A stretch of 64,000 bases of DNA, from positions 1-64,000 of the forward strand of contig JARBUD010000015.1 of assembly GCA_029239875.1 (NCBI GenBank), read 5' to 3'. This document shows, in pieces, positions 1-64,000 of this stretch. Source of the stretch: Xanthobacteraceae bacterium. Lineage in GTDB: Bacteria > Pseudomonadota > Alphaproteobacteria > Rhizobiales > Xanthobacteraceae. Made by a program: the position numbers and the translations under genes. The first letter of the stretch is position 1, and every line of letters begins with the position of its first letter. Under the pieces are notes generated by a model that saw only the letters and a list, made by a program, of their open reading frames with translations, did no database searches and was not told the DNA's origin.

Positions 1-98
1 TTGATGTCGTAGAGATAGAGCGTGTGGCCCGCGTCGATGAGGTGCCCGGCCATGGGGTTGCCCATGATCCCCAGACCCACAAATCCAACCTTCGCCAT
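1..98 (-). CDS. glxR: 2-hydroxy-3-oxopropionate (tartronate semialdehyde) reductase, N-terminal part
   Basis: Only the first 32 codons lie in the window; the gene runs off the left edge. The visible N-terminus (MAKVGFVGLGIMGNPMAGHL) has the GxGxMG dinucleotide-binding turn and the GxMGxPMAxxL signature of the beta-hydroxyacid dehydrogenase family. Members reduce tartronate semialdehyde to D-glycerate with NAD(P)H. It lies 47 bases after hyi and downstream of gcl on the same strand, the usual gcl-hyi-glxR order, so the operon makes, isomerises and reduces tartronate semialdehyde. Family is clear; the exact substrate rests on the neighbours. Confidence 0.85.
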   Translation of the reverse strand, partial: MAKVGFVGLGIMGNPMAGHLIDAGHTLYLYDI

Positions 99-145
99 CG
101 TCTTTTCCTCGTTTTCCCAGACTGCGTTTCTTGACCGATGCGACG

Positions 146-931
146 TCACGCCGCGCCGGTGAGCGTCTTCAGCCAGCCGAGACCGGCCGCCGTGTCGCCC
201 TTCGGCTTGTACTCGCACCCGACCCAGCCGGCGTAGCCGATGGAATCGAGGAAGCGGAACAGGAACTCGTAGTTGATCTCGCCGGTGCCGGGCTCGTTGC
301 GGCCTGGATTGTCGGCGAGCTGGATGTGCGGGATCAGAGCGAGGTTCGCCTCGATGGTGCGGGCGAGATCCCCTTCCATGATCTGCATGTGGTAGATGTC
401 GTACTGGATGAAGAGGTTGTCGGAGCCGACCTCCTCGATGATCGCCTTCGCCTGCTTCGTGTAGTTCAGGAAGAAGCCCGGAATGTCGCGGGTGTTGATC
501 GGCTCGATCAGCAGCTTGATGCCGGCTTCCTTCACCTTCGGCGCGGCGTATTTCAGGTTCTCGACGAAGGTCTTGTGCAGCATCTCGCGCTCGACCCCGG
601 CGGGGGCGATGCCGGCGAGGATGTTCACCTGCGGCGCGCCGAGCGCGGTCGCGTAGGCGATGGCCTTGTCGACGCCGGCGCGGAACTCGTCGACGCGGTC
701 GGGCAGGATGGCGATGCCGCGCTCGCCGCCGCCCCAATTGCCGGCCGGCATGTTGTGCAGCACCTGCGTCAGCCCGTTGGCCTTGAGCTTTCCGACCAGT
801 TCCTCGACCGGGAAGTCGTACGGGAACAGATATTCCACGCCGGAGAACCCGGCGGCGGCGGCCTTCTCGAACCGGTCGAGGAAGGGCACCTCGTTGAACA
901 GCATGGTGAGATTGGCGGCAAAACGGGGCAT
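146..931 (-). CDS. hyi: Hydroxypyruvate isomerase
   Basis: 261 residues, the normal Hyi length, with an AP-endonuclease-2/xylose-isomerase-like TIM barrel. It interconverts hydroxypyruvate and tartronate semialdehyde in the cytoplasm. The family signature is visible across the chain: start MPRFAANLTMLFNEVPFLDR, the HNMPAGNWGGGERG loop near residues 59-72, the metal-ligand segment IEPINTRDIPGF near 142-153, and the late NPGRNEPGTGEINY motif. The ATG has AGGAGCGG about 6 bases upstream. It sits between gcl (166 bases upstream) and glxR, in one operon of glyoxylate assimilation. Confidence 0.93.
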   Translation of the reverse strand: MPRFAANLTMLFNEVPFLDRFEKAAAAGFSGVEYLFPYDFPVEELVGKLKANGLTQVLHNMPAGNWGGGERGIAILPDRVDEFRAGVDKAIAYATALGAPQVNILAGIAPAGVEREMLHKTFVENLKYAAPKVKEAGIKLLIEPINTRDIPGFFLNYTKQAKAIIEEVGSDNLFIQYDIYHMQIMEGDLARTIEANLALIPHIQLADNPGRNEPGTGEINYEFLFRFLDSIGYAGWVGCEYKPKGDTAAGLGWLKTLTGAA

Positions 932-1097
932 GGACCGCTCCTAGGCAGGGACAGGATTGTTGGGCGCGGGGACATTCTCAGGCGCGAGGCCCCCGCGGTA
1001 GCGCGATGAGCGCCCTCGTGGCACGAAAGCGCGCGGGGCGGAAGCGAAAGGCTCACCGCCAATCGTGGAAACGGGGGCACGAGGCCCCCGCACACGC

Positions 1098-2864
1098 TCA
1101 CGCCTTCGCGGCGGCGTCTTCCAGCGGCAGGTCGAGGACTTCCTCGAACTCGTTGACCGCGTCGATCTCGGTGCCCATCGCGATGTTGGTGACGCGCTCG
1201 AGGATGAACTCCATCACCACCGGGACCTGGTGTTCCTTCATCAGCGCCTTTGCCTTGACGAAGGCATCCTTGAACTCGTTGGGCGAGGAGACGCGCACCG
1301 CCTTGCAGCCGAGGCCCTCGGCCACTGCGACATGGTCGACGCCATAGCCGGCGTTCTCGTCGGCATTGATGTTGTCGAAGGCGAGCGAGACCTCGAAGTC
1401 CATGTTGAAGCCGCGCTGCGCCTGACGGATCAGGCCCAGATAGGAATTGTTCACGACCACATGGATGTAGGGCAGCTTGTGCTGGGCGCCGACCGCCAAC
1501 TCCTCGATGAGGAACTGGAAGTCATAGTCGCCCGACAGCGCCACGATCTCCGCATCCGGGTCGGCTGCGCGCACGCCGAGGGCGGCGGGAAGCGTCCAAC
1601 CGAGCGGGCCGGCCTGGCCGCAATTGATCCAGTTGCGCGGCTTGTAGACGTGCAGCATCTGCGCGCCGGCGATCTGCGACAGGCCGATGGTCGAGACGTA
1701 GCGGGTATCCCGGCCGAACGCCTCGTTCATCTCCTCATAGACGCGCTGCGGCTTGAGCGGCACGTTGTCGAAATGCGTCTTGCGCAGCATGGTCTTCTTG
1801 CGGCCGAGGCATTCCTTGCTCCAGCCCGAGCGGTCCTTCAGCTTGCCGGCCGCCTTGTATTCCCTGGCCACCTCTATGAAGAGGTCGAGCGCGGCGCCGG
1901 CATCCGAGACGATGCCGAGATCCGGGCCGAAGACGCGGCCGATCTGGGTCGGCTCGATGTCGACATGGATGAACTTGCGGCCCTTGGTGTAGACGTCGAC
2001 CGAGCCGGTGTGGCGGTTCGCCCAGCGATTGCCGATGCCGAACACGAAGTCCGACGCAAGCATGTTGGCGTTGCCGTAGCGGTGCGAGGTCTGCAGGCCG
2101 CACATGCCGGCCATCAGGTCGTGGTCGTCGGGAATCGTGCCCCAGCCCATCAGGGTCGGGATGACCGGCACGCCGGTGAGCTCGGCGAACTCGACCAGCT
2201 TGTCGGAGGCGTCGGCATTGATGATGCCGCCGCCGGCAACGAGCAGCGGACGCTCCGCCTCGTTCAGCATGGCGATGGCCTTCTCGGCCTGCTTGCGGGT
2301 CGCCTTGGGCTTATAGACCTCCAGCGGCTCGTAGGTGTCCTCGTCGAACTCGATCTCGGCGAGCTGGACGTCGATCGGCAGGTCGATCAGCACCGGGCCG
2401 GGGCGGCCCGAGCGCATGACGTGGAAGGCCTGCTGGAACACCATCGGCACCAGCGCCGGCTCGCGGACCATCACTGCCCACTTGGCGACCGGCTTGGCGA
2501 TGGACTCGATGTCGATCGCCTGGAAGTCTTCCTTGTAGAGGCGCGCGCGCGGCGCCTGGCCGGTGATGCACAGGATCGGGATCGAATCCGCCGCGGCCGA
2601 GTACAGGCCGGTGATCATGTCAGTGCCGGCCGGGCCGGAGGTTCCGATGCACACGCCGATATTGCCGGCCTTGGCGCGGGTATAGCCCTCGGCCATGTGC
2701 GAGGCGGCCTCGACGTGGCGCGCCAGCACGTGGCGCGTCTTCCCGTGGGCCCGCATCGCGGAATAGAGCGGATTGATCGCCGCGCCGGGCACGCCGAAGG
2801 CGGTGGTGACACCCTCCTTCTCGAGAACCCGGATCGCCGCGTCGACGGCACGCATCTTGGCCAT
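1098..2864 (-). CDS. gcl: Glyoxylate carboligase (tartronate-semialdehyde synthase)
   Basis: 588 residues; joins two glyoxylates into tartronate semialdehyde and CO2, using ThDP and FAD. The three-domain ThDP fold is recognisable: N-terminal PYR domain, central FAD-type domain ([17 protein letters not shown]), C-terminal PP domain with the [15 protein letters not shown]...NN motif. Residue 51 is valine in [18 protein letters not shown], where nearly all ThDP enzymes carry glutamate; this Val51 is a hallmark of Gcl. The frame stays open 75 codons further upstream, but this ATG has AGGAGGA 6 bases before it and starts the conserved [10 protein letters not shown]. First gene of the gcl-hyi-glxR operon, divergent from an IclR regulator. 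Confidence 0.96.
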
Positions 2865-3038
2865 GGCACTTCCTCCTGGCGTCGTTGTCGCCGGCGTGGG
2901 CGTCGCCCCTTTTCCAGGGCTGGCGTCACCGCCACCGGCGTTTCCGACCTGTTCAAAATCTCCGGTTCCGGCAGCCGCCGGGCCTGCGGGCGCCAGGGTT
3001 TCAGGAACCGGCGCCGTGCTGCGTGGCGGCATAATTCT

Positions 3039-3053
3039 TTCCGCAATGCGGAA
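3039..3053. promoter_or_regulatory. Perfect 7-1-7 inverted repeat, candidate IclR operator
   Basis: TTCCGCA-A-TGCGGAA is a perfect inverted repeat in the 398-base gap between gcl and the divergent iclR gene. Its size and symmetry fit the operators bound by IclR-family proteins. It lies 175 bases upstream of the gcl start codon. Binding by the adjacent regulator is inferred. Confidence 0.6.
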
Positions 3054-3095
3054 TGAATTTCCGAAAGCGGCGAAAACATGCCACGTCACCTGGAT

Positions 3096-3110
3096 TTCCG
3101 CAATACGGGA
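3096..3110. promoter_or_regulatory. Second, imperfect copy of the IclR-type operator
   Basis: TTCCGCAATACGGGA matches the perfect repeat at 3039 at 13 of 15 positions and lies 57 bases from it, start to start. Two spaced sites in one divergent promoter region are common where an IclR regulator controls both its own gene and its target operon. Nothing else is evident in this gap (2865-3262). Confidence 0.5.
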
Positions 3111-3262
3111 TGTATTTCTGATTTGCGAAAAAGCGGAGGATGCGCCTTTATGCTAGGAGAGGGACGCGCCGCCCGCCGGCATAGGCTTCGGACAGGCGGG
3201 CAGGGCGGCCGGGCGATACGAAGCGCGCGGCGACAACGCGCGACCTGGAAGGATGTTGTTGG

Positions 3263-4084
3263 ATGAGTCAGGCCGTCTCCGCCGTGCGCCGCCGCGGCCG
3301 TCCGTCGTCCACCAACGGAGCCGAGACCGGCGGCGGCGAGGTGCAGTCGCTCGATCGCGCCATCGCGCTGCTCGAGGTGCTGGCGCAGTCCGACGGGCTG
3401 ACGCTCAGCGAGCTGGCACGCAGCGCCGAGCTGCCGACCTCGACCGTGCACCGGCTGCTGACCACGCTGGAGCGGCGCGGGCTAGCGGGGCACGACCCGG
3501 CCACCGGCTACTGGATGGTCGGCGTCGGCCTGTTCCGCGTCGGCTCGGCTTATCTGCGCATCCGTAAGTTGCCGGAAATCTCCCGCGCGCTGCTGCGCGA
3601 GCTGTCGCACGGGGTCAACGAGACGGTGAACCTGTCGCTGATCGACGGGCCTCACCTCATCTGCGTCGCCCAGGTCGAGAGCCATGCGGCGGTGCGCGCC
3701 TTCTTCCGCATCGGCGGCGACCTGCCGATCCACGCCTCGGGCGGCGGCAAGGCGATCCTCGCGGCGATGAACCCGGAGGCGCGGCGCGCCTGGCTCGGCG
3801 ACGACCAGTTGCAGCGCTTCACCGAGCACACCCATGTGAGCCGGCGCGCGCTGCAGGCGGATCTCGCCGAGATCGCCGGGCGCGGCTATTCGATCGACGA
3901 CGAGGAGCACACGCCGGGCATGCGCTGCGTCGCGGCTGCGGTGCTCGACGAATGGCGCGAGCCGGTGGGCGCGATCTCGATCTCGGCCCCGACGGTGCGC
4001 ATGCCGCCCGAGCGCATCGCCGATCTCGGTGCGCGGGTGCGCGAAGCCGCGGCGCGGCTGACGCTGCGCTATTCGGGGCGGTGA
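3263..4084 (+). CDS. IclR-family transcriptional regulator of the gcl operon
   Basis: 273 residues. An N-terminal winged helix-turn-helix (about 28-90: SLDRAIALLEVLAQSDGLTL then TSTVHRLLTTLERRGL) is followed by the IclR effector domain (about 105-270, with HASGGGKAILAAM and the late MRCVAAAVLDEW). The first 27 residues are a basic low-complexity leader. It is divergent from gcl, and the shared promoter region holds two inverted repeats of IclR type. AllR-like regulators of glyoxylate and allantoin genes belong to this family and sense glyoxylate or related acids. Control of gcl-hyi-glxR is the likely role; the ligand is inferred. Confidence 0.88.
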   Translation: MSQAVSAVRRRGRPSSTNGAETGGGEVQSLDRAIALLEVLAQSDGLTLSELARSAELPTSTVHRLLTTLERRGLAGHDPATGYWMVGVGLFRVGSAYLRIRKLPEISRALLRELSHGVNETVNLSLIDGPHLICVAQVESHAAVRAFFRIGGDLPIHASGGGKAILAAMNPEARRAWLGDDQLQRFTEHTHVSRRALQADLAEIAGRGYSIDDEEHTPGMRCVAAAVLDEWREPVGAISISAPTVRMPPERIADLGARVREAAARLTLRYSGR

Positions 4085-4110
4085 AGGATTTTCTTTCTTC
4101 CATGACGACT

Positions 4111-4216
4111 CTCATCCTGAGGTGCCCGGTCATCGGCCAGCTCTCGAAGGATGATCGCCGGCGTATGCTTAAACGAGCATCCTTCGAGGCTCGCTGCGCT
4201 CGCACCTCAGGATGAG
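4111..4216. repeat. Palindromic intergenic repeat, element A copy 1
   Basis: The outer arms CTCATCCTGAGGTGC (4111-4125) and GCACCTCAGGATGAG (4202-4216) are perfect complements. An inner pair built on CTCGAAGGATG and CATCCTTCGAG is nested inside. The same element occurs at 19484-19593. The structure fits the dispersed palindromic repeats common between genes in Hyphomicrobiales. It follows the iclR stop codon by 27 bases. Confidence 0.8.
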
Positions 4217-4250
4217 GGTACTCAACGTCAATCTCTGAAGAAGCTGGCGG

Positions 4251-4291
4251 CACGCGATCCCGGATACGGCCTGCGGCCATTCCGGGATGAC
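4251..4291. repeat. Palindromic intergenic repeat, element B copy 1
   Basis: A GC-rich hairpin unit starting CACGCGATCCCGGATACGG and ending TTCCGGGATGAC. A closely similar unit in reverse orientation is at 19404-19442, also right beside element A. A and B therefore travel together, in mirror-image orders at the two sites. Confidence 0.6.
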
Positions 4292-4333
4292 GTCTTCGGC
4301 TTTGTGGATGACGCCATTCACCAGCATAAAAAA

Positions 4334-4359
4334 ATGCCGGCGCTCATGAGCGCCGGCAT
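4334..4359 (-). terminator. Rho-independent terminator of the frc operon
   Basis: ATGCCGGCGCTCATGAGCGCCGGCAT is a perfect 13-bp stem palindrome. On the minus strand it is followed directly by a run of seven T (4328-4334), the shape of an intrinsic terminator. It lies about 175 bases after the frc stop codon at 4534. The rest of 4292-4533 holds only GC-rich hairpin sequence and no gene. Confidence 0.75.
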
Positions 4360-4533
4360 CAGTCGCCTAGGAGGAACCTAACGTCGGGAAACCCGTCGTG
4401 TCGGCTCCGGGAGGCTCGGAGGCGGCTCCCGTCCGCCAAGCGTTCATGTCGCTAGGCTATGCGCGGGAGCGCCGATTGGTTCCGCGGCTGCCCGCGGAAA
4501 GGGCGGCGCGCCGGGCGCGCCACCCCAGACGGA

Positions 4534-5784
4534 TCACACCGCCTTCGCGTCGTGCATCGCGGAGATCTCTTCCTGCGAGTAGCCGAGCTGGGCGAGCACC
4601 TCGTTGGTGTGCTGGCCGAGCAGCGGCGAGGCGGTCACCTCGACGGTCACGTCCGAGAACTTGATCGGCGAGCCGACGGTCAGGTACTTGCCGAGCTTGG
4701 GGTGATCGACCTCGACCACGGTGCCGCTGGCGCGCAGCGACGGGTCGTTGGCGATCTCCTTCATCGACAGCACCGGCGCGCAGGGGATGTCGAACTTGCG
4801 CAGGATGTCGATGGCCTCGAACTTGGTCTTGTCGGCCAGCCAGTTCTCGATGAAGGCGAAGATGTCGAAGATCTTGTCCTGGCGGGCTTCGGCGGTGTTG
4901 TAGGCCGGATCGTCGATCCACTCCGGCTTGTTCAGCGCCTTGCAGATCGGCGCCCAGGCATGGCCCTGCACCGTGAAGTAGATGTAGGCGTTCGGGTCGG
5001 TCTCCCAGCCCTTGCACTTCAGCACCCAGCCCGGCTGGCCGCCGCCGCCGGCATTGCCGCCGCGCGGAACGACGTCGGAGAACTCGCCGTGCGGGTACTG
5101 CGGGTACTCTTCGAGGTAGCCGAGGGCGTCGAGGCGCTGCTGGTCGCGCAGCTTCACGCGGCAGAGGTTGAGCACCGAGTCCTGCATGGACACGGCGACC
5201 TTCTGGCCCTTGCCGGTCTTGATCTTCTGGTGCAGCGCCGTGAGGATACCGATGGCGAGGTGCATGCCGGTGTTGGAGTCGCCGAGCGCGGCGGCGGAGA
5301 CGGTCGGCGGGCCATCCCAGAAGCCGGTGGTGGAGGCGGCGCCGCCCGCGCACTGCGCGACGTTCTCGTAGACCTTCAGGTCCTCATAGGCGTGGCCTTC
5401 CGAGAAGCCCTTCACCGAGGCGAGGATCATGCCCGGGTTGAGCGACTGGATGTGCTCCCAGGTGAAGCCCATGCGATCGAGCGCGCCGGGGCCGAAGTTC
5501 TCGACCATGACGTCCGAATCCTGGATCAGCTTGGTCAGGACTTCCTTGCCCTGCGCCGTCTTGGTGTCGAGCGTCAGCGAGCGCTTGTTGGAGTTCAGCA
5601 TGGTGAAGTACAGCGCGTCGGCGTCCTTCACGTGGCGCAGCTGATTGCGCGTGACGTCGCCCGCACCGGGGCGCTCGACCTTGATCACATCGGCGCCGAA
5701 CCAGGCGAGGAGCTGCGTGCAGGCGGGACCAGCCTGGACGTGCGTGAAATCGATGATCTTTATACCTTCGAGCGGCTTAGACAT
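4534..5784 (-). CDS. frc: Formyl-CoA:oxalate CoA-transferase (class III CaiB family), copy 1
   Basis: 416 residues; moves CoA from formyl-CoA to oxalate, giving oxalyl-CoA for Oxc. It resembles Oxalobacter Frc along its whole length: start [37 protein letters not shown] at 94-110, the catalytic aspartate at 169 ([10 protein letters not shown]), the same number as in Oxalobacter, and the glycine loop GGGGQPG at 246-252 that closes over the active site. It is the last gene of the oxc-frc2-frc1 series and is followed by a strong terminator. Copy 2 lies 266 bases upstream. Confidence 0.95.
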
Positions 5785-5977
5785 CTCGGTCGACTTCCCT
5801 TCTAAGCGTTAACCGTCCGGACGGAGGCTCACCCTGCCGCCGGATTGAGAATTTCCATCCCTCTCGGATGGAAACCTTCCTTCTCCCCAAGCCCCGGTTT
5901 CCAAGGAACGCGAGGCAACTCCCAGGTGGTGATCGACTCTGGATTCACGCCTTGTCTTCGTTCACCCTGGCTGCATA

Positions 5978-6010
5978 CCGCCGGGCACGGGGTTTCCCCA
6001 TGCCCGGCGG
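5978..6010 (-). terminator. Strong stem-loop between the two frc paralogs
   Basis: CCGCCGGGCA (5978-5987) pairs perfectly with TGCCCGGCGG (6001-6010), and GGGG/CCCC extends the stem inside. It lies 41 bases after the frc2 stop codon. No T-run follows on the minus strand, so it may attenuate or stabilise an mRNA end rather than terminate cleanly. Confidence 0.45.
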
Positions 6011-6050
6011 GTCTTCTCCTTCGGGCGCCGCCGCACGGCGCCGCGAAATC

Positions 6051-7328
6051 TCATTCCGCTGCGAGGCGGATCGCCTGGCCGACGGCGCCCGAGGCCTTGA
6101 TGCGGGCGATCTCGTCGCCGGCAAGGCCGAGCACGTCGGCGAGGATCTCCTCCGTATGCTCGCCGAGCAGCGGCGAGCGCTCCACCGGCACGTCATTGTC
6201 GGAGAGCTTGATCGGATTGCCGACGGTCAGGTACTTGCCGCGGGTCGGGTGATCGACCTCGACCAGCGTGCCGGTCGCGTAGAGCGACTGGTCCTCGGCG
6301 ATCTCCTTCATCGAGAGCACCGGGCCGCAGGGGATGTCGAGCTCGTTGAGGATCTCCATCGCCTCGAACTTGGTGTGGGCCATGGTCCACGCCTCGATGC
6401 GGGTGAAGATCTCGTTGAGGTGCGGCAGGCGCGCCGCCGGCGTCGCATAGGCCGGGTCGGTCTTCCAGTCCGGCTCGTGGATGACGTCGCAGATCTTGTC
6501 CCAGACCGGGGCCTGGGTGATGAAGTAGATGTAGGCGTTGGGATCGGTCTCCCAGCCCTTGCACTTCAGGATGCGGCCCGGCTGACCGCCGCCGGAATCG
6601 TTGCCGGCGCGGGGCACCGCGTCGCCGAAGGGGATGCCCTCGCCGAACTGGCTGTACTCGCGCAGCGGGCCACGCTCCAGGCGCTGCTGGTCGCGCAGCT
6701 TGACGCGGCAGAAGTTCAGCACCGCGTCCTGCATGGCGCAGAGCACCTTCTGGCCGCGGCCGGTGAGCGTGCGCTGGTAGAGCGCCGTCACGATGCCGAG
6801 GGCGAGATGCAGGCCGGTGCCGGAATCGCCGATCTGGGCGGCGGTGACGAGAGGAAAGCCGTCGCGGAAGCCCGTGGTCGAGGCCGACCCGCCGGTGCAC
6901 TGGGCGACGTTCTCATAGACCTTGCAGTCCTCGAACGGGCCGGGGCCGAAACCCTTGACCGAGGCGAGGATGATGCGCGGGTTCAGTTCCTGGATGCGCT
7001 CCCAGCTGAAGCCCATGCGGTCGAGGGCGCCGGGGGCGAAGTTCTCCACCATCACGTCGCAGCTCTTCACCAGCTCCTCGAGGACCTTCTTGCCCTCGGG
7101 GTTCTTGGTGTCGAGCGTGATGGAGCGCTTGTTGGCGTTCAGCATGGTGAAGTAGAGGCTGTCCGCGTTGGGGACGTCGCGCAGCTGAGCACGCGTGACG
7201 TCGCCCTCGCCGGGGCGCTCTACCTTGATCACATCGGCACCGAACCACGCGAGAAGCTGCGTGCAAGTAGGGCCTGACTGAACATGGGTGAAATCGAGGA
7301 CGCGAACGCCGTCCAAAGCCTTGCCCAT
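6051..7328 (-). CDS. frc: Formyl-CoA:oxalate CoA-transferase paralog (class III), copy 2
   Basis: 425 residues; the reading frame is open 29 codons further upstream, but this ATG ([20 protein letters not shown]) has GAGAGGAAC before it and matches copy 1. The catalytic aspartate is kept at 168 ([10 protein letters not shown]). The active-site glycine loop reads SGGGQPG (245-251) instead of GGGGQPG, and the C-terminus is about ten residues longer. It is the next gene after oxc (101 bases). Role is formyl-CoA:oxalate transfer or, as in E. coli YfdE next to YfdW, a paralog with a different CoA donor; the sequence alone does not decide. Confidence 0.88.
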
Positions 7329-7388
7329 GGGGTTCCTCTCAAGATGACCCGGCGTTTTCCGCCGTTGTGTCGTTGGATAGGGAATGGA

Positions 7389-7419
7389 ACGGGTGGGGCT
7401 GTGGCCGCTCCCCACCCGT
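7389..7419 (-). terminator. Stem-loop after oxc
   Basis: ACGGGTGGGG (7389-7398) and CCCCACCCGT (7410-7419) form a perfect 10-bp stem 11 bases after the oxc stop codon. No T-run follows on the minus strand. It could cause partial termination or mRNA-end protection between oxc and frc2. Confidence 0.4.
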
Positions 7420-7429
7420 CCCGGCTCGA

Positions 7430-9169
7430 TTACTTCTTCTTCACGACGCTCTGCGGGTTGAGGCTGCCGATGTTGCCGCTTTCGCTGCCGGCCGCCGGGT
7501 CGATCACCGCGTTGATGAGGGTCGGCTTGCCACTGTCCATGCCCGCGTCGACGGCCTTCTTCAGCTCGTCCGGGGTGGTGACGTGGTAGCCGACGCCGCC
7601 GAAGGCCTCCATCATCTTGTCGTAGCGGCTGTCCGGGACGAACACGGTCGTGCCGGGATCGCGGCCGGTCGGATCGGTGTCCGTGCCGCGATAGATGCCG
7701 TTATTGTTGAAGATGACGATGGTGACCGGCAGGTTGTAGCGGCAGATCGTCTCCACCTCCATGCCGGAGAAGCCGAAGGCCGAGTCGCCCTCGACCGCCA
7801 GCACCGGCTTGCCGGTCTCGACCGCCGCGCCGACGGCGAAGCCCATGCCGATGCCCATCACGCCCCAGGTGCCGACATCCAGGCGCTTGCGCGGCTGGTA
7901 CATGTCGATGACGCCGCGGGCGAGGTCGAGCGTGTTGGCACCCTCGTTCACGAGGATCGCGTCCGGACGCTCCTTGATGACCTGCTTCAGCGCGCCGAGC
8001 GCCGAGTGGAAGTCCATCGGGGTGGAGTTCTTCAGGAGGCGCTGCGACATCTTGGAGATGTTCACCTCCTTGCGCGCGTTGATCGCGTCGATCCACTCGG
8101 ACGGCGGGGCCTGCCAGCCGGACTTGATGCCGTTGTTCAGGGCAGCGACGACCGAGCCGATGTCGCCGACGAGCGGGGCCGCGATCTCGACGTTGGAGTC
8201 CATCTCCTTCGGCTCGATGTCGACCTGGATGAACTTCTTCGGGGCGTCGCCCCAGGTCTTGCCCTTGCCGTGCGACAGCAGCCAGTTGAGGCGGGCGCCG
8301 ACCAGCAACACCACGTCCGCATCCTTCAGCACGGTCGAGCGCGCCGCGCCAGCCGACTGGGGATGGGTGTCGGGCAGCAGGCCCTTGGCCATCGACATCG
8401 GCAGGAAGGGGATGCCGGTGGTCTCGATGAAGTCGCGGATGGTCTCGTCGGCCTGCGCATAGGCCGCGCCCTTGCCGAGGATGATGAGCGGGCGCTTGGC
8501 GCCCTTCAGCACGTCGAGGGCGCGCTTGACCGCCTCGGGGGAGGGGAGCTGCGCCGGCGCGGCGTCGATCACCTTGACCAGCGACTTCTCGCCCTTGGCC
8601 GCGTCGAGCGCCTGGCCGAGCAGCTTGGCGGGCAGGTCGAGATAGACGCCGCCCGGACGGCCGGAGACCGCAGCGCGGATGGCGCGGGCGACACCGATCC
8701 CGATGTCCTCGGCGTGCAGCACGCGGAAGGCCGCCTTGCAGAGCGGCTTGGCGATGGCGAGCTGGTCCATCTCCTCATAGTCGCCCTGCTGCAGGTCGAC
8801 GATCTCGCGCTCGGAGGAGCCCGAGATGAGGATCATCGGGAAGCAATTGGTGGTGGCGTTGGCCAGGGCGGTCAGGCCGTTGAGGAAGCCCGGCGCGGAA
8901 ACGGTGAGGCACACGCCCGGCTTCTTGGTGAGGAAGCCGGCGATGGCGGCGGCGTTGCCGGCGTTCTGCTCGTGGCGGAACGAGATGACGCGGATGCCTT
9001 CGGCCTGCGCCATGCGGCCCAGATCCGTGATCGGAATCCCGGGCACGCCGTAGATGGTGTCGATATCGTTGAGTTTCAGCGCGTCGATGACGAGGTGGAA
9101 ACCGTCGGTGAGCTCCTGCTCGACCTCGGCTCCAGCATTCACGTCGATTACCTGTGCGACTGCGGACAT
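7430..9169 (-). CDS. oxc: Oxalyl-CoA decarboxylase
   Basis: 579 residues; ThDP enzyme splitting oxalyl-CoA to formyl-CoA and CO2. The N-terminal domain has the ThDP-activating glutamate in [19 protein letters not shown] and the family segment [23 protein letters not shown]. The PP domain has the [29 protein letters not shown] motif split over its GDS and NN ends, then [15 protein letters not shown] typical of Oxc. It starts 42 bases after the GntR gene on the same strand, so gntR-oxc-frc2-frc1 is probably one transcription unit. Together with the frc products it turns over oxalate, with formyl-CoA recycled as CoA donor. Confidence 0.96.
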
Positions 9170-9211
9170 CCCGTATTCCCTCCCAAACGTCCTTCGGCGG
9201 CTTCTGCCGCC

Positions 9212-9937
9212 CTAATCTAGGTCTACGTGGCTCTCGACGTGCCGTGCCAGCCGGAGCGTATGGTCTCGTACCAGACGCTCGGCGCGGTCCGCGTCCCGCG
9301 CCTCGAGAGCAGAGATGATCTCAAGATGGTCGGCCGCCGAACGCTGCGCCCTATCCATCTCGAAGATCGTGCGATGGCGGATGGCCCGTACATGGAAGAA
9401 CAGGTTCTCCGTCATCGCCACGAGCATGCTGGAGCCGCTCAGCCGGATCAGCGCCTGGTGGAACGCGATATTCGCCGTCGAATATTCGTCGCACCGGTCA
9501 CGCTCGATCCGGGAAAGATCGAACTCCTTGAACAAGCTCCTCAGCTCGGCGATCGCCTCGTCGCTCGCACGTTGCGTCGCGAGGCGAGCCGCCATGCTTT
9601 CCAGTGCCGCCCACGCCTCGATCATCTCGATGATCTCCGGCTTGGAGCGGCGAACCACCATAATTCCCCGCCGGGGCACCGCGCGGAGCAGGCCTTCCTG
9701 CTCCAGCATCGCGACCGCCTCGCGGATGGGCGTCCGGCTTGCGCCGAGACGCTCCGAAATATCCCGCTCGTCGAGCAGCATAGGCTCGCTCGAGCCATAG
9801 ATGTTCATGTTGGTGATGGCTTCCTTGAGAGCGGCGTAGGCCTTGCTCTTGAAGCTCTCCTTGGCCGGCAGGCGCTCGATGGTCAGGCCATTCTCACCGC
9901 CTTGCCAGCGCTTGCTCACGACTGCCTTGCTGCTCAC
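9212..9937 (-). CDS. GntR/FadR-type (FCD domain) regulator of the oxalate operon
   Basis: 241 residues from a GTG start; AGAGGAC lies 8 bases before it, and the first in-frame ATG is 60 codons further upstream without support. Winged helix (about 40-100: DERDISERLGASRTPIREAV, VPRRGIMVVRRSK) then an all-helical FCD ligand domain with conserved Asp/His positions (ANIAFHQALIRLSGSS, late DHTLRLARHVESH). It heads the oxc-frc2-frc1 series. Its upstream region carries TTGGCATACCAA and a second inverted repeat, so it probably autoregulates and controls oxalate genes, perhaps sensing oxalate or a CoA ester (inferred). It is a paralog of the regulator at 10790. Confidence 0.87.
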   Translation of the reverse strand: MSSKAVVSKRWQGGENGLTIERLPAKESFKSKAYAALKEAITNMNIYGSSEPMLLDERDISERLGASRTPIREAVAMLEQEGLLRAVPRRGIMVVRRSKPEIIEMIEAWAALESMAARLATQRASDEAIAELRSLFKEFDLSRIERDRCDEYSTANIAFHQALIRLSGSSMLVAMTENLFFHVRAIRHRTIFEMDRAQRSAADHLEIISALEARDADRAERLVRDHTLRLARHVESHVDLD

Positions 9938-9979
9938 GGAAGTGTCCTCTGCGGGCTCCCGCCGGGGATTTCCGGGAAA

Positions 9980-9991
9980 TTGGCATACCAA
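9980..9991. promoter_or_regulatory. Candidate GntR/FCD operator ahead of gntR-oxc
   Basis: TTGGCATACCAA has complementary TTGG/CCAA arms and lies 43 bases upstream of the GTG start of the GntR gene. On the minus strand the region reads as two TTGGTAT units in tandem. The nine bases TTGGCATAC recur at 13816-13824 in the promoter of the second oxlT, linking the two units. Confidence 0.5.
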
Positions 9992-10125
9992 ATACCAACA
10001 TGTCAATTCGGTTGTCCCGCTAGAGGGACGATCGGGCTCCCTTTTCCTCAGCGTAAGGGCGTTCCGGCGCCGCGGGCGTAGTGTCGTACCGATGCAGATT
10101 GACGGCCCGCGCTCCACCGCCTCTC

Positions 10126-10139
10126 ATTGCGTATGCAAT
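10126..10139. promoter_or_regulatory. Second inverted repeat upstream of gntR-oxc
   Basis: ATTGC-GTAT-GCAAT is a 5-4-5 inverted repeat about 190 bases upstream of the GntR start codon, in the gap after the cupin gene. It shares the TATGC core with the sites ahead of oxlT. The rest of this gap (9992-10234) shows nothing further. Confidence 0.4.
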
Positions 10140-10234
10140 ATACCACGCGTCCGCGGCGCTGGCGAGAGCGGCTGAGGGCAGCTTGCTGCGAGCTTCGCGA
10201 GAAACGTGCCGCCGTGGAAAGGCCGCTGCGGGCG

Positions 10235-10696
10235 TCAGTCGTAGAGGCTCGACGCCGGGTTTCCGTCGGCATCGAACCATAGGTCGTCCGGGAGCGAGCG
10301 GTCGCGCAGCAGGACGCGGTCGTGGTCCGGATAAGTGATGGTGTCGACTGGCGCGCGGGTGCCGACGATGAGGCAGCGCGTCGGCGCCGGGCTGCGGTTG
10401 TGGAGATAGTGGCCGACCGGCACGCCCGCCTTGAACGTCGCCGCATCGCCGGGGCGCAGGAGGGTTTGCGTTTCGCCCTCCACGACGGTGATCTCGCCTT
10501 CCAGCACGTAGACCAGCTCGTCCTCCGCGCTGTGCCAGTGCTTGATCGAGGAGCGCGAGCCGGGCGGCAGCGTCTCGATGAGCGCGCCGAACTGGGTGAG
10601 GCCGCCGGCTTCGCCGATCCACTTCGTCTGGCTGGGGCCGCACGGGCCGCCGTGATTCTCCTCGGTCGGCATGCGGTCGGAGGTGATGACGGCCAT
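10235..10696 (-). CDS. Single-domain cupin protein of the oxalate locus
   Basis: 153 residues starting MAVITSDRMP; AAGGAAG precedes this ATG, and the longer reading frame upstream lacks support. One cupin barrel: motif 1 is HWHSAEDELVYVLEGE (53-68, ligands His53, His55, Glu60), motif 2 is GDAATFKAGVPVGHYLHN (83-100). It resembles the widespread uncharacterised cupins of COG3837 type. A bicupin oxalate decarboxylase would be about 380 residues, so it is not a standard one. Its place between two GntR regulators of oxalate genes suggests a role in binding or signalling a small acid, which is inference. Confidence 0.7.
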   Translation of the reverse strand: MAVITSDRMPTEENHGGPCGPSQTKWIGEAGGLTQFGALIETLPPGSRSSIKHWHSAEDELVYVLEGEITVVEGETQTLLRPGDAATFKAGVPVGHYLHNRSPAPTRCLIVGTRAPVDTITYPDHDRVLLRDRSLPDDLWFDADGNPASSLYD

Positions 10697-10789
10697 GCGA
10701 CGTCTTCCTTCCGTAACCGGGCAGACACCGGCCAATCGCCCACGCCGACGGCAAGCCATGCCGACGCGGGCGTCCAGCCCGCGCCTGCG

Positions 10790-11491
10790 TCAGAAGGGAA
10801 AGCGGCCGTGCTTCTCCACATGGGCGGCGAGGCCCAGCGTGTGCTCGCGCACCAGCCGCTCGGCGAGGTCGGCGTCGCGGCCGACGAGCGCGGCGATGAT
10901 GCCGCGGTGCTCCTGCAGCGAGCGCTCGGAGCGGTTCTCCTGGCGGATGGAGACGGCGCGGATGCCGCGGATGTGGATGAACAGGTTCGCCGTCATCTCC
11001 GCGATCATATCGCAGCCCGAGAGCCGGATGATGGTCTGGTGGAAGCGGATATTGGCGTTCGAGTACTCGTTCATGTGCTCGGCAGGCGCTTCCTCGTCGA
11101 AATCGTGGAAGAGCTCGCGCAGCTCGGTGAGGTCGCGGTCGCTGGCGCGGGTGGCGGCGAGGCGCGCGGCCATGCTCTCCAGCGCGGCCCAGACGATGAT
11201 CATGTCGATGATCTCGCGCTTGGACTTGCGCACGACGAAGATGCCGCGGCGCGGCACCGAGCGCACGAAGCCTTCCTGCTCCAGCACGGTCAGCGCCTCG
11301 CGGATGGGCGTGCGGCTGACGCCGAGATCATGCGACAGCTGGCGCTCGTCGAGCCGGATCTCGCTCTCCTGACCATACATGTCCATCTCGGTGATGGCCT
11401 TCTTGATGGCATCGTAGGCGAGGGTCCGCAGGCTGGTATTCGCGGCCAGCGGAGCAATGTTCAGTCTCGTTTGGGTATCGGCGCTTTCCAC
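10790..11491 (-). CDS. GntR/FadR-type (FCD domain) regulator, second copy
   Basis: 233 residues. Winged helix at about 15-85 (DERQLSHDLGVSRTPIREAL then VPRRGIFVVRKSK) and FCD domain at about 95-225 (NANIRFHQTIIRLSGCDMIA, late REHTLGLAAHVEKH). It is clearly a paralog of the regulator at 9212, sharing the DER..S..LG.SRTPIREA.. block and the FCD core. It points away from the oxlT gene across a 645-base gap containing several GTAT/ATAC inverted repeats. Probably controls oxlT and itself. The two paralogs may separate uptake from catabolism; no direct evidence. Confidence 0.85.
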   Translation of the reverse strand: MESADTQTRLNIAPLAANTSLRTLAYDAIKKAITEMDMYGQESEIRLDERQLSHDLGVSRTPIREALTVLEQEGFVRSVPRRGIFVVRKSKREIIDMIIVWAALESMAARLAATRASDRDLTELRELFHDFDEEAPAEHMNEYSNANIRFHQTIIRLSGCDMIAEMTANLFIHIRGIRAVSIRQENRSERSLQEHRGIIAALVGRDADLAERLVREHTLGLAAHVEKHGRFPF

Positions 11492-11640
11492 GGGTGGTTT
11501 CCTCGTCAGTCTGGACAGCTTGTTGTTCTTGTTGAATACCGCCGCGCCATCGGCGCGAGGCGCCCGGTGGACCGGGCTTTATCCCGCCGTCTCCCCCGAT
11601 CATTGGCGATTCTCTTCGGGAAAACGGACGGATGAGGATC

Positions 11641-11653
11641 GTATAACACATAC
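11641..11653. promoter_or_regulatory. Candidate GntR operator ahead of the second gntR gene
   Basis: GTAT-AACAC-ATAC is a small inverted repeat about 150 bases upstream of the ATG at 11491. Its halves match the GTAT/ATAC halves of the other sites in the oxalate locus. The remaining gap sequence from 11654 to 11986 holds no gene I can support. Confidence 0.35.
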
Positions 11654-11986
11654 AGAATGTCCATTGGCACCCTCGTGCGGACATCGGGCGCGGCGCGGGT
11701 TTCCATGCGGCCAGAGCGGGATGGTCGCGCCGCTTCGAAGTGCCGGTCGCAGCGCGCCCTCAACCCGAAGCTAGACCTCGCGGCCCGCTGAGGCCGCTTC
11801 CCTCAAAGGCGGCCCCTGGGCATGACGGTCGTCCGAACGGTCCGGCGGCATGGCGGCGTCGCCGGCTGCCGCAGAGTCCGTCGAGCTTCTGTACGGAAGC
11901 TGCCGTAGCGTAATATTCGCTAAATATTCCCCATCGTAACGTGACGTTGCGTCAGTCGTTTTACTGTTAAATCCACGCATTCCTGG

Positions 11987-12025
11987 TATGCAAAATTTTG
12001 CATAACCGAAAAACCATAGTATGGT
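11987..12025 (+). promoter_or_regulatory. oxlT promoter with two palindromes over its -35 and -10
   Basis: TATGCAAAATTTTGCATA (11987-12004) is a perfect 18-bp palindrome, and ACCATAGTATGGT (12013-12025) a perfect 6-1-6 inverted repeat. A candidate sigma-70 promoter, TTGCAT (11998-12003), 16 bases, TATGGT (12020-12025), has its -35 inside the first and its -10 inside the second. This is the geometry of repressor-controlled promoters. It lies 112 bases before the oxlT start codon. Confidence 0.6.
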
Positions 12026-12136
12026 CGCCGCAATGTCGGGTCGTTGCCCTTGCGTGTGCAGCGCGGCCTACGTGCATTCAACAAGAACAACATAAGATTT
12101 CCACACTAATTACGTTGGGAAACGTTCGAGGATAAA

Positions 12137-13435
12137 ATGACATCTGCCGCAACGTCATCCGTGAACAAGACGCGCTGGCTGCAGCTCGTGTTCGGCGTCA
12201 TCTGCATGTGCATGATCGCCAACATGCAGTATGGCTGGACCTTCTTCGTCAATCCGATGCAGGAGACCCATGGCTGGGATCGCGCGGCGATCCAGGTGGC
12301 CTTCTCCATCTTCATCGTCACCGAGACCTGGCTGGTGCCGGTCGAGGGCTGGTTCGTCGACAAGTACGGCCCGCGCGTCGTGGTGCTGTTCGGCGGCGTG
12401 CTGTGCGGCCTCGCCTGGGTGCTCAACTCCTACGCCACCACGCTCACCATGCTCTATGTCGGCGCGGCGCTGGGCGGCATCGGCGCCGGCGCGGTCTACG
12501 GCACCTGCGTCGGTAATTCGCTGAAGTGGTTCCCCGACCGCCGCGGCCTTGCCGCCGGCATCACCGCCGCCGGTTTCGGCGCGGGCTCGGCGCTGACCGT
12601 GATTCCGATCCAGAACATGATCAAGAATCAGGGCTACGAGGCGGCCTTCTTCTACTTCGGCATCGGTCAGGGCATCGTCATCACCGTGCTCGCCCTGTTC
12701 CTCGCCGCCCCGAAGAAGGAGCAGATCGCGGCCTTCGCGGTGAACGTCGCCACCAAGGTGGCGCAGTCGGCCCGCGACTTCGCGCCGAAGGAGATGCTCA
12801 CCACCCCGCTGTTCTGGGTCATGTACGCGATGTTCGTCATGATGGCTGCCGGCGGCCTGATGGCGACGGCGCAGCTCGGCCCGATCGCCAAGGACTTCGG
12901 CATCGCCGACATCCCGGTGAGCCTGATCGGCATCACCCTGCCGGCGCTGACCTTCGCCGCCGCCATCGACCGCGTGCTGAACGGCCTCACCCGTCCGTTC
13001 TTCGGCTGGGTGTCGGACCAGATCGGCCGCGAGAACACCATGTTCGTCGCCTTCGCCATCGAAGGCGTCGGCATCTACGCGCTGAGCGTGTTCGGCACGA
13101 ACCCGGTGCTGTTCGTCATCCTGACCGGCCTCGTCTTCTTCGCCTGGGGCGAGATCTACTCGCTGTTCCCGGCGATGTGCGGCGACGCCTTCGGCTCGAA
13201 GTTCGCCACCACCAATGCCGGCCTGCTCTACACCGCCAAGGGTACGGCGGCGCTGATCGTGCCGTTCACCTCGATCCTCACCACGATGACGGGCAGCTGG
13301 CACGCCGTTTTCCTCACCGCCGCCGCGCTGAACATCATCGCCGCGGTGATGGCTCTGGTGGTGCTGAAGCCGCTGCGCAACGCCCATGGCAAGCGCACCG
13401 CCGAGAGCGTCGCCCGGACGGTTGCCGCCGAATAG
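12137..13435 (+). CDS. oxlT: Oxalate/formate antiporter, MFS family, copy 1
   Basis: 432 residues, about 12 membrane segments, the major-facilitator layout of Oxalobacter OxlT, which swaps extracellular oxalate for formate. Supporting blocks: NMQYGWTFFVNPMQETHGWDR early, NSLKWFPDRRGLAAG around 127-141, DRVLNGLTRPFFGWVSD with arginine 286 in the position expected of the substrate-binding arginine, and a membrane lysine at 368 (LLYTAKGTAAL), matching the essential lysine of OxlT. It has its own promoter with two operators upstream and a terminator behind it. With Frc and Oxc it completes import, activation and decarboxylation. Confidence 0.93.
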   Translation: MTSAATSSVNKTRWLQLVFGVICMCMIANMQYGWTFFVNPMQETHGWDRAAIQVAFSIFIVTETWLVPVEGWFVDKYGPRVVVLFGGVLCGLAWVLNSYATTLTMLYVGAALGGIGAGAVYGTCVGNSLKWFPDRRGLAAGITAAGFGAGSALTVIPIQNMIKNQGYEAAFFYFGIGQGIVITVLALFLAAPKKEQIAAFAVNVATKVAQSARDFAPKEMLTTPLFWVMYAMFVMMAAGGLMATAQLGPIAKDFGIADIPVSLIGITLPALTFAAAIDRVLNGLTRPFFGWVSDQIGRENTMFVAFAIEGVGIYALSVFGTNPVLFVILTGLVFFAWGEIYSLFPAMCGDAFGSKFATTNAGLLYTAKGTAALIVPFTSILTTMTGSWHAVFLTAAALNIIAAVMALVVLKPLRNAHGKRTAESVARTVAAE

Positions 13436-13466
13436 GCTGCACCCACCTCTTCGTCGTCGCCTTTGA

Positions 13467-13493
13467 GGGCGCGTCTTCGGACGCGCCCTTTTT
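13467..13493 (+). terminator. Intrinsic terminator of oxlT copy 1
   Basis: GGGCGCGTC-TTCG-GACGCGCCC followed by TTTTT, starting 32 bases after the stop codon. Nine-bp GC stem, stable UUCG tetraloop and a T-run: a textbook intrinsic terminator. Confidence 0.9.
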
Positions 13494-14092
13494 CTTGTTC
13501 CGGTGCCTTCGTACCGGTTTGATTGCTCCGTACGCTCCTTCTCTTTTGAAGAATTGAAAACGTAATCGGCCGTCTCCACGAGGTACGCCCGAGGACGTCG
13601 TGGTTACGTTCTTGCCCGCGTCAGGTCGAGAGCGGCGGCATTCCCGCACTATGATTACTGAGCGTCACTGTTCAGCATCTCCTCCATTTACATGAAGATG
13701 CGCAAGGGAAGGTCGGTGAGGTGGCGCATTATCTGCAGCAATGATCAATGATGGAAAATGACAATTAGACGTCGACTTTGAATTTACGTTGCTGTCGAAG
13801 AGTCATAAAGGGGAATTGGCATACATAATATTGTCGATTATGATCCTGCCTCAGCGGATCGGTTCCGCAACCCTGCGTCACACGCAAAGCCGGACAGCTC
13901 GCGATGCCGGCGCAGGGGCGGAAGCCGCATCAACCTATTGGAAAAGCATGCCGCGCCAGCGGCCGTCGCGGGAGGCGGAAAAGGCCACCCGAGGCCAACG
14001 ATAAGCCGGCGCCCGTCCCGTGTGGACGGAGCGACCGCAACAACAACAAGCCGATCCGCGGCGCTTGATAGATTTGGGAGAGGAGATCGCCC
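13494..14092. other. Gene-free gap between the oxlT copies
   Basis: About 600 bases with lower GC in its middle part (13650-13850). I see no open frame with a start and family similarity. It contains the promoter at 13816-13844 and an implied leader of about 240 bases before the second oxlT. No riboswitch-like fold was recognised by eye. Confidence 0.4.
13816..13844 (+). promoter_or_regulatory. Promoter of oxlT copy 2 carrying a gntR-site half
   Basis: TTGGCA (13816-13821), 17 bases, TATGAT (13839-13844) is a good sigma-70 promoter. Its -35 lies within TTGGCATAC, the same nine bases as in the candidate operator ahead of gntR-oxc (9980-9991). Confidence 0.55.
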
Positions 14093-15418
14093 TTGAGTAC
14101 GTCTAACCACACCGTTGCGGCCACGGGGCCGGGCGCGGATTTCTCGGAAGGCCGCCGCTGGCTTCAGCTCGTCGTCGGCGTCGTCTGCATGGTGGCCACC
14201 GCCAACATCCAATACGCCTGGACACTGTTCGTGCCCGAGATCCAGCAGACCTTCGGCTGGGAGCGCGCATCGATCCAGATCGCCTTCACCATCTTCGTGC
14301 TTGTGCAGACTTGGCTGGCCCCGATCGAGGGCTACTTCATCGACAAGTTCGGCCCGCGCATCATGGTCGCCTTCGGCGCGCTGATGATCGGCACGGCCTG
14401 GGTCCTCAACTCGCAGGCCACCAGCCTGACGGGCTTCTATGTCGGCGCGGCCGTCGGCGGCATCGGCGTGGGCTGCATCTACGCCACCTGCATCAACAAC
14501 GCCCTCAAGTGGTTCCCCGATCGCCGCGGCCTCGCCGTCGGCCTCACGGCGGGTGGCTTCGGCGCGGGCTCGGCCCTCACCATCCTGCCGATCGCCTCCA
14601 TGATCGAAACGGCGGGCTTCCAGGAGACCTTCTTCTTCTTCGGCCTGCTGCAGGGCGGTCTCGCCTTCCTCGCGGCTTGGTTCCTGCGTGCGCCGAAGAC
14701 CGGCGAAGTGAAGGCGTCCGACAAGCTCAGCCAGAGCCGTCGCGACTACACGCTGAAGGAAGCGCTGAACACCAAGCTGTTCTGGCTGATGCTGCTCATG
14801 TTCACCTGCGTGGTGACCGGCGGCATGATGGCCGTCGCTCAGCTCGGCGTCATCGCGCAGGACCTCGGCGTGAAGGAGTTCAAGGTCGACCTGTACTTCT
14901 TCACCATGGCCGCCCTGCCGCTCGCGCTGATGCTCGACCGCGTCATGAACGGCATCTCGCGTCCGCTGTTCGGCTGGATCTCCGACCATATCGGCCGTGA
15001 GAAGACGATGGTGATCGCCTTCACCCTCGAAGGCTTCGGCATCATCGCGCTCGGCTATTTCGGCCACAATCCGTGGGCGTTCCTCATCCTGTCGGGCGTC
15101 GTGTTCCTGGCCTGGGGTGAAGTGTACTCGCTGTTCTCGGCGCTGGCGGGCGATGCCTTCGGCACCAAGCACATCGGCAAGATCTACGGCGTGCTCTACT
15201 GCGCGAAGGGTATCGGCGCGCTGTTCGTGCCGGTCGGCAACCTGCTGATGGAAGCCACTGGCACGTGGTCGTCGGTCCTCTACACCGTCGCCGCCATGGA
15301 CCTGTTCGCCGCCTTCCTCGCGGTGACGCTCCTGCCGAAGGTGCTCTCGGCCCATGTGGCGCAGTCGAGGCTTCCGGGCTCGCCGGCCGAGAAGGGCGTG
15401 GCCTCGGCGCACGCCTGA
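14093..15418 (+). CDS. oxlT: Oxalate/formate antiporter, MFS family, copy 2
   Basis: 441 residues, from a TTG start with GGGAGAGGAG about 7 bases upstream; no ATG fits better. Twelve-segment MFS protein clearly paralogous to copy 1: NIQYAWTLFVPEIQQTFGWER, LKWFPDRRGLAVG, DRVMNGISRPLFGWISD with the conserved arginine, and the membrane lysine in VLYCAKGIGAL. The N-terminal tail is slightly longer, and the loop between the two halves differs (KTGEVKASDKLSQSRRDY). It has its own promoter and terminator, so the two transporters are separately expressed. It could carry oxalate with a different exchange anion; this cannot be read from sequence. Confidence 0.9.
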   Translation: MSTSNHTVAATGPGADFSEGRRWLQLVVGVVCMVATANIQYAWTLFVPEIQQTFGWERASIQIAFTIFVLVQTWLAPIEGYFIDKFGPRIMVAFGALMIGTAWVLNSQATSLTGFYVGAAVGGIGVGCIYATCINNALKWFPDRRGLAVGLTAGGFGAGSALTILPIASMIETAGFQETFFFFGLLQGGLAFLAAWFLRAPKTGEVKASDKLSQSRRDYTLKEALNTKLFWLMLLMFTCVVTGGMMAVAQLGVIAQDLGVKEFKVDLYFFTMAALPLALMLDRVMNGISRPLFGWISDHIGREKTMVIAFTLEGFGIIALGYFGHNPWAFLILSGVVFLAWGEVYSLFSALAGDAFGTKHIGKIYGVLYCAKGIGALFVPVGNLLMEATGTWSSVLYTVAAMDLFAAFLAVTLLPKVLSAHVAQSRLPGSPAEKGVASAHA

Positions 15419-15448
15419 CGGGGAACCTGCTCTCGACGGCATCGGATC

Positions 15449-15472
15449 GGGGCCCCTTGCGGGGCCCCTTTT
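15449..15472 (+). terminator. Intrinsic terminator of oxlT copy 2
   Basis: GGGGCCCC-TTGC-GGGGCCCC followed by TTTT, 31 bases after the stop codon. Confidence 0.85.
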
Positions 15473-15500
15473 CATTGTGCAGCCGGCTGCGGTGGTGGAC

Positions 15501-15941
15501 TCACGCCTCGCGCCGGATGGCGAGCGCGAGGTCGGCAAGGAAGCCGACCTTCAGGCTGGCGCTGGCGCCCAGGCCGGCGAGCGCTTCCGGACCGAACCAG
15601 CGCGCCTCCAGTGCGTCGTCCGCGGCGACCGCCTCGCCGGCGCGCCAGCGGCACAGCACCGCGATCATCGCGAAATGATGAGCAAGCACGCCCGCCGAAT
15701 CATGCTCGATGAAGTCGAGCACGGTGATGAGGCGCGGCGAATCGGCCTCGACGCCGGTCTCTTCGCCGAGCTCGCGCAGCGCCGCCTCGAGATGGGTTTC
15801 GCCCATCTCCATGCGCCCGCCGGGAAAGCCCCACAGCCCCTGGTCCGGCGGATTGGCCCGCCGCACCAGCAGCACCTCGCCGCCGCGTTCGACCACGGCC
15901 AGCACGGCGGGGATGGGGCGGACGGGAGAGGGGAGCGACAT
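15501..15941 (-). CDS. Nudix hydrolase (ADP-ribose pyrophosphatase/MutT-like)
   Basis: 146 residues with a complete Nudix box at 42-64 (Gx5Ex7REUxEExGU: G42, E48, R56, E57, E60, E61, G63), so the metal-binding catalytic helix is intact. The core resembles small ADP-ribose- or nucleotide-cleaving Nudix enzymes: an RRANPPDQGLWGFPGGRMEMGE run leads into the box, followed by HHFAMIAVLCRW and ARWFGPEAL. It sits 55 bases after thiC on the same strand and may be read through from the riboswitch-controlled thiC mRNA. Some Nudix enzymes clear damaged thiamine pyrophosphate, so a link with thiamine is possible but unproven. Confidence 0.85.
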   Translation of the reverse strand: MSLPSPVRPIPAVLAVVERGGEVLLVRRANPPDQGLWGFPGGRMEMGETHLEAALRELGEETGVEADSPRLITVLDFIEHDSAGVLAHHFAMIAVLCRWRAGEAVAADDALEARWFGPEALAGLGASASLKVGFLADLALAIRREA

Positions 15942-15964
15942 GCGGCATATCCTGAAATAGGAGA

Positions 15965-15989
15965 CGTGGCCGGCGCGGGGCCGGCCACG
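15965..15989 (-). terminator. Stem-loop after thiC
   Basis: CGTGGCCGGC (15965-15974) and GCCGGCCACG (15980-15989) form a perfect 10-bp stem just after the thiC stop codon. No real T-run follows on the minus strand, so it may be an incomplete terminator before the Nudix gene. Confidence 0.45.
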
Positions 15990-15996
15990 CTGGAGG

Positions 15997-18015
<2,019 letters not shown>

Positions 18016-18149
18016 TTGGAACGGGTCGATTGTCGGCCCGGACCGGCGGCGAAGTCAATTCGCTGCCGCGCCCGTCACCCCGAGGCTGCCGCATTTCCTG
18101 TAGATTGCTGATTCGCGAGGAACGACGCTCAACGATCCGGGGGAAATGC

Positions 18150-19385
18150 ATGCGCAGCCTGAAGACCCTGTTCCGGCGGGCCGCTATGGCGGCGGCGCTC
18201 GCCGCGCCCTTCGCCATGCCGGCCGCGGCGCTCGCCCAGCAGAGCTGCGGCAATAACGGCGCCGGCTTCGACCAGTTCATGGCGGGCTTCAAGCAGCAGG
18301 CGGTGGCACAGGGCGTCTCGCCGCGTACCGTAGCGGCGGCGCTGAACGGCATCGCCTATGCCCCCGACATCGTCGCCACCGATCGCGGGCAGAAGGTGTT
18401 CGGCCAGAGTTTCTTCCAGTTCTCCGACCGCATGGTCGCGAACTACCGCATCCAGCAGGGCCGCCAGCAGATCCAGCGCAACCCGGCGCTGTTCCAGCAC
18501 ATCGAGCAGCAGTTCGGCGTGCCCGGTGCGGTGCTGGTCGCCTTCTGGGGGCTGGAGACCGATTTCGGCGCGAACATGGGCGACAAGTCGACCATCCGCT
18601 CGGTGGCGACGCTGGCCTGGGATTGCCGGCGGGCCGAGGTCTTCCGCACCCAGCTGCTGGCGGCGCTGAAGATCATCGACCGCGGCGACCTGACCACGCA
18701 GACCATGCGCGGGCCGTGGGCGGGCGAGCTCGGCCAGTTCCAGTTTCTGCCGGACCATTATTTCAACTACGGCGTTGATTTCGATGGCGACGGCCGCGTC
18801 GACCTGATCCGCTCGGCGCCGGACGCACTGGCCTCCGCCGCCAACTACGTCCGCGCGCTCGGCTGGAAGGCCGGCCAACCCTGGCTGGAGGAGGTGCGGG
18901 TGCCGGGGCACCTGCCCTGGGACCAGGCGGACCTCGCCATCAAGCTGCCGCGCGCGCAATGGGCGCGCATGGGCGTGATGCGCGCTGGCGGCGGCCAGCT
19001 TCCCGCCGACCAGCTGCCGGCCTCGCTGCTGCTGCCGATGGGCCGCAACGGCCCGGCGTTCCTCGCCTATCCGAATTTCGACGTTTTCACCGAGTGGAAC
19101 AACTCGCTGGTCTACGCCACCTCGGCCGCCTATCTCGCCACCCGCGTCACCGGGGCCGGACCGTTCAACCGCGGGCAGGGCAAGGCCATTCCCGTACTGT
19201 CCATGGCGCAGGTGGTGGAACTGCAGCGCCTGCTCAATGCGCGCGGCCACCATGTCGGGCGGGTCGACGGCATCGTCGGCGCGGCGACGCGGCAGGCGAT
19301 CCGCACCGAGCAGATGCGCCTCGGCCTGCCGGCGGACTCCTATCCGACGGCGGAACTGGTGGCGGCGCTCAGGGCAGGGCGGTAG
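18150..19385 (+). CDS. Lytic murein transglycosylase, MltB/SLT_2 type, with peptidoglycan-binding domain
   Basis: 411 residues; cleaves peptidoglycan glycan strands in the periplasm. The frame is open 58 codons earlier, but ATG 18150 has a GGGGGA ribosome site and begins a signal peptide (MRSLKTLFRR then a hydrophobic stretch ending ALAQ at 30). The catalytic domain spans about 38-330, with the presumed acid glutamate 136 in VAFWGLETDFGANMG, then QFLPDHYFNYGVDFDGDGR. A C-terminal PG_binding_1 repeat covers about 343-405 (QVVELQRLLNARGHHVGRVD). It is divergent from thiC, whose riboswitch lies in the shared gap. Confidence 0.93.
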   Translation: MRSLKTLFRRAAMAAALAAPFAMPAAALAQQSCGNNGAGFDQFMAGFKQQAVAQGVSPRTVAAALNGIAYAPDIVATDRGQKVFGQSFFQFSDRMVANYRIQQGRQQIQRNPALFQHIEQQFGVPGAVLVAFWGLETDFGANMGDKSTIRSVATLAWDCRRAEVFRTQLLAALKIIDRGDLTTQTMRGPWAGELGQFQFLPDHYFNYGVDFDGDGRVDLIRSAPDALASAANYVRALGWKAGQPWLEEVRVPGHLPWDQADLAIKLPRAQWARMGVMRAGGGQLPADQLPASLLLPMGRNGPAFLAYPNFDVFTEWNNSLVYATSAAYLATRVTGAGPFNRGQGKAIPVLSMAQVVELQRLLNARGHHVGRVDGIVGAATRQAIRTEQMRLGLPADSYPTAELVAALRAGR

Positions 19386-19403
19386 CGCCGATTTCCGAGG
19401 TTT

Positions 19404-19442
19404 GTGATCCGGACGGCCGACAGGCCGATCCGGGATCGCGTG
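19404..19442. repeat. Palindromic intergenic repeat, element B copy 2
   Basis: Reverse-oriented relative of the unit at 4251-4291: read on the minus strand it begins CACGCGATCCCGGATCGGCC and ends with GGATCAC. It follows the transglycosylase stop codon and stands just before element A copy 2. Confidence 0.6.
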
Positions 19443-19483
19443 AAGGAAGAGAGCGAGACGCAATCGCGGCTCGCCTCTGGCGC

Positions 19484-19593
19484 ACCCTCATCCTGAGGTG
19501 CGAGCGTAGCGAGCCTCGAAGGATGGTCGTTACAGCGCCCGGACGAGCATCCTTCGAGGCCCGGCCGTTGGCCGGGCACCTCAGGATGAGGGT
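19484..19593. repeat. Palindromic intergenic repeat, element A copy 2
   Basis: Outer arms ACCCTCATCCTGAGGTGC (19484-19501) and GCACCTCAGGATGAGGGT (19576-19593) are perfect 18-base complements. The inner arms GCCTCGAAGGATG and CATCCTTCGAGGC are also complementary. This copy has the longer perfect outer stem of the two. It lies between the convergent transglycosylase and cation transporter genes. Confidence 0.8.
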
Positions 19594-19624
19594 TGTCTGG
19601 AGTGAACGGGAGAAGGTCGGCCTC

Positions 19625-20512
19625 CTACAGCACCGGCACGCCGTGCTGCTTGGCCTTGGCCTCCGGCTCGACATGGATGGTGACGAGCACATCGGCCACC
19701 TCGGCCTCCAGCGCGTCCTCGATGCGGTCGCAGATCGTGTGCGCCTCGCTGACCGGCATGTCGCCGGGCACGACGAGGTGGAAGTCGACGAAGATCGTCC
19801 GCCCCGCCTGGCGGGTGCGCAGGTCGTGCGCCTCGATGGCGCCGGTGGCTTCGGCGGCGATGACCCGGCGGATGCGCGAGAGCGTGTCGGCCGGCACGGC
19901 CTGGTCCAGCAGCCCGCCGACGCTCTCCTTCAGCACCGACCAGCCCGACCACAATATGTTCAGCGCCACCAGCGCCGCGAGGACGAGGTCGAGCCGCGCC
20001 CAGCCGGACATGGCGGCGACCGCAACGCCCACCAGCACGCCGGCGGAGGAGACGACGTCCGTCAGCAGGTGCCGGCCGTCGGCGGCCAGCGCTGGCGAGC
20101 GCAGGCGCCGTCCCTCGCGCAGCAACACGACGCACCAGACCGCGTTGACCACGCCGGCGGCGGCGTTGACCAGCAGCCCGTGTAGCGGCGCATCGAGCGG
20201 GCGCGGGTCGAGCCAGCCCAGATAGACCTCGCGGAAGATCGAGATGGCAGCGACGACGATGAGCACGCCGACGACGACGGCGGAGAAATACTCCGCCTTG
20301 GCGTAGCCATAGGGGTGGGCGGCGTCAGCCGGCTTGGCGCTGACCCGGAGCGCCAGCACGGCGGCCACGGAGGTGGCGACGTTGACGATGCTTTCCAGCG
20401 CGTCGGAATAGAGCGCGATACTGCCGGTGAGCAGGAAGGCGACGTATTTCAGCCCCAGCACCAGGAGGCTGACGCCGACATTGATCAGCGCGATCCGCGA
20501 AGTCTGAGCCAT
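19625..20512 (-). CDS. Cation diffusion facilitator (CDF) family metal/proton antiporter
   Basis: 295 residues: six membrane segments (about 10-205) and a cytosolic C-terminal domain (about 210-290: RIRRVIAAEATGAIEAHDLR, VDFHLVVPGDMPVSEAH). CDF proteins export divalent metals such as Zn, Fe or Mn. The first metal-site helix reads SDALESIVN where zinc exporters have SDxxHxxxD, while the other site keeps DGRHLLTDVVSS. The mixed site argues against a plain zinc exporter; FieF/MntE-like Fe or Mn export is possible. There is no nearby metal regulator. Convergent with the transglycosylase. Confidence 0.88.
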   Translation of the reverse strand: MAQTSRIALINVGVSLLVLGLKYVAFLLTGSIALYSDALESIVNVATSVAAVLALRVSAKPADAAHPYGYAKAEYFSAVVVGVLIVVAAISIFREVYLGWLDPRPLDAPLHGLLVNAAAGVVNAVWCVVLLREGRRLRSPALAADGRHLLTDVVSSAGVLVGVAVAAMSGWARLDLVLAALVALNILWSGWSVLKESVGGLLDQAVPADTLSRIRRVIAAEATGAIEAHDLRTRQAGRTIFVDFHLVVPGDMPVSEAHTICDRIEDALEAEVADVLVTIHVEPEAKAKQHGVPVL

Positions 20513-20646
20513 CTGCGCCGCATACCCCTTCCGGCGCTGCGCGCGCCCCCGCCGAGGCCTTAGTCGCTCGTGACCTTTAAATCAAGCAACCGCAAGGGTT
20601 TGCAAGTCATTCGCAGAAGCGTTCGCAGGCGGCCTCGTGCCGCCCG

Positions 20647-21555
20647 TCAGGCGTTGGCGTGGCGTGGCAGGATGGCGCCGCGATGGCGGATGACGCGGCC
20701 GGCGAGCGCATGGCCGGCCTCGGCCGCGGCCGAAGGCGCCTGGCCGTCGAGGCGGGCGGCGAGATAGGCGGCGTTGAAGCTGTCGCCCGCCGCCGTGGTG
20801 TCGACCGGCTCCACTGGCTGCGGGATCGGCACGAACTGCGCCGCCCCGCCATTCACCACCAGCGCGCCTTCGGCGCCGTTCTTCACCACGATCTCCTGCA
20901 CGCTGAAGGTGGCGAGCCGCTCGGCCGTGGCCGCTGGCGAGCCGTCGCCCCACAGCAGCACCTCGTCCTCGAAAGTCGGCAGTGCGATGGAGGTGCGCTT
21001 CAGCGCCTGCGCATAGACGGTGCGGGCGCGGCCGAGGTCGCCCTTCCAGTTGCGCGGGCGGAAATTGCCGTCGAACACGATGCGTGCGCCGCGCTCGCGG
21101 GCGAATTCCAGCGTTGCAAACAGCCGGCCGAGCCCAGTGTTGGAATAGAGCGAGAGGGTGATGCCCGACAGATAGATCAGGCTCGATTCGACGATGGCCT
21201 CTGCGACGGCCTCCCAGCCCGGCAGCTCGAACAGCTCGCGCGCCGGCGCGCTATCGCGCCAATAGGCAAAGGAGCGCTCGCCCTGGCCATCGGTGTCGAT
21301 GAGATAGAGGCCGGGCATGCGACCCGGCACGCGCAGCATGAGCTGCGTCTCTATGCCCTCGCCCTGTGCCGAGGCACGGATGGCGTCGGAATAGCGGTCG
21401 TCGCCAAGCGCCGTCGCATAGGCGGTCTCGACGCCGGCGCGGGCGAGATAGACGGCGGTGTTGAAGGTGTCGCCGCCGATCGATTGGCCGAAGCGCCCGT
21501 CCGCGCCGCGCGACAGTTCAATCATCACCTCGCCGATGGAGACGACTTTCGCCAT
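20647..21555 (-). CDS. kdgK: 2-keto-3-deoxygluconate kinase, PfkB/ribokinase family
   Basis: 302 residues; phosphorylates 2-keto-3-deoxygluconate to KDPG. The ribokinase fold shows the substrate loop GGDTFNTAVYLARAG (27-41), a middle part typical of KdgK (GLYLIDTDGQGERSFAYWR, 82-100; FDGNFRPRNW, 161-170), and the ATP/anion-hole motif DTTAAGDSFNAA (252-263) with catalytic Asp258. It is alone on the minus strand. It would use the product of UxuA encoded at 33681 in the accessory region. KDPG aldolase is not in the window. Confidence 0.9.
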   Translation of the reverse strand: MAKVVSIGEVMIELSRGADGRFGQSIGGDTFNTAVYLARAGVETAYATALGDDRYSDAIRASAQGEGIETQLMLRVPGRMPGLYLIDTDGQGERSFAYWRDSAPARELFELPGWEAVAEAIVESSLIYLSGITLSLYSNTGLGRLFATLEFARERGARIVFDGNFRPRNWKGDLGRARTVYAQALKRTSIALPTFEDEVLLWGDGSPAATAERLATFSVQEIVVKNGAEGALVVNGGAAQFVPIPQPVEPVDTTAAGDSFNAAYLAARLDGQAPSAAAEAGHALAGRVIRHRGAILPRHANA

Positions 21556-21726
21556 GGCGGTTCCTCCGTTCTATCCTGCTTCCGGCCCGTGGACCGATCG
21601 GTGGCCGGAGACTTGGTCGGACGCGCGATTCCGACTCCCGAGCCGAAATCGTGGGCAGCCTCGCCTCATTTGCCGCCCGGGGCAAGCCGGCGGGCGGGGG
21701 ATACCGCTGCTGTCCTCATCTGCGAA

Positions 21727-22308
21727 CTAGGGCTTCAGCTCGATGATGCGCGGCGTGCCGGCCGGCAAGGTCGTCGCAGCGGGCGGCGCCTCTGCGGCGG
21801 GCTCCGCCGGGGCGGGCTCCTCATCGCTGGCTTCGGAAGGGGGCGGTTCCGGCCAGCCGCCAACGGGCGCGTACCGGTCCTCGAGATCGTGCGCGCGCAG
21901 GTCGTTCTGGGTGATCAGGCAGACCATCCGCTGCTCCAGCATGCCGATGCCACCGAGGCGACCGCCGACGCTGTGGGCGGCGCCGCCGCCCTCGAAGGGG
22001 GCGATGCTCTGGCACTCGAAGTTGCGCCACTGCACGAAGCGGCTCTGTGCCTCCTCGAACAGCGCGCGCCAGCGCCTGCGCTGCGCCGGCTGCAGATCCT
22101 CGCGCGCCTCGATCGCCGCCTGAGCTCCGGTGACGCTGCGCGCGAGCTTGCGCTCGCTCTCCTTCTGGCGGGCGCTGAGGCAGTCGAGATAGGCGCGGGC
22201 GTCGCTGCCCTCATGGGTGCAGCCCGTCGGCACGTGGGCGCGGGCGGCGAGCTCCGATCCGGCGAGCGCGAGCGCCGCGAGGATCACCGTAACGGCGAGG
22301 CGTGCCAT
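21727..22308 (-). CDS. Secreted LprI/DUF1311-type protein with proline-rich tail
   Basis: 193 residues. ATG 22308 opens a signal peptide (MARLAVTVILAALALAGSEL, cleavage about AARA/H). The mature part has the cysteine-framed helical core of the lysozyme-inhibitor LprI/DUF1311 family: CTHEGSDARAYLDCLSARQK, then RWRALFEEAQSRFVQWRNFEC and a late Cys in MVCLITQND. The C-terminal 45 residues are rich in Pro, Ala and Glu. It begins 16 bases after the aminotransferase stop codon on the same strand, so it is probably co-transcribed. Possible periplasmic lysozyme inhibitor; function unproven. Confidence 0.7.
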   Translation of the reverse strand: MARLAVTVILAALALAGSELAARAHVPTGCTHEGSDARAYLDCLSARQKESERKLARSVTGAQAAIEAREDLQPAQRRRWRALFEEAQSRFVQWRNFECQSIAPFEGGGAAHSVGGRLGGIGMLEQRMVCLITQNDLRAHDLEDRYAPVGGWPEPPPSEASDEEPAPAEPAAEAPPAATTLPAGTPRIIELKP

Positions 22309-22324
22309 TCCCGCTGTCGTCTCC

Positions 22325-23530
22325 TCATGCCGCGCGCGCCTCGTTGAGGAAGGCGCCCATGCGCTCGAGCGCGCGAGCGATGTTCTCAGCCGAGTTCGCA
22401 TAGGACAGTCGGATGTAGCCTTCGCCGAAGATCCCGAAGTCCGGCCCGCCTATGGTGGCGACTCCCGCCTCGTCCAGCAAGGCCGTAGCGAGCTTTTTCG
22501 CCGAGCTCCAGCCGGTGCCGGAGATGTTGGGGAAGGCGTAGAAGGCGCCCTTGGGCACCGCACAGGAAATGCCCGGGAGGGCGTTGAGCCCCTCCACCAC
22601 GAGGTGGCGGCGGCGATCGAACTCAGCCACCATCTCGGCCACGCAATCCTGCGGTCCGGTCAGCGCGGCGAGCGCGCCATATTGCGCCGGGGCGTTGACG
22701 CAGGACCAGGCATTGACCGCGAGCTTGCGCGCGGCGTCGAACAGCCCTTCCGGCCACAGCGCCCAGCCGACCCGCCAGCCGGTCATGGCATAGGTCTTCG
22801 ACCAGCCGTTGAGCAGGATCAGCCGGTCGCGGATCTGCGGATAGGAAAGCAGCGTGGTGTGCTTCTCGCCGTCGAACAGGAACTGGTCGTAGATCTCGTC
22901 CGACAGGATAGCCACGTGCGGGTGCGCCTCCAGGCCGGCGACGAAGGCGTCGATCTCGGCCTTCGGCGTGACGCCGCCGGTCGGGTTGGCGGGCGAGTTG
23001 AGGATGACGAGACGGGTGCGCGGCGTGATCAGTGCCAGGGCTTCCTGTGCCGAGAAGCCGAAGCCGTTCTCCTCGCGGATCGGCACCGGCACCGGCGTAG
23101 CGCCGGTGAACTCGATCATCGAGCGATAGATGGGGAAACTGGGATCGGGATAGAGAATCTCGGCGCCCGGTTCGCCCAGCATCAATATGGCGCTGAACAT
23201 CGTCACCTTGCCGCCCGGCACGATCACCACCTTGCCGGGATCGATCTCGGTGCCGAAGCGGCGGTGCACGTCGGCGGCGACGGCCGTGCGCAGCGGCTCG
23301 ATGCCGACGGAGGGCGTGTAGCCGTGATGGCCGTCGCGCAGCGCCTTGATCGCCGCCTCGACGATATGCGGCGGGGTCGGGAAGTCCGGCTGGCCGATGC
23401 CCAGATTGATGATGTCGCGGCCCTGCGCGGCGAGCGCGGCGGCGCGCGCCAGCACGGCGAAGGCATTCTCCTCGCCGATGCGGTTGAAGGCGGCAATCGG
23501 GTGGAGCGGAGCGTGGGCGGCTGGCGTCAT
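22325..23530 (-). CDS. PLP-dependent aminotransferase, class I/II (aspartate aminotransferase-like)
   Basis: 401 residues of fold type I. The PLP lysine is 245 in LLNGWSKTYAMTGWRVGW; Asp211 (LSDEIYDQF) and Asn182 (NSPANPTGG) are the usual cofactor partners, and GYTPSVGIEPLR (70-81) is the family entry loop. The GWSKTYAMTGWR sequence is typical of the aspartate/alanine aminotransferase I-gamma group. The C-terminal RLSYANS holds the carboxylate-binding arginine. The amino donor cannot be fixed from sequence. It is divergent from the GNAT gene and upstream of the lprI-like gene. Confidence 0.9.
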   Translation of the reverse strand: MTPAAHAPLHPIAAFNRIGEENAFAVLARAAALAAQGRDIINLGIGQPDFPTPPHIVEAAIKALRDGHHGYTPSVGIEPLRTAVAADVHRRFGTEIDPGKVVIVPGGKVTMFSAILMLGEPGAEILYPDPSFPIYRSMIEFTGATPVPVPIREENGFGFSAQEALALITPRTRLVILNSPANPTGGVTPKAEIDAFVAGLEAHPHVAILSDEIYDQFLFDGEKHTTLLSYPQIRDRLILLNGWSKTYAMTGWRVGWALWPEGLFDAARKLAVNAWSCVNAPAQYGALAALTGPQDCVAEMVAEFDRRRHLVVEGLNALPGISCAVPKGAFYAFPNISGTGWSSAKKLATALLDEAGVATIGGPDFGIFGEGYIRLSYANSAENIARALERMGAFLNEARAA

Positions 23531-23677
23531 CGGTTCCTCGCAAAGCTGCCTCCGGATAGGCTCTACCGGCGGCCCTGGCGCATCAAAGCGCTTGCAGTCT
23601 TTGCATTCCTGTCACATGGGACGGCGTGTGGTTCAAGGGCCAGCTCATGGCCGAGGCGCGAAGCGGGTGACGTGCTC

Positions 23678-24838
23678 ATGAACATGCGGGAAGGCTCGCC
23701 GCCGGTCGGCGAGGTGATCGACACAACCCCGGCGCCGCGGCCGGAGCGCGTCGCGCTCACCGGACGGCATGTCGACATCATGCCGTTCGACGTGGCCGCG
23801 CACGGGCCGGATCTCTATGCCGCCAGCCACGGGCCGGAGCGGGAGGCGCTGTGGGCCTATCTCGGCGCCGGTCCCTTCGCGGACTACGAAGCGTTCGAGA
23901 CCTATTACCGCGCCGCCGCCGAGCGCGAGGACCCGCTGCTCTTCGCCATCCTCGACAAGTCCGGCCGGGCGGTCGGTCACGCCACCTATATGCGCATCGA
24001 TCCGGCAAACCGGGTGATCGAGGTCGGCAACATCCTCTACACGCCGGCGCTGATGCGCACGCCCGCAGGCACGGAGGCCATGTACCTGATGGCGAAACAC
24101 GCCTTCGAGACGATGGGCTACCGGCGCTACGAATGGAAGTGCAACGCGCTGAATGCCCCCTCCCGCCGGGCGGCCGAGCGCTATGGCTTCCGCTTCGAGG
24201 GGCTGTTCCGCCACCACATGATCGTCAAGGGCCGCAACCGCGACACCGCCTGGTTCTCCATCCTGTCGGAGGAGTGGCCGCAGATCGCAGTGGCGATGGA
24301 AGCTTGGCTGGCGCCGGAGAATTTCGACGAGGAAGGGCATCAGTTCGTCCCGCTCTCGACGCTCAACGCGCGCGAGTTGGAAGTTGAAGAGAAGGTGCTG
24401 CGCCGCGCCGACCTTTCGGACCTACCCGCGGTCGAGGCCGTGCAGAAGGCGGCCTATGCCCGCAACCGCGTGCTGCTCGGCGTCGAGGCGGTACCGCTGC
24501 TGTGGGACTATTCCCGAGTCTTCCGCGAGCGCGAGGTGTGGGTGCTCGACGGCCCGGATGGGCTCGCCGGGGTGCTGATCCTCGAGGCGCGCGCGGACGA
24601 CCTGCTCACCGACAGCATTGCCACGTCCCCCGAGGCGCACGGCAAAGGCTACGGCAACCTGCTGCTGGCGGCGGGCGAGGAGCGTGCCCGCGCACTCGGC
24701 CGCCGCACCGTGAGGCTCTATACCGGCGAGGTACTCTCGGCCAACATCCATTGGTACCGCCGCAAGGGCTACGCCATCGAGCGGGTAGAGCAACTGCCCG
24801 ACCGCCGGCTGGTGCATATGGTCAAGGCGGTGGGATGA
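23678..24838 (+). CDS. Tandem GNAT N-acetyltransferase (two fused acetyltransferase domains)
   Basis: 386 residues. Domain 1 (about 15-220) is RimJ/RimL-like: LTGRHVDIMPFD start, VGHATYMRIDPANRVIEVGN, MYLMAKHAFETMGYRRYEWKC and SRRAAERYGFRFEGLFRHHM. Domain 2 (about 232-385) is a generic GNAT: RADLSDLPAVEAVQKAAY, IATSPEAHGKGYGNLLLAAG (acetyl-CoA loop), ANIHWYRRKGYAIE. A short linker joins them. The frame is open far upstream through the opposite-strand aminotransferase, so the start is uncertain: ATG 23678 or 23684 fit, with only a weak ribosome site. Substrates unknown. Confidence 0.8.
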   Translation: MNMREGSPPVGEVIDTTPAPRPERVALTGRHVDIMPFDVAAHGPDLYAASHGPEREALWAYLGAGPFADYEAFETYYRAAAEREDPLLFAILDKSGRAVGHATYMRIDPANRVIEVGNILYTPALMRTPAGTEAMYLMAKHAFETMGYRRYEWKCNALNAPSRRAAERYGFRFEGLFRHHMIVKGRNRDTAWFSILSEEWPQIAVAMEAWLAPENFDEEGHQFVPLSTLNARELEVEEKVLRRADLSDLPAVEAVQKAAYARNRVLLGVEAVPLLWDYSRVFREREVWVLDGPDGLAGVLILEARADDLLTDSIATSPEAHGKGYGNLLLAAGEERARALGRRTVRLYTGEVLSANIHWYRRKGYAIERVEQLPDRRLVHMVKAVG

Positions 24839-24861
24839 GGAGCCGTTCCCACGCACTTTCC

Positions 24862-24889
24862 TTGCACCGGGCGCCGGATGGCTTACATT
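24862..24889 (+). promoter_or_regulatory. Candidate sigma-70 promoter of map
   Basis: TTGCAC (24862-24867), 16 bases, TACATT (24884-24889), 47 bases upstream of the map ATG. Confidence 0.4.
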
Positions 24890-24936
24890 CGGCGGGTCCC
24901 GCATCCGGGACGGGTTGAGTTTCTGGACTTTTGACG

Positions 24937-25764
24937 ATGAGCTACGTGGAAGCGGCCGGCGCGCCGCTGCGCAAGACCGGCCATATCAAGCTGCATGGCC
25001 CTGAGGGTTTCGCCGGCATGCGCAAGGCGGGGCAGCTCGCCGCGCAGGCGCTCGACCTCGTGCACGAGCTGGTGGAGCCGGGCGTTTCCACCGACGCCAT
25101 CGACAAGCTGGTGTTCGATTTCGCCATGGATAACGGCGTGTATCCGGCGACGCTGATGTATCGCGGCTACCGCAAGTCCACCTGCACATCGATCAACCAC
25201 GTGGTCTGCCACGGCATCCCCAACGAGAAGCCGCTGCGCGAGGGCGACATCGTCAATGTCGACGTGACGCTGATCGTCGACGGCTGGCACGGCGATTCCA
25301 GCCGCATGTATGCGGTGGGAGAGATCCCGCGCCGGGCCGAGCGGCTGCTCGAGGTCACCTATGAATCGATGATGCGTGGCATCGCCGAGATTCGTCCGGG
25401 CGCGCATGTCGGCGACATCGGCGCGGCGATCCAGGATTTCGTCGAGCCGTTCCACATGAGCGTGGTGCGCGACTTCTGCGGCCACGGCCTCGGCCAGCTG
25501 TTCCACGACGAGCCCAATGTCGTGCATGTCGGCCGCCGCGGCGACGGGCCGGAGCTGCTGCCCGGCATGATCTTCACCGTCGAGCCGATGATCAATCTCG
25601 GCCGACCGCATGTGAAGGTCCTGTCCGACGGCTGGACCGCGGTGACGCGCGACCGCTCGCTGTCGGCACAGTTCGAGCACTCGGTCGGCGTCACCGAGAA
25701 TGGGGTCGAGATCTTCACCCTTTCCCCGAAGGGCTACGACAAGCCGATCTTCCAGAACGCCTGA
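24937..25764 (+). CDS. map: Methionine aminopeptidase, type I
   Basis: 275 residues; removes the initiator methionine from nascent proteins. The pita-bread fold is clear: STCTSINHVVCHGIPNEKPL, the metal aspartates in VNVDVTLIVDGWHGDSSRM, histidine in CGHGLGQLFHDEP, and glutamates in FTVEPMINLG and SAQFEHSVGVTENG. The N-terminus (MSYVEAAGAPLRKTGHIKLH) lacks the Cys-rich zinc finger of some type I forms. ATG 24937 is chosen; a TTG two codons earlier is possible. It is followed 17 bases on by the broken radC, probably its former operon partner. Confidence 0.95.
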   Translation: MSYVEAAGAPLRKTGHIKLHGPEGFAGMRKAGQLAAQALDLVHELVEPGVSTDAIDKLVFDFAMDNGVYPATLMYRGYRKSTCTSINHVVCHGIPNEKPLREGDIVNVDVTLIVDGWHGDSSRMYAVGEIPRRAERLLEVTYESMMRGIAEIRPGAHVGDIGAAIQDFVEPFHMSVVRDFCGHGLGQLFHDEPNVVHVGRRGDGPELLPGMIFTVEPMINLGRPHVKVLSDGWTAVTRDRSLSAQFEHSVGVTENGVEIFTLSPKGYDKPIFQNA

Positions 25765-25781
25765 GCGACGCGGGAGCCCGC

Positions 25782-26367
25782 ATGGCGCGCAACAGGGCAG
25801 GGCGGAACGGCGGGGCGGGTCCGCAGCCGGAGCCGCCCGATGCCGTCGGTGGCCTTGAGGAACCCGCGCCGCATTTCCTCGGCCATCGCGAACGGTTGCG
25901 CGAGCGCTTCCGCCACGCCGGCGGCGAGGCGCTTCCCGACTACGAGCTCTTGGAGTTGGTGCTGTTCCGGGCGGTCACCCGCGCCGACGTGAAGCCGCTC
26001 GCCAAGGCGCTGATCGACCGCTTCGGTTCCTTCGGCGAGGTGATCGCCGCCCCGCCGGGACGCCTGCGCGAGGTGAAGGGCGTGGGCGAAGCGGTCATCA
26101 CCGAATTGAAGCTGATCGGCGCGGCGGTCGAGCGGGTGACGCGCGGCAAGGTGCGCGAGCGCCCGGTGCTCTCCTCCTGGAGCGCGGTGATCGCCCATTG
26201 CCGCGCTGTTCCTCGACAAGCGCAACCAGCTGATCCTCGACGAGGTGCAGCAGCGCGGCACGGTGGACCACACGCCGGTCTATCCGCGCGAGGTGGTCAA
26301 GCGGGCGCTGGAGGTGGCGGCGAGCGCGATCATCCTCGTCCACAACCACCCGACTGTCGCGTTGTAG
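25782..26367 (+). pseudogene. radC: radC (JAB-domain DNA repair protein), frameshifted and cut off
   Basis: The first 141 codons read as RadC: the HFLGHRERLRERFRHAGGEALPDYELLE start, a helix-hairpin-helix (LREVKGVGEAVITELK), then [12 protein letters not shown]. There about 12 codons plus one base are missing compared with the family, and homology resumes one frame over ([19 protein letters not shown]...[19 protein letters not shown]). It stops at HNHP (about 26352), exactly where SGDPTPS should follow, and runs into foreign sequence (TVAL, stop at 26367). The metal-site HxH survives but the serine and aspartate of the JAMM motif are lost. An integrase gene begins 184 bases on. Confidence 0.88.
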
Positions 26368-26551
26368 GGGGCTGTGTCGTGCTGTGGTGTATCATAGCGT
26401 AAGTGCTGTGGTGCCCGGATTTTAGCGCTTGGCATACTCCCGGCGGCCGTGGGATAGTGGGGGCGGTGAATGGGGAACAGGTCGCTTTCCGATCCCAGTC
26501 GACGATCCCGCTTCTCCTCGACCGATCCCAGTTCTGGAGTGGGGATGCGCC

Positions 26552-27793
26552 ATGCCGAGCCTGACCGACACTGCCATTCGCCATGCCATCAAGCGCGTGG
26601 AAATCAGCCGGAAGCAGGAAAATCTGCCAGACGGGGAAGGGCGGGGGACGGGCCGCTTGGTGCTGGTCCTGAAGCCCATGCCTAAGCGGGTGACCACCGA
26701 CTGGATGGCGCAGCAATGGCGGGACGGTAAGCGGACGAAGAAGAAGCTGGGTGCCTATCCGTCCATGTCGCTGGCGCAGGCGAGGGAGGTGTTCAAGCGC
26801 GACTTCGCCGATGTCATCCAGAAGGGCCGGAGCATTAAGATCGCGACCGACACCCGGCCGGGGACGGTCGCGGATCTGTTCGAGGGCTATGTCGCCTCGC
26901 TGAAGGCTGCGAACAAGCCCTCCTGGAAAGAGACGGAGAAGGGTCTCAACAAGATCGCCGGGACGTTAGGCCGGAACCGCCTGGCACGGGAGATCGAGCC
27001 GGAGGAGATCGTCGAACTGATCCGGCCGATCTATGAGCGTGGCGCACGGTCCATGGCCGACCACATCCGGTGCTACATTCACGCCGCCTATAGCTGGGGC
27101 ATGAAGTCGGACAATGACTACCGTCACGCCTCGCCCCGGCGCTTCCGCATTCCGTTCAATCCGGCCTCAGGCATTCCGACCGAGCCGAAGGTGCAGGGGA
27201 CCCGGTGGCTGAGCGAGGACGAGTTCGTCCAACTCTATCGCTGGCTGGAGTGCCCGGACACGCCGATCCATCCTTCTTATGCTCGAGCTGTTCAACTGAT
27301 CATGCTGACCGGGCAGCGGGTGGAGGAGATTGCCCGGCTTCATGTCGATCAGTGGGACGCCAAGGAGCGGATCATCGACTGGTCGACGACGAAGAACCTG
27401 CAGCCGCACGCGGTCCCTGTTCCGTCCCTCGCGGCCGAGCTGATTGCCTCGATCACGCCGAACGAGTTCGGGTGGTTCTTCCCGTCTGCCAAGGATCCCG
27501 CCCGGCCGGTTAGCCACGCCACGCTCTACAGCTTCGTTTGGCGTCAACGAGACCGCGGCGTGATCCCTCATGCGACCAACCGGGATCTACGCCGAACCTT
27601 CAAGACGCTCGCTGGTAAGGCCGGTGTTACCAAGGAGATCCGCGATCGGCTTCAGAACCACGCACTGCAGGATGTCAGTTCCCGCCACTACGACCGCTGG
27701 AACTACATGGCCGAAAAGCGTGCCGGCATGGCCAAATGGGACAAGTTCATCCGGGCCATGCTCGCGAAAAAGCGCGTCGGGATTGCAGCTTGA
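26552..27793 (+). CDS. Tyrosine recombinase/integrase with Arm-DNA-binding domain
   Basis: 413 residues from ATG 26552 (GGAGTGGGG upstream). The N-terminus (about 1-95: DGKRTKKKLGAYPSMSLAQAR) is a DUF4102-type arm-binding domain of island integrases, 105-205 is the SAM-like core-binding domain, and 215-395 the catalytic domain. Catalytic residues visible: Arg256 (TGQRVEEIARLH), Lys281, Arg347 (RDLRRTFKTLAG), His370 (LQNHALQDVSSRHY), Tyr380. Position 344, usually His in HxxR, is Arg. It lies directly after the severed radC, as expected of an element that inserted there. GC content is slightly lower than in region 3. Confidence 0.92.
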   Translation: MPSLTDTAIRHAIKRVEISRKQENLPDGEGRGTGRLVLVLKPMPKRVTTDWMAQQWRDGKRTKKKLGAYPSMSLAQAREVFKRDFADVIQKGRSIKIATDTRPGTVADLFEGYVASLKAANKPSWKETEKGLNKIAGTLGRNRLAREIEPEEIVELIRPIYERGARSMADHIRCYIHAAYSWGMKSDNDYRHASPRRFRIPFNPASGIPTEPKVQGTRWLSEDEFVQLYRWLECPDTPIHPSYARAVQLIMLTGQRVEEIARLHVDQWDAKERIIDWSTTKNLQPHAVPVPSLAAELIASITPNEFGWFFPSAKDPARPVSHATLYSFVWRQRDRGVIPHATNRDLRRTFKTLAGKAGVTKEIRDRLQNHALQDVSSRHYDRWNYMAEKRAGMAKWDKFIRAMLAKKRVGIAA

Positions 27794-27887
27794 GATAAGG
27801 TCGATGGCAGATGTTGGTGATCTGATCACGGAAAACTGGACCGTTTGAAGCTGGAGTTTGCCGCACCAAAATCCTTGGGCTGAGCGG

Positions 27888-27973
27888 AAGACGATTAAGG
27901 CATCGAAGTTTTCGGACGCGCAGAAGGGCATTCATTGCTGAAGCAGGGAGCGGACGGCGTGCCGGCGGCGTAA
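27888..27973 (+). pseudogene. Remnant of an IS3-type transposase OrfA N-terminus
   Basis: One frame reads KTIKASKFSDAQK (27888-27926) and, after a frame change, LKQGADGVPAA then stop (27938-27973). Together they match the usual IS3-group OrfA start (KFS..QK.FI.KQG..G.PVAEICRKAGI). A frameshift and an early stop show it is dead. It lies just after the integrase; the rest of 27974-28339 has no recognisable gene. Confidence 0.55.
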
Positions 27974-28339
27974 CGTCCGCTTCAGTCTCGTTCGAATCCA
28001 GCACGGCCCGCCATTGGCCGCCGATAGCCCTCTATAGTGCGATATTGCCGCCGATCATCGTACGCCACCCGCACGCGACGTGCGCAAGCTCAGGCGATCA
28101 ATCGGCATCAAATGATCAATTAAGCGGCTGTCAGCTGCGATGCTGTTGGCTCCAGGCTATTCAACGGAGCCAGCGGTCATCGCGAATGGCGAGCCAGCTA
28201 TTCGCTGGGAAAAAGCGGGATCCGAAACGCGGCCATGCATAAACGTGCCGCTTGCACTGTAGCCCGGCCGCGCGCCGTCCCAATATGACGAACAGCCTTG
28301 ACGACGGTGCCGGCCAAGCTGCCCGGAGCAATCAAATGC

Positions 28340-28987
28340 TTATCGCCCCGCGTGGGCGTTGCCACCGTGCGCGGCAACGAACATGGCGACGGCCGACCGG
28401 CAATAGGATTCGATCTCGTTGCCGTCCTCTGCTCTCGCCTCATCGAAGCGTGCGATAATCAGCAGATCAGATCCTTTGAAAAGCGCGGCAAACTGACGGG
28501 CGGACCGGAGAGGATCGGGCACGTTCAGAACCGCCTTCGCGTGCAACTGGCGCAACAGGGCCTCGATTTGAGCGATGACGTAGGCGGGGCCGGCTTCGTA
28601 ATGGAGCTTGCTTAACGACTTCTGGTTGGTCTTGTCGGCCATGATCATGGCTTCGACACTGCGGACGTCCGGGCTCAACAGCGTGCGAAGCAGGGATGAT
28701 CCCACCGCCATGAGCTGATCTTCAGCCGAACCGTCGACGTCTTCAATAAGAGCCAGTGGTGCAAACTGATGGCAGTGGGCCGCGATGGCCGCGCTGAACA
28801 GCGCCTCCTTGTTCTCGAAGTGCCGATAGATGCTGAGCTTGGAAATCCTCGCTCGCTTGGCGACCTTGTCCAAGGTCGTCGCTTGAAAACCCAATTCCAC
28901 AAAGAGTTCGTACGCGGCGTCGACTATCGTTTGGCCAAGCGCCTCGTTGGCGGGCCGGCCGCGCCGGGCCTGGCTGTTTTTGGTCAC
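28340..28987 (-). CDS. TetR-family repressor of the adjacent redox cassette
   Basis: 215 residues from a GTG start with AAGGA about 11 bases upstream. The helix-turn-helix domain is at about 15-60 (GQTIVDAAYELFVELGFQAT, KRARISKLSIYRHFENKEAL). The ligand domain has the TetR_C_7/AefR-like ending GSDLLIIARFDEARAEDGNE. It is divergent from the FAD oxidoreductase, and the shared 107-base gap contains a strong promoter overlapped by GATACCACGCAGTATC, a likely operator. It probably represses the oxidoreductase-monooxygenase-methyltransferase cassette; the inducer is unknown. Confidence 0.85.
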   Translation of the reverse strand: MTKNSQARRGRPANEALGQTIVDAAYELFVELGFQATTLDKVAKRARISKLSIYRHFENKEALFSAAIAAHCHQFAPLALIEDVDGSAEDQLMAVGSSLLRTLLSPDVRSVEAMIMADKTNQKSLSKLHYEAGPAYVIAQIEALLRQLHAKAVLNVPDPLRSARQFAALFKGSDLLIIARFDEARAEDGNEIESYCRSAVAMFVAAHGGNAHAGR

Positions 28988-29001
28988 GACAATTCCAGTC
29001 C

Positions 29002-29044
29002 TTGACAGTATCGCAATTCTTAAATTATGATACCACGCAGTATC
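29002..29044 (+). promoter_or_regulatory. Strong promoter with overlapping TetR-type operator
   Basis: TTGACA (29002-29007), 18 bases, TATGAT (29026-29031) drives the FAD oxidoreductase gene. GATAC-CACGCA-GTATC (29029-29044) is an inverted repeat overlapping the -10, and CAGTATCG occurs twice in the region (29006 and 29039). A repressor bound here would block the promoter. Confidence 0.65.
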
Positions 29045-29094
29045 GTAAGTCGGCAAGCCGGGCCCTTCCCAACCACAACGCGGAGCCCATCCCC

Positions 29095-29988
29095 ATGGAT
29101 GACGTCATAATCATCGGCGGCAGCTTTGCCGGCCTCGCCGCCGCCCTGCAACTCGGCCGTGCCCGCCGCAAAGTCACCGTTCTCGATACCGGCCTGCAGC
29201 GCAATCGCTTCGCCGGCCGCTCGCACGGCGTGCTCGGCCACGATCACAAGCCACCGTCCGACATCTTGGCCGAAGCGCGGCAGCAACTGGCGCGCTATCC
29301 TGCGATCAAAATGGTCAATGCCCGCGCCGACAGCATCTCCGGTACCATCGACAATTTCTCCGTCCTCACTGGCGATGGCGATAGCCTCAGCGCGCGCCGC
29401 CTGATCCTGAGCTATGGCGTTGTCGACCAGATGCCTGATGTTCCGGGTTATGCCGAAAGTTGGGGCACATCCGTCATCCCGTGCCCCTATTGCGACGGCT
29501 TCGAAGTTGCCGACCAGCATTGGGGCCTTGACTGGTCGGGTCCGCAGTCGATGAATCAGGTCAGGCTGTTTCACGATTGGACCGACAAGCTGACGGTCTT
29601 CGCCGATGGTCACGACATCACGCCCGAAGTCCGGGCCGAGCTGGCGGGCCGTCAGGTACCTCTCGTTGATGGCCGGATCACCGCGATCGCCCGCCACGGA
29701 AGCCATGGTGCCACCATCAAGCTCGATACCGGCCTGGATGTCGCAGTCGATATCCTGTTCGCGCATCCGCGCACCAAGCCGTCCGCAAGCCTGCATGAAA
29801 CATTGGGCCTCACCACGGTCGCTACGCCAACCGGCATCGCCCTCAAGACCGACGAGCGCCGCGAAACCAGCGTGCCCGGCATCTACGCCGCCGGCGACCT
29901 CGCCAACCCCGGCATCCCCTCGGTCACCACGGCAACATGGCAAGGCGCGATGGCGGGGATCTTCGCCCAGCAGTCGATGCTCGCTTGA
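29095..29988 (+). CDS. Thioredoxin-reductase-like NAD(P)/FAD oxidoreductase with CPYC motif
   Basis: 297 residues. N-terminal FAD-binding GGSFAGLAAALQLGRARRKV (8-27), redox-active pair Cys130/Cys133 in IPCPYCDGFE, and the C-terminal FAD motif YAAGDLANPGIPSVTTATWQG. This layout matches short thioredoxin-reductase-like flavoproteins, which reduce or oxidise dithiol substrates rather than classical thioredoxin. ATG 29095 has GGAG 9 bases upstream. First gene of a three-gene cassette under a TetR-type repressor. The last 14 codons have a decayed copy at 30440-30480. Confidence 0.85.
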   Translation: MDDVIIIGGSFAGLAAALQLGRARRKVTVLDTGLQRNRFAGRSHGVLGHDHKPPSDILAEARQQLARYPAIKMVNARADSISGTIDNFSVLTGDGDSLSARRLILSYGVVDQMPDVPGYAESWGTSVIPCPYCDGFEVADQHWGLDWSGPQSMNQVRLFHDWTDKLTVFADGHDITPEVRAELAGRQVPLVDGRITAIARHGSHGATIKLDTGLDVAVDILFAHPRTKPSASLHETLGLTTVATPTGIALKTDERRETSVPGIYAAGDLANPGIPSVTTATWQGAMAGIFAQQSMLA

Positions 29989-30044
29989 GTGCAAGCAGCC
30001 TCGATCACACCCGTTTCAATTTCACAACAGACCGGAGCGCCACC

Positions 30045-30425
30045 ATGGCCGCGGCAAAACCATTCATACCTCTCGACGAGAAATTTCCGTTTAACCGCCA
30101 ACTCGGTATCGCGGCCGCGCCTGTCGTGCTCATCAACCTTTTCACCGTCGTCGATCCCGCTGACGAAGCGGGCTTCCGGGAAGCTTTCAAGGCGGCTGCC
30201 GAGGTAATAACGAAGGCACCGGGCTTTATCTCCATGCAACTACATCGAGCGCTCGGCGATAGCCCGACATATCTGAACTATGTGGTGTGGGAATCCACCG
30301 AGGCGGTCCGCGCCGCCTTCACTGATCCCGCGTTCCTCGCGAAACTTCCAGCATATCCGTCATCGGTCGAAGCCAGACCGCACCTGTTCCAGAAGGTCGC
30401 GGTCCCCGGCTTCTGCACGGCCTGA
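30045..30425 (+). CDS. Antibiotic biosynthesis monooxygenase (ABM)-like small protein
   Basis: 126 residues; an ABM ferredoxin-like fold covers about 24-115 (PVVLINLFTVVDPADEAGFR, FISMQLHRALGDSPTYLNYVVWESTEAVRAAF). Members are cofactor-free quinol or polyketide oxygenases, heme-degrading enzymes, or detoxification proteins of unknown chemistry. The ATG follows CGGAGCGCC. It is 56 bases after the flavoprotein and likely in the same TetR-controlled transcript, which suggests a reactive quinone- or thiol-type substrate handled by both. That link is inference. Confidence 0.75.
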   Translation: MAAAKPFIPLDEKFPFNRQLGIAAAPVVLINLFTVVDPADEAGFREAFKAAAEVITKAPGFISMQLHRALGDSPTYLNYVVWESTEAVRAAFTDPAFLAKLPAYPSSVEARPHLFQKVAVPGFCTA

Positions 30426-30439
30426 CTTGGGAAATACGG

Positions 30440-30480
30440 CAAGGCACGACGACGGGTATCTCGGCCCAGCAGTCGATGCT
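30440..30480 (+). repeat. Decayed copy of the 3' end of the FAD oxidoreductase gene
   Basis: These 41 bases match 29941-29981 (the codons for QGAMAGIFAQQSML) at 35 positions; the last 16 bases before the end are identical. It lies after the ABM gene, so the flavoprotein-ABM unit was probably once duplicated and then collapsed. Confidence 0.6.
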
Positions 30481-30509
30481 GGTGTGCGAGCGCAGATTGG
30501 AGGATGAGC

Positions 30510-30983
30510 ATGGCCAACGAACCCGATAGTGCGAGTGTGCGCTTCCCTCCGCCCTTGGTCTATTTGGGAGCGCTGCTGCTGGGGCTCGCAGCGGAGCGGT
30601 TCGTCCCCCAGAGCTCTTTCGGCATCGACGGGCGGTTGCTCGCCGCGATGGGCGCGATGCTGTTCGTTGCCGGGGCGGCGATAATGGTTGTGGCGGCAGG
30701 TCTGTTCCGACGGCTCGGCACCAACGTTCGGCCCACGCAGCCAACGTCCCTCATCGCAACGACGGGTCCCTATCGGTGGACCCGCAATCCCATGTATCTC
30801 GGCATGGCGCTTATTTATGCCGGCCTTGCGATCGGCCTCGACGGGCCCATCGCACTCGCCCTGCTCCCGTTGGTGCTGATCGCGATCCAGACGCAGGTGA
30901 TCGCCCGCGAGGAGCGCTATCTCGAAGCGAAGTTCGGCGACGACTACCGCCGCTACAAGGCCAAGGTTCGCCGCTGGCTCTGA
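30510..30983 (+). CDS. Isoprenylcysteine carboxyl methyltransferase-family membrane protein
   Basis: 157 residues with about four membrane segments (PPPLVYLGALLLGLAAERF, LLAAMGAMLFVAGAAIMVVA and two later). The C-terminal signature RNPMYLGMALIYAGLAIG ... EERYLEAKFGDDYRRYKAKVRRWL is that of the ICMT/PEMT-like methyltransferases found in bacteria. GGAGG at 30499-30503 fits ATG 30510 better than the ATG at 30504, which it touches. Third gene of the TetR-linked cassette. Bacterial substrates of this family are mostly unknown; methylation of a membrane lipid, quinol or small thiol is possible. Confidence 0.75.
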   Translation: MANEPDSASVRFPPPLVYLGALLLGLAAERFVPQSSFGIDGRLLAAMGAMLFVAGAAIMVVAAGLFRRLGTNVRPTQPTSLIATTGPYRWTRNPMYLGMALIYAGLAIGLDGPIALALLPLVLIAIQTQVIAREERYLEAKFGDDYRRYKAKVRRWL

Positions 30984-31109
30984 CTATTTCGCCGCTGCCA
31001 CCTGCGGGACGGGCTGTGCGGCCAATGGCCAAATGTGAGTTCGTGAACCGTCGTCGAGATCGGCCCGCCTTCGATGGGTCAACACTCGTCATAGGGCTAC
31101 AGCGTATAC

Positions 31110-31142
31110 ATAGTTCTCTTCTTGGTCACTCGCGGCCCGCCA
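31110..31142 (+). repeat. 33-bp direct repeat, left copy
   Basis: ATAGTTCTCTTCTTGGTC, one variable base (A), then CTCGCGGCCCGCCA. It recurs at 41321-41353 with a single difference. The two copies flank the sugar-acid and ABC-transporter module (31215-41061) exactly in its non-coding margins. Confidence 0.85.
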
Positions 31143-31214
31143 GACCCGCCGATTTTGCGTCATAAAGCAATAGGTGCCGCCGAGGGCGCCTTGTTGCCAA
31201 ACCTCAGCTGCCGC

Positions 31215-32234
31215 TCACGCATCAAAAGCGAGTTGCACCTTCAGGGTGCGTTCGGGATGCTGCTCGACGAGATCGAAGGCGGCGCGCGCATCCCGTGCGG
31301 CGAAGGTCTGGGTGATCATGCGCGCGGGCTTCAGCGCGCCGCTTTCGAGCCAGCCAACCACCTCGGAAATGAACCGGCGGTTCAATCGCGAGCCGACCAG
31401 CGTCAATTCCTTGCGGACGATTTCCTGCTGGCTGACATTGCACGGGGCCGGCGAGAAGCCGAGCAGGCCGATGCGCCCGGCCGGCGCCGCAAGGCGGCAG
31501 GCTTCCTCCAGCAGAGCGGGAATGCCGGCTCCGTCGATGACGACGGATGGGCCGAGACCGTCGAGTTCACCGGCGACCGCCTCGCCGACGGAACGCTCCC
31601 TCGAGTGGACGGTCAGATCGGCGCCGAACGCGCGCGCCCTTTCGAGGCGGTCCGCATCGATATCCGCCACGATGCAGCGGGCACCGCGCATCTTCGCGAC
31701 CTGCAGCACGGTGATGCCGACCGTGCCGGCGCCGTAGATCAGCACCACGTCGTCTTTCGTGCATTCGGTCCGCCAGAGCACGTTCGCCGCCACCGCCAAC
31801 GGTTCGGCCAGCACCGCGATATCAAAGCTGAGCGACGGCGCGATCTTCACCGCATTGGCCTCCGGCACGTTGGCCACCGAGCGGAACCCGCCGTCGCGAT
31901 GCACGCCGATGACCTGCAATTTCGCGCAGACATTGGAGCGTCCGGTGCGGCAGGGGTGGCAATGGCCGCAGGAGATGACGGGATCGGCCACCACATGATC
32001 GCCCATGGCAAGATGCGACACGCCCGCGCCGAGCGCCGACACCACGCCGGCGAACTCATGGCCGATGATGCGCGGATAGGTCACGAACGGGTTGGACCCG
32101 TGGAGGATGTGCATGTCCGAGCCGCAGATTCCGGCACGATGCACGGAGATGGCGACCTCCCCCGGTCCGGGCGCCGCCGTCTCGCGTGAATCGACGAGGA
32201 GGGAATGAGGTTCGCGGACCGAGATCGTGACCAT
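31215..32234 (-). CDS. Zinc-dependent medium-chain dehydrogenase, L-gulonate/L-galactonate 5-dehydrogenase-like
   Basis: 339 residues. Catalytic zinc site in GICGSDMHI and GHEFAGVV, structural zinc cysteines in CGHCHPCRTGRSNVC, and NAD motif GAGTVGITVLQVA. The sequence resembles the sugar-acid dehydrogenases LgoD/YjjN and RspB, with the VIGVHRDGGF block. They oxidise L-galactonate or L-gulonate at C5 to tagaturonate or fructuronate. Fructuronate reductase and mannonate dehydratase follow upstream on the same strand, so L-gulonate is the substrate that best joins the three (inferred). Last gene of the module operon; 39 bases from its neighbour. Confidence 0.82.
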   Translation of the reverse strand: MVTISVREPHSLLVDSRETAAPGPGEVAISVHRAGICGSDMHILHGSNPFVTYPRIIGHEFAGVVSALGAGVSHLAMGDHVVADPVISCGHCHPCRTGRSNVCAKLQVIGVHRDGGFRSVANVPEANAVKIAPSLSFDIAVLAEPLAVAANVLWRTECTKDDVVLIYGAGTVGITVLQVAKMRGARCIVADIDADRLERARAFGADLTVHSRERSVGEAVAGELDGLGPSVVIDGAGIPALLEEACRLAAPAGRIGLLGFSPAPCNVSQQEIVRKELTLVGSRLNRRFISEVVGWLESGALKPARMITQTFAARDARAAFDLVEQHPERTLKVQLAFDA

Positions 32235-32273
32235 GAGGATGATCCTGTTGCGGGATGATGCGGTGTGGCCGCC

Positions 32274-33677
32274 TCAGCGGCCGGCCGCGTCCAGTGTCGC
32301 GAGATGGGCCTCGACGCGCTGCCGCCAGCCGTTGGCGGACAGCAGTTCGCGCGGGAACAGGCCGGGCAGCGCGAAGAACGGCGCCGAGCCTGCCAGCGAG
32401 GCGGCAGTGGCGAGTTCGGCCGCGCGCGGATCGTCCACCGGTCCCATGCGCCTGACATAGGCAAGCCAGAGCGCGGTGACATAGGCGAAGGCGTCGGCGT
32501 CTCCGCCGCGCGCCAGGGCCTCGACCGCCGGCGCGAAAATCCGCTGCGGCAGTTTCTGCGTGCCGTCCATGGCGATCTGCGTGGTGCGATGGGCAATCGC
32601 CGGGTTGGCGAAGCGGGCGAGAAGCTGAGCGCGATAGGCGGCAAGGTCGATGCCCGGCAAGGGATCCAGCGACGCGGCCGCCGCCTCCATATGGGCGCGC
32701 ACCCGCGCCACGTGCACCGGCTCCGCCATCACATCGCGCACATAGTCGAGACCGCGCAGCTGGCCGAGATAGGCGATGAGCGAATGCGAGCCGTTGAGCA
32801 GACGCAGCTTCATCTTCTCATAGGGTTCGACATCGGCGACGAACAGCGCCCCGCCTGCTTCCCAGGTCGGCCGGCCGTCAACGAAATCCTCCTCAAGGAC
32901 CCATTGGGTGAACGCCTCGCTCTCCAGCGCCAACGCGTCCTCCGCGCCGAGGAGCGCGGTGGCGCGGGCACGGGTCTCTTCGGTCGCGGCCGGCACGATG
33001 CGATCGACCATGCTGGAGGGAAAGCTCCCCTTCGCGCCGATCCATGCGGCGAGCGAGGCGTCCCGGCGCTCGGCCATGTCCAGCACAAGGCGGCGCACCA
33101 GACGACCGTTCGAGGGAAGATTATCGCAGCACAGCACGGTGAAGGGCGGCAGGTCGGCGGCGCGGCGGCGTGCCAGCCCTTCGACGAGGAAGCCGATCAC
33201 GCTGGTCGGAGCCTCTGGCGTGACGAGATCGGCCGCCACCGCCGGGTGCGCGGGGTCGAGGCCGCCGGTCGAAGGGTTGATCCCGTAAGCCTTCTCGCTA
33301 ACGGTCATGGTGACGATGCGGATGGCCGGGTCGGCCAGCAGCGCTAGCAGGCGCGCGCGCTCTTGCGTCGCCGCCAGCGTGTCAATGACACAGCCGACCA
33401 CGCGAGCGCTGTCGCCGTCGGCGTCGCGCGTGACGACCGTGTAGAGGCCGCCCTGCGCGTGCATCTCCTGCACGATGTCGGTCGAGCGCAGGCTCACCCC
33501 GACAATGCCCCACGGGCCGAACGCCGCCGCCAGCGCGGCATCGGTATAAATGGCCTGATGAGCGCGGTGGAAGGCGCCGAGGCCGATATGAACGATGCCC
33601 GGCGTCAGCGCCGTGCGGTCATAGGCCGGGCGCTGGACATGCGCCGGCAGCGCAGTTGTGGGTGAGAGCCGCTCCAT
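32274..33677 (-). CDS. uxuB: D-fructuronate reductase / D-mannonate oxidoreductase, long-chain mannitol dehydrogenase family
   Basis: 467 residues. N-terminal Rossmann domain starts after TPGIVHIGLGAFHRAHQAIY (26-45), and the family substrate site appears in VADVEPYEKMKLRLLNGSHS with the catalytic lysine, followed by SLIAYLG. Length and motifs fit UxuB/mannitol 2-dehydrogenase enzymes. UxuB reduces fructuronate to mannonate, which UxuA, three bases upstream, dehydrates. Mannitol or arabinitol oxidation is the alternative, but the UxuA partner favours the hexuronate role. Tight spacing indicates one transcript. Confidence 0.82.
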   Translation of the reverse strand: MERLSPTTALPAHVQRPAYDRTALTPGIVHIGLGAFHRAHQAIYTDAALAAAFGPWGIVGVSLRSTDIVQEMHAQGGLYTVVTRDADGDSARVVGCVIDTLAATQERARLLALLADPAIRIVTMTVSEKAYGINPSTGGLDPAHPAVAADLVTPEAPTSVIGFLVEGLARRRAADLPPFTVLCCDNLPSNGRLVRRLVLDMAERRDASLAAWIGAKGSFPSSMVDRIVPAATEETRARATALLGAEDALALESEAFTQWVLEEDFVDGRPTWEAGGALFVADVEPYEKMKLRLLNGSHSLIAYLGQLRGLDYVRDVMAEPVHVARVRAHMEAAAASLDPLPGIDLAAYRAQLLARFANPAIAHRTTQIAMDGTQKLPQRIFAPAVEALARGGDADAFAYVTALWLAYVRRMGPVDDPRAAELATAASLAGSAPFFALPGLFPRELLSANGWRQRVEAHLATLDAAGR

Positions 33678-33680
33678 GGA

Positions 33681-34877
33681 TCACGCGATGCCGAAGGCGG
33701 GGTGAGAAAGCGTGTGCTCGATGCCGCGCAGTTCGGCGAGGCCCTTGAGACGGCCGATGGCGGGATAGCCGGGCTGCGCGCCGCGCGTTAGGTCGTCGAG
33801 GATTTCCTGCCCGTGGTCGGGACGCATGAAGATCTGGTGATCGGCACGCCCCTCGGCCTTGCGGCGCCGCTCCTCGGCGAGAATGGCTGCGATGACGGCG
33901 ACCATGTCGGTGCCTCCCTCAAGATGCTGGTCCTCGAAGAAGGAGCAGGGAAACCCATCCGTCTCGCGCCGTACATTGCGCAGATGCACGAAATGGATGC
34001 GCGAGGCGAGCCGCCGTGCCATGGAGGGAAGGTCGTTGTCCGGCCGTGCCCCAAATGAGCCGGTGCAGAAGGTGACGCCATTGGCCGGGCTGTCGACCCC
34101 ATCGAGCATGTCGCGGTAGTCGGCTTCGGTGGAGAGGATGCGCGGCAGGCCGAGCAGCGGCCAGGGCGGGTCGTCGCCATGGGCGCAGAGCCGCATGCCG
34201 AGTTCTTCGGCGACCGGCACCACCTCGGCGAGAAAGTCCTTGAGATGGCGGCGCAGCCGGTCAGCATCGAGCGCAGCGTAGCGCGCGAGCGCCTCGCGCA
34301 GCTCCGCGAGACTGTAGCCGTCGGACGAGCCGGGCAGGCCGGCGCCGATATTGCGGGCGAGCGCGGCCATCTTCCCGTCGTCGAACGCCGCGAAGCGCCG
34401 GCCCGCCTCGTCGACCAGCGTCGCCGGATAGTCCTGCGCGGCGCCGGGGCGCGCGAGCTGGAACACGTCGAAGGCGACGAAATCGATGAGGTCGAAGCGC
34501 ATGGCGCGGGCGCCGTCGGCGGCTTCCCAGCGCAGATCGGTGCGGGTCCAGTCCAGCACCGGCATGAAATTGTAGCAAACGGTGAAAATCCCTGCCTCGG
34601 CAAGCCGGCGCAGGCTTTGCTGCCAGGCGGCGATGTGCGCGCGCCATTCGCCCGTCTGGGTCTTGATGTTCTCGGAAACCGGGATGCTCTCGACCACCTC
34701 CCATTCCAGGCCGCCGGCGCGCACCTCCGCCTGGCGACGGGCGATTTCCGATGCGGTCCAGGCGGTGCCGGTCGGGACATGGTGCAGCGCGCTGACGATG
34801 CCCTGAGCGCCAGCTTGCGCGGCGTCGCGCACACTCACCTTGTCGATCGGGCCAAACCAGCGCCATGTGTGTCGCAT
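33681..34877 (-). CDS. uxuA: Mannonate dehydratase
   Basis: 398 residues; dehydrates D-mannonate to 2-keto-3-deoxygluconate, using Mn or Fe. Family blocks: start MRHTWRWFGPIDKVSV, GIVSALHHVPTG, CAHGDDPPWPLLGLPRI, TFCTGSFGARPDNDL, HFVHLRNV, SFFEDQHLEGGTDMV, and FMRPDHGQEILDD, which hold the His and Cys metal ligands. GAGGAAC lies before ATG 34877; the longer frame upstream is unsupported. Its product would be phosphorylated by KdgK encoded at 20647. Confidence 0.95.
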   Translation of the reverse strand: MRHTWRWFGPIDKVSVRDAAQAGAQGIVSALHHVPTGTAWTASEIARRQAEVRAGGLEWEVVESIPVSENIKTQTGEWRAHIAAWQQSLRRLAEAGIFTVCYNFMPVLDWTRTDLRWEAADGARAMRFDLIDFVAFDVFQLARPGAAQDYPATLVDEAGRRFAAFDDGKMAALARNIGAGLPGSSDGYSLAELREALARYAALDADRLRRHLKDFLAEVVPVAEELGMRLCAHGDDPPWPLLGLPRILSTEADYRDMLDGVDSPANGVTFCTGSFGARPDNDLPSMARRLASRIHFVHLRNVRRETDGFPCSFFEDQHLEGGTDMVAVIAAILAEERRRKAEGRADHQIFMRPDHGQEILDDLTRGAQPGYPAIGRLKGLAELRGIEHTLSHPAFGIA

Positions 34878-34903
34878 AGAAAGTTCCTCAAATGGCTGTT
34901 GGT

Positions 34904-35635
34904 TCAGGGCGTGGGCGCGCCGACGACCGCGATGGCGCGCAGAGGCGCCCCCGAGCCGCCGCGAATGGGCAGCGGCAGGGTGACGAGAAAGGCGAAGGGC
35001 GGCAGATCGCCGAGCCGAGCGAAGTTCTCGCCGATCAGCACGCCCGCCCCCAGCAAAAGGCGATGGGCAGGAAACTCCGTGCTGCCAAAGGCATCGAGCG
35101 AGAGGCAATCCGACCCGGCGATGCGCACCTGACGCTCGATCAGCAACGCCGCCGCCGCCTGCGAGAGGCCCGGCCAGTCCGCGAGAAAGGCGGCGTGCGG
35201 GGCCGGCTCGGTCCAGTGCACATCCCAGCCGAAATGGAAGAACACCGCGTCGCCGGGCCGGATGGCGCCGTGACGGGACTCGAAATCAAGGATCGTCTCG
35301 ATACCGACGGCATGGCGGGGGGCGACGTTGCGGCAGTCGATCGTCGCCATGCGGCCGAAGAAGCGCTGCGGTTCGATCGCGTCGATGGCGCCGCCGCCGG
35401 GCACGAAGTGCAGCGGCGCGTCGAAATGCGTGCCGGAATGCTCGCTCATGCAGAGCGCGTGATTGCAGGCGGCGTCGCCGCGGTCGTAGCTCTCGACGAG
35501 CTCCTGCGTGAAGCGCGGATGCGTCGGCCACATCGGCATGTCCGGCGCCATGGGATGGGTGAGATCGACAAGCCGGACCTGCGGCGAGCGGAACAGCGCG
35601 GCAAGTGCGTCCAGGTCTTCGTCACCAATCGCCAT
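34904..35635 (-). CDS. Cyclase-family metal hydrolase (kynurenine formamidase-like)
   Basis: 243 residues with the cyclase/KynB zinc motif HSGTHFDAPLHF (about 66-77) and the opening VRLVDLTHPMAPDMPMWPTHP. Members hydrolyse cyclic amides or esters such as N-formylkynurenine, isatin or lactone-like rings. Here it lies between UxuA and the ABC permeases of a sugar-acid module, so opening a sugar-acid lactone would fit, but this is inference. It starts 4 bases after the permease stop and ends 26 bases before UxuA, clearly in the operon. Confidence 0.75.
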   Translation of the reverse strand: MAIGDEDLDALAALFRSPQVRLVDLTHPMAPDMPMWPTHPRFTQELVESYDRGDAACNHALCMSEHSGTHFDAPLHFVPGGGAIDAIEPQRFFGRMATIDCRNVAPRHAVGIETILDFESRHGAIRPGDAVFFHFGWDVHWTEPAPHAAFLADWPGLSQAAAALLIERQVRIAGSDCLSLDAFGSTEFPAHRLLLGAGVLIGENFARLGDLPPFAFLVTLPLPIRGGSGAPLRAIAVVGAPTP

Positions 35636-35639
35636 CGCA

Positions 35640-36572
35640 TCACCCCGCCTTCGGGCGCGGCACGATGGCCACGATGAGGATGATGAGCGCGCCGGTGAGC
35701 AGGAAGCGGATGCCTGCCTGCATCTGGAAAGTGTTGAGCATCGTCGCCATCAGGTTGAAGAACAGCGCCGCCCCCCAGATGCCGATGGCGTTGGCCCGCC
35801 CGCCGGCGACGCTGGTGCCGCCGAGCACCACCACGGCGATGGATTCCAAGAGATAGGTGTCGCCCATATTGAGCGCCGCGCCGCCGGAGAAGCCGGACAG
35901 CAGGAAGCCGGCGAAGCCGGCGGAGATGCCGCACAGCGTATAAGCAACCAGCCGCACCCGCCCGACCGGAATGCCCGCCAGCCGCGCCGCGCGCTCACTC
36001 TGCCCGATGGCCAGCAACTGCCGTCCACCGACGCCGTGCTTCAGTACGAGGACGGCCAGCAGGGTGAGCCCCATCACCGCCATCGGCAGCACGCGGATGC
36101 CGCCGATCGACCAGAGGGTGAAATCGGAGAGCGCCGCCGGCGGCTTCAGCGTCGCCTCGCCGCCGAGGTTAAAGGCGAAGGACTGGAACACGAAGCTCCA
36201 TGCCAGTGTCGCGATGATCGGCGGCAGGTGCAGGGCGGTGATGGCGAGGTAATTGAGCATTCCCGCCACCGCGCCTACCGTGACGGCAAGGAGGAGCCCT
36301 GGCAGGACCATCGCGTCGGACCCCGCCATCACGCTCATCGAGGCATAGGCCGCCAGCGTGAGCACCGAGGGCATGGAGAGGTCGATATTGCCGGGACCGG
36401 ACGCGATGACCAGCATCTGGCCGGTGCCGACCACCACGCTGAAGGCCGCAAAGACCAGCGCCGAAGAGAGCGTTGGAATGGCGCTTCCGACGCCCGAATA
36501 GGCGATGGTCGCGCCCCACATGACCAGCGCGACGAGGAAGCCGTAGCTCCAGGGAGCGAGACGCAGGCTCAT
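35640..36572 (-). CDS. Sugar ABC transporter permease, RbsC type, second subunit
   Basis: 310 residues, about nine membrane segments, BPD_transp_2 family. The permease signature EAA-like loop appears as AIGQSERAARLAGIPVGRVRL, with the late GGTSVAGGRANAIGIWGAALF block typical of RbsC-like subunits. Its ATG overlaps the stop of the first permease (ATGA at 36569-36572), so the two are translationally coupled. With the neighbouring ATPase and binding protein it forms a CUT2-type importer, most likely for the sugar acid degraded by the module. Confidence 0.88.
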   Translation of the reverse strand: MSLRLAPWSYGFLVALVMWGATIAYSGVGSAIPTLSSALVFAAFSVVVGTGQMLVIASGPGNIDLSMPSVLTLAAYASMSVMAGSDAMVLPGLLLAVTVGAVAGMLNYLAITALHLPPIIATLAWSFVFQSFAFNLGGEATLKPPAALSDFTLWSIGGIRVLPMAVMGLTLLAVLVLKHGVGGRQLLAIGQSERAARLAGIPVGRVRLVAYTLCGISAGFAGFLLSGFSGGAALNMGDTYLLESIAVVVLGGTSVAGGRANAIGIWGAALFFNLMATMLNTFQMQAGIRFLLTGALIILIVAIVPRPKAG

Positions 36573-37531
36573 GAGCGGTGCTCCGAGAACAGGACGCGGC
36601 CGGCAAGCACGAGGAACAGGATCGCCCCCTGCGCGCCGATCTGCCAGGTCGGCGGCACCTGCAGGAAGCTCAGCAGCGAGCCGGCCAGTGCCAGCGTCAG
36701 CGCGCCGATCACCGTGCCGACGGGCGAGACGATGCCCCCCGTGAAGGCTCCGCCGCCCAGGATGACCGCGCCGACGCCGAGCAGCGTGTAGGCGGGGGCT
36801 ACGTTGGGATCGCCGGACGTCGTGAGGCCGGTGAGGGTCAGTCCGGCGAGGCAGGCGAGGGCTCCGGCGGCGGCATAGACCCCGCAGCGTATGGTCAGCA
36901 CCGACCAGCCGGCCCGTTCCACGGCGCGGGGATTGGCGCCCGCGCCGCGCAGCACCGCGCCATAAGAGAAGCGGGTGATGACGAGGTGGCCGACGAATGC
37001 CGTGACGAGCGCGATAAGAACAGGCAGCGGCACCAGGGGCGGCTTCCAGCTCATGAACGCCACCAGCCAACGTGGCGCCGCCCCGCCGGGCCCCGGCATC
37101 AGCGTCACCGCCGCGCCGAGCCAGATGAACGACATGCCGAGCGTCACGATGATGGAGGGCAGCTGCCGCACATGAATGAGCAGCCCCACCCCGGCATAGA
37201 CGGCGATGCCGGCGGCGAGGATGGTCACCGCCAGAAGCGGGGCCTCATTGAGATAGAGCGCCGTCACGCAGGTGACGAAGCCGACGAAGCTGCCGATCGA
37301 CAGGTCGATGTCGCCGAGCATGATGACCAGCATCTGCGCCAGCGCGGCGAACATCAGCGGTACGGCGAATTTGAACAGCAGCCCGAAGCCGAAATAGCTC
37401 ATCGCCGAGGGCCGGATCCAGAAGATCACCGCCAGCATGGCGATCAGCGTCGCCGCCGGCAGGCCGATCTGGAGCGCGGTGCCCAGAGCCGGGGCGATGC
37501 GGCGGCGCCGCTGAAGGGCGATATCAGCCAT
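36569..37531 (-). CDS. Sugar ABC transporter permease, RbsC type, first subunit
   Basis: 320 residues, hydrophobic, about nine membrane segments. CUT2 permease blocks: MLGDIDLSIGSFVGFVTCV, RQLPSIIVTLGMSFIWLGAA, and the late GVGAVILGGGAFTGGIVSPVGTVIGAL. ATG 37531 overlaps the ATPase stop codon by 8 bases. Two different permeases with one double ATPase suggest a heterodimeric channel. Confidence 0.88.
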   Translation of the reverse strand: MADIALQRRRRIAPALGTALQIGLPAATLIAMLAVIFWIRPSAMSYFGFGLLFKFAVPLMFAALAQMLVIMLGDIDLSIGSFVGFVTCVTALYLNEAPLLAVTILAAGIAVYAGVGLLIHVRQLPSIIVTLGMSFIWLGAAVTLMPGPGGAAPRWLVAFMSWKPPLVPLPVLIALVTAFVGHLVITRFSYGAVLRGAGANPRAVERAGWSVLTIRCGVYAAAGALACLAGLTLTGLTTSGDPNVAPAYTLLGVGAVILGGGAFTGGIVSPVGTVIGALTLALAGSLLSFLQVPPTWQIGAQGAILFLVLAGRVLFSEHRS

Positions 37532-39017
37532 CGGACGCTCCCGTTTGCGCGCCGCCGAAGGAGGCTTCCAGGATGCGGGCATGGTCGATCTGCGCGCCGG
37601 GGATCTCCTCCACGGCGCGGCCTTCGCGGAAGACGTAGAGCCGGTCGCAATTGGCCAGTTCGTCCATCTCGGTGGTGTACCAGACGAAGCTGCGGCCCTT
37701 GTCGGCCTCCGCGCGGAGGAGAGTGTAGACCTCCTGCTTGGTGCCGACATCGACCCCGCGCATCGGGTCGTCGAGCAGCACCACCTGCGCGTCGGAGGCC
37801 AGCGCGCGGGCGAACAGCACCTTCTGCTGGTTGCCGCCGCTCAGCGACAGGATTGGCGTATCGACATCCGGCGCCTTCACCTTCAGCCGCGCCGCCCATT
37901 GTTCGGCAAGCGCCCGTGCGGCCTGCGGGACGACGAATCCGCCGCGCTGCAGCGCCTTCAGGCTGCGGATGGTAAGATTGTCGGCGATCGACCAGAGCGG
38001 GAACACGCCCTCCGTGCCGCGGTCGCCGGCGACATAGGCCACCGGCACGGTCGAGGTGGCGGCGTAGATGGCGCGCAGGCGCTCGCGCTGCCCGTGGCCG
38101 TCGAGCCCGGCAAAGCCGATGATCTCGCCGCGCCGGGCTCGAATGGCGCGGTCAGCCCCGTCGCGGCCGGCATGGTCGATGACGGTCGCACCGTTTGCCA
38201 CCGGGGCGGAGGCGCGGCCCGTCCCGCCATGGGCCTCGATGCTGCCCATCATGGTCACGAGATCGGAACGGGTGAGACCGGCGGCCGGGCGATCCGCCAC
38301 CACGGCGCCGTCCATCATTACGGTGACGCGGTCGCTGACCGCGAGGATTTCGTTCAGGCGGTGGGTGATGAGGATGCAGGCGATGCCGCCGGCCACCGCC
38401 TTGCGGATATGGACGAGGAGCTGCTCCGTCGGCGTGTGCCCGAGCGCGGAGGTCGGCTCGTCGAGGATGACGCCGCGCACCGGAATGCTGGTCTGAGTGA
38501 AGGCGCGGGCGATCTCGACCATCTGCCGCTCGCCGATGGCGAGTTCGGCCACCTTGCGATCGGGGTCGATGCCGTGGCCGGGGAAGATGTTATCGAGCGC
38601 CGCCGAGATAAGCGCGCGCGCCCGTCTCCGCCAGCCGAAGCCCCTTAGGTTCGCATGGATGATGCGGGTGTTCTCGGTGGCGGTCAGGTTGCCGCAGAGG
38701 GAGAGTTCCTGGAAGATGCAGCGCAGCCCGCCGGCCTGCGCCTCGCGCGCGCCCCAGGCGCCGATTTCGGCGCCGTCGTACCGGAAGTCGCCGGAGCTGC
38801 GTTGCACCGTTCCCGCCAGCACGTTCATCAGCGTCGACTTGCCGGCGCCGTTGTGACCGACCAGACCGACCACCTCGCCCGGCGCGAGCGCAAAATCGAC
38901 GCCGACCAGCGCCTGCACCGCGCCATATTGCTTGGCGACGGCGCGGGTGGCGATCAGCGGGACTGAGGAAGCCGCGCCTTCACGCGGCTCTCCGATTGCG
39001 GGGAAGAGGGCATGCAT
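37524..39017 (-). CDS. Sugar ABC transporter ATP-binding protein, RbsA type (two ABC domains)
   Basis: 497 residues. Domain 1 (about 20-245) has Walker A GHNGAGKST and Walker B GVILDEPTSAL. Domain 2 (about 255-490) starts with the degenerate GLDGHGQRERLRAIY found in RbsA-type second domains, and has signature LSGGNQQKVLFARAL and Walker B VVLLDDPMRGVD. The usual glutamate after Walker B is Pro-flanked Asp (DDP) in domain 2, so one site may be less active. ATG 39017 (MHALFPAIGEP) is chosen over a longer frame. Powers the two adjacent permeases. Confidence 0.9.
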   Translation of the reverse strand: MHALFPAIGEPREGAASSVPLIATRAVAKQYGAVQALVGVDFALAPGEVVGLVGHNGAGKSTLMNVLAGTVQRSSGDFRYDGAEIGAWGAREAQAGGLRCIFQELSLCGNLTATENTRIIHANLRGFGWRRRARALISAALDNIFPGHGIDPDRKVAELAIGERQMVEIARAFTQTSIPVRGVILDEPTSALGHTPTEQLLVHIRKAVAGGIACILITHRLNEILAVSDRVTVMMDGAVVADRPAAGLTRSDLVTMMGSIEAHGGTGRASAPVANGATVIDHAGRDGADRAIRARRGEIIGFAGLDGHGQRERLRAIYAATSTVPVAYVAGDRGTEGVFPLWSIADNLTIRSLKALQRGGFVVPQAARALAEQWAARLKVKAPDVDTPILSLSGGNQQKVLFARALASDAQVVLLDDPMRGVDVGTKQEVYTLLRAEADKGRSFVWYTTEMDELANCDRLYVFREGRAVEEIPGAQIDHARILEASFGGAQTGASDG

Positions 39018-39030
39018 TAGCGGCAACGCC

Positions 39031-40113
39031 TCACTTCGGCGCTGGAACCATGGGCAGGGGCGCCTTGGCGATATTGGCGTCGATGATCTTCGCCACCAGC
39101 TCCTGCGGATATTCCGCATTCACCACGCCGCCTTCCGGCACGGTCTTCAGCCAGGCGTCGAGATCGGACTGGTTGATCTGCAGCAGCGGCACCTCGACGA
39201 ATTTCGGCACCTGCTTGCCGGCGAGAATCTGCTGCGCGACCCAGAATGCGACCTGCGATACCGAGGGCGTGGCGCCCAGCGAGAAGGTCTCGTAGCCCGT
39301 GGCCTCGTGCTCCTTCTTCCACAGCGCGAGCTCGTCCTGCCGGTTGCCCATGATGATGATCGGCAGCTTGCGGCCCGCCGCCTTGAAGGCTTGCGCCGCG
39401 CCGTAGCCGTCGCCGCCCTGGGTGAGCACGCCGTCGATCTGCGGCAGCGAGGGCAGCACGCCGGAGACTTCCTTCTGGGCGACGGTTCCGGTCCACTGGC
39501 CGTAGACCTCGCCGACCTTCTTGTAGCTGGGATGGGCGGCGAGGGCCTTGTTCACGCCCTCGTTGAGGCGCTTGTCGAAGCCGTCGCCAGCCATGCCGCG
39601 AATTTCGAGGATGTTGGCCGGCTTGTCGCCTAGCTTGGAGGCAATGAAGTCCAGCTCGGCCTTGGCGTAGGAATCGAGATTGTAGTCGACCACATAGGCG
39701 CAGGGCTCGGTGACGCCGCTGGCGAAGGCGACGATGGTGATGCCGGCGTCGCAGGCCTCCTTGATGGAGCCGTTCAGCGCGGTATCTGAGCCGGCGAGCA
39801 CGATGATGGCATCATAGCCTTGCAGGATCAGGTTCTGGATCTGCGACGCCTGCTCGGTGACGGAATTGTTGGAGGAGACGACGGTGCTGCCGGCGATTTT
39901 GCCGTCCGCCTTGGCCTTGGCGGCCGCAGCCTCGAAGCTCGTGATCATCACCTGCCGGAAGGAATTGCCGGCGTAGGAATTGCTGAAGGCGATCTTCTTG
40001 CCCGACGTATCGCCGGTGGCGGTACCCTCCGCCGCGAAAGCGCCGCCCGTGAGCACGGCGCCGGCAAGCAGAGCGGCCGTCAACGCCAGAATCTTACTGT
40101 TCGACATCGCCAT
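39031..40113 (-). CDS. Periplasmic sugar-binding protein of the CUT2 ABC transporter
   Basis: 360 residues. Signal peptide MAMSNSKILALTAALLAGAV ending about GGAFA/AEG. The mature part is a type I periplasmic-binding fold, as in RbsB: KIAFSNSYAGNSFRQVMITS, QIQNLILQGYDAIIVLAGSD, ILEIRGMAGDGFDKRLNEG, DGVLTQGGDGYGAAQAF. GGAGGAAA lies before the ATG. It is the first gene of the seven-gene module operon, downstream of the CCATGGTAG operators and divergent from the GntR gene, so its ligand is presumably the inducing sugar acid. Confidence 0.9.
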   Translation of the reverse strand: MAMSNSKILALTAALLAGAVLTGGAFAAEGTATGDTSGKKIAFSNSYAGNSFRQVMITSFEAAAAKAKADGKIAGSTVVSSNNSVTEQASQIQNLILQGYDAIIVLAGSDTALNGSIKEACDAGITIVAFASGVTEPCAYVVDYNLDSYAKAELDFIASKLGDKPANILEIRGMAGDGFDKRLNEGVNKALAAHPSYKKVGEVYGQWTGTVAQKEVSGVLPSLPQIDGVLTQGGDGYGAAQAFKAAGRKLPIIIMGNRQDELALWKKEHEATGYETFSLGATPSVSQVAFWVAQQILAGKQVPKFVEVPLLQINQSDLDAWLKTVPEGGVVNAEYPQELVAKIIDANIAKAPLPMVPAPK

Positions 40114-40196
40114 TGGACTTTCCTCCCCATTGTCGCGGCCCGAGGCGTTGCCCGAGTCCGCATTCCTGCCTTGGCGGCTTGTTGTCGGCCTTGTAC

Positions 40197-40231
40197 TCTA
40201 CCATGGTAGAATGTCAATCGCCATGGTAGCG
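40197..40231. promoter_or_regulatory. Double CCATGGTAG operator between the module operon and its GntR regulator
   Basis: TCTACCATGGTAGA (40197-40210) is a perfect 14-bp palindrome. A second site, CGCCATGGTAGCG (40219-40231), repeats its CCATGGTAG half exactly 20 bases on, two helical turns, on the same face. This is typical of FadR/FCD regulators controlling divergent genes. Confidence 0.7.
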
Positions 40232-40281
40232 TGCGTCTGGTGAATGTGCGAGAGCATGGACGCGCTGCCAGGAGGGGAACG

Positions 40282-41061
40282 ATGGAAGAGAAGCGACGAA
40301 AGCTCGGAGCCCCGATCCCCGACGCGCAGCCCTCCGCCACCTTGCTCGACTCCGGCTCGGTTGCCGGCTCGCCTGCGGCTGCGGCCGTGGAGCCGGTCAA
40401 TCCGCGCCTACCCATCGCCCCCCAGATCTATGAGCGGTTGCGGCGGGCCATCACCACGCTAATCGTGCTGCCGTCCGAGGCGCTCAGCGAGAAGGAGCTC
40501 TCGCTCCAGCTCGGCGTCAGCCGCACGCCCGTGCGCGAAGCGTTGATCCGGCTCGCCGATGAAGGACTGGTCGACATCCTGCCCCAACGCGGCAGCTTCG
40601 TCGCACCAATCCGGCTGCGCGATGTTGAGGAGGCCCAGTTCATTCGTGAATCTCTGGAGGTCGCGGTCGCGCGACGGTTGGCGGGGCACTGCTCGCCGCG
40701 CTTCCTGTCGGAGCTGAAGCTCAACCTCGCGCGGCAGGAAAGCGCCGTCGCCGAGCAGGACCGCGACTTTTTCCTTGAGCTGGACGAGGCGTTCCATCGT
40801 GGGCTCTGCGAGGAGGCGGGCCTGTCAAAGAGCTGGCGTGTCATCCAGTCGGTGAAGCTGCAGATGGACCGGGTGCGTTATCTCAGCCTGCCCGAGCCGG
40901 GTCATCTCGACGTGCTCCTCGCCCAGCACCGGCAGATCACGGAGGCGATTGAGCGCGGGCAGGCGGATGAAGCGGGACTCCACATGTCGGCTCACCTAAA
41001 AGAAGTTCTGGGCTCAGCAAATCTGCTTCGCCAGAAGCTGGCGCATCTCATCGAAAGTTGA
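40282..41061 (+). CDS. GntR/FadR-type (FCD) regulator of the sugar-acid module
   Basis: 259 residues from ATG 40282 with GGAGGGGAAC upstream. After a 45-residue Pro/Ala-rich leader the winged helix spans about 48-115 (IAPQIYERLRRAITTLIVLP, LGVSRTPVREALIRLADEG), then the FCD domain (about 125-250: RDFFLELDEAFHRGLCEEAG, HRQITEAIERGQADEAGLHM). It is divergent from the ABC/uxu operon, with two operators between. UxuR/ExuR-like FCD regulators sense hexuronates or their products, consistent with fructuronate, mannonate or KDG as effector (inferred). Confidence 0.87.
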   Translation: MEEKRRKLGAPIPDAQPSATLLDSGSVAGSPAAAAVEPVNPRLPIAPQIYERLRRAITTLIVLPSEALSEKELSLQLGVSRTPVREALIRLADEGLVDILPQRGSFVAPIRLRDVEEAQFIRESLEVAVARRLAGHCSPRFLSELKLNLARQESAVAEQDRDFFLELDEAFHRGLCEEAGLSKSWRVIQSVKLQMDRVRYLSLPEPGHLDVLLAQHRQITEAIERGQADEAGLHMSAHLKEVLGSANLLRQKLAHLIES

Positions 41062-41320
41062 GCGCGGTGGCCGAGGCGGACGGCTCCGGCCGGAGCCCGT
41101 CGCGCCGAGTGAGCGTGATCGGGCCTATCCACCACGCGATCGCCACCGTCCGTTGCCAACGCATGCCCAATGCGCCGTTCGCTAGCCTCTGGCCCGGTAG
41201 AAGCGGCACTGACTGCCGGCCGGCGTACGGACGTCAGGCGACCGAGTTCGCGTCCGGAGCATTTGCGTCGCCAACGAAGGGAAGATCTCTCGTGATGGAT
41301 CATCGTACTATAGCGAGCAA
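41062..41320. other. Gene-free margin right of the module
   Basis: No supported gene between the GntR stop codon and the right direct repeat, nor from there to 41429. The stretch is GC-rich without a recognisable hairpin terminator. Confidence 0.4.
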
Positions 41321-41353
41321 ATAGTTCTCTTCTTGGTCGCTCGCGGCCCGCCA
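41321..41353 (+). repeat. 33-bp direct repeat, right copy
   Basis: ATAGTTCTCTTCTTGGTC, G, CTCGCGGCCCGCCA: 32 of 33 bases identical to 31110-31142, same orientation, 10,211 bases apart. It is followed by the phosphonate-type operon on the minus strand. Confidence 0.85.
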
Positions 41354-41429
41354 ATACCCTCGCCGCTAACCGGAAGAAATTATCAGGAAGATCTCCTCGC
41401 CATAGGTGGCGGTCAACTTCACGCGGCCG

Positions 41430-42656
41430 CTAAAATGCCCGCCCTAACCTTGCCAGCACGTCATTGGCCTCATCATCAGTGACGATGAGCGGCAGTGACA
41501 GGCCAACGCTCACCGGCCCCTTCGAGGTCGTCGACAGCCCTTGCGCAAAGCACGCCTCGACCAGTCGGTCGGTGAAGGCGGCACCCGGCGCCATGCCCCA
41601 GACGTGAGGATCGAACTCCACCGCCAGCAGCAGGCCGAGTCCCCGCGCCTTCACGATCAAGGGCGTCGTCCGCGCTATCGCCTCAACGCCCGCGATGAGC
41701 CGCCGGCCGACCTCTGCCGCACGCTCGACCAGTCCATCGCGCTCGATGAGTTGAACGGTGGTGAGCGCTACGCGTGTGGTGAGCGGGTTCTTCTCATGCG
41801 TGTAATGCCCGAGCTCCAGTTCTGGCGCGACGTTCAGACGTGCGTCGGCGATCACTGCGGCGATGGGCAGCATGCCGCCGCCCAGCGCCTTGCCGATCAC
41901 CACCGCATCCGGCACCGCACCGAAATGCTCGAAGGCGAAGAACCGCCCGGTCTTGCCGAGGCCGGAGGGTATTTCGTCGAAGATCAGCTTGGCACCATGC
42001 GCGTCGCACAGCCGGCGTACTTCGGGCCAGAGCATTGCGGGCGGCACGTGGCAGTTGGAGCGCAATGGCTCGGCAATGACGGCCGCGATGCCGGGAGACT
42101 GCGCGAAGATACGGGCGATGTCCTCGAGCATTCGCGTCGTGCCATCCTCGCCGATCCAATAGGGCGGTACGTGATGGCGGCCGGGCAGGAACGGGCCGAG
42201 CCGCGCGTCTGGTTCGGCCTGCGACAGCCCAAACGAACCGAAGCCATGGCCGTGATAGGAGCCTTCCAGCGAGATCGTCTCATGCCGCCCGGTCGCGACT
42301 CGGGCGAGCTTCAGTGCGATCTCGATGGCATCCGAACCGCCGGTGGCGAACAGCACTTTTGCCGGCGCGCCTGGCCAATGCGTCAGCAGCTTTTCCCCCA
42401 AGAGCACCGCCGGCTCATTGGTGAAACGGCGCGGTGAAAAGGCAAGGCGGTCGAGCTGGTCCTTCAGCGCGGCGACGATTTCGGGATGGCGATGGCCGAG
42501 ATGGTGTGCCGTGTTGCCGTGCAAGTCGACGAAGCGCCGGCCGTCGACATCTTCGAGCCAGATACCGCCAGCCGCCCGCAGGGTCGCGAGGCAAGGGCTG
42601 GAGCCGTGCTGGTGGAAGAAGGTGCTGGCGTCGCGGTGCAGCAGATCGTCAGTCAC
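41430..42656 (-). CDS. pbfA: Class III PLP enzyme, probable (R)-1-hydroxy-2-aminoethylphosphonate ammonia-lyase
   Basis: 408 residues from GTG 42656, whose TGA/GTG overlap with the permease stop (GTGA) indicates coupled translation. Aminotransferase class III fold: GGSDAIEIALKLAR, FDEIPSGLGKTGRFFAFE with Asp227, and PLP lysine 256 (VVIGKALGGGMLPIA). Motifs seen in PbfA-like proteins are present: VDLHGNTAHHLGHRHPEIV and LAFSPRRFTNEPAVLLGE. PbfA removes ammonia from hydroxylated aminoethylphosphonate, giving phosphonoacetaldehyde. The upstream ABC system of phosphonate type supports this. A conventional omega-aminotransferase is the alternative. No phosphonatase is in the window. Confidence 0.65.
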   Translation of the reverse strand: MTDDLLHRDASTFFHQHGSSPCLATLRAAGGIWLEDVDGRRFVDLHGNTAHHLGHRHPEIVAALKDQLDRLAFSPRRFTNEPAVLLGEKLLTHWPGAPAKVLFATGGSDAIEIALKLARVATGRHETISLEGSYHGHGFGSFGLSQAEPDARLGPFLPGRHHVPPYWIGEDGTTRMLEDIARIFAQSPGIAAVIAEPLRSNCHVPPAMLWPEVRRLCDAHGAKLIFDEIPSGLGKTGRFFAFEHFGAVPDAVVIGKALGGGMLPIAAVIADARLNVAPELELGHYTHEKNPLTTRVALTTVQLIERDGLVERAAEVGRRLIAGVEAIARTTPLIVKARGLGLLLAVEFDPHVWGMAPGAAFTDRLVEACFAQGLSTTSKGPVSVGLSLPLIVTDDEANDVLARLGRAF

Positions 42657-44764
42657 GGGCTGGCTCGGCTGTGGGTGAGGGAAAGGCGCGGCAGGGTTTG
42701 CCGGCAAAGATCCAGCTTGCGGTTCTCGATCAGCCACGCAAGCCCCATCGCCGCTAAGGCGAAGCCAAGCAGCACCAGACTTTTGGCGGCGGCATAGCCA
42801 TAATCACCCGATGCCGCGTGATTGAAGATCGCCACCGAGGCCAGCTTGTGATTGCCGGAGACTAGGAAGATCACCGAGGACAGCGTGGTCAGCCCATCGA
42901 TGAACACATAGAGCATGCCAAGCAGCAGCGCCGGCCGCAGCATCGGCAGCGTGACGCGGAAGAAGCGCGAGATGAGACCCGCGCCGAGGCTCTCCGCCGC
43001 CTCATCCACCGAGCGGTCGAGCCGCTGCATCGCCGCGCGCGCCGCCAGCACGCCGACGAACAGATTGGAGAACAGAATGTTCAGCACCAATATCGCTGAG
43101 GTTCCGGTGAGCGACAGCGCCGGCAAGCCGAATGGCACGTTGAAGGCGACGATATAGCCGATGCCGAAGATGATACCCGGTAGGATCGCCGGCACCAGCG
43201 CCAGGAACACGATGAGATTGGCGCCGGGCGGGCGCTGCCGTTCCACCACATGAGCGATGATGACGGCGAACAAGCCGCCAATCGGCCCGGCAATGCCGGC
43301 GAGCCCCAAACTGTCCCACACCAGGTCGAGCCCGCGCTCGGAACTGCCATAGCCGGTGCCGCTTAGCCCGACATCGACGCCGGCCGAGGTGAAATAGCCG
43401 ACCGTGAAGCCCCAATCGACGCCCCACACCCTCGTCACCGCCCCCAGCGCCATGGTGCCGTAGACGGCGAACACCAGCGCAACGACGGTGCCCGCCACCG
43501 CACTAAGGCCAAGCCGCCAATGCGCCGGCATCGGCAGCTCGGAACGCGCACCGCTGGCGGTGGAGAAGGATTTGCGCCGCCCGATCAACTCCAGCCCGAG
43601 ATAGAGCAGCAGCGAGGGGATGATCAGCCACATGCAAAGCGCGGCCGCCAGCGGCGTGTTGCGGTAGGCGGTGATCTCGTCATAGACGATGCCGGCCAAA
43701 ACCGGGGTGTCGCGGCCGAGGATCATCGGGTTGCCGAAATCCGTGAGGCTCATGATGAACACCAGCACGACGGCGCGTTTCATCGCCGGCCACGCCAGCG
43801 GTAACGTCACATGGCGAAAAGTGCGTGCATGCCCGGCCCCTAACCCCGCGGCGGCCTCGTCCACCCGCCCATCCTGCTTGCGCAGCACATTGTCGAACAC
43901 GATCAAAGAGGCGGGCATAAAGGACAGCGTCTGAGCCAGCACCACGCCGAAGAAACCATAGAGATTGGTCTGGTCGGCGTCGATCAGGCCGAGCCATTGG
44001 TCGAGAAAGGTGTGCGTCACCAGCCCGCGCCGGCCGAACAGCATGATGGTAGCGGTGGCGATCAGCACCGGCGGCGCCACCAGCGGCATTAGCAGCACCA
44101 CGCGCGTCGCCCCCGGCATTGGGACGCCGCCGCAATTGATGCCATAGGCCAGCGCGAAGGCGAGCGACACCGTGAAGAGCACCGAGATGCCCGCCAGCGT
44201 CAGGCTGTTGAGTGTGGCGCCGAGCAGATACGGGTCCTCGTACACTTTGAGGTAATGGTCGAGGCCCCAGCGGTCGTCGGTGCCGTTGCGTAGCGCATCG
44301 AACTTCTGCGGGCCGAGCTTGTCCCGCACCTTAAAGGCCAGCGCGGTGCGCTTGTGCAGCATCACGTGGGCGATTGTGGTCTCGTCGAGAATTGCCGCGC
44401 GCTGGTCCGCCGGCAGCGCGGCCAGCGCCTTCTCCATCGCCACCGACTGCTCGGAATAGGCGGCCTTGCGGTCCCACTCGACCGGCGCGCCGTTCAGCGC
44501 GAACGCGGCCGCCGTCGCCTCGACGTTTTCGGCCTCGGTGGCACTGTCGGTCCAGCGCTTCACCAGCGCAGGCCGCTCATCGGGCGGCACCTCGTCCAGT
44601 GCCCGCTCAGTCACTGTTTTCAGCTGCTCCAGCTTCATCGGGCCGGAAATTACAAAGCTCTCCACCAGCACCGCGCCGATCGGGTAGGCGATGAAGATGG
44701 CAAGGATCAGCGCCACGATGGTAGTGAGCACGATGCCGGGAAGATGGCGCAGCGAGAGCGTCAT
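42653..44764 (-). CDS. ABC transporter permease with two fused membrane halves, 2-aminoethylphosphonate type
   Basis: 703 residues, both permease halves in one chain, as in Fe(III)/aminoethylphosphonate (PhnU/V-like) importers. Half 1 is about 165-405 (LNSLTLAGISVLFTVSLAFA, DEAAAGLGAGHARTFRHVTL as EAA loop), half 2 about 420-700 (DEAAESLGAGLISRFFRVTL as second EAA loop). Between the first membrane helix (about 10-35) and half 1 lies a hydrophilic stretch of about 130 residues, charged and helical (LEQLKTVTERALDEVPPDER ...), presumably periplasmic. This insert makes it longer than usual. ATG 44764 overlaps the ATPase stop by one base. Confidence 0.82.
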   Translation of the reverse strand: MTLSLRHLPGIVLTTIVALILAIFIAYPIGAVLVESFVISGPMKLEQLKTVTERALDEVPPDERPALVKRWTDSATEAENVEATAAAFALNGAPVEWDRKAAYSEQSVAMEKALAALPADQRAAILDETTIAHVMLHKRTALAFKVRDKLGPQKFDALRNGTDDRWGLDHYLKVYEDPYLLGATLNSLTLAGISVLFTVSLAFALAYGINCGGVPMPGATRVVLLMPLVAPPVLIATATIMLFGRRGLVTHTFLDQWLGLIDADQTNLYGFFGVVLAQTLSFMPASLIVFDNVLRKQDGRVDEAAAGLGAGHARTFRHVTLPLAWPAMKRAVVLVFIMSLTDFGNPMILGRDTPVLAGIVYDEITAYRNTPLAAALCMWLIIPSLLLYLGLELIGRRKSFSTASGARSELPMPAHWRLGLSAVAGTVVALVFAVYGTMALGAVTRVWGVDWGFTVGYFTSAGVDVGLSGTGYGSSERGLDLVWDSLGLAGIAGPIGGLFAVIIAHVVERQRPPGANLIVFLALVPAILPGIIFGIGYIVAFNVPFGLPALSLTGTSAILVLNILFSNLFVGVLAARAAMQRLDRSVDEAAESLGAGLISRFFRVTLPMLRPALLLGMLYVFIDGLTTLSSVIFLVSGNHKLASVAIFNHAASGDYGYAAAKSLVLLGFALAAMGLAWLIENRKLDLCRQTLPRLSLTHSRASP

Positions 44765-45858
44765 CAGGCCGGCTCGCTGGCGAGGATCACGGCGCGTACG
44801 GCGTCCGGCTGCAGCGTGACTTTGAGCCCGCGCGTCCACAGGCTGGCCTCGTGCGAAGGCCGGTCGGCTATCACCACCCGCCCGGAGGCAAGCCTTACGG
44901 TGAGCCGCACATTGGCGCCGAGGAAGGTGGCGGTGTCCACGTGACCCTTCAGCCCGTCGCCAGCGGCCATCAGCGCGATGTGCTCCGGCCGGTAGACGGC
45001 GGTGACCTCGGCGCCCGGCAGCACATTGGCCGGCACCGCCATCGGCCAGAACTCGCCGGAGGCGTCAATACCCCCAGTGACCACCCGGCCCTCGATGAGG
45101 TTGGAGATGCCGACGAATTGCGCGGCGAACTGAGAGCGCGGCCGGTGATAGACCTCCGCCGGCGTGCCGATCTGGTCGACCCGTCCATTGCGCATAACCG
45201 CCACACGGTCGGAAAGCGCCAGCGCCTCTTCCTGGTCGTGCGTGACATAGAGCGTCGTGATGCCGAGTCGGTCGACAAGCGCGCGCAATTCATTGCGCAA
45301 CTTCACCCTTATGCGGGCATCCAGCGCCGACATCGGCTCGTCGAGCAGCAGTACTTCCGGGTTGGAGGCCAGCGCGCGGGCCAGCGCGACGCGCTGCTGC
45401 TGGCCGCCGGAGAGCTCATGCGGATAGCGCGTCAGCAGCGCGCCGATCTCAACCATATCGGCAAGCTCGGCAATGCGCCGCGTGCGCAGCGCGTGGCCGC
45501 CGGCAAGCGCGAAGCCGATGTTCTCGGCCACCGTCTTGGTGGGAAACAGCGCGTAGGACTGGAACACGAAGCCCATCCGGCGCTTGGCCGGCGGCATGTT
45601 GGTGACGTCCTGCCCACCGCGCAGCACCTGGCCGCCATCGGGCTTGGCGAAGCCGGCGACGATCCGCAGCAGCGTGGTTTTGCCGCAACCGGAATCGCCC
45701 AGCAGCGTGACGAACTCACCCTTGGCGAGTTCGAACGACACGCCGTCCACCGCACGGTGACCATCATATTTCTTGGCGACATCGCGGACAGCCAGATGCG
45801 GCCGGCCCCGATCGAGGGTCGGCCGCACGGTGGCGCGCAGGAAAGTCACGTCGTTCAT
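44764..45858 (-). CDS. ABC transporter ATP-binding protein, 2-aminoethylphosphonate/iron type
   Basis: 364 residues. Walker A GDSGCGKTT (54-62), Q-loop FQSYALFPTKTVAENIGFAL, signature LSGGQQQRVALARAL, Walker B EVLLLDEPMSALD and switch VTHDQEEAL, then a TOBE-type C-terminal domain (about 260-360: PANVLPGAEVTAVYRPEHIA). ATG 45858 lies in the one-base TAATG overlap with the binding-protein gene. It energises the fused permease at 42653. Confidence 0.9.
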   Translation of the reverse strand: MNDVTFLRATVRPTLDRGRPHLAVRDVAKKYDGHRAVDGVSFELAKGEFVTLLGDSGCGKTTLLRIVAGFAKPDGGQVLRGGQDVTNMPPAKRRMGFVFQSYALFPTKTVAENIGFALAGGHALRTRRIAELADMVEIGALLTRYPHELSGGQQQRVALARALASNPEVLLLDEPMSALDARIRVKLRNELRALVDRLGITTLYVTHDQEEALALSDRVAVMRNGRVDQIGTPAEVYHRPRSQFAAQFVGISNLIEGRVVTGGIDASGEFWPMAVPANVLPGAEVTAVYRPEHIALMAAGDGLKGHVDTATFLGANVRLTVRLASGRVVIADRPSHEASLWTRGLKVTLQPDAVRAVILASEPA

Positions 45859-46829
45859 TACTGCTTCAGGATCCGGCTGGCGAACTCGCGGCGGAACGCG
45901 GCGATATCGACCGGGCGGCGCATCCGCCACAGCGTGATCTGCGAGAGATCAACCAGACCGTAGCCGGGGACGGCTGTGGCGCCGACGACGTTGCCAAGCA
46001 CCACGGCGGCTTCATCGCTCGCCATGAAGTCGAGGAAGATCTTGGCCTCAAGCGGGTTCGGGCCGCCGGCGACGAGGCCGCCGCCTTCGGTCACATTCGG
46101 GGTGATGCGGCCATAGACGATCTCGACCGGCTTGCCCGACGACTTGGTCTCGAAACAGGTGGTGTCGAAGGTCAGGCCGATCGCCACTTCGCCCGCCGCC
46201 GCCAGCGCCGCACCGCCCGAGCCGCCATCGGCATACTGGTAGACGTTCTCGTTGAGGTTCTCGACGAAGGGCCAGCCGAACGCATCGACGAAGGTGGTCA
46301 GGATCGCCCCGCCGGTGCCGGACTTTAGCGGCGACGGCAGCGAGATTTCCTTCTTGTAGATCGGCTTGATCAGGTCTTCCCAGGTGGTTGGCATCGGCAG
46401 TTCCTTCTGCGCCAGCCGATCCTTGTTCACCACCATGCACATCGTGGTCGCGAAATACTTGTTGTAGAAGCCGTCGGCATCGCGGAACGCCGGGGCAATC
46501 TTGGAGCCGGTCGGCTCATAGGGCTCGAACACGCCGGCCTGCTTGAGCTGCTCGAGCGCGACATTGTTGACGAGATAGATCACGTCGGCCTGCGGTTTGC
46601 CCTTCTCGGCAATGGCGCGCTCGGTGATCGGGCCGGTGGAGCCGGACACGAACTTCACCTCGATGTCCGGGTACTTCTTCTTGAATGCGCCGACCAACGC
46701 GGAATTCACGCTGTCGGAGGCGTTGTAGAGCACCACTTCCTTGGCGAGCGAGGTGGTCGTGCCAAAGGCGAGCAGCGCACCCGCGACAGCGGCGGCACGG
46801 CCTAGCCGCCTCATAGAAATTATGTGCAT
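45858..46829 (-). CDS. Periplasmic binding protein, putative 2-aminoethylphosphonate-binding type
   Basis: 323 residues with signal peptide (MHIISMRRLGRAAAVAGALL, cleaved about SLA/KEV); GGAGAGACAA precedes the ATG. The mature chain is a type II binding fold of the iron/aminoethylphosphonate group: VVLYNASDSVNSALVGAFKK, VSGSTGPITERAIAEKGKPQ, DVIYLVNNVALEQLKQAGVF. The absence of the tyrosine pairs that bind Fe(III) and the PbfA-like partner favour a phosphonate ligand. First gene of the four-gene operon, divergent from the LysR gene. Confidence 0.78.
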   Translation of the reverse strand: MHIISMRRLGRAAAVAGALLAFGTTTSLAKEVVLYNASDSVNSALVGAFKKKYPDIEVKFVSGSTGPITERAIAEKGKPQADVIYLVNNVALEQLKQAGVFEPYEPTGSKIAPAFRDADGFYNKYFATTMCMVVNKDRLAQKELPMPTTWEDLIKPIYKKEISLPSPLKSGTGGAILTTFVDAFGWPFVENLNENVYQYADGGSGGAALAAAGEVAIGLTFDTTCFETKSSGKPVEIVYGRITPNVTEGGGLVAGGPNPLEAKIFLDFMASDEAAVVLGNVVGATAVPGYGLVDLSQITLWRMRRPVDIAAFRREFASRILKQ

Positions 46830-46878
46830 TTGTCTCTCCAGCGTCGGGAGGGGGGAGGTCGTGATATAAGTGTCGTTA

Positions 46879-46891
46879 AAGTCTGTGACTT
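46879..46891. promoter_or_regulatory. Candidate LysR site between lysR and the phosphonate-type operon
   Basis: AAGTC-TGT-GACTT is a perfect 5-3-5 inverted repeat in the 102-base divergent gap, the place where LysR regulators normally bind. Confidence 0.5.
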
Positions 46892-46931
46892 CTGAATGAA
46901 GCCCTACTTATGTCCCCGAGATTCGCTCTCC

Positions 46932-47804
46932 ATGAACTTCGCCCAGCTCCGCGCCTTCCATGCCGTCGCCAGCCACCGCACCTTCTCGCAGGCCGCCCAT
47001 GCACTGGGGGTCAGCCAGTCGGCGATCACCCAGCATGTGAAGTCGCTGGAGGATGCGGTCGGCGCGCGGCTGTTCCTGCGCACGGGGGCCGGCATCGAGC
47101 TGACGCCGGACGCGCGCGACCTGCTGCCGCGCGTGCGGCAGGTGATGCTGATGCTTGACGATATCGGCGCGCGAATGGACGACGGGCGTGCTTTGCATGC
47201 CGGCCATCTCGCCATCGGATTGTGCGCGCCTTATGTCGCGATGCCGCTGCTGGAGCGCTTCACCAGCCTGCACCCAGGCGTGCAAGTTGATGTGCGGCTG
47301 GAAAATTCCAGCGCCCTGCTCGACCTCGTGGCTCAGCACCGGGTGGATATCGCCATCGCCACTCTGCGCGCGCCCCACCCGGATTTCGCCTGCGATCGCC
47401 TTGTGGACCAGAGCGTGCTGGTGCTGGTGCATGCCGGGCACCCGTGGTGGGAGCGCAAAAGCGTTGCGGCGGCCGAGTTGGTTGGTCAGCGCTTCGTGCT
47501 GCGTGAGGCGGGCTCGATGACGCGCCAGTTGTTCGAAGACGCGCTGGCGAGCCATGCCATCGAGATCGCCCCACATCTGGTGCTCGGCAGCCGCGAGGCA
47601 GTGAAGGAAGCGGTCGCCGCCGGCATCGGCGTCGGCATCGTAATGGACCGCGAACTGGGGTTCGACCCGAGACTGGGCGCGCTGGCGATCAGCGATGCCG
47701 ACACAAGCGCCGGGGAGTACCTCGTCACCCGCCGCGAAACCCGCAGCCTAGGCGCTGTGGCCACCTTCGCCGCCGTCGCCCGCGAGGTATTCAGCGCCAA
47801 TTGA
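46932..47804 (+). CDS. LysR-family regulator of the phosphonate-type operon
   Basis: 290 residues from ATG 46932. N-terminal helix-turn-helix (MNFAQLRAFHAVASHRTFSQ, AAHALGVSQSAITQHVKSLE), then the LysR substrate domain (about 90-290: GHLAIGLCAPYVAMPLLERF, GIGVGIVMDRELGFDPRLG). Divergent from the binding-protein gene across 102 bases with one inverted repeat. LysR proteins of this type usually activate 2-aminoethylphosphonate genes next to them; effector inferred. Confidence 0.87.
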   Translation: MNFAQLRAFHAVASHRTFSQAAHALGVSQSAITQHVKSLEDAVGARLFLRTGAGIELTPDARDLLPRVRQVMLMLDDIGARMDDGRALHAGHLAIGLCAPYVAMPLLERFTSLHPGVQVDVRLENSSALLDLVAQHRVDIAIATLRAPHPDFACDRLVDQSVLVLVHAGHPWWERKSVAAAELVGQRFVLREAGSMTRQLFEDALASHAIEIAPHLVLGSREAVKEAVAAGIGVGIVMDRELGFDPRLGALAISDADTSAGEYLVTRRETRSLGAVATFAAVAREVFSAN

Positions 47805-48271
47805 GTAGCGCCGATACTTTTCGGGCTTTCGACTCTCTACGGTGCGTCATCGGTTTAAAGTCCCAGGACGCTTCTGCCACTGGAAGAACTTCGGGCCGGA
47901 AGTCTATTAGCAGGGCGCGAAGGGGGCGCCTTGGTGTTGGGGCATGTCTAAGATCGACGCCGTCACGTGATGCCGATCTTACTTCATCAACTTCTTGCCC
48001 GATGGGTCGGCATCTGATTTCCGGCTACTAGGACGCTGGCGCCAACCGGATCCCTACGGTCGATCACCCACCGGACGACCGAGAAGCCGGCCGTGCGCTT
48101 CACCGGTGTGGCGCTCGCGCGCAGGCTTATTCGATGCCGCGTATTTCCCGCGTGAGTTTCGGAACGCCTTCGGATGCTTCGCCGGGATAGCACCGCACCG
48201 AATCGGCATCTTCGTGCAAATCATGTGCGCCCATCGCTGGTGGGGGGATCTGCGGACCGGGCGGTACCCGG
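47805..48271. other. Stretch without a recognisable intact gene
   Basis: About 470 bases between the LysR gene and the recombinase fragment. Short open frames exist but show no start signals or family similarity. It may be decayed recombinase sequence, since the fragment that follows preserves only a C-terminus. Confidence 0.35.
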
Positions 48272-48421
48272 ACGTTGCGAGAACTCGCGGTCGCCTATCG
48301 GACCGATGAGCGCTACGCCGCGCGGATCTTGCGGCTGGCGTTCCTGCCTCAGGGCATGAAGGCGAAGATTATCGCTGGGGACGATGCAGATGCGCCGGTC
48401 CTTCCGGAGTTATTCGCGTAG
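48272..48421 (+). pseudogene. C-terminal fragment of a large serine recombinase
   Basis: The frame reads TLRELAVAYRTDERYAARIL then RLAFLPQGMKAKIIAGDDAD and ends in a stop at 48421. This is the helix-turn-helix tail typical of resolvase-type recombinases in alphaproteobacterial elements (ELA..Y.V..RYV.RILRLAFLAP.I...IL.G). No catalytic domain is found upstream, so it is a remnant. It marks a second mobile-element scar in the accessory region. The following gap to 48618 shows nothing further. Confidence 0.6.
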
Positions 48422-48618
48422 GCGTCGGCTCGACGCTGCGGGTCCCCCAGGTGAAATGCGAGCCAAATCTGGCTGCAATCCTTAGGGCGTACCGATCAGG
48501 CGTTTCAGATGCCACCGCTTTTGACGCACAAATCCTTTGCGATCCGGCTTGATGACACCGACGGTTCTAGGCGCACGCAGGCCGCCCGCTGCGACGTTGG
48601 CGCGTCCAGATGAACACG

Positions 48619-49332
48619 TCATTGTACAGCGTTTCGCATCCAGTAAGCAGCCGATACGGCTGAAAAGGTACAGAGTTGCCGAACAAGTTCATCCAGGTCG
48701 CTCCTGCGCGCGCTGGTGTAAACCAGCCGGGCAGATAATTCCGTGCGCTCATCAGGCAGCTGTTTTGCCGTGATGTCAGCAATGGGGTACCCAGCGTTCT
48801 CCAAGAGACCAGATAGTCGGGCCTGCACTTGTGCGTGATCAGTCATCGGGGTGACCACGACGATTTCATAGGAGGCCTCGGTCTCCTCACCTTGTGGGAG
48901 CCGCTCAAGCAAACTCACTAGTGGGCGCAGTAGCGTATTGCCAGCAAGAACGAACAGCGTCAGCGTTATTGACTGGACGACAAGATCTGCGCCGGCGCAG
49001 GCTCCCACTGCAGCCGAACACCAAAGTGTCGCTGCGGTATTCAGCCCACTGACATTAGCACCATCCTTCATGATGACGCCAGCACCCAGAAACCCAATGC
49101 CGGACACGACATAAGCGATCACTCGCACCGCGCCGCCGGTGCCATCGAGATGCATGGCCATATCAACGAATTGGCAGGCGCCGATGGCGACAAGCACATT
49201 TGTCCGGAGCCCTGCGGTTCGCTGTCGGTATTGGCGCTCGGCGCCCACTAGCGTTCCCATGGCGAAGGCGACAGCAAGGCTGATCAGTGTGCTGGTGAAG
49301 TCCTCCAGCGTGAAAGAGGCGATGAATGGCAT
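48619..49332 (-). CDS. MgtC/SapB-family inner-membrane protein
   Basis: 237 residues. Membrane part about 1-135 with the MgtC signature: AFAMGTLVGAERQYRQRTAGLRTNVLVAIGA, GGAVRVIAYVVSGIGFLGAG and VSGLNTAATLWCSAAVGACAG. The cytosolic C-terminal domain (about 150-235) is the ACT-like part of longer MgtC proteins. MgtC helps growth at low magnesium and modulates the F-ATPase. It stands alone; AAGGACG precedes its ATG. No magnesium-sensing leader was recognised. Confidence 0.9.
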   Translation of the reverse strand: MPFIASFTLEDFTSTLISLAVAFAMGTLVGAERQYRQRTAGLRTNVLVAIGACQFVDMAMHLDGTGGAVRVIAYVVSGIGFLGAGVIMKDGANVSGLNTAATLWCSAAVGACAGADLVVQSITLTLFVLAGNTLLRPLVSLLERLPQGEETEASYEIVVVTPMTDHAQVQARLSGLLENAGYPIADITAKQLPDERTELSARLVYTSARRSDLDELVRQLCTFSAVSAAYWMRNAVQ

Positions 49333-49678
49333 ACGTCCTTCTATCGGGCTGCGATCCTCACCGACGATGGGCTCGCTCTAGCTGCTTGATCATGACGGTT
49401 GGATGACCGGCATCACGGACGATAGAGCTTCGATGACCGAGGAAGATCGCCTCGCCCTGACGCGCGGAACGCTGCATCAGGACGCTTCTTCAGCAGAAGG
49501 CCAAGGGCAAACACAGGAAGGACAGGGAACTCTCATTGCCTGCATCGAGGCGGCTCTCTCGATAGTTGAGGTCGCCTCCTCAGCGGCGGAAGCCCAACCG
49601 GCCCTGGCAAAGCGTTAGAGGATTGCCTTGGCTCGCCATAGACGCTAGCGGACATGGTTGTGGTTGGAGCTGTTCATC
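49333..49678. other. Gap between mgtC-like and hydrolase genes
   Basis: An open frame of 71 codons (49403-49618) has an ATG but a weak ribosome site, Gln/Glu/Ala-rich low-complexity content and no family resemblance, so I do not call it a gene. The region probably holds the divergent promoters. Confidence 0.35.
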
Positions 49679-50785
49679 ATGTGCACGTCCCTGAGTTACC
49701 GCGATGTCGCCGGCAAGGTCTATTTTGGGAGGACATTGGAGCTGACCGTCGACCTCCCATATCAGATCGCTTGGCTCCCGTCGGGGATCGCAATTCACTC
49801 CGAGATCGAGGGGCATCCACCCGTTGAATCCAACGCGCGCAACGGAATGCTTACCGTTACCATGCCGTGTCGCAGGCCTAGTGCCGATGCTCCGCTCGGT
49901 GTCAATGACTTCAAGGTACTGGAAGGACTCAACGATAAGGGCTTGACCTTCAGCCTCCTCTCCTATCCGGCTGCCGCCGGGACGCACCGCGCGCTCCCCG
50001 CCACGCAGGCAGTCCTGTCCGCTTCCGATCTCGGCTCATGGATTTTGGGGCAGTTTGCCACCGTCGTCGAGGTAAGGGCAGCACTGGCTGCTCAGCCTAT
50101 CCTCCTTGAGCCTCTGGCCATCCTAGGCGGCGTGGAATCACCGTTCCACTACGTGGTACATGACGCCTCCGGGGCCGCCATGGTAATTGAATTCAACGGC
50201 GGCAAGATGTCGCTCTACGACAATCCCGTAGGGGTCATGACCAACGGGCCAGAGTTCCCGTGGCACCTTACCAACCTTAACAACTATACTCACCTCACCA
50301 ATGTCGACGTACCCGCAGCCAGTTTCGGGGCGTACAGGGCGGTGCAGCCAGATTCCGGCATCGCCACCGCGGCGCTGCCGGCTTCCAACACTTCTGTCGG
50401 ACGCTTTGTGCGGGCCGCGTTCTTCGCACACTTCTCTGAAAAGGCCGCCACACCTGATCTCGCGGTGCGGACGCTGGCGCATATCATGAACAATTTTGAT
50501 CGTCCACGTGGCGCCAGCATCGACTATCCACAGGCGGGGGGCAGTCATATGGAGGTCGCAGGATTGGAACCCGAAAAGACCGAAACCTACGCAACCGAAT
50601 TCACCTCGTGGACTAGCATGTCCGATCTTGACCGCAAGCTGTTCTTCATCCGCGACTATCAGAGCCTCAATTTCACGAGCTTCGATGTGGGAGCGCTTGC
50701 CCCTCTCACGGTGCCGAAGCTCCTGCCTTTGAAAGCGCTCAACGGCGGTGCAACCGACGCTACCGACATTCTCAAAGCGGCTTAA
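49679..50785 (+). CDS. Ntn hydrolase, choloylglycine hydrolase/penicillin V acylase family
   Basis: 368 residues. ATG 49679 (GGAG 9 bases upstream) puts cysteine at position 2 (MCTSLSYRD), the nucleophile exposed when Met is removed, as in bile-salt hydrolases and penicillin V acylases. Further family marks: YFGRTLELTVDLPYQIAWLP with the catalytic arginine, NDKGLTFSLLSYP, VIEFNGG, and TNGPEFPWHLTNLNNY with the conserved asparagines. No signal peptide is seen with this start, so it is cytoplasmic or unusually exported. Substrate may be an N-acyl amide such as an acyl-homoserine lactone or a beta-lactam. It precedes the mdt efflux operon. Confidence 0.85.
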   Translation: MCTSLSYRDVAGKVYFGRTLELTVDLPYQIAWLPSGIAIHSEIEGHPPVESNARNGMLTVTMPCRRPSADAPLGVNDFKVLEGLNDKGLTFSLLSYPAAAGTHRALPATQAVLSASDLGSWILGQFATVVEVRAALAAQPILLEPLAILGGVESPFHYVVHDASGAAMVIEFNGGKMSLYDNPVGVMTNGPEFPWHLTNLNNYTHLTNVDVPAASFGAYRAVQPDSGIATAALPASNTSVGRFVRAAFFAHFSEKAATPDLAVRTLAHIMNNFDRPRGASIDYPQAGGSHMEVAGLEPEKTETYATEFTSWTSMSDLDRKLFFIRDYQSLNFTSFDVGALAPLTVPKLLPLKALNGGATDATDILKAA

Positions 50786-50883
50786 CCCTGCGCTACCATT
50801 AAGCGGAAGGGTACCCGCTTCTTGGTTTGCTGGGGCGTGACTGCTAACACAGCGACACCTAAGGGCAGGAGTCGACACACGGA

Positions 50884-51186
50884 ATGTCGGTGAGAAACAT
50901 TGAATTTAGCCGTGTTTTCGACATGGCTTCTCTGTTTGCGCTGGTGCTCGGAGCTTTGACGCTTGCAGGATGCGGTGCGCAGCTTGCGCCCTCGGTGCCC
51001 GTGTTCGGCGCCTATTTCCCGTCCTGGCTGGTTTGCGCGGCGGCTGGCGTGATAGGCGCTCTAATGCTGCGCGGGCTGTTCATCCGCATCGGCCTTGACG
51101 ACATGCTGCCGTGGCGTCTCGCGATCTACGCGAGCCTTGCCGCTTTCATCGGTTTCCTGGTCGCTCTTATCGTCTACGGACGCTAA
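50884..51186 (+). CDS. ytcA: YtcA-family small membrane lipoprotein
   Basis: 100 residues with a lipobox-like LTLAGCGAQ (Cys 30) after a hydrophobic stretch, then two membrane segments (FGAYFPSWLVCAAAGVIGAL; LAIYASLAAFIGFLVALIVY). Length and layout match the YtcA proteins that accompany MdtNOP efflux systems, and it sits 3 bases before an mdtN-like gene. It takes the place held by the DUF1656 protein in AaeXAB-type systems. Role in assembly is unknown. Confidence 0.75.
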   Translation: MSVRNIEFSRVFDMASLFALVLGALTLAGCGAQLAPSVPVFGAYFPSWLVCAAAGVIGALMLRGLFIRIGLDDMLPWRLAIYASLAAFIGFLVALIVYGR

Positions 51187-51189
51187 GCG

Positions 51190-52239
51190 ATGGCACCCTC
51201 CGCCTACTCCCATCGCCGCAGCCTTCTCGGCTCGAGCGTCGCCGCGCTGATCGTTGTCTGCGCTATCGTTGTCGGATGGTTCTATGCGGTAAGGGCGAAA
51301 GATCGTCCTCTTTCGCAAGACACCGTTCTTACCGCGAATATCGTCAATATTGCCTCGACTGTGCCCGGTCGAATCGCCAGGCTGGCGGTTGCGGATAACC
51401 AGAAGGTGGCAAAAGGCGATCTGTTGTTCCAGGTCGATCCTGAACCCTACCGTCTCGGAGCGGATCAAGCTCGCGCCGATCTGAAAATGGCGGAGGCAGC
51501 TCTTGCAGAACAACGTCGCACCATTGCGGCGGAAAGGTCCAATGCCTCCATCGCCAGTGGGCAGATCACCCGCGCCCGCGCCAATCTGGCGCTCGCGGAG
51601 CAGACGCTTGCCCGGTTGCTGCCCCTATTGCCGAAACGCTATGTCACCGCCCAGCAGGTCGACGATGCTCGCACTGCTCGTGACGATGCGAGGACGAGCC
51701 TAGCGCAGGCGGAAAAGCAGGCGGAGGCGGCCGACAGCCTCGTCGGCACGCTCGATGCCGCAGAAGCGCTGGTGGAAGCACGCCGCGCCGCACTGGCTAT
51801 TGCCGAGCGCAACCTGGCCGACACCGAAGTGCGCGCGCCACATGGTGGACGCGTGGTCGGCCTCACCGTCGCTACGGGACAGATCATCGCCCCCGGCCAA
51901 TCGGTGTTCACGCTAATCGACACCAGCAACTGGTATGCCTCGGCCTCGTTCCGCGAAACGGAGCTCCCCTCAATCGCCGTGGGGGACTGCGCTCGTGTCT
52001 ACGTACTAGCCGACCGCTCGGTGTCCATCAGTGGTACGGTGCAAGGCATTAGTTGGGGCGTTATCTCCGAGGACGTCCTCAACCTGCCGCGCGCCTTGCC
52101 CTATGTGCCGAAGTCCCTGAACTGGGTGCGGATCCAGCAACGCTTCCCGGTACGCATCCGGCTGACTGACCCGCCCGAAGACCTCATGCGGATCGGAGCC
52201 TCGGCAGATGCCATCATTCTTAGTGGCGAGCGCTGCTAG
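51190..52239 (+). CDS. mdtN: HlyD-family membrane fusion protein, MdtN-like
   Basis: 349 residues. One N-terminal membrane helix (LLGSSVAALIVVCAIVVGWF), then a lipoyl/barrel-sandwich half (VPGRIARLAVADNQKVAKGD), a long alpha-helical hairpin (about 90-195), the second lipoyl half (ADTEV-like RAPHGGRVVGLTVATGQIIA) and a beta-barrel. It links the inner-membrane FUSC protein to the outer-membrane factor. Its TAG overlaps the next gene's GTG by one base. Confidence 0.87.
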   Translation: MAPSAYSHRRSLLGSSVAALIVVCAIVVGWFYAVRAKDRPLSQDTVLTANIVNIASTVPGRIARLAVADNQKVAKGDLLFQVDPEPYRLGADQARADLKMAEAALAEQRRTIAAERSNASIASGQITRARANLALAEQTLARLLPLLPKRYVTAQQVDDARTARDDARTSLAQAEKQAEAADSLVGTLDAAEALVEARRAALAIAERNLADTEVRAPHGGRVVGLTVATGQIIAPGQSVFTLIDTSNWYASASFRETELPSIAVGDCARVYVLADRSVSISGTVQGISWGVISEDVLNLPRALPYVPKSLNWVRIQQRFPVRIRLTDPPEDLMRIGASADAIILSGERC

Positions 52240-54008
52240 TGGCGATGGCCGGGCCGCTCTCGCAGGTCATAGCGGAGTTGAAGCCCTTTCCGGGCCGGGC
52301 AGCGCTGACATGGCGCATCGCGCTGCTATGCGCCCTTGTTTCCGCCACCGCCATGCTCTTTCAGACGCCGGAAGCGGCGATCAGTTGCTATCTGATCATC
52401 TTTCTGATGAAGCCTGACGCGGTGCAGAACATCGTCACGGCGATTGGCCTCATCGTTCTCGTGGTGCTCGTCGTCATTGCCTTGATCCCGCTGATCAATG
52501 CGACCGCGGAATCGCCGCTATTGCGACTGCTCACCATCGCGCTGGTGTCCTTTGTCTTCCTGTTCCTCGGCGCCGCGAGCCAGCTTGGTGAGATCGGGGG
52601 AGTGATCGGGCTGGTTTTCGCATTCATGTTGACGCTGGTGAATATGGCGCCTGTCCCGGACGCCCTAACCATTGGCCTTCGCTATGCCGCTTACATGGCG
52701 CTAATGCCGATGGCGTGGATGATAGCGTTTAATCTCGCGCTCGGGCTGTCGCCAGTGCACTTGCTGCGGAGGGTCCTCCTCGAACGACTGCGGACATGCG
52801 CCGATGCGATCGAGGGCGGGGCGCCTGGACATGACGCGGCAATCGCAGCGCTTCTTCGGGCCGATAATGCGGCAGCTGAAAAGCAGGCTGGTGTGGTCAA
52901 GCTGCTGGGCCTCGCAGCGCGCGATGATACTGCTCAGATCGCACGAGATATGCGGGCTTCCTATCGGCTTGCGCTGGCAACCTCGGGATTGCCCGACAAC
53001 CTCGATCCCACGCGGCAGACGCAGCTTCTGGACGCGTTGCGCGCGGCTCTCACTGCGCTTAACGCCGGCGAGCGACCGCCGGTGCCACCGATCCCGGACA
53101 CCGCGGCCGAGCCCTCGGAGCGCGAGGCCCTCTCCGCCCTGGCCGTCATCGCAGGCGCGCCCGAGGGCAAGGTTATCGATGCACCAAAAGCACCGTTCTT
53201 TTTTTCTGACGCCCTTTCCAATCCCGCATATCAGCGCTTTGCGCTCAAGACCACTGCAGCTGCGGTGGTCTGCTATCTGATTTATACCGGCCTCGACTGG
53301 CCGGGGATCCACACGGCAATGATCACCTGTTACGTCGCCGCGCTCGGCACTACCGGCGAGACCGTCCATAAGCTTGGCCTGCGCATTATTGGATGTCTCA
53401 TCGGCGCCACGATGGGAATGGGTGCAATCCTGTTCGTGGTGCCCCAGCTGGAGACGATTGGCGGACTGATGGCGCTGGTATTCGGGGGCGTGCTGGTCGG
53501 CGCCTGGGTCTCGACCGGCCCCGAGCGCATCGCCTATGGCGGAGTTCAGATCGCGCTCGCCTTCCTCCTCACCGTTCTTCAGGGCTTCGGACCGACCATC
53601 TCTCTCGATGCTGCTTGGGATAGGGTAGTCGGCATCCTTCTCGGGAACGTCGTCATCTACGTGATCTTCACCCGTCTCTGGCCGGTTTCGATCGAGGGCG
53701 CTGTGCGGATGCATTTGCAAGTCGCCCTTGCCGGAGTGAAGCGCATCGCGGCTCTAGCCCCCAAGTTGCGCGCGCATGCCGTGCCGGATGTCGCCTTGGT
53801 CGGGAGCGAGATCGGCAAGGCGACCGAACTCATGGCGCTGCTCCCCTTGGAGCCGATAGGCATCCGCCCGCAGCCTCCGACGGAGGCTATGCTAAACGCA
53901 GTAACGGCGGAGATCGGTCAGCTCGTCCGCGAAGTCTATTTCGCCCGCATACCTGACGCGGCTGCGTGGATGCACATTAACCGCCTCGCTGCGACGGTTG
54001 CGAAATGA
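52239..54008 (+). CDS. mdtO: FUSC-family inner-membrane efflux protein, MdtO-like
   Basis: 589 residues starting GTG 52239 (an in-frame ATG lies two codons on). Two sets of membrane helices (about 20-165 and 330-475) are each followed by a soluble part, the duplicated FUSC layout. Blocks: ALLCALVSATAMLFQTPEAA, FALKTTAAAVVCYLIYTGLDWPG (split at the TAA repeat), WVSTGPERIAYGGVQIALAF. FUSC pumps such as MdtO, AaeB and YhcP export aromatic acids, drugs or dyes. Tightly coupled to mdtN and mdtP. Confidence 0.86.
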   Translation: MAMAGPLSQVIAELKPFPGRAALTWRIALLCALVSATAMLFQTPEAAISCYLIIFLMKPDAVQNIVTAIGLIVLVVLVVIALIPLINATAESPLLRLLTIALVSFVFLFLGAASQLGEIGGVIGLVFAFMLTLVNMAPVPDALTIGLRYAAYMALMPMAWMIAFNLALGLSPVHLLRRVLLERLRTCADAIEGGAPGHDAAIAALLRADNAAAEKQAGVVKLLGLAARDDTAQIARDMRASYRLALATSGLPDNLDPTRQTQLLDALRAALTALNAGERPPVPPIPDTAAEPSEREALSALAVIAGAPEGKVIDAPKAPFFFSDALSNPAYQRFALKTTAAAVVCYLIYTGLDWPGIHTAMITCYVAALGTTGETVHKLGLRIIGCLIGATMGMGAILFVVPQLETIGGLMALVFGGVLVGAWVSTGPERIAYGGVQIALAFLLTVLQGFGPTISLDAAWDRVVGILLGNVVIYVIFTRLWPVSIEGAVRMHLQVALAGVKRIAALAPKLRAHAVPDVALVGSEIGKATELMALLPLEPIGIRPQPPTEAMLNAVTAEIGQLVREVYFARIPDAAAWMHINRLAATVAK

Positions 54009-55522
54009 GGTCGCTGCTGTGCATCGGCGCATTGCTTGCAATTGCCGCCTGCGCCCCCAATGCCGTCAACATGGCCTCTCGCGGAGCCGATACACCTTGG
54101 GCGCCGAACGGCAACGAGGAGGGAATTTGGAGCGCACAGGGGCAACTGCCGACGATGCCCCCGTCAACGCCGAACGGCGCGCCGGATTTCCGTGTTCCAG
54201 CCAATCTCGCGCTCGCGGTGGTTCCGTCTTCGCCGGAGATCGACCTCAAGCGGACCTATCGGCTGCCGGAGCTCATTGACATCGCCCAACGCAATAACCC
54301 TTCGACACGTTCGGCATGGGAACGGTCGCGTCAGGCGGCGCTGGCGGTGGGTATGGTGGAAGCGACCTACCTGCCGCTGATCACGGCCAGCGTCATCGGC
54401 GGAAGACAAAGCGTGGAGCAGGTCCTGCCGACCCCGGTCGGCACCCAGCGCTATTTCGAAGCCACGGCGGAGGGGGTCTCATCGGTAGTAGCGCTGCAGT
54501 GGTTGGTATTCGACTTCGGCCAGCGCGCCGCCGTGGCCGATGCCGCAAAGCAAGCGGCGATCGCCTCCAACGTTCTGTTCAATGGAGAGCACCAGAAGCT
54601 GATATTCAATGTTACCCGGAGCTATTATGCCTACGGCGCTGCAGTGACGCGCAGCCGCATTTCCCGGGACGCGTTGCGCAACAGTCTTGCCGTCCGAAAC
54701 GCCGTGGAGGATCGTCTCGCTCACGGCCTTGCTACAACGGTTGAGGTGGCACAGGCGCGCCAGCAGGTCGCGCAGTCGGAACTGCGTCGCGTGCAGGCAG
54801 AGGGCCAAGAGCGTGACGCGTATCAAATGCTGATCGCGGCGATGGGCGTCAACGCCATGCTGCGCATTCACGTCGGCGATGACGGGGGCCGTCGACTGCC
54901 CGATGCCGGCAACGTGCCGCTCGACCAGATGATCAAGCTCGCGTTGTCGCAGCGGCCGGACGTCGTCGCCAGCTATTCGGCCCTCCAGGCGAGTCGGGCC
55001 GGCATCAAGGCGGCGGAGGCCGAGTACCTGCCGAAGGTTTTCCTCTCCGGGGCCGCCGCCACCGGCCAGGGAAACTTCGATGCCAATGGCTTACCGACAA
55101 TCGGCCAACAGGCGACCGGATCGGGTGTGCTGATCGGCGCGACGATGCCGCTGTACGACGCCGGCTTGCGGGCGGCCCAGCTCAAACAGGCCCAGTCGCG
55201 CGTGGCGGCCGCCGAAAGCACCTTCCGGCAGACCCAAATTCTGACGGTCACCGAAATCGTCGCAGCAAGTAACGAGCTGCGCACGGCGCTCGAATCTTAT
55301 CGCGCGGCGACGACGTTGGTCGCGGCCGCTTCCACTACCTATGACGCGGCGCTGGAGGCCTATCGCAATGGTGTCGGCACGTCGACGGCGGCGACGGCCG
55401 CCAATTCCGGGTTGCTCGACGCCCGCCAAGCGCAGGCAGATGCACATGCCGCAGCCCTGACGGGTGCCGCCAACCTAGCCTTCGTTATCGGAGCCATGAC
55501 TTCGAGCAACGCGATACCATAG
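54005..55522 (+). CDS. mdtP: Outer-membrane efflux lipoprotein, MdtP/NodT type
   Basis: 505 residues. Lipoprotein signal MRSLLCIGALLAIAAC gives Cys 16 as lipid anchor. Two OEP (TolC-type) repeats cover about 95-290 and 300-500: LPELIDIAQRNNPSTRSAWE, VAQARQQVAQSELRRVQAEG, LIKLALSQRPDVVASYSALQ with long helices. ATG 54005 overlaps the mdtO stop (ATGA). It is the only outer-membrane factor in the window, so the opposing AaeA/AaeB system may share it. Confidence 0.88.
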   Translation: MRSLLCIGALLAIAACAPNAVNMASRGADTPWAPNGNEEGIWSAQGQLPTMPPSTPNGAPDFRVPANLALAVVPSSPEIDLKRTYRLPELIDIAQRNNPSTRSAWERSRQAALAVGMVEATYLPLITASVIGGRQSVEQVLPTPVGTQRYFEATAEGVSSVVALQWLVFDFGQRAAVADAAKQAAIASNVLFNGEHQKLIFNVTRSYYAYGAAVTRSRISRDALRNSLAVRNAVEDRLAHGLATTVEVAQARQQVAQSELRRVQAEGQERDAYQMLIAAMGVNAMLRIHVGDDGGRRLPDAGNVPLDQMIKLALSQRPDVVASYSALQASRAGIKAAEAEYLPKVFLSGAAATGQGNFDANGLPTIGQQATGSGVLIGATMPLYDAGLRAAQLKQAQSRVAAAESTFRQTQILTVTEIVAASNELRTALESYRAATTLVAAASTTYDAALEAYRNGVGTSTAATAANSGLLDARQAQADAHAAALTGAANLAFVIGAMTSSNAIP

Positions 55523-55606
55523 GCGCGAACACTGTGGGGGTGCGGAAGATTTGGTGTATGGGAACGCTTCGTACGATAGCGTCGCATGGGTTCGGGCTGT
55601 CGCCCC

Positions 55607-56479
55607 TCAGTGGGCCCTTTCCGGCAGCACAATGACCGTGGCCGACATTCCTGACACCAAGCGCACGTTGGGCGGGAGATCGCCAAGGCGCACGCGTACG
55701 GGAACGCGCTGGGCGAGACGTATCCAGGAGAATTGCGGATCAACCGTTGCCAGCAGGCCGCGGGCATCGTCGGGATTTGCAATCGCTCGCGCCAGACCTT
55801 CCACCACCCCGTCAAGAACGACGTTGCCTGCCATCAGTTCAACTTGCGCCTTGGCGCCGTCCTGTATGAGCGGTAATTTTGTTTCCATGAAGTAACCGTA
55901 AACGAAAAACGTGTCAGAATCGACCAACGCAAGTATGCCATTTCCGGCACTTGCGAAGTCGCCCTGGAGAGCAGTGAGATTGGTCACATAGCCGTTTACG
56001 GGAGCGTGGATCTTACTACGCCTCATGTTTATTTCTGCCACTGCGAGATTGGCTTGAGCTATCAGCAGCGCGCCTTCCGCCTCGGCAGCCACAGTGCTCA
56101 TCTGCTCGCCAGTCTCGATCGAAAATCCCGGGCTGTTCTCATGCTCAAGCGTCCTGAAGCGGCTCGCGTTGTTGCGGGCCAACTCAAAGGCAGCTTTCTT
56201 CATAGCGACCTCACCGCGCGCGCGGTCGAGGGCTGCACGAAACCGCTCCGCATCGATCTCGAACAGCAGATCGCCGCTCGCGACTCGTTGGTTGTCCTTC
56301 ACGTGAATCGCACTGATGAGCCCAGAGACGTCGGGGGCCACCTGGACGACGTTGGCAAGCACGCGTGCATCACGTGTCCAGGGACTGAGGGTGTAGTAGG
56401 TCCACAGCTGCCACCCAACGACTGCGGCAGCCGTCACGAGCATGAACGTAACCATAAAGCGCAGTATACTGGAAATCAT
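55607..56479 (-). CDS. aaeA: HlyD-family membrane fusion protein, AaeA-like
   Basis: 290 residues from ATG 56479. Single N-terminal helix (MISSILRFMVTFMLVTAAAV), then WTYYTLSPWTRDARVLANVVQVAPDVSG, a marker of the AaeA/EmrA-like group, a lipoyl half (ISAIHVKDNQRVASGDLLFE), short helical hairpin (about 90-155), second lipoyl half (KIHAPVNGYVTNLTALQGDF) and a barrel. It overlaps the DUF1656 gene by 4 bases. Last gene of the minus-strand efflux operon, convergent with mdtP. Confidence 0.86.
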   Translation of the reverse strand: MISSILRFMVTFMLVTAAAVVGWQLWTYYTLSPWTRDARVLANVVQVAPDVSGLISAIHVKDNQRVASGDLLFEIDAERFRAALDRARGEVAMKKAAFELARNNASRFRTLEHENSPGFSIETGEQMSTVAAEAEGALLIAQANLAVAEINMRRSKIHAPVNGYVTNLTALQGDFASAGNGILALVDSDTFFVYGYFMETKLPLIQDGAKAQVELMAGNVVLDGVVEGLARAIANPDDARGLLATVDPQFSWIRLAQRVPVRVRLGDLPPNVRLVSGMSATVIVLPERAH

Positions 56480-56712
56480 CGTAAAGTGGCTCCTGCCAGG
56501 AGCGGTACACCAAAGATCAGGGCGCCGAAGATGATCACGTAAAGGGCAGCGTCTGCCAGTGGCCTGTGCCAAGCGTATCGATAGAGGCCCACCTTGTCCG
56601 CGAGCCAGCTGATGATCAGATAGGGAAGCAGAGCGGCCGCCGCCCAGACCACCACGGGCGGCACGTAAAAACCGAACAGATCAACTGTACGGAAAAGCGG
56701 ATATGAATTCAT
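56476..56712 (-). CDS. aaeX: DUF1656 small membrane protein, AaeX-like
   Basis: 78 residues with two membrane segments (FYVPPVVVWAAAALLPYLII, LADAALYVIIFGALIFGVPL) joined by the loop WLADKVGLYRYAWHR. This is the DUF1656 pattern of AaeX, always found between or next to AaeA and AaeB-type genes. Start ATG 56712 is 7 bases after the aaeB-like stop codon. It is too small for its own transport role and is probably a pump subunit. Confidence 0.8.
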   Translation of the reverse strand: MNSYPLFRTVDLFGFYVPPVVVWAAAALLPYLIISWLADKVGLYRYAWHRPLADAALYVIIFGALIFGVPLLAGATLR

Positions 56713-56719
56713 GCGGCGC

Positions 56720-58870
56720 TCAATCCGTAAGTGCGAGCTGGAGGAAGTCATGATCGAGCTGAAGACGATCGGCGAGAAAGAGCACGCTGGACGCTGCCCG
56801 TAGCAGGCTACGCCCCAAAGGGGAGCCATGGACCGTCGAGAACTGTTCAAGGGCAGCCCACATCCGCGCTATTTCCGCCCCAGCCTCGTCACGCACCGCA
56901 CCGCTGCCCGCGCCCATTGTCGGCAAGCGGGAAAAGAGATTGGAAAGGCGGGACACCCCGAGCTCAAGGGTTTCCCGTGCGGCTTCTGGCATAGCGGGAT
57001 CGGCTGCGGCGCGTCGCAGATTGCCAAGCTCAAGTGCAATTGACGCACTCGCCAGCACGCCGCTCACGAAGATTTGGTTATCGCTTGAGCGCGGATTCAG
57101 CCGCGGCAACAGAGAAGACGAGAGGCCAATGATCTCGCGCGCGATTTGGCGCGGCTGACCGATGCCGGCTGCCGCTTTTGGCAGGAGCTCCCCGATCACA
57201 AGACGGCCGGCCTCCCGGCGGGACGCCAGAGACGTGACAGGAACGAGGCGCGCCGCCATGAGACAGACGAACATACCGAAGATGAGCCCGGAGCAGAAAT
57301 TGACGAAATCGAGGGGGGCCGGGGCGTAAACATTCGCTGGCGCGGCAGCGGCTACGAAATAGATGGTGAAGGTTCCTGCCGACCGCCCATAGCGCGGCGT
57401 TTTGATCAGCAGCCCGAGGGGAACGAGTATGGCAAGCAGGAACGCGGCCAGCATACCGAATCCTTCGAGCCACGGATACACGAGTGTCATGACGACATAG
57501 GCGCAAATACATGCTGCGATCACTGCTCGGAAGTAAGGCCAGCCAAGCTTTTCAGGATTGTCCGTGTTGACGCACTGATAGCTCATGAGGGCAAGGCCGG
57601 TAATACCGGCAATTCCCTGGTCCCATTCGGTTGCGTACCAGAACAAACAGAACACAAGAACCGCCAGCGCAACCCGGGTCCCCTGGAGCACCGCTTCGCG
57701 TCGCCCGACTCGCGCAGAGCGGCACGTGCGCAAGCCGCCGCGCACGACCTCGCCGCCGCGCGATCGTGCAGAGTTGAATATGGTGTCGGCTATGAAGGAC
57801 AGCATAGACAGCCTGCGCAGCAACTTATTCGTGCGCCGTATAATAAAAAGCAGCTCGGCCAAGGAGGCCAGTGGACCCTCCATGGCCTCGATGTCCGATT
57901 CAAGTGACGCCATGCGGCGCCGAGCGAGGAAAAGCTCGGATCGCTGAAAGCCTAAGCTCCTCTGCGCGGCCCGGCCGGCAGAGATACTTTCGAGCGTGGT
58001 GATGGTCATTTCGAGCGCCGACGTGAGGCGGTCGCGATCGCTCTCATTGCCCGCACACCGGATCCGGAACTCTACGAGACGGAGATAGAGGCTGCGCGCA
58101 ATGGCCAGGACAGCAAGCGCTTCCTTGGCTGCAGCGCGTAAGGCAACATCGTCCGCTCTCATCTCCCGAAGTTCGAACATGGAATACGAACGCAACGCGT
58201 CGAATTTGGCGATATTGTCCAGAAGATCGTCGCGCTGACGCACGAATTCGTCGAGTGAAATCTCAGTTTTCAGAGCCGCCGCGGCATGAGCGGCAAGCTG
58301 CTTCAAAGTTGTCGTCAGGAGACCTCGCAGTTGGACGCTCGCGTACTTTGGCACTACCAGACTAGTTGCCACGCCAGCGCAGGCTATCCCGATCGAGATC
58401 GCCGTGACTCGGTTCACGGCCACGGCCCAAGCGCCGTACGGATTAATCGCGCTTTCAAAGATGATGAGCAGACCCGTGTATCCAGCCAGCATGAAGCCGT
58501 ACGACGCAAAATTGGTCATCCGCGTGGCGCCGTAATAGCACGCGAACATCCAGATCGCGGCAGCTGCGACCAACAGAGCCGGAATTTGTGAAAACGCCTT
58601 CACGATAAATAGGCCGCAGATCGCGGCGAGTATCGTTCCCAGAAGACGGAACGCACCCTTGGCCAATGCAGCTCCAGCGGAGGACTGGGGAAGCAGGTAG
58701 ACAGTCAAGATTGCCCATTGCGGCTCCTGCACCTCCAACCAGTAGGCAATGGCTAGCGCAACGATGGCCGCCAGGGCAAGACGCACGGACACGACCAGAT
58801 CGCGCCAGTCAAAATCTCCGGCAAAAGCGGGCCGTACAGGAGCCGTCGTCCCGTTCGCCTCCACTGCCAA
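56720..58870 (-). CDS. aaeB: FUSC-family inner-membrane efflux protein, AaeB-like
   Basis: 716 residues from a TTG start (GGAGACAGGG upstream; GTG 58864 is an alternative). Two membrane blocks of about six helices each (about 25-175 and 400-550), each followed by a long soluble helical region, the full AaeB/FusC layout. Start of the first block: LVVSVRLALAAIVALAIAYW then EPQWAILTVYLLPQSSAGAA. AaeB exports p-hydroxybenzoate and related aromatic acids. It is upstream of the DUF1656 and AaeA-like genes and downstream of a LysR gene. The order B-X-A differs from E. coli aaeXAB. Confidence 0.87.
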   Translation of the reverse strand: MAVEANGTTAPVRPAFAGDFDWRDLVVSVRLALAAIVALAIAYWLEVQEPQWAILTVYLLPQSSAGAALAKGAFRLLGTILAAICGLFIVKAFSQIPALLVAAAAIWMFACYYGATRMTNFASYGFMLAGYTGLLIIFESAINPYGAWAVAVNRVTAISIGIACAGVATSLVVPKYASVQLRGLLTTTLKQLAAHAAAALKTEISLDEFVRQRDDLLDNIAKFDALRSYSMFELREMRADDVALRAAAKEALAVLAIARSLYLRLVEFRIRCAGNESDRDRLTSALEMTITTLESISAGRAAQRSLGFQRSELFLARRRMASLESDIEAMEGPLASLAELLFIIRRTNKLLRRLSMLSFIADTIFNSARSRGGEVVRGGLRTCRSARVGRREAVLQGTRVALAVLVFCLFWYATEWDQGIAGITGLALMSYQCVNTDNPEKLGWPYFRAVIAACICAYVVMTLVYPWLEGFGMLAAFLLAILVPLGLLIKTPRYGRSAGTFTIYFVAAAAPANVYAPAPLDFVNFCSGLIFGMFVCLMAARLVPVTSLASRREAGRLVIGELLPKAAAGIGQPRQIAREIIGLSSSLLPRLNPRSSDNQIFVSGVLASASIALELGNLRRAAADPAMPEAARETLELGVSRLSNLFSRLPTMGAGSGAVRDEAGAEIARMWAALEQFSTVHGSPLGRSLLRAASSVLFLADRLQLDHDFLQLALTD

Positions 58871-58891
58871 TGCCCTGTCTCCGTTTCATCA

Positions 58892-59800
58892 TCAATCTTC
58901 TCTTTGCGACATCGGCCTGCCGAAGGAGGTCTCGAGCGTCGACCGTTTTGCCACTTCGCCGAGAACGGCCTGGAAAGCCTTCACCGCGGGTGCGGAGGCG
59001 GCCAAATTGCTCTCGACGACGTAAGTGAGCTTGCCTAGGCGCGGCAGGCCTGCCTCTTGGCCGACTTCTGCAAGGATCGTCTTATTGAAGTTCTGGCCTA
59101 TGGCAATGACGCCGAGCCCCGATCTCGCTGCGGCTAGTACTCCCAGCAGATTGCTACATTCTGCGACATCAATCCACGGACGACGGTGCGCGACAAGCGC
59201 TCTTTCCGCCAGAGAGCGGGTGAGGCTAGGCTTGAGATAGGAAATAAACGGAACCGGGTCGGATGGCTTCAAATGCAAGGAGTGGTGCCCGACCCAGACC
59301 AGTTGTTCTTCCCACAGCGCCACTCCATTCGGGTCGCTGTGGCTTTTGCCCAGAATGACGTCGACTTCATGCGAGCGGAGCACATCATGCAGGTGCTCGT
59401 TGCGGCCTGTAATGAACTTCAAACCGAATTCCGGAAACTGGACGCGGAAGAGTCCAAGTACCTCGGGCAAGCGGGTCCGTGCGAACTCGTCCTCGATCCC
59501 CACCTTGAGCATGCCCTCCAGCCCGGGTCGTGAAAGGCGAAGGCGTGCCTCTTCAGAGATGGCGAGCATTGATCGCGCATAGATAAGCATGGCCTCGCCG
59601 TCGGGGGTGAGGTTCATACGCCGGGTGGTGCGGTGGATCAGCTTACGATTCAGCCGCTTCTCCAGCCGGGCGATCCGCTGGCTGATCGTGGATTGGGACG
59701 TCCCGATTTCGGTAGCCGCGAGACTGAAGCTTCGCTTAGTCGCGACCAGATCGAAAGCCCGCAACTCATCCGTATCGATGAGACCGCCTTGTCCTTGCAT
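58892..59800 (-). CDS. LysR-family regulator of the AaeB-type efflux operon
   Basis: 302 residues. Helix-turn-helix at about 12-70 (LRAFDLVATKRSFSLAATEI, GTSQSTISQRIARLEKRLNR), substrate domain about 95-300 (GMLKVGIEDEFARTRLPEVL, RSGLGVIAIGQNFN). It is the gene before the FUSC protein, 21 bases upstream on the same strand, not divergent as AaeR is in E. coli, so it may be co-transcribed. Aromatic acids are likely effectors by analogy. Confidence 0.85.
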   Translation of the reverse strand: MQGQGGLIDTDELRAFDLVATKRSFSLAATEIGTSQSTISQRIARLEKRLNRKLIHRTTRRMNLTPDGEAMLIYARSMLAISEEARLRLSRPGLEGMLKVGIEDEFARTRLPEVLGLFRVQFPEFGLKFITGRNEHLHDVLRSHEVDVILGKSHSDPNGVALWEEQLVWVGHHSLHLKPSDPVPFISYLKPSLTRSLAERALVAHRRPWIDVAECSNLLGVLAAARSGLGVIAIGQNFNKTILAEVGQEAGLPRLGKLTYVVESNLAASAPAVKAFQAVLGEVAKRSTLETSFGRPMSQRED

Positions 59801-60017
59801 GAATCCAGCTCGTATCGCCCGCCTTTTAGCAGCCTTATGCCATGAAAGACGCCGATGGCTAGCCTTGCCGGCGGCTCCCCTGCAGTTATTGCGAAGGCAG
59901 ATATGTACCGACGGCGGAGCCGGGCATTTCCATTATTTCGGAGCCCCTGATTGCGCTGATTATACGCGAGCTGAGATCGTTAAGCGGTAAAGATTGCGGT
60001 TCACGCGGAGCGGCGCT

Positions 60018-60491
60018 TCAGAATCCGCTGAGCACTCTTAGATGGCGGTGCTCCCGGCTCGCGCCGGTCGGGTGCGCATGCGAATGCCGTTCCTCGGCCA
60101 CTGGAATAAGGCTGAGGGTGCCGTGCAGAACGCCGCGCTCCGTGAACAGCGCCTCGGCATAGGCGGACACTTCGCCCACACGTCCCCGCATGAGCATCAA
60201 GTCAATCGACGTGGTGTGGTCGAGCGGTGCGGTCAGCACCGCGATCGTCTCGTCATGTCGGTCGAGACGTCCTTGGGGCACGCGAGTTGCGAGATTGCGT
60301 ACCGACTGGTCAATGGCGCAACTGACGACGCCGAAGCAAAGGGCCTCGGACGGGGCGTCGATCCGCGCGGACAGCCCCCGGCGAACCAGATCACGTATTG
60401 CCTCCGAACGGTTGGCCGCACCAACGCTCGCCATATAGGCGTCGAGCGCAGCGGCGAGTTCATCGTCGATCGCGATGGTGGTCCGATGCAT
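60018..60491 (-). CDS. nikR: NikR-family ribbon-helix-helix regulator with altered nickel site
   Basis: 157 residues. The N-terminal ribbon-helix-helix (MHRTTIAIDDELAAALDAYM, ANRSEAIRDLVRRGL) and the ACT-like domain align to E. coli NikR (recalled sequence) without gaps to about residue 130 (Gly103 matches Gly103). The four high-affinity nickel ligands of E. coli NikR, His76, His87, His89 and Cys95, are here Leu76, Thr87, Pro89 and Ser95. His79 and Asp80 remain. A 24-residue extension carries His136, 138, 140, 148 and 150. It is divergent from the nickel operon. It is a DNA-binding repressor by family, but how it senses nickel is open. Confidence 0.85.
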   Translation of the reverse strand: MHRTTIAIDDELAAALDAYMASVGAANRSEAIRDLVRRGLSARIDAPSEALCFGVVSCAIDQSVRNLATRVPQGRLDRHDETIAVLTAPLDHTTSIDLMLMRGRVGEVSAYAEALFTERGVLHGTLSLIPVAEERHSHAHPTGASREHRHLRVLSGF

Positions 60492-60566
60492 GATGAATGG
60501 CTCTCCGATCCTTTGACAGAATAGGACGTCGGAACACGCCGTACAATGAATCCCGCTCGGCCAGAC

Positions 60567-60596
60567 TTGCCGATCGATCCGCTCAGGCGGTATGCT
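60567..60596 (+). promoter_or_regulatory. Promoter of the nik operon
   Basis: TTGCCG (60567-60572), 18 bases, TATGCT (60591-60596). The -10 lies within the left half of the NikR box, so a bound repressor would block RNA polymerase. Confidence 0.5.
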
Positions 60597-60617
60597 GCTT
60601 CAGAAATAATTTCATAC
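60590..60617. promoter_or_regulatory. nikR box: NikR-type operator ahead of nikK
   Basis: GTATGC, 16 bases, TCATAC. The E. coli NikR operator is GTATGA-N16-TCATAC, so this site matches in spacing and in 11 of 12 recognition bases. It overlaps the -10 element and ends one base before the GGGAG ribosome site of nikK. This placement also argues for GTG 60630 as the nikK start. Confidence 0.85.
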
Positions 60618-60629
60618 TGGGAGTTCGAC

Positions 60630-61406
60630 GTGACCGGTCTTGCCTCGTTCGCGCGGTACGCTGCGTGCCTCATGCTTGGCTCTACGCCGACCTTCGCCCA
60701 TTTTCAGCAGATCATTCCTTCCGCCGATGTCGTGCCCAACGGCGGCAGTGTCACGGTGGACATGGTCTTCACTCACCCCTTCGATGGCGGACCGGTGATG
60801 GAGATGAAGCGCCCCGTGCAGGTGGGGATACTCAAGGACGGCAGAAAAGTGGATCTTTCGCCGTCGCTAACGGAAAAGGTCGTCGGCGGCACGGCCGGCT
60901 GGACACTCACTCAAGACATAAGCGAGCCTGGCGCCGCCATTTTTTACATCGAGCCGCAGCCCTATTTCGAACCAGCTGAGAACAAACAGATTGTCCACTA
61001 TGCCAAAGTGGTCGTCGACGGTTTCGCCTCAGGTGAGGGATGGGACGATCTCGTGGGCCTCCCGGTCGAGATTCGCCCTCTCAGTCGGCCGACGGGGCTG
61101 TGGACCGGAAACCAGTTCTCCGGGGTCGTTATGAAGAAGGGCCAGCCGGTACCCTTCGCGGAAATCGAGGTCGAGTTCATCAACGATGGAACCGTGAAGG
61201 CGCCGAACGACGCCTTCATTACCCAAGTGATAAAGGCCGACGCGAACGGCACGTTCTCCTATACGATGCCACGCGGCGGCTGGTGGGGCTTTGCGGCGTT
61301 GGTTGAGAGCGATGCGCCGGGCAAATCGCCGGACGGCAAGGAGGTCGTCATCGAAGAGGGCGGACTTATCTGGATCAAGGCAACTGATATGCCCGGATCG
61401 AAGTGA
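60630..61406 (+). CDS. nikK: NikK-type periplasmic component of a nickel ECF importer (DUF4198)
   Basis: 258 residues from GTG 60630, preceded by GGGAG 7 bases upstream. It gives a clean signal peptide (VTGLASFARYAACLMLGSTP) with cleavage before AHFQQ. The mature part is a DUF4198 domain (about 25-250: FQQIIPSADVVPNGGSVTVD, FTHPFDGGPVMEMKRP, VVMKKGQPVPFAEIEVEFIN), the family found in NikK. An ATG at 60546 would start upstream of the operator and is unlikely. His and the mature N-terminus may help capture nickel. Its stop overlaps nikM (GTGA). Confidence 0.8.
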   Translation: MTGLASFARYAACLMLGSTPTFAHFQQIIPSADVVPNGGSVTVDMVFTHPFDGGPVMEMKRPVQVGILKDGRKVDLSPSLTEKVVGGTAGWTLTQDISEPGAAIFYIEPQPYFEPAENKQIVHYAKVVVDGFASGEGWDDLVGLPVEIRPLSRPTGLWTGNQFSGVVMKKGQPVPFAEIEVEFINDGTVKAPNDAFITQVIKADANGTFSYTMPRGGWWGFAALVESDAPGKSPDGKEVVIEEGGLIWIKATDMPGSK

Positions 61407-62029
61407 GCACGCCCGTGGCCCACATTCCGGATGGTCTTCTTTCCGTGCCGGTCTTGGCCTGCGGGGCCTGCCTCGCAGCCGTGGGGGTCGGGCTCGGTTT
61501 GCGGCGCCTCGACGACCGGCTCATTCCACGAGCGGGAATCCTTGCGGCGGCGGTGTTCGTAGGCTCGCTAATGTCCATCCCTGTTGGCCCATCCAGTGTG
61601 CATGTTCTGCTGAGTGGGTTGATGGGCCTCATGCTTGGCATAGCCACATTTCCGGCGGTGTTCGTCATGTTGCTGCTGCAGACGCTGCTGTTCGGTTTCG
61701 GCGGCTTGACGACCCTGGGCGTCAACACGGTGAACATCGCCTTGCCGGGGCTGTTGTTCGCCACATTGATCGGGCCGATGATACGGCGCGCCGGCCATGC
61801 GACGACACAGGCCGCGCTAGCAGGCCTGACTGGCGCACTCTCTATCGCAGGTACTGGCGGCCTGGTTGCCTTGTCTCTCGCCCTTTCATCCTCGGACTAC
61901 ACACCCGTCGCGACTGTGCTCATCGCCACCTATCTGCCGCTTATGATCGGCGAGGCATTCGTCACCGCAACAATCGTCGCTTTCCTCGGCCGCGTGCAAC
62001 CGGACGCCTTGCGGCCTGTAATCTCATGA
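61403..62029 (+). CDS. nikM: NikM/CbiM-type nickel-binding membrane component (S component)
   Basis: 208 residues, about six to seven membrane segments. The signature AHIPDGLLSVPVLACGA near the N-terminus corresponds to the MHIPDG motif whose N-terminal residues and His2 bind the metal; PVGPSSVHVLLSGLMGLMLG holds the second histidine. With GTG 61403 the His is at position 7; with GTG 61415 the protein would start Met-Ala-His, and after Met removal His would be at position 2, as in NikM and CbiM. The second start is attractive although its ribosome site is weak. It overlaps both neighbours by 4 bases. Confidence 0.88.
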   Translation: MSTPVAHIPDGLLSVPVLACGACLAAVGVGLGLRRLDDRLIPRAGILAAAVFVGSLMSIPVGPSSVHVLLSGLMGLMLGIATFPAVFVMLLLQTLLFGFGGLTTLGVNTVNIALPGLLFATLIGPMIRRAGHATTQAALAGLTGALSIAGTGGLVALSLALSSSDYTPVATVLIATYLPLMIGEAFVTATIVAFLGRVQPDALRPVIS

Positions 62030-62580
62030 AATGCGGCGCCGCCGTGTTGTTGATCGCAATTGTGACGGCGTCGCCGGCGGCGGCTCACAAGCTGAGGGTG
62101 TTCGCCACGGTCGAGGGTCGAGAAGTCCGAGGCTACGCCTTCTTTGTCGGCGGCGGCCGGCCGGAGGGCAGCGCCTGGGTTGCGAAAGGAGCGGGCAATC
62201 TCATCGCCTCCGGCACAACGGACGCCGAGGGTCGCTTCGCCTTCGGTCTTCCTGCCACAGGGTCGACGGATGTTACTGTAACGGTCGATACCCGTGAAGC
62301 CCATACCGCCTCCGCAACCCTTTCAGCGAGCCGGCTAATCGGGGCCACCGCCGTTGAGCCTCCGGCATCCGTTTCGGCCTTGGCGAAGGTCCGAACAGCA
62401 CAGAACGACCCGGAGCTTGCTGCCCTCGTTGCGGCTTCGGTGCAAAAGGAGATAGTGCCACTTCTGGAGCGACTGGAGGCTATGGACACGCGACTGCGTT
62501 ACACCGACATGTTGTCTGGCGTGTTCCTGATCATTGGACTCTGCGGCATCGGCCTCTCGGCACGGCGGAGGCGATGTTGA
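62026..62580 (+). CDS. nikL: NikL-type periplasmic component with C-terminal membrane anchor
   Basis: 184 residues. Signal peptide (MKCGAAVLLIAIVTASPAAA/HKL), leaving a mature N-terminus that starts with His. A beta-rich domain (about 22-105: AHKLRVFATVEGREVRGYAF, GTTDAEGRFAFGLPATG) is followed by a helical stalk and one C-terminal membrane helix (MLSGVFLIIGLCGIGLSARR). NikL proteins in NikKMLQO-type importers have this plan. Starts in the ATGA overlap with nikM and overlaps nikQ by 7 bases. Confidence 0.78.
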   Translation: MKCGAAVLLIAIVTASPAAAHKLRVFATVEGREVRGYAFFVGGGRPEGSAWVAKGAGNLIASGTTDAEGRFAFGLPATGSTDVTVTVDTREAHTASATLSASRLIGATAVEPPASVSALAKVRTAQNDPELAALVAASVQKEIVPLLERLEAMDTRLRYTDMLSGVFLIIGLCGIGLSARRRRC

Positions 62581-63290
62581 TCAGGCTGGGCGATCCGCGG
62601 CTGCGTGTGGTCACCGCGCTCGTCGCCGTGACGGTAATCTCATTGCTGCGCACGTTGCCTGTTTCGGCGACCGCCTTCTCGCTCACAGTCCTTATCGCTG
62701 CACTGCATCGGCCGGACCGGCGGCTCTGGCGCCGGCTACTGCACGTCGAGATGTTCGTTCTGCTACTTTTCGCGACACTTCCCTTCACCATGGCCGGTCC
62801 CGCCGTCGCCACTCTCGGTCCGTTCACAGTGAGCAGCACCGGCCTCTGGCGTGGGACGCTCATTGCGCTCAAAGCATCGGCGTCCATACTGGTCTTGCAT
62901 GTCTTGCTCGGCGAGTTGGAGTCGCAACGGCTGGGGGCAACTCTTCGAGCGCTGCTCGTACCGGAGCGGCTCGTCCACCTGTTCGTGATGACAGCCCGCT
63001 ATATCGCGCTGATCCGAGACGAGGCGCGCCGCCTAACCGACGCCATGAGTGCGCGGAGCTTTCATCCTCGCTCCAACCGCCACACGTGGCGCAGCTATGG
63101 CAACCTTTTCGGCATGATCCTGGTGCGTGCACTGGAGAGGGCGGAACGCGTGCGGCAGGCGATGCTTTGCCGCGGATACACAGGAAGCTATCACAATTTG
63201 ACTCCGTCCGCGCCGCACGCCCGGGACTGGGCCTCCTTCGCGTTGTTTTCCGGCGCTGCCATCCTTGCACTGATAGTTGACCGTCTATGA
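62574..63290 (+). CDS. nikQ: CbiQ/NikQ-type ECF transporter membrane component (T component)
   Basis: 238 residues, about five membrane segments. Cytosolic coupling helices of the EcfT type are visible: RYIALIRDEARRLTDAMSAR and ALERAERVRQAMLCRGYTG, whose Ala-Arg-Ser and Arg-Gly-Tyr endings touch the ATPase. It joins the S component NikM to the ATPase NikO. Overlaps nikO by 4 bases (ATGA). Confidence 0.88.
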   Translation: MLIRLGDPRLRVVTALVAVTVISLLRTLPVSATAFSLTVLIAALHRPDRRLWRRLLHVEMFVLLLFATLPFTMAGPAVATLGPFTVSSTGLWRGTLIALKASASILVLHVLLGELESQRLGATLRALLVPERLVHLFVMTARYIALIRDEARRLTDAMSARSFHPRSNRHTWRSYGNLFGMILVRALERAERVRQAMLCRGYTGSYHNLTPSAPHARDWASFALFSGAAILALIVDRL

Positions 63291-63931
63291 ATCCGCTTGT
63301 CGAACTCACCAATCTGACGGTCATGCGTGACGGAACCGCGCTCCTGACAGGCGTTGATCTCACGTTATGCCGCGGCGAGCGGGTCGCGCTGGTCGGTGCC
63401 AACGGCGCGGGAAAGACGACCCTGCTGCGCACTATCATCGGGCTGGAGCCCATCGGAGGCGGGAGAATCCGCCTTTTTGGCGAGGAGTGCACGACGGAGC
63501 GGGCGTTCCGGAAGTTCCGCCCGCGCATCGGCTTCCTGTTCCAGGAGAGCGACGATCAGTTGTTCTGCCCCACGGTCGTCGAAGATGTCGCCTTCGGGCC
63601 CCTCAATCTCGGTCTCAGCGTCGCGGAAGCGCACCGCCAGGCGGTGATGACGCTGGAGCAGCTAGGCATTGGCCATCTCGCTCAACGCATCACTCACCGG
63701 TTGTCGGGCGGGGAGAAGCGCCTCGTGTGCCTCGCGGGCCTGCTCGCCATGAAGCCGGACGTTATCATGCTGGACGAGCCTACCAATGGAGTCGACACAG
63801 AACATGGCTGCCGATTGCGGCAGGCGCTTCTCGATTACCCCGCGGCACTGCTCCTCGTATCTCACGACCCACATTTCGTCGGAGAGCTCGCGACCCGGGT
63901 GATGACGATCCGGCACGGTCGGATGCTGTGA
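63287..63931 (+). CDS. nikO: CbiO/NikO-type ECF transporter ATPase
   Basis: 214 residues, a short EcfA-type ATPase. Walker A GANGAGKTTLL, Q-loop FLFQESDDQLFCPTVVEDVAFGP with the family-specific Q-D-Q-L-F, signature LSGGEKRLVCLAG, Walker B DVIMLDEPTNGVD, and H-switch LVSHDPHF. It ends at RHGRML, lacking the C-terminal extension of longer EcfA proteins. Last gene of the nik operon. The final 69 bases after it hold no supported start of a further gene. Confidence 0.93.
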   Translation: MNPLVELTNLTVMRDGTALLTGVDLTLCRGERVALVGANGAGKTTLLRTIIGLEPIGGGRIRLFGEECTTERAFRKFRPRIGFLFQESDDQLFCPTVVEDVAFGPLNLGLSVAEAHRQAVMTLEQLGIGHLAQRITHRLSGGEKRLVCLAGLLAMKPDVIMLDEPTNGVDTEHGCRLRQALLDYPAALLLVSHDPHFVGELATRVMTIRHGRML

Positions 63932-64000
63932 GCGGAGAATCATGGTCATGCATGTCCACAGCACTCTCCCCCTTGTCTGACGCGCGACAGAATGCGGGCA

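Follow-up and report, generated by a model that had tools for sequence, protein, structure and literature searches.

A clade of alphaproteobacterial NikR-like proteins without the square-planar nickel ligands and with a fixed histidine tail

What might a NikR-like regulator sense once the residues that hold nickel have been exchanged? In the relevant passages of PMC7055735 it is the four-coordinate planar site that ties NikR to its nickel response, and the question is raised here by a gene in the window (the whole stretch of 64,000 nucleotides that was analysed, contig C34 of a 5.07 Mb Ancylobacter genome). The gene lies on the minus strand at 60018–60491 and encodes a variant NikR-like putative repressor of 157 residues, as judged from the gene call, Pfam domains, phmmer and AlphaFold2. 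The protein has the ribbon-helix-helix plus NikR_C architecture of NikR, with the first domain at about residues 1–47 (RHH_1, 28.3 bits, Pfam cutoff 20.5) and the second at about residues 48–131 (NikR_C, 52.4 bits, cutoff 22), followed by a C-terminal tail at residues 132–157 (60021–60098, minus strand), and it is the one NikR_C protein of the window genome. It scored 101.9 bits with the NCBIfam model TIGR02793, below the cutoff of 175.45, and 107.6 bits with NF002815, above the cutoff of 83; the latter names such proteins nickel-responsive NikR, a name also carried by their record annotation, and annotation therefore hides the ligand change.

A sequence-only reading of the locus had described a residue-for-residue alignment with Escherichia coli NikR up to about residue 130 and the replacement of all four nickel ligands, and both descriptions were borne out. 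phmmer against PDB sequences aligned the window protein to 1q5v without gaps over residues 1–131 (E 1.9e-19), and in a MAFFT alignment H76, H87, H89 and C95 of NikR correspond to Leu, Thr, Pro and Ser. The former nickel-site codons, with coordinates counted from the start codon, span 60207–60266 of the minus strand (L76 at 60264–60266, T87 at 60231–60233, P89 at 60225–60227 and S95 at 60207–60209). A fold search matched the model of the window protein to NikR structures, and the modelled C-terminal domain lies 0.9–1.1 Å from 1q5y. A decaying nikR whose ligands have drifted off, or a misalignment, has nothing in its favour except the substitutions themselves; the gapless alignment, the close fit to 1q5y, like replacements in 60 members and an overall pN/pS of 0.28 over 105 Ancylobacter pairs speak against it; these results contradict the idea, and we give it next to no probability. 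The variant gene is under purifying selection, the pN/pS being 0.27 for the DNA domain, 0.23 for the metal domain and 0.40 for the tail in Ancylobacter.

The set we analysed consisted of 60 variant and 46 canonical rows after the removal of identical proteins, the canonical rows being chosen by their HHHC ligands, while five odd rows were set aside and stand outside both counts. Among the variant rows position 87 is Ser in 59 and Thr in one, position 89 is Pro throughout, and position 95 is Ser in 42, Ala in 13, Thr in four and Met in one, never Cys, so that the planar ligands at 87, 89 and 95 are kept in none of the 60. Position 76 is Leu, Met or Gln in 52 rows and still His in eight, and the fixed losses are therefore those of H87, H89 and C95. 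Nearby, position 62 is Gln in 49 rows and His in six, and position 97 is Asp in 41 and Glu in 19. All 46 canonical rows have H62, H76, H87, H89, C95 and E97, of which only positions 62 and 97 are free results because the rows were defined by HHHC. Every variant row retains E30 and D34, named in parts of PMC7055735 as side chains of a second, interdomain metal site. R75 is likewise found in 60/60 variant rows and R78 in 51/60, and H79, H92 and H123 are invariant (60/60), with counts of 43/46, 34/46 and 26/46, respectively, in the canonical rows.

The suggestion that this exchange might define a clade was upheld. After removal of the ligand columns together with the fixed positions next to them, 40 variant rows made up one side of a branch supported at 100/100, and with the ligand columns out all 60 made up one side of a branch with an SH-aLRT of 99 (a quick tree which warns of long branches meeting). 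A single origin for the variant group, with the ligand change as its defining mark, is well supported by these trees. Ligand losses are also seen in the five odd rows, which read QAPR (L063), RQPY (L155), RHHT (L076), HQHC (L073) and QQPS (L256); these were rejected as members since they scatter in the trees, several of them on long branches.

All 60 variant proteins come from the Alphaproteobacteria. Around the window genome a NikR-like match was found in 43 of 101 genomes, and the 30 Ancylobacter genomes divide into 15 with the variant, nine with a canonical protein (one of these, G007, A. oerskovii, having both) and seven with neither. The Ancylobacter variants are at 67–100% identity, and the two forms avoid each other in this genus (one-sided Fisher p 0.007, kinship not corrected for). 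Scanning species genomes for the variant pattern recovered 37 loci, 36 of them variant and one canonical (L138), with variants in Ancylobacter, Kaistia, Methylorubrum, Methylobacterium, Mesorhizobium, Breoghania, Bosea, Ahrensia, Cohaesibacter and Roseomonas, as well as in several Rhodobacterales. An even draw over the order gave matches in 119/397 genomes, 27 scoring 174–323 bits and the rest at most 119 bits; all 25 newly taken high scorers have the S-P pattern, and three lower-scoring loci read HHHC (two) and QQPS (one). A class-wide draw gave a match in 18/387 genomes, with the high-scoring form in the window genome only. It should be noted that in both draws the best nine candidates at most were scored in most genomes, so second copies could escape.

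What sets the variant proteins apart besides the lost ligands is the tail. H138, H140, H148 and H150 are present in all 40 of the variant rows compared, along with H146 in 35, V153 in 39 and F157 in 38 (position 146 is Arg in the window protein). A pattern of H-x-H/H-x-H plus a V-F ending fits 60/60 variant and 0/46 canonical rows, although the full fit is partly built in because the pattern was written after the sequences had been seen. H-x-H...H-x-H also occurs in 21/46 canonical rows without the fixed pattern, and with so many canonical tails rich in histidine, such a tail is not by itself the mark of a sensor. AlphaFold2 gave the window-type variant a mean pLDDT of 90.2 and built its tail as two strands at model residues 120–137 and 145–152 (gene numbering is one higher), with pLDDT values of 79–89 for the tail blocks. 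From the same 53 input sequences, the tail of a canonical Ancylobacter control (L048) had pLDDT values of 57–65 and no strand; 33 of the 53 were variant, and tail order may partly reflect that share. The variant tail is thus predicted to be an ordered β-hairpin and the control tail to be poorly ordered. Judging by strand parity in an antiparallel hairpin, H138 would lie on the same face as positions 146, 148 and 150. The tail sequence alone (one tail) had no PDB sequence match at E 10, and the VIA-align rows covered model residues 1–130, so that the hairpin itself was barely tested against known folds.

This tail bears on two other ways in which the protein might work. A low-affinity nickel sensor might persist in the core, made up of H79, H92 and H123 (and H76 where kept), leaving the tail as a metal buffer only, and the three histidines are indeed invariant in the clade where H92 and H123 are not among canonical rows. 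H79, however, is nearly invariant in canonical proteins too, and the fixed tail pattern is unlike the variable canonical tails, and we consider this explanation improbable. Alternatively, DNA binding might have become independent of metal, with Arg replacing the Ni(II) charge and locking the DNA-binding form to give a constitutive or level-controlled repressor whose hold is lifted by a partner, by proteolysis or by modification of the tail. The joint loss of ligands and second shell with a fixed Arg nearby would suit such a change; constitutive repression of an uptake system that the cell needs would nevertheless be hard to sustain, and the four tail histidines are present in 40/40 rows, which makes this quite an unlikely state of affairs.

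The genomic setting of the window gene is one of nickel uptake and a nickel enzyme. The regulator is divergent from nikKMLQO, which runs on the plus strand with nikK (Pfam DUF4198) at 60630–61406, nikM (CbiM-type S component) at 61403–62029, nikL at 62026–62580 (start within the first codons of the frame; NF058648, 149.3 bits, cutoff 100), nikQ (ECF T component) at 62574–63290 and nikO (ECF ATPase) at 63287–63931. The GTG at 60630, chosen by inspection, is a likelier nikK start than the ATG at 60546 because the ATG frame would contain the operator described below. Beginning with ureABC-like genes just past the window, the order continues with ureA, ureB, ureC, two crcB genes, ureE, ureF, ureG, ureD, a urea channel and an ammonium transporter; these names come from reading translations and agree with the annotated Roseomonas marmotae plasmid p1318-3, which has nearly the same order. 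The expectation that the variant always sits next to nikKMLQO did not hold: the two are divergent in 13 of the 15 Ancylobacter variant genomes, and adjacent in only 14 of 25 loci outside the genus.

We located the NikR-type operator GTATGC-N16-TCATAC between the divergent genes at 60590–60617 (plus strand) by motif scan. As the sequence-only reading had it, this is one base off the E. coli box GTATGA-N16-TCATAC (given in an excerpt of PMC7055735), and it is the single match in 64 kb at one mismatch or fewer, compared with a mean of 0.02 in 100 shuffles. The further claim that the operator overlaps the −10 stands in part. Comparison of 26 divergent loci suggests a nikK promoter at 60567–60596 (plus strand), with a candidate −35 TTGCCG at 60567–60572 and, 18 bp after it and inside the operator, a candidate −10 TATGCT at 60591–60596. 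In the 25 other loci the −10 is TATGAT in 22, the others being TATGCT, TATAAT and TATGAA, and TTG.. lies about 18 bp upstream of TATGAT in many of them; a consensus promoter scan of the window returned no sigma-70-like site at its threshold, and the window −10 consequently rests on conservation across relatives. The placing of TATGAT within the left half-site fits repression by covering the −10.

At the level of sequence, the DNA target has been kept, as proposed. The operator is present in all 13 Ancylobacter divergent loci (11 exact, two with one mismatch), and an exact copy still precedes nikK–nikM in the two genomes where the regulator is elsewhere (G005 and G016), giving an operator before nikK in 15/15 variant genomes of the genus. 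Named loci led to the 25 outside genomes, of which 17 contain a close nikK (cutoff E 1e-60), and in 17/17 there is an operator with one mismatch at most at the start of that gene; the box is at the nikK start in G488, G500 and G508 though the regulator is unlinked, and at a second nikK copy too in G494. Five Methylorubrum/Methylobacterium genomes have no nikK match, and four of these (G490, G491, G504 and G505) carry a one-mismatch box, which in G505 lies at or ahead of a DUF4198 gene. The fifth, G489, lacks an operator at one mismatch, the best box of the R. marmotae copy has two mismatches, and 6/25 variant loci of the order-wide draw have no operator within 1.5 kb. A second NikR that might do the work was looked for and rejected: no other NikR_C protein accompanies the variant in 25/25 outside genomes or in the window genome, and no other NikR-like match does so in 14 of the 15 variant Ancylobacter genomes, G007 being the exception. 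As the only NikR found in those genomes, the variant is probably what binds these operators, and the position of the operator suggests that it represses.

Among the operators whose neighbours were looked at, most precede nickel-uptake genes. In Cohaesibacter (G506) the regulator and a family-5 solute-binding gene flank an exact box; the latter gene resembles nikA, though its score stays under the model cutoff. We also note that in Methylorubrum/Methylobacterium a conserved NikR-like box precedes a TonB-receptor gene (L186, near position 1501), and a box precedes a TonB-receptor-like gene, by reading, at L189 (also near position 1501); the gene behind the box is a possible nickel outer-membrane receptor. 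The exact second boxes of two genomes do not point to nickel uptake: in G506 the box is flanked by genes for a HutC-like regulator and a GFA-domain protein, and in A. gelatini (G025) it precedes, by about 210 bp, the putative binding-protein gene of a urea-type ABC transporter (L257:707-2198; TIGR03427, 554.7 bits, cutoff 333.9).

The A. gelatini box and the run of the window operon into ureABC and a urea channel-like gene bring in an explanation in which the remodelled core pocket (R75, R78, S87 and S95 in an ACT-like fold) has a small molecule, an anion, Co or Zn as its ligand, and the protein links nickel uptake to another signal such as nitrogen or urea. The conservation of the pocket agrees with this (R75, S/T87 and P89 in all 60 rows, R78 in 51), and the two arginines near the old site would suit an anion better than a metal, which is a point against the hairpin. 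ACT domains also match the C-terminal domain model with Z about 9 to 11; this is expected for any NikR_C domain, and because the canonical domain shares the fold the likeness is not specific. Moreover, urease genes adjoin nikKMLQO in only 2/14 Ancylobacter loci and 3/25 loci outside the genus (L102, L103 and L120, within 12 kb at most), and the conserved His tail is left unexplained. We regard a core-pocket signal as unlikely, albeit credible enough to be kept in view. Its more specific form, a NikR scaffold converted once to an ACT-like small-molecule or anion sensor through R75/R78/S87/S95, with operator and nickel-uptake target kept and the His tail only buffering metal, strikes us as doubtful, with a low probability; if true, a non-metal signal such as nitrogen would set nickel import.

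Our preferred explanation, to which we give slightly less than an even chance, is that the variant is a NikR-derived repressor of nickel uptake in which the His hairpin has taken over nickel sensing from the square-planar site at the interface. With nickel in ample supply the repressor would shut off its uptake, bound to the classical NikR operator that overlies the nikKMLQO promoter. The square-planar His3Cys site at the tetramer interface would have been taken apart, along with H62 and E97 in the majority of members, and its place would now be held by invariant R75 and P89 with S/T87 and S/A/T/M95. The new metal site would be formed by H138, H140, H148 and H150 of the C-terminal β-hairpin, perhaps joined by H79, H92 or H123 of a neighbouring subunit. 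Nickel is the probable signal because the main targets are nickel uptake, and the loss of the ligands in favour of a fixed His pattern suggests the hairpin as the sensing site; this last step is the weakest link, His-rich tails being common in canonical relatives. The sequence-only reading had held that the regulator must sense something else, or nickel by another site. The second option is favoured by the nickel-uptake targets and by the tail, which is fixed only where the ligands are lost and so argues for nickel by another site; that it must sense something else is not borne out.

Compared with E. coli NikR (1q5v, 2hza and 3od2), the variant has the same domain order, a gapless 131 residues, E30/D34, ribbon residues R3 and T5, the operator half-sites and their position over a nickel-uptake promoter. 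It differs in lacking H87/H89/C95, in having mostly lost H76 and, in most members, changed H62 and E97, in an identity of about 30%, in a tail of 26 residues that is predicted to be ordered, and in its target, nikKMLQO here and nikABCDE in E. coli. Helicobacter pylori NikR (6mrj, 2cad and 2y3y) shares the fold and a nickel–urease context but only about 14–21% identity with the variant; passages of PMC7055735 describe four square-planar nickel sites and further low-affinity ones for it. Unlike the variant, all nine canonical Ancylobacter proteins (L046–L054) read HHHC, and nikKMLQO was not found within 16 kb of their loci. They adjoin an ABC ATPase gene whose product is 31–34% like NikO and probably of the NikDE type, and in G004, G022, G024 and G027 a one-mismatch operator of the same type as the variant's lies beside the gene. 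Two further alphaproteobacterial proteins resemble the variant in part: L139 has a His tail ending HHHLRPVG like the variant but keeps HHHC, and L256, which combines QQPS with a His-rich tail, lies on a long branch and was not counted in the clade. A search for intermediates near L139 gave no new ones (one of nine genomes matched, this being L139 itself).

Within the literature that was searched, judged by titles and abstract openings and with subscription journals largely outside, we found no paper on a ligand-less NikR clade. The portion of PMC2667541 available deals with nikKMLQO and with the NikR control predicted for further nickel transporters, and does not take up the ligands; its Additional file 19 is given as a NikR tree. 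Loss of urease activity in nikR mutants of Paracoccus yeei is stated in the accessible text of PMC11578231; the NikR of P. yeei CCUG 32053 was considered and rejected as a clade member, as it reads HHHC and adjoins ABC transporter genes of the nikABCDE kind, and because it is HHHC this phenotype says nothing about the clade. The planar site is what is held to make NikR nickel-responsive (PMC7055735, in the passages cited above) and the clade has dropped it, keeping operator and target and gaining a fixed, predicted His hairpin. This would make the clade a natural experiment in which a metal sensor changes its site without losing its circuit.

Some minor features of the surroundings may be added. 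The variant nikR, nikKMLQO and the urease genes occur together at L156 on the R. marmotae plasmid p1318-3, and the plasmid location hints at movement of the cassette between orders. A pair of crcB-like (fluoride channel) genes lies within or next to the urease genes at L072:3722-4555, just beyond the window, and at L032, L033, L120 and L156, an arrangement found in Ancylobacter and two Roseomonas; fluoride inhibits urease, and the crcB pair may therefore protect the enzyme. On the other side of the regulator, the window carries AaeA/AaeB-like efflux genes, a TolC-like gene and a LysR regulator at 54005–59770, beside the nik locus, and the LysR gene has stayed a neighbour of nikR in G025 and G007.
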